From contig JAFGBV010000067.1 in NCBI GenBank assembly GCA_016932955.1, positions 1 through 9,771 of the forward strand: a stretch of 9,771 nt of DNA, given 5' to 3'. Shown piece by piece: positions 1 through 9,771 of this stretch. Both the position numbers and the translations under genes were made by a program. The DNA comes from Anaerolineales bacterium (lineage in GTDB: Bacteria > Chloroflexota > Anaerolineae > Anaerolineales > UBA4823). The notes beneath the pieces are model-generated. The model was given only the letters and a program-made list of their open reading frames with translations, was not told the origin of the DNA and did not search any database. The first letter of the stretch is position 1. Each line of letters begins with the position of its first letter.

Positions 1-915
1 ATCGCCTGCCTGGAGGAGATGCTCAGCATCATCCCCAAGCACAAAGGCACCGACCATATCCGCGCCGATTACCGCCGGCGGCTGTCGAAGCTGAAAGAGG
101 AGGCCCAGGAGCGTAAGAGTGGGGGAAGACGGGCGTCCAGCTTCCGCATCGAGCGGGAGGGCGCCGGGCAGGTAGTAGTTATTGGCCCATCCAACACTGG
201 AAAGTCGTCGCTGCTGCGTGTGTTGACCAATGCTGAGCCGGAAGTATCCGAAGTGCCATTTACAACCTGGCAGCCGGTGCCGGGTATGCTGGTCTTCGAG
301 AAAGTCCCTATCCAACTGGTCGATACGCCCGCGCTGGACCGCGACTTCGTCGAGCCGGGGTTGATGGACCTGATCCGCAGAGCCGACCTGGTCTTGCTGA
401 TGCTGGACATCCAGGCCTCACCGGATGAGCAATATCAGAATGCGCTGGCGCTGCTGGAGGAGCACCGCATCCTGCCGGAACACCGCAAGGCACAGGTGGA
501 ATCCACTGAACAGCGGATCACTTTTGTGCCGATGCTGGTGATGGTGAACAAGTGTGACCATGCGGGCTGGGATGAGGATTTTGCGATCCTGCGCGACCTG
601 CTGCCCGACTCGCCGCCCATGCTGGCGGCTTCGGTGCTGCGCGGGCGCGGGCTGAAGCAGTTGCAGCGCCTGCTGCTGGAGCGAATGGATGTGATCCGGG
701 TGTACTCGAAGGAGCCGGGCAAGGAGCCTGACCTGAATGTGCCGTTCATCATCCGGCGCGGGGCAACGGTGGAGGAGCTGGCGGGCAGGATCCATAAGGA
801 CTTCCTGCACAACCTGAAGTCGGCGCGCATCTGGGGGAGCGGAGCGTTCGATGGGCAGATGGTGACGCGAGAGCACGTCTTACAGGATGGGGATGTTGTG
901 GAATTGAAGATTTGA
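1..915 (+). CDS. DRG/Obg-class GTPase with C-terminal TGS domain (5' end outside window)
   Basis: This is a GTP-binding protein of the DRG (developmentally regulated GTP-binding) branch of the Obg superfamily, which in other organisms associates with translation and ribosomes. The reading frame is open from base 1. The residues before the first ATG (base 19) continue the typical DRG helical opening (LEEM..IIPKHKGT), so the true start lies upstream. Visible motifs are the P-loop GPSNTGKS (184-207), a threonine-rich switch I near FTTW (about 259-270), the G3 motif as DTPA (322-333) instead of the usual DxxG, and NKCD for guanine specificity (547-558). A weak G5-like AAS follows at about 625-633. 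The last ~73 residues (694-912), with FIIRRGATVEELAGRIHKD and a final DGDVVEL, form a TGS domain. DRG proteins are best known from archaea and eukaryotes; bacterial forms are sporadic. The exact cellular role here is unknown. Confidence 0.88.
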   Translation: MACLEEMLSIIPKHKGTDHIRADYRRRLSKLKEEAQERKSGGRRASSFRIEREGAGQVVVIGPSNTGKSSLLRVLTNAEPEVSEVPFTTWQPVPGMLVFEKVPIQLVDTPALDRDFVEPGLMDLIRRADLVLLMLDIQASPDEQYQNALALLEEHRILPEHRKAQVESTEQRITFVPMLVMVNKCDHAGWDEDFAILRDLLPDSPPMLAASVLRGRGLKQLQRLLLERMDVIRVYSKEPGKEPDLNVPFIIRRGATVEELAGRIHKDFLHNLKSARIWGSGAFDGQMVTREHVLQDGDVVELKI

Positions 916-923
916 GTGGAAAG

Positions 924-957
924 GATCAGGGGACAGGGGACAGGAGTCAGGGGTCAG
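924..957. repeat. Short purine-rich tandem sequence after the DRG-like gene
   Basis: Just after the GTPase stop codon, variants of a GGGGACAG / GGAGTCAG / GGGGTCAG unit are repeated about four times head to tail. There is no hairpin followed by a T run here, so it is not a recognisable intrinsic terminator. Similar degenerate GGGGACAGGGG strings occur as intergenic spacers in some GC-rich and cyanobacterial genomes (general knowledge). No function is assigned. Confidence 0.5.
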
Positions 958-989
958 CAAGGGCAACCTAACAAGTGGGAGGAGATCCA

Positions 990-1017
990 ACAATAATTGT
1001 GTATTTCTGTATATAAT
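990..1017 (+). promoter_or_regulatory. Putative promoter of the STAND gene with overlapping small dyad
   Basis: A perfect TATAAT -10 box lies at 1012-1017, placing a start site near 1024 and giving a leader of about 20 nt before the ATG at 1044. No good -35 box is seen at 17 bp spacing. Instead an 11-bp dyad ACAAT-A-ATTGT (990-1000) covers that position and could be an operator or activator site. The local sequence is much more AT-rich than its surroundings, as expected for a promoter. The dyad is short enough to be chance. Confidence 0.5.
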
Positions 1018-1043
1018 CATACGAGCTAATGTTGGGAGGAATT

Positions 1044-4000
1044 ATGGCAAAGTCACAGGTGGAGACATGGGGTCGGCAATTAGGCAGCTTGCTTGGATTG
1101 ACACTGGCGGGGCCGGGTGGGGCGATCCTGGGGAATTTGGCTGGAGGACTGGTCCAATCCATATTCCCTGGCGCAGCTGACATTGTCAAGGGCGTTTTTA
1201 CCAATTTAACTACCGAAGCGGTGCAGAAAACCGGCGAGAAGCTGGTAAAGAAACTGGACCCTGAAGAAAAGCTCAAGATCAATCATGACCTGCAGCGGGC
1301 TTTTCGGGAAGCTTTCCGGCAGGCTGTGTATGACATGGGGGGTCAGGCGTGTTTTCCCAAGATATGGGCTGAAGCGCGCCGGGACGTGCCCGAGGGGGTT
1401 GTTTATGCGTTGACGCCAGAAGGCAACCAGTTGTGGCAGGCAAAAAGCCCGCTGGCAGAGCAGATTTGCGGATGCCTGCAGGAGATGCTGGAGTGGCTGG
1501 ATAAGGAGAAAATCCTGCCCCTGGAGCCCGCCAAAGAGCAGCCGGCGGCGGACGTGCGCAGTTATCTGGACATCGAGAAGCCGTGGGAGATGAACCAGAC
1601 CTTCCTCAGCCAGGTGCTGGGGGATTTCTTCGAGCGGCATCAGCTTTTGATGGGAGAATGCACGGATTTTAAGTGTCATCTCGAGCGATACCTGCTTGAC
1701 CGCACGCTGGTACACCTGGGAGAAATCCTCAAGGCGGACACACCCGCATGGAGGGCGTTCAACCGGATGCTGTTGGAGGGGCTGCGGGATGGGGTGAAGC
1801 AATTGGGCTCGGGACAAGCAGATGTGCTGGAGCGGCTGGACTTGCTGCTGGACCAGGACAACCCGGCGGCGCTGGGACAATGGTCAGAGGGGATCGCCAC
1901 GCTCATCTCCAGCGTGGGAAAGCTGGAGAAGCACATGGATGAGCGCTTTGACGACGTCCTGGCGCAGGCGGTGGCGCAGCATGGGGAAGTGTTGGTACGC
2001 ATCGACCGGCTGATGGTAGTGAGCGGACGGATCGAGACGAAAGTAGACCGGGTGCTGCGCTTCTTGGAAGATGGGCGCTATGTGATCGAAGGCGCGCCAC
2101 TTGTTTATACGCAGCAACACCCTGAGCCGGGCGAATCGCCTTTCAAGGGGCTATTGTATTACGATGAAGAAGATGCAGAGTTGTTCTTTGGCCGGGAGGA
2201 GCTGACCGCCCAACTGGTGAATCGCTTGCAACAGCAGCGAACCTTGGTGGTGGTGGGCGCGTCGGGAAGCGGGAAGTCTTCGCTGGTAAGGGCGGGGGTG
2301 ATAGCAGCGCTGAGACGAGGGGAAGCGCTGGCGGACGGCAGCCTGCCGCCGGCGGGCAGCGAGAACTGGCAGATGGAAGTGATCACGCCGACAGCGCATC
2401 CCTTGGAAGCGCTGGTGACTTGCCTGAGCGGCGAAAAGAGCACAGCGGCAAATATCGAGGTATTACTCAACGATCTGCGTAGCAGCACTCACGGACTGGA
2501 CTGGTATGTACGCAAGCAATTCGCTAGCCAGCGTAGTACGAAGAAAAATCCGAGTCGGAAGAGTGCGGAATTTTTGCTGGTGGTGGACCAGTTCGAGGAA
2601 GTGTTCACGGCCTGCAAAGACACCGAAGAGCGCAAGGCATTTATCGACAATCTGGTGACGGCATCTGCTGGGGAAGGGCCGCTGCGACTGATCCTCGTAC
2701 TGCGGGCAGATTTTTACGCACAGTGCGGGCAGTACGAGCAACTGCGCAGCCTGCTGGAGAACGAGCAGGCCTATATCGGCCCGATGAGCCGGGCAGAACT
2801 GAAAGAGGCGATCGAGGAACCTGCCCGGCGGGGAAAGTGGCAGTTCGAAGCAGGATTGGTGGACTTGATCCTGCACGACGTAGGAGCAGACCCGGGCAGA
2901 GAGCCGGAACCGGGTGCACTGCCGTTGCTTTCGCACACGTTATTGGAAGCTTGGAAGCAACGCCGGGGGCGGATGATTACGCTGGAAAGCTATGGGGAAG
3001 CCGGGGGCGTGAGGCAGGCGATCGCCAAGACGGCGGAGAACGTCTACCACCATCTCTTGAACGAAGAGCAGCGAACGATGGCGCGGGGCATCTTCTTGCG
3101 CCTGACTGAACTGGGCGAGGGCACGCAAGACACGCGCCGCCAGGCGAGTTTGAGCGAGCTGGTGCTGCAGCCGGAGAGTGAGGCGCAGGTGAGGGTGGTG
3201 TTGAAAATATTGGCGGACGCGCGCCTGGTGACGATCACGCAGGACACGGTTGAGGTGGCGCATGAAGCCTTGATCCGCGAGTGGCCGACCTTGCGTGGCT
3301 GGCTGGAGGAGGATCGCCAGGGAATGCGCATACACCGTAATCTGACCGAAGCGGCGCTGGAATGGGCAAGATTGGAACGGGACGAGAGCCTGCTGTACCG
3401 CGGGGCGCGGCTGGCGGAGGCGCTGGAATGGTCGGCGGCCCATACTGGGCAGGCCAACCCGCTGGAGATGGAATTTGTGGAGACCTCCCGGATGAGCGAA
3501 CAGCGCCAGGCGGAGGAGCGCGAGGCGCAGCGCCAGCGGGAGTTACAGCAGGCGCGCAAGCTGCTCAACACGCAACGCCAGCGGGGACTCTTTCTCGGTC
3601 TAGGGTTGCTTGTAGCATTAATTCTAACGGGGGTGGCGTTTGCTTTCAGCCGACAGGCTTCAAATAATCTAGAGGAAGCTAGGGTAGCAGGTACATTATC
3701 GGCAGAAAATGCCAGCACTGCGGTGGCTGAAAAAGAACGTGCAGAAACAGCGCAAGCCGAGACAGAGGCTCAACGTCAGTTAGCTCTGGCATGGTTGTGG
3801 ACAGCCCAAGGGCAATTGATATTTGATCAATCAGCCAGAGGTCCATATCTGAGTGCTATCTACGAGATCGAGGCGATGCATTCAACTCCATCTTTGGAGG
3901 CTTTTGTTACATTACAACGTGTAGCCAATATTTTGCCATCTCCTGTTTCCTTGATAGAGCATGAAGCTGCAGTGCGTGTGGTTGCCTTCAGCCCAGATGG

Positions 4001-6149
4001 ACGCCGGGTGGTCTCGGGTAGTGCTGATGGGGAGATGCGGGTATGGGATGCGGCTAACGGTGTAGAGGTGGCTTGCATGTCGCACAGTCATAATGTAGAT
4101 GCAGTGGCATTCAGCCCGGATGGGCGTTGGGTGGTCTCAGCCAGCAGCTGGGACGGCACAGTGCGGGTGTGGGAAACAACCAGTGGAACAGAGTTGGTGC
4201 GTATGTCACATGATTATGACGTGCGCGCGGTTGCGTTTAGTCCGGATGGGCGCTGGGTGGTTTCGGGTAGTGGAGATGGTACAGCGCGGGTATGGGATGT
4301 GGCATCTGGCGAGGAAGTATCGCGTATGCAACATGATGATGCTGTGTATTCAGTGGAATTCAGTCCAGATGGTCACCAGGTGGTTTCAGGTAGTTGGGAT
4401 GGTACAGCGCGGGTATGGGAAGCGGCATCTGGCGAGGAAGTGTCACGCATGCAGCATGATTTTTGGGTGTTAGATGTTTCTTTCAGTTCAGATGGACGTT
4501 GGGTGGTCTCTGGAAGTGCAGATAATACGGCGAGAGTATGGGACGCATCTAGCGGAGAAGAGGTAGCACATTTTGTGCATGGCTGGTTTGTGTGGGCAGT
4601 GGCCTTTAGTCCGAATGGGCAATGGGTGGTCTCGGGCAGTGGTGATTATACAGCGCAAGTTTGGGATGCGACTACCGGGGAAGAAGTGGCGCGAATGACC
4701 CATGATGATGAAGTTGGAGCAGTAGCATTCAGTCCGGATGGTCGCCTGGTGGTTTCGGGCAGTTGGGATGGCACAGCGCGAGTTTGGGATGCGACCAGCG
4801 GGAAGGAGGATGCACGCATGATCCATGACGGTGTTGTTAATGCAGTTGCTTTCAGTCCAGATGGACGCTGGGCAGTATCTGGCAGTGCTGATAGTACGGG
4901 ACGGGTGTGGGAGACGGCCGCCAAGGTGGGAGTGTCACGCATACAGCATGATAGCTATGTTTCTGATATTGAATTCAGTCCAGATGGTCGCTGGGTGGTT
5001 TCGGGCAGTTGGGATGGTACAGCGCGTGTGTGGGATGCGAGCAGTGGAAAAGAAGTAGCGCGAATGACGCATGATGATGGAGTGGGAGCAGTAGCATTCA
5101 GTCCGGATGGTCGCTGGGTGGTTTCGGGCAGTTATGATAATACAATGCGGGTGTGGGAGGCAAATACCGGACTAGAGGTGGTGCGCATGAATCATAAGTC
5201 ATATGTGTTTGCAGTAGCCTTCAGCCCGGATGGACGTTGGGTGGTTTCTGGTAGCGGGGATGGTATGGCGCAGGTATGGGAGGTGGCTTCAGGGCAGCAG
5301 GTGTCACGTATGCAGCATGAAGGAGTAGTGGGGAGAGTGACCTTCAGCCCGGATGGACTTTGGGTGATCTCTGTAGCTGAGGACGGCGAGCACAAATTAT
5401 GGGAAGCGCGCACTGGTCTGGAAACGTCTTGTGGACAAGGTGATGAGTTTGTGCTTGATAGAGATTTCAGTCCAGATGGGAGTTGGGTAGCCTCGGGAAG
5501 CAGAGAAGGTTTAGCATGGGTGTGTGAGGTGACTACCGGGAAGGAAGTGTCACGGACGCAGTATGATGCGCTGGTAGGTGCTGTAGTTTTCAGTCCGGAT
5601 GGACGTTGGGTAGTCTCATATGGGGCGGATGGTACGGTGCGGGTGTGGGAGGCGGCTAGTGGAGTAGAAATAGCACTCATGGTGCATGCCTCAGAGGTGC
5701 GTGCGATTGCCATCAGCCCTGACGGCCGTTGGGTGGTTTCGGGTAGCGAGGATGGTGAGATGCGAGTATGGGAGGCTGCTACCGGCTTAGAAGTGTCGCA
5801 CATGCTGCATGACAATATTGTTGTTGGTGTTGCATTCAGCCCAGATGGGCGCTGGGTTGTCTCGCGCAGTGTAGATGGTATAGTGCAGATATGGGAGACG
5901 GTCAGCGGGGATAGGGTGGCGCGCCTGGAAGATGACAATGTCACTAAATATGACTTTAGCCCAGATTGGCGATGGGTAGCTTTGGCTGGTGCGGATGGAA
6001 CAGCATTGGTGTGGATGTGGCAGCCCGAGGACCTGATTGCGGAAGTCTGCCGGCGACTGCCGCGCAACCTGACGGAGGAAGAATGGGCTCAGTATTTTCC
6101 GGGTGAGGAATATCGGTTGACATGCCCGGAGCTGGGCATTGGAGAATGA
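1044..6149 (+). CDS. STAND ATPase (nSTAND1 type) with glycine-zipper N-terminus, membrane segment and 17 WD40 repeats
   Basis: This is a 1701-residue NLR-like signalling ATPase. ATG 1044 is chosen because GGGAGGA (1034-1040) lies just before it; the in-frame ATG at 1029 has no ribosome site and would place that site inside the gene. Order of parts: residues 1-290, mostly helical and unrecognised, with a GxxxGxxxG zipper at G26/G30/G34; a coiled coil at about 292-340; then the ATPase, with SPFKGL..Y..EDAELFFGRE at its start, Walker A GASGSGKS (405-412), Walker B LLVVDQFEE (D515), LRADFY (about 553-558), PGALPLLS (623-630) and winged-helix HEALIREWP (740-748). A charged coiled coil (819-847) leads into a membrane segment (848-868), a second Glu/Ala-rich helix, 17 WD40 units (973-1660) and a tail (LPRNLTEEEWAQYF..Y..TCP) that I recall from other WD40-STAND proteins. 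By family knowledge, ligand sensing by the repeats triggers ATP-dependent oligomerisation and exposes an N-terminal effector. The ligand and effector activity are not known; no TIR, nuclease or protease motif is visible. Confidence 0.93.
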   Translation: MAKSQVETWGRQLGSLLGLTLAGPGGAILGNLAGGLVQSIFPGAADIVKGVFTNLTTEAVQKTGEKLVKKLDPEEKLKINHDLQRAFREAFRQAVYDMGGQACFPKIWAEARRDVPEGVVYALTPEGNQLWQAKSPLAEQICGCLQEMLEWLDKEKILPLEPAKEQPAADVRSYLDIEKPWEMNQTFLSQVLGDFFERHQLLMGECTDFKCHLERYLLDRTLVHLGEILKADTPAWRAFNRMLLEGLRDGVKQLGSGQADVLERLDLLLDQDNPAALGQWSEGIATLISSVGKLEKHMDERFDDVLAQAVAQHGEVLVRIDRLMVVSGRIETKVDRVLRFLEDGRYVIEGAPLVYTQQHPEPGESPFKGLLYYDEEDAELFFGREELTAQLVNRLQQQRTLVVVGASGSGKSSLVRAGVIAALRRGEALADGSLPPAGSENWQMEVITPTAHPLEALVTCLSGEKSTAANIEVLLNDLRSSTHGLDWYVRKQFASQRSTKKNPSRKSAEFLLVVDQFEEVFTACKDTEERKAFIDNLVTASAGEGPLRLILVLRADFYAQCGQYEQLRSLLENEQAYIGPMSRAELKEAIEEPARRGKWQFEAGLVDLILHDVGADPGREPEPGALPLLSHTLLEAWKQRRGRMITLESYGEAGGVRQAIAKTAENVYHHLLNEEQRTMARGIFLRLTELGEGTQDTRRQASLSELVLQPESEAQVRVVLKILADARLVTITQDTVEVAHEALIREWPTLRGWLEEDRQGMRIHRNLTEAALEWARLERDESLLYRGARLAEALEWSAAHTGQANPLEMEFVETSRMSEQRQAEEREAQRQRELQQARKLLNTQRQRGLFLGLGLLVALILTGVAFAFSRQASNNLEEARVAGTLSAENASTAVAEKERAETAQAETEAQRQLALAWLWTAQGQLIFDQSARGPYLSAIYEIEAMHSTPSLEAFVTLQRVANILPSPVSLIEHEAAVRVVAFSPDGRRVVSGSADGEMRVWDAANGVEVACMSHSHNVDAVAFSPDGRWVVSASSWDGTVRVWETTSGTELVRMSHDYDVRAVAFSPDGRWVVSGSGDGTARVWDVASGEEVSRMQHDDAVYSVEFSPDGHQVVSGSWDGTARVWEAASGEEVSRMQHDFWVLDVSFSSDGRWVVSGSADNTARVWDASSGEEVAHFVHGWFVWAVAFSPNGQWVVSGSGDYTAQVWDATTGEEVARMTHDDEVGAVAFSPDGRLVVSGSWDGTARVWDATSGKEDARMIHDGVVNAVAFSPDGRWAVSGSADSTGRVWETAAKVGVSRIQHDSYVSDIEFSPDGRWVVSGSWDGTARVWDASSGKEVARMTHDDGVGAVAFSPDGRWVVSGSYDNTMRVWEANTGLEVVRMNHKSYVFAVAFSPDGRWVVSGSGDGMAQVWEVASGQQVSRMQHEGVVGRVTFSPDGLWVISVAEDGEHKLWEARTGLETSCGQGDEFVLDRDFSPDGSWVASGSREGLAWVCEVTTGKEVSRTQYDALVGAVVFSPDGRWVVSYGADGTVRVWEAASGVEIALMVHASEVRAIAISPDGRWVVSGSEDGEMRVWEAATGLEVSHMLHDNIVVGVAFSPDGRWVVSRSVDGIVQIWETVSGDRVARLEDDNVTKYDFSPDWRWVALAGADGTALVWMWQPEDLIAEVCRRLPRNLTEEEWAQYFPGEEYRLTCPELGIGE
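3585..3647 (+). other. Predicted transmembrane segment of the STAND protein
   Basis: Residues 848-868 (GLFLGLGLLVALILTGVAFAF) form an uninterrupted hydrophobic stretch of 21 residues. It is preceded by a basic patch (QARKLLNTQRQR) and followed by a Ser/Glu/Ala-rich helix. By the positive-inside rule the ATPase half would be cytoplasmic and the WD40 half outside the membrane. The assignment as a membrane helix is by eye. Confidence 0.8.
3960..6023 (+). repeat. Array of 17 WD40 units, 123-bp period, inside the STAND gene
   Basis: The unit is 41 residues, with the pattern HDxxVxAVAFSPDGRWVVS followed by GSxDGTARVWDAxSGxEVxRM. The key aromatic of SPDG falls at residues 982, 1023, 1065, 1106, 1147, 1188, 1229, 1270, 1311, 1352, 1393, 1434, 1475, 1516, 1557, 1598 and 1638, so spacing is 41 except for one 42 (an extra residue in unit 2) and one 40 (the last unit). 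The framework is almost invariant in units 3-11. Units 12, 13 and 17 are degenerate (VWD becomes LWE, VCE and VWM). The classical GH dipeptide is reduced to the His. Seventeen is not a multiple of seven, so two or more propellers of unequal size, or unused units, are expected. Similarity is also high at the DNA level. Confidence 0.93.
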
Positions 6150-6199
6150 GGTGGTCGATGCCGGCGGCTTCTTTAACAAAGCGAATCGGGCTGCCGCTG

Positions 6200-6217
6200 G
6201 GCAGAGGCGGCTCTGCC
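6200..6217 (+). terminator. Weak terminator candidate after the STAND gene
   Basis: GGCAGAG (6200-6206) and CTCTGCC (6211-6217) form a perfect 7-bp stem with a GCGG loop, 51 nt after the STAND stop codon. The expected T run does not follow directly; only a short T/A-rich stretch (TTATTAT) appears 13 nt downstream. It may be a terminator or just a GC-rich palindrome. Confidence 0.3.
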
Positions 6218-6260
6218 GCAGATACGCGCCTTATTATCCAGCTAAGATACGTTGGAGAGT

Positions 6261-6345
6261 GAATGACTGCATTGCCCGGGTCATCCTTTCGGTAAGCAAG
6301 CCAGGATAGATGTCACCCTGGAATGATGAGCATTCCCGGGTGATG
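6261..6345. repeat. Pair of related motifs 60 bp apart upstream of rubrerythrin, the second a strong dyad
   Basis: Copy 1 (6261-6285) and copy 2 (6321-6345) share GAATGA, GCATT and CCCGGGT in the same order. Copy 2 sits in a 31-nt inverted repeat: TCACCCTGGAATG (6313-6325), loop ATGAG, and CATTCCCGGGTGA (6331-6343). This pairs 6 + 6 bp around a single T/C mismatch. Its right arm covers the -35 position of the putative rubrerythrin promoter, so it is placed like an operator or activator site. If transcription instead starts further upstream, it would be a stem-loop in the mRNA leader. The two copies and the dyad are directly visible; the regulatory role is inferred. Confidence 0.6.
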
Positions 6346-6359
6346 GAGGGGGTAATATG

Positions 6360-6387
6360 TGATTTAATGTACAAAATCAGAGGAGGT
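6360..6387 (+). promoter_or_regulatory. Putative extended -10 promoter and ribosome site of rubrerythrin
   Basis: TGA-TTTAAT (6360-6368) fits an extended -10 element (TGn plus TTTAAT), and no -35 consensus is present. The start site would be near 6375. AGGAGGT (6381-6387) follows, five... bases 6387-6391 separate AGGAGG from ATG 6392, an ideal distance. This site rules out the in-frame GTG at 6386, which overlaps it. Confidence 0.5.
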
Positions 6388-6391
6388 GCGT

Positions 6392-6892
6392 ATGTCAAAG
6401 TCAATAGAAGATTTGAAAGCCGCTTTTGCGGGTGAAAGCCAGGCCAACCGCAAGTACACGGCATTTGCAAAAAAAGCCGACGACGAGGGCTATGCCCAGG
6501 TGGCGAAGCTGTTCCGGGCGGCCGCGGCAGCAGAAGCGGTGCACGCCTTCAACCATTTGAAGGCCCTGGACGGGTTGCAAGCAACCGGCGAGAACTTGAA
6601 GAGCGCAATCGAGGGTGAGAATTATGAGGTGAGCAGCATGTACCCGGAATTCATCCAGGACGCCGAGACGGAAGGCCATTCACGGGCACTGCGCAGCTTC
6701 CGCTGGGCGATGGACGTGGAAAAGATCCACGAGGCGCTGTATCGCAAGGCGCTGGAGAATCTGGAAGATAGCAAGGAAGCCAGGTTCGACTATTACGTGT
6801 GCCCCTTCTGCGGTTACACACATGAAGGTCCATACGAAGGCAAATGCCCGGTGTGCGGCGCGCCGGGAGAGAAGTTCGAACGGATCAGCTAG
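6392..6892 (+). CDS. rbr: Rubrerythrin (diiron peroxidase with rubredoxin-like tail)
   Basis: Rubrerythrin reduces hydrogen peroxide to water in the cytoplasm of anaerobes and microaerophiles, taking electrons through its rubredoxin domain. The protein has 166 residues. The four-helix ferritin-like domain carries the expected iron ligands: E15 (AGESQAN), E48 and H51 (EAVH), E76 and E79 (GENYE), and E110 with H113 (VEKIHE). The C-terminal rubredoxin-type iron site has C137-x2-C140 and C152-x2-C155 (CPFCGY..CPVCGA). This is the compact form, shorter than the ~190-residue Desulfovibrio protein. It has its own promoter and a dyad upstream, consistent with single-gene regulation under oxidative stress. 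The stop codon overlaps the end of the opposite-strand neighbour by 8 nt. Confidence 0.96.
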   Translation: MSKSIEDLKAAFAGESQANRKYTAFAKKADDEGYAQVAKLFRAAAAAEAVHAFNHLKALDGLQATGENLKSAIEGENYEVSSMYPEFIQDAETEGHSRALRSFRWAMDVEKIHEALYRKALENLEDSKEARFDYYVCPFCGYTHEGPYEGKCPVCGAPGEKFERIS

Positions 6893-7520
6893 ACAACGGG
6901 GTGAGGCTGATCCGGCAGCCATCCCCCTGGCCCTGAAAACCCAACTTGATATGGAACTCACCGGCTGCTACACCGCTCAAGATGCGGCGGCAGTTGAGCT
7001 CGCACCCCTGGCGCTGCATGCCGGGGGTTTCGAGCATTTTGCAGGGTGAGACCTTGGCTTGCAAGCCCTGCCCGGAGATTACGGTCAGCGCCAGAGGGGT
7101 CATCCACTGCATTTCATACAAGAGCTGTTCAGCCTTGGTACGAAACCCCAACCGGGGTGCGATCACATCCAAAAAGCGCGCTCCAGCCAGGTCCAGCTCA
7201 GAAAGCGTGCGGCGCATGTGTTGGACCTCCCCGCGCACATACTCATCAATGCCCTGCCTGCCTAATTGTTCTTCGATGAATTCCAAGTTGCAGCGCGCCA
7301 TCCACTGCCAGTTGTTGTAGGCGGCGGCATATTTTTCTTCATCCGGGACATGCTCGGGGATGGGCATAATACCGGCCTGCCAGACACTGGCCAGCTCTGC
7401 AACAGCCCCCCCGTCCAGGCGTTGGGCGATGAAATCCGGAATGCGGTCATGATATGAGCATGCCGCCTGGAAGGCTTTATGGAATTTTTCCCGGTAGGAC
7501 ATCTTTGAAATCCTATCCAT
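6885..7520 (-). CDS. Unrecognised cytoplasmic protein with a C-terminal cysteine cluster
   Basis: This is a 211-residue protein with no signal peptide or membrane segment. The start at 7520 is chosen because GAGGAGG (7534-7528 on this strand) lies 6 nt upstream; the GTG at 7535 overlaps that site and is rejected. The N-terminal two thirds look helical and rich in Glu, Arg and Trp (SVWQAGIMPIPEHVPDEEK). The C-terminal third has a spaced set of cysteines, C160-x12-C173-x3-C177-x24-C202 (SPCKM, GCELNCRRI, GDGCRISL), that could bind a metal or form a redox site. The pattern faintly recalls small DUF families with a Cys-rich C-terminus (L-2-amino-thiazoline-4-carboxylate hydrolase-like), but I cannot assign it. 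It is transcribed alone from a very good promoter and converges on rubrerythrin. Confidence 0.82.
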   Translation of the reverse strand: MDRISKMSYREKFHKAFQAACSYHDRIPDFIAQRLDGGAVAELASVWQAGIMPIPEHVPDEEKYAAAYNNWQWMARCNLEFIEEQLGRQGIDEYVRGEVQHMRRTLSELDLAGARFLDVIAPRLGFRTKAEQLLYEMQWMTPLALTVISGQGLQAKVSPCKMLETPGMQRQGCELNCRRILSGVAAGEFHIKLGFQGQGDGCRISLTPLSS

Positions 7521-7545
7521 AGAAAGCCTCCTCACTCTTGTCTAT

Positions 7546-7574
7546 ATGATAGTGAATTTTACAGCGAAAGTCAA
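7546..7574 (-). promoter_or_regulatory. Sigma-70-type promoter of the cysteine-cluster protein
   Basis: On the minus strand, TTGACT (7574-7569) and TATCAT (7551-7546) are separated by exactly 17 bp, each one base away from consensus. Transcription would start near 7539, giving a ~20-nt leader that contains the GAGGAGG ribosome site. It is the best match to a housekeeping promoter in the window. Confidence 0.75.
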
Positions 7575-7647
7575 CTGGTTGGTAATTTGGCGCGCTCAAA
7601 GAACAGGTTGGTTGCCTGCCACCCAAGAATTACGGGTCAAAGCAATT

Positions 7648-8550
7648 CTATTTAGCGAAGGAACCCAGAGGTCCAGCAGGGTCGAGCAGCCCGGCGAGGG
7701 CGTCATATGGGAGCAGAACGCTTTGCGCACCGGCGGCATAGGGTGCGACCTGGTACTCCTGGAAGACGACCAGCAACCCTTGCGGTGTGACCGCCCACAC
7801 CTGATAGTTCTCTTGCAGAGCAGCAGCGCCACTCGTGGCAAAGTCGGGGAACATCATATCCGAGCGAGTCTGCAGTTCAGCGATGCACAGGGATGAGACC
7901 AGACCTAAGTAATCTGCGCCTGGCTCGAACAAGTCGGCCAGGGTCAAGACTTTTGCCGCGGTTGTGTCATAGTTAAGCGCGACATAGTATGTGCCTGGGT
8001 GCGCACCGCCAAGGTAGGCAAAGTCTTCGAACAGGATGGAGAGCAGGTCATGCCCGGCGGAGAAGAGCACCTGAGCAGGTGTCTGCTGCGTTGGCGCTTT
8101 ACTGGAGATGGCGAAAGGTATTGCCGGTACCCAGTCAGGTGCGCTGGTAACCTGGTAGTCAACGGTCACAAACCAGCCCATATCTGACTCGGGAGTGCCC
8201 ACCTGTTCGATGGAATAGGACTTCATCCAATCGTCGACCTGAGCCTGCACTGCCTGGGTAAAAGCTGCGTGTTGTACGGCAGCCTCGCCAGAGATGACCG
8301 GCGTGGTGATCTTTATGGTGAAGTCGATGCCCGGCAAGCTGGCATCGAGGAGCTGCGGGAAAATCTGCCAGGACGAATCAGGTTGCCCACCCTGCCCGGA
8401 AACAATCGGCAGCACTGCTTCATACGTGGGAGGGGGTTTTTGCACCAGCGGCAGACTGGATTGGTAGGTCGGCTTGCCTTGCAGCCCCGGGATCGAGCTG
8501 CAGCCAGCCAGGAGAAGAGACAGAGCGAGTAGAAGGGTAAGTGAGCGCAT
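7648..8550 (-). CDS. Lipoprotein with DUF4163 (PdaC-like) and DUF3298 (RsiV-like) domains
   Basis: This is a 300-residue exported lipoprotein. The start at 8550 gives a short signal peptide (MRSLTLLLALSLLLAGC) with lipobox LAGC and acylated Cys17; longer in-frame starts (TTG 8589, ATG 8568) would add a polar extension before the signal peptide. A proline-rich linker (20-60) follows. Residues ~75-190 resemble DUF4163, with the landmark DFAYLGGAHPGTYYVALNYD (about 176-195). Residues ~200-290 resemble DUF3298 (TLADLFEPG, then a final VVFQEYQVAPYAAG and LLPY). These domain pairs occur in peptidoglycan deacetylase PdaC and anti-sigma factor RsiV, where they sit outside the membrane. There is no catalytic deacetylase domain and no membrane helix here, so it may bind wall fragments or a partner. 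The function is unproven. Confidence 0.85.
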   Translation of the reverse strand: MRSLTLLLALSLLLAGCSSIPGLQGKPTYQSSLPLVQKPPPTYEAVLPIVSGQGGQPDSSWQIFPQLLDASLPGIDFTIKITTPVISGEAAVQHAAFTQAVQAQVDDWMKSYSIEQVGTPESDMGWFVTVDYQVTSAPDWVPAIPFAISSKAPTQQTPAQVLFSAGHDLLSILFEDFAYLGGAHPGTYYVALNYDTTAAKVLTLADLFEPGADYLGLVSSLCIAELQTRSDMMFPDFATSGAAALQENYQVWAVTPQGLLVVFQEYQVAPYAAGAQSVLLPYDALAGLLDPAGPLGSFAK

Positions 8551-8556
8551 AGAACT

Positions 8557-8562
8557 ATTATA
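8557..8562 (-). promoter_or_regulatory. TATAAT box only 6 nt before the lipoprotein ATG
   Basis: On the minus strand TATAAT (8562-8557) ends six bases before the ATG at 8550. No Shine-Dalgarno sequence is visible between or upstream. If the box is used, transcription would begin at or next to the start codon, giving a leaderless mRNA. No -35 box is seen at normal spacing (TTGGCA is 21 bp away). Confidence 0.4.
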
Positions 8563-8629
8563 CTGCATGCCTGGTTTTAGGATTGCCAAAGAGGTCTAAG
8601 CCTGAATGAGCCCTTAACTTATCCCAGGC

Positions 8630-8638
8630 TGGTATAAT
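8630..8638 (+). promoter_or_regulatory. Extended -10 promoter of the mutase-subunit/meaB operon
   Basis: TGG-TATAAT (8630-8638) is a perfect extended -10 element. A -35 box is absent, as is common for this promoter class. The start site near 8645 leaves a ~33-nt leader. The ribosome site GGGAG (8668-8672) lies 5 nt before ATG 8678. It points away from the lipoprotein gene, so the 8551-8677 gap is a divergent control region. Confidence 0.6.
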
Positions 8639-8677
8639 TTTAACGAATTAGATTTTACTCAATGATTGGGAGACTGT

Positions 8678-9082
8678 ATGAGCGAACGAAAGATTCGTGT
8701 ATTGATCGCAAAGCCCGGGCTGGACGGGCATGACCGCGGCGCCAAGGTGGTGGCGCGCGCGCTGCGGGACGCCGGCATGGAAGTGATCTATACAGGCCTG
8801 CGCCAGACGCCTGAGATGATTGCCGAGGCTGCCCTGCAAGAAGATGTGGACGCCGTGGGGTTGTCCATTCTTTCTGGGGCGCACATGGCGCTGGTACCGC
8901 GAGTTTTGGAATTGCTCAAGGCCAATAAGCAAGAGCATGTCAAGCTCTTCGTGGGCGGAATCGTCCCCGACGAGGACGCGCCGCGCCTGTTCGAGATGGG
9001 CGTAATGGGCGTGTATGGTCCGGGCACGCTCAGCGATACTTACATCAAAGAGATCCAGCAGGCTGTGCTGGGCGCAGCGTAG
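8678..9082 (+). CDS. mcmA2: Stand-alone cobalamin-binding subunit of methylmalonyl-CoA mutase-type enzyme
   Basis: A 134-residue B12-binding domain, equivalent to the C-terminal domain of fused methylmalonyl-CoA mutase. It holds adenosylcobalamin 'base-off', with the His of DxHxxG as the lower ligand: D16-x-H18-x2-G21 ([11 protein letters not shown]). The other two B12-site motifs are also present: S63-x-L65 (GLSILSGAH) and GG 93-94 ([10 protein letters not shown]). The catalytic (TIM-barrel) subunit must be encoded elsewhere, as in archaeal and some Chloroflexota split mutases. The enzyme interconverts methylmalonyl-CoA and succinyl-CoA. ATG 8678 is preferred over the TTG at 8666, which overlaps the ribosome site. 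meaB begins 15 nt after the stop, supporting this assignment over other B12 mutases such as isobutyryl- or ethylmalonyl-CoA mutase, which cannot be excluded from this subunit alone. Confidence 0.92.
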
Positions 9083-9097
9083 CTTACAGGCTGCTGT

Positions 9098-9771
9098 ATG
9101 GAACTGGCACAGGCTGTCCTGGCTGGCGAACGGCTGGCGCTCTCGCGCACGCTGACGCAGGTCGAAAACGATACCCCGCAGGGGCGGGCGGCATTAAATA
9201 TTCTGTTCGCCCATACCGGCCGCGCGCACCTGGTGGGCATCACCGGCGCGCCGGGCACGGGTAAATCGTCGCTGGTGAACCAGCTAGCCCGCCATTACCG
9301 CCAGCCTCCGGCGGGAGAGTCGCCCAGGCGGGTGGCAGTGGTAGCGGTGGACCCCAGCAGCCCATTCACCGGCGGGGCGATCCTGGGTGACCGCATCCGC
9401 ATGCGCGACCTGGCGGGTGACCCGGGCGTTTTCATTCGCTCGATGGCGTCGCGAGGATCATTGGGCGGGATTGCCAGCGCTACGGCTGGCGTGGTGCAGG
9501 TTTTCGATGCGGCCGGCTTCGATATCGTTTTGATCGAGACGGTCGGTGTCGGACAGGCCGAGGTGGACATTGCCCGACTGGCGCATACCACGCTGGTGGT
9601 CGAAGCGCCCGGCTTGGGGGATGATATCCAGGCAATCAAGGCCGGCATTTTGGAGATTGCCGATGTGCTGGTGGTCAACAAAGCCGACCATCCGGGCGTG
9701 GAGAGCACCGAACGGGCGCTGCGCGGCATGCTCGAGCTGGCACACCCCCTGGCGCGTACCTTTGTGCACCA
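9098..9771 (+). CDS. meaB: MeaB/ArgK-family G-protein chaperone of methylmalonyl-CoA mutase (3' end outside window)
   Basis: MeaB is a GTPase (human homologue MMAA) that gates adenosylcobalamin delivery to methylmalonyl-CoA mutase and protects the enzyme from inactivation. The first 224 residues are present. Motifs match the family closely: P-loop GAPGTGKS (50-57), the signature DPSSPFTGGAILGD (85-98), RMRDL (101-105), ETVGVGQAE (147-155, switch region), EAPGLGDDIQAIKAGI (169-184) and NKAD (194-197). The start at 9098 gives a normal-looking N-terminal helix (MELAQAVLAGERLALSRTLTQ); no strong ribosome site is seen, which suggests translational coupling to the mutase subunit 15 nt upstream. The missing C-terminal dimerisation region runs past the window edge. 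Older annotations as 'arginine/ornithine transport ATPase ArgK' are misnomers. Confidence 0.95.
   Translation, partial: MELAQAVLAGERLALSRTLTQVENDTPQGRAALNILFAHTGRAHLVGITGAPGTGKSSLVNQLARHYRQPPAGESPRRVAVVAVDPSSPFTGGAILGDRIRMRDLAGDPGVFIRSMASRGSLGGIASATAGVVQVFDAAGFDIVLIETVGVGQAEVDIARLAHTTLVVEAPGLGDDIQAIKAGILEIADVLVVNKADHPGVESTERALRGMLELAHPLARTFVH

What the first reader, a model, noticed from the sequence alone, without database searches (positions are those of the whole stretch)
3960..6023. Bacterial NLR-like sensor with hypervariable, near-identical WD40 units (HET-D/HET-E-like design)
Aligning the 17 units in the 41-residue register shows a nearly fixed framework (AVAFSPDG, WVVSG, ARVWD), while a few columns change in almost every unit. 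Unit positions 3-4 are HN, YD, DA, FW, WF, DE, GV, SY, DG, SY; positions 6-7 are DA, RA, YS, LD, WA, GA, NA, SD; position 22 is A, G, W, E, Y, R or V. Fungal HET-D/HET-E NLRs show this same pattern, with conserved repeats and variable residues on the propeller binding face driven by selection and repeat exchange. The P-loop ATPase plus this array suggests a recognition receptor (phage or non-self) in an otherwise housekeeping neighbourhood.
Basis: partly seen in the sequence, partly recalled or inferred. Interest (0 to 1): 0.75.

Follow-up and report, generated by a model that had tools for sequence, protein, structure and literature searches.

The report
Membrane receptor with variable WD40 sensor
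A bacterial protein that joins an ATP-driven switch, one membrane-crossing helix, and what looks like an outward-facing, propeller-shaped sensor whose contact residues differ in every repeat; it belongs to a large known group, and its ligand is unknown.

Summary
Window 1044-6149 (+) encodes 1701 aa: an unnamed helical N-terminal domain, an nSTAND1 NTPase, a hydrophobic helix, then 17 WD40 units of about 41 aa. Columns 7, 9, 6 and 25 vary much as in HET-E, and all 17 units differ there. But the units are not near-identical: median identity is 54%, synonymous sites are saturated, and no excess of non-synonymous change can be shown in this gene.

Three results change the reading. (1) A hydrophobic helix sits between NTPase and array in 182 of 189 proteins examined, and 131 of 132 tails keep a cysteine pair whose members shift together; I infer an outward-facing sensor, not a cytosolic NLR. 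(2) Engine and array have different relatives: 75 proteins sharing the N-terminal domain carry another array type. (3) The window's array type turns over fast elsewhere: 19 of 20 related pairs differ at 70% or more of face residues. One pair has engines 0.4% different and faces 75% different. In the window's engine clade, 52 of 54 pairs stay below 70%.

Diverse hotspots in bacterial WD40s and an extracellular WD40 topology are already in print. Ligand, output and any phage role are untested.

The parts
1044..6149 (+). Whole gene, 1701 aa: N-terminal domain - nSTAND1 NTPase - predicted transmembrane helix - 17 WD40 units - cysteine tail. Start at 1044 preferred over 1029.
   Evidence: ORF; GGGAGG a few bases before the ATG at 1044; close homologues start at about the same residue
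1044..2138 (+). N-terminal domain, residues 1-365, almost all helical, no named family; first long helix (residues 9-40, about 1068-1163) is rich in glycine (AGxxGxxxG-like)
   Evidence: AlphaFold2 pLDDT 84.1, pTM 0.81; no Pfam family over cut-off; no PDB match at E<=0.001; glycine pattern in 65 of 79 proteins that share the domain
2139..3386 (+). nSTAND1 NTPase (PF20703), residues 366-781; Walker A GASGSGKS at 2256-2279, Walker-B-like LLVVDQFEE at 2574-2600
   Evidence: Pfam E 1.1e-127; motif positions; the Walker names are recalled
3585..3647 (+). Predicted single transmembrane helix, residues 848-868, basic on the NTPase side
   Evidence: 19-residue hydropathy 2.56; the only segment at 1.8 or more in this protein; a like segment in 182 of 189 proteins, window included
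3648..3950 (+). Linker between membrane helix and propeller
   Evidence: position only
3951..6041 (+). 17 WD40 units, predicted as two tandem propellers; the residue set at columns 6, 7, 9, 25 differs in every unit
   Evidence: model pLDDT 86.6, pTM 0.52
3933..4925 (+). First propeller, eight-bladed by structural match (model residues 12-342)
4926..6017 (+). Second propeller (model residues 343-706), blade number not settled
   Evidence: strands in the model; confidence dip at model 340-345; this half was barely covered by the fold comparison
6048..6050 (+). Codon of Cys1669, upstream member of the tail cysteine pair (CRRLPRNLTEEEW)
6123..6125 (+). Codon of Cys1694, downstream member of the tail cysteine pair

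Best explanation
It is a single-pass membrane receptor of the STAND class. The nSTAND1 NTPase and the N-terminal helical domain lie in the cytoplasm; the two WD40 propellers lie outside. A protein ligand binds across the propeller top, where each blade offers its own set of residues (columns 6, 7, 9, 25). Binding is passed through the membrane helix, the NTPase oligomerises with ATP, and the N-terminal domain gives the output, perhaps by inserting its glycine-rich helix into the membrane. The sensor array came from a faster-changing receptor class than the engine it now sits on, so the likely job is recognition of a variable partner (phage particle, competitor or kin). Shown by computation: domain order, hydrophobic helix, variable face columns, cysteine covariation, engine/array mismatch. 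Inferred: topology, array swap, ligand binding, oligomerisation, output and biological role.
For: nSTAND1 with intact P-loop and VVDQFEE motif. Hydrophobic helix in 76 of 76 N-terminal-sharing proteins (window included) and 106 of 113 others, with on average 4.2-5.3 basic residues in the 15 on the NTPase side against 1.8-2.0 on the other. Tail cysteines: downstream Cys in 132 of 132; upstream Cys in 91 of 91 'EW' tails but 1 of 41 'EC' tails, so the partner's place changes while a pair is kept (the pattern lies after the last unit in 131 of 132). Related engines carry SARP and cyclase labels, outputs that need the cytoplasm; with one helix the propeller is then outside. Strongest variation on the d-a and b-c loops of the model. 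Array type nearest P0140/P0141 (profile similarity 0.77) while 75 N-terminal-sharers reach at most 0.54; the engine pairs with P0002, support 0.97, in a 72-sequence tree. Array-type pairs: 19 of 20 with face difference >=70%; P0140/P0141 engine 0.4%, face 75% (n=56), framework 8.4% (n=487).
Against: Topology rests on hydropathy, charge and cysteines; no localisation data. 7 of 113 other proteins lack the helix; at a stricter cut 10 of 79 N-terminal-sharers and 4 of 62 array-type proteins show two or more hydrophobic segments, and 6 of 62 none. Only 132 of 239 proteins matched the tail pattern, which itself required EW or EC. The window's own array shows no sign of recent repeat exchange or excess non-synonymous change and ranks 99 of 139 in framework identity. 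In the engine clade's other members the face is kept in 52 of 54 pairs. Flanking genes look mostly like housekeeping genes. The N-terminal fold has no match, so the output is a guess.
Confidence: 0.5

Rival explanations
1. Cytosolic NLR-like immune receptor of HET-D/HET-E design: WD40 array and NTPase both in the cytoplasm, the array sensing a phage or non-self protein and triggering cell death.
For: STAND NTPase plus WD40; variable columns 7, 9 and 25 are the same as in HET-E; fungal proteins, one named HET-E-1, appear among the 120 best array matches.
Against: Hydrophobic helix between NTPase and array in 182 of 189 proteins, and covarying tail cysteines; no HET domain found; repeats not homogenised.
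Confidence: 0.15
2. Membrane receptor for a fixed physiological cue (cell wall, adhesion, own secreted protein). The face columns differ between blades because one large ligand is contacted asymmetrically, not because of rapid diversification.
For: In the window's engine clade arrays are mostly kept blade by blade: face difference median 25% at engine difference median 19.6%, 52 of 54 pairs below 70%; the 54 pairs fall into 12 linked groups, one of which supplies 28. Window synonymous sites are saturated. Flanking genes mostly housekeeping-like. Related engines carry transcription-factor and cyclase labels.
Against: The window's array is not of that clade's type, and its own type turns over quickly in 19 of 20 pairs, from 7 linked groups.
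Confidence: 0.28
3. Ordinary relaxed variation at exposed loop positions of an old WD40 array, without a recognition role for the pattern.
For: Hu et al. 2017 report conserved frameworks with diverse hotspots in highly repetitive WD40s, and purifying selection (median omega 0.19) in those with dS of 1 or more (passages). Columns 3, 38 and 35, off the face, are also variable. In the array L082 the face is not in excess: pN 0.41 against framework pS 0.40 and face pS 0.59.
Against: P0140/P0141: 775 engine residues differ at 3 places while 75% of aligned face residues differ and framework 8.4%; relaxed constraint alone would hardly do that. Some younger arrays show face pN well above framework pS: 0.43 vs 0.19 (L053), 0.61 vs 0.30 (L019), 0.54 vs 0.36 (L087).
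Confidence: 0.07

Closest known systems
nSTAND1-WD40 proteins of Chloroflexota and Actinomycetota (nSTAND1 named in Kaur et al. 2021, PMC8195603, passages)
   Same: Same NTPase family, hydrophobic helix and mostly a WD40 array; the listed best engine matches are 36-59% identical; one to seven strong nSTAND1 matches (E<1e-30) in each of 10 genomes, chosen because they hold one
   Different: N-terminal domain found in 78 of the other 238 proteins collected; array type unlike all 75 of those that have six or more units
P0140 and P0141: nSTAND1 - helix - WD40 proteins with a PF13365 (trypsin-like, name recalled) label
   Same: Nearest array type (58% identity over 93% of the array for P0140; profile similarity 0.77) and a very similar C-terminal tail with the cysteine pair
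   Different: Different N-terminal domain; more uniform units, framework identity 0.86 against 0.59
HET-D/HET-E (HNWD) receptors of Podospora (Paoletti et al. 2007, PMC1805685, passages)
   Same: Variable codons 7, 9 and 25 flanking conserved 8 and 26, in the same numbering
   Different: There HET and NACHT domains and near-identical repeats exchanged between genes; codon 27 also selected; no membrane helix mentioned in the passages I saw
Highly repetitive bacterial WD40s and WRAP propellers (Hu et al. 2017, PMC5587647; Pereira and Lupas 2022, PMC9218822; passages)
   Same: Conserved blade framework with diverse interaction hotspots (Hu); WRAP sits on a STAND ATPase (Pereira)
   Different: Their cut-offs are 70% (Hu) and 60% (Pereira) internal identity; this one has 54%
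Cyanobacterial orthocaspases with a membrane helix and WD40 (review PMC7475262, passages)
   Same: An extracellular WD40 with a cytoplasmic effector was already proposed there for six proteins
   Different: Caspase-like effector; no variable-face or cysteine analysis in the passages I saw

Membership tests
nSTAND1 STAND NTPase | PF20703 over the curated cut-off with intact P-loop | tested here: met
   427.2 bits against 27.1; GASGSGKS and LLVVDQFEE present
HET-D/HET-E (HNWD) receptors | N-terminal HET domain | tested here: not met
   residues 1-365 match no Pfam family over cut-off; only AAA_16 at E 0.11
HET-D/HET-E (HNWD) receptors | repeats homogenised by exchange (concerted evolution) | tested here: not met
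   fourfold sites mismatch 61%, median DNA identity 63%; tested inside this one array, not between genes of its genome, which is not held
HET-D/HET-E (HNWD) receptors | positive selection at codons 7, 9, 25, 27 | tested here: inconclusive
   columns 7, 9, 25 variable, 27 not; pN 0.59, pS 0.64, saturated
Highly repetitive WD40 (Hu et al. 2017) | internal identity at least 0.7 | tested here: not met
   median 0.54, best single pair 0.76; their exact rule over contiguous repeats was not reproduced
Recently amplified propeller (Pereira and Lupas 2022) | median blade identity above 60% | tested here: not met
   54% over all 17 units, 58.5% without units 12, 13, 17
PADLOC-listed anti-phage systems | match to a defence model over most of its length | tested here: inconclusive
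   HEAT-ARM_XIII E 1.4e-44 but only 186 of 1972 profile positions, in the WD40 part; mad8, mad3, AbiLi weak (2.4e-4 to 0.034) at the P-loop
Diversity-generating retroelement target | adenine-directed codon change and a reverse transcriptase nearby | tested here: inconclusive
   several bases at every position of the face codons, third positions too, which speaks against it; the window genes scanned gave no reverse transcriptase; no template search was run
Single-pass membrane receptor | propeller outside the cytoplasm | not testable with these tools
   prediction only

The most novel reading that the evidence does not exclude
An inside-out NLR: a bacterial surface receptor class in which a cytoplasmic STAND engine is driven by an outward-facing, disulfide-capped double propeller whose binding face is rewritten blade by blade, even between proteins with nearly identical engines, and whose arrays are swapped between engines. 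This gene would be a slow engine that acquired a hypervariable array, giving recognition of phages, rivals or kin outside the cell, before entry.
Probability: 0.25. Interest if true: 0.8.

Novelty: new variant of a known kind. Interest (0 to 1): 0.5.

Why it matters
If the topology is right, a large bacterial STAND-WD40 group senses the outside of the cell. That would change which ligands to look for (virion surface, neighbour cells), and tests with triggers inside the cell could miss them. The contrast between arrays that turn over (19 of 20 pairs) and arrays that are kept (52 of 54 pairs) on related engines gives a direct way to ask what drives sensor diversification in bacteria. For this single gene the evidence is modest.

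Tried and rejected

Selection caveats. The engine and array sets are the best 120 of 7357 and 7994 matches, so their disjointness and the negative correlation (-0.62, n=199) are partly built in; the comparison within 75 N-terminal-sharers is less affected. The 0.62 array-type and 70% face thresholds are mine. Pairs share proteins: 20 array-type pairs form 7 linked groups, 54 engine-clade pairs 12, one of them with 28 pairs. The 92 'other' pairs (77 with face >=70%) show that fast turnover is not special to the window's array type. The face set differs between steps: 7, 9, 25, 27 in the pair counts, 6, 7, 9, 25.

Full report
What is there. The window holds one long gene, 1044-6149 (+), 1701 aa. 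A good ribosome-binding sequence precedes the ATG at 1044. Its order is: unnamed N-terminal domain (residues 1-365), nSTAND1 NTPase (366-781, E 1.1e-127), one strongly hydrophobic helix (848-868, hydropathy 2.56), a linker, 17 WD40 units (970-1666) and a tail with two cysteines (1669, 1694). Of six flanking genes, four are a GTPase with a TGS domain and a rubrerythrin, a methylmalonyl-CoA mutase C-terminal domain and a MeaB-like GTPase. One has no NCBIfam match and one only a sub-cut-off match to an esterase model. PADLOC gives no match to four of the six and only weak ones (5.5e-6 or worse) to the two GTPases.

The observation. In a 41-residue register the most variable columns are 7, 9 and 6 (3.38, 3.22, 3.10 bits), then 3, 38, 25, 35 and 10; column 8 is invariant and 26 nearly so. 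Paoletti et al. 2007 (PMC1805685, passages) found codons 7, 9, 25 and 27 of the HET-D/HET-E repeat under positive selection, flanking conserved 8 and 26. The numbering coincides here, except that column 27 does not stand out. A set as variable as 7, 9, 25, 27 arises in 0.3% of 4-column sets. 'Near-identical' is not: median identity is 54%, and synonymous sites are saturated whatever the distance between repeats. The framework is therefore held by selection over a long time rather than by recent duplication. For this gene neither repeat exchange nor positive selection can be shown (pN 0.59, pS 0.64 at the face; 0.19 and 0.65 in the framework).

Topology. A hydrophobic segment lies between NTPase and array in 76 of 76 N-terminal-sharing proteins (window included) and 106 of 113 others, with more basic residues on the NTPase side. 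At a stricter cut 69 of 79 N-terminal-sharers and 52 of 62 array-type proteins have exactly one such segment in the whole protein. Of 239 proteins, 132 match a tail pattern ending in EW or EC. All 132 have the downstream cysteine. The upstream cysteine is present in 91 of 91 EW tails and in 1 of 41 EC tails: when one partner sits at the EC position, the other upstream site is empty. That is what a conserved disulfide predicts, and disulfides favour the outside. A review had already proposed an extracellular WD40 for six cyanobacterial orthocaspases (PMC7475262, passages). A search for six phrases such as 'transmembrane STAND' and 'periplasmic WD40' found 4 papers, of which that review was the only relevant one by title and abstract. 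This does not show absence in print.

Engine and array have different histories. The 120 best matches to residues 1-950 and to residues 960-1701 share no protein but the window itself. None of the 119 array matches shares the N-terminal domain. That split is partly built into the selection. Less biased: of 75 proteins that share the N-terminal domain and have six or more units, none exceeds 0.54 in framework-profile similarity to the window's units, against 0.77 for P0140. In a 72-sequence NTPase tree the window pairs with P0002 (support 0.97) and lies in a 42-member group of 37 N-terminal-sharers, 4 others and 1 array-type protein. P0002's repeats are of another type and its C-terminus bears TPR labels. 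An array swap is the simplest reading.

Two tempos. I compared all pairs with at least 70% engine identity. Array-type pairs (20 pairs, 21 proteins, 7 linked groups): engine difference median 22.3%, face (7, 9, 25, 27) difference median 89.5%, 19 of 20 at 70% or more; the exception is P0180/P0203 at 36%. N-terminal-sharing pairs (54 pairs, 37 proteins, 12 linked groups, one with 28 pairs): engine 19.6%, face 25%, 2 of 54 at 70% or more (P0018/P0022, P0022/P0024). The window itself is in no such pair. Other pairs (92): 77 at 70% or more, so fast turnover is not special to this array type. The sharpest case is P0140/P0141: 3 of 775 engine residues differ and the C-terminal tails are identical, yet 75% of 56 aligned face residues differ and 8.4% of 487 framework residues; repeat counts are 15 and 16. 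Both come from metagenome contigs, so misassembly must be excluded.

DNA of other arrays. In 70 open frames with six or more units (68 loci, window included; one array is held under two ids), fourfold mismatch runs from 0.07 (L053, Kibdelosporangium) to 0.74; the window has 0.61 and is 48th. In some younger arrays the face changes far more than the framework at non-synonymous sites (L053 0.43 vs 0.06; L019 0.61 vs 0.07; L087 0.54 vs 0.10). At the face itself pN/pS is about 1.1, 1.4 and 3.0 in these, but 0.7 in L082. These are comparisons between repeats of one gene, on few codons, without a formal test.

General pattern. In 139 proteins with at least 7 units found by the first profile (22 from the engine set, 117 from the array set), columns 7, 25 and 9 are on average the most variable in both sets, and the window ranks 99th in framework identity. 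Hu et al. 2017 (PMC5587647, passages) already reported conserved frameworks with diverse hotspots in highly repetitive WD40s. Pereira and Lupas 2022 (PMC9218822, passages) describe recent blade amplification, with WRAP on a STAND ATPase. The variable-face pattern as such is known.

Verdict. A real nSTAND1-WD40 receptor of a known large group, with a HET-E-like variable face but not a HET-E-type protein. Its most interesting features are the probable outward-facing sensor and the pairing of a slow-evolving engine clade with a fast-evolving array type.

Noticed in passing
P0140 and P0141 (ids): Two metagenome proteins with 3 differences in 775 engine residues but 75% different face residues and 15 versus 16 repeats; the best test case for sensor diversification found here.
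   Followed up: partly
P0057, P0090 (ids): Engines related to the window's with TPR labels (P0057), or with no WD40 label (P0090), in place of the propeller, so the C-terminal sensor seems exchangeable.
   Followed up: no
among P0079-P0120 (ids): Many related engines carry SARP transcription-activator or class 3 cyclase labels, so not all outputs of this receptor layout need be cell death.
   Followed up: no
window 4236-5320: A 369-bp (three-unit) higher-order period, 74% matches; best unit pairs 3/4 and 7/10 at 78-79% DNA identity, perhaps an old trace of block duplication.
   Followed up: partly
   Followed up: no
P0129, P0136, P0174, P0185, P0224 (ids): Fungal proteins (Ceratobasidium, Tetrapyrgos, Serendipita), one named HET-E-1, are among the 120 best matches to the bacterial array.
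   Followed up: no
L002-L019 neighbours: Single neighbour ORFs of nSTAND1 loci match PADLOC models strongly (PDC-S02 9.7e-139, TIR and type IV restriction models), and 3 of 85 neighbours are themselves WD40 proteins.
   Followed up: no
window 1044-2138: Helical N-terminal domain without a named family; 65 of 79 proteins sharing it keep a glycine-zipper-like start.
   Followed up: partly
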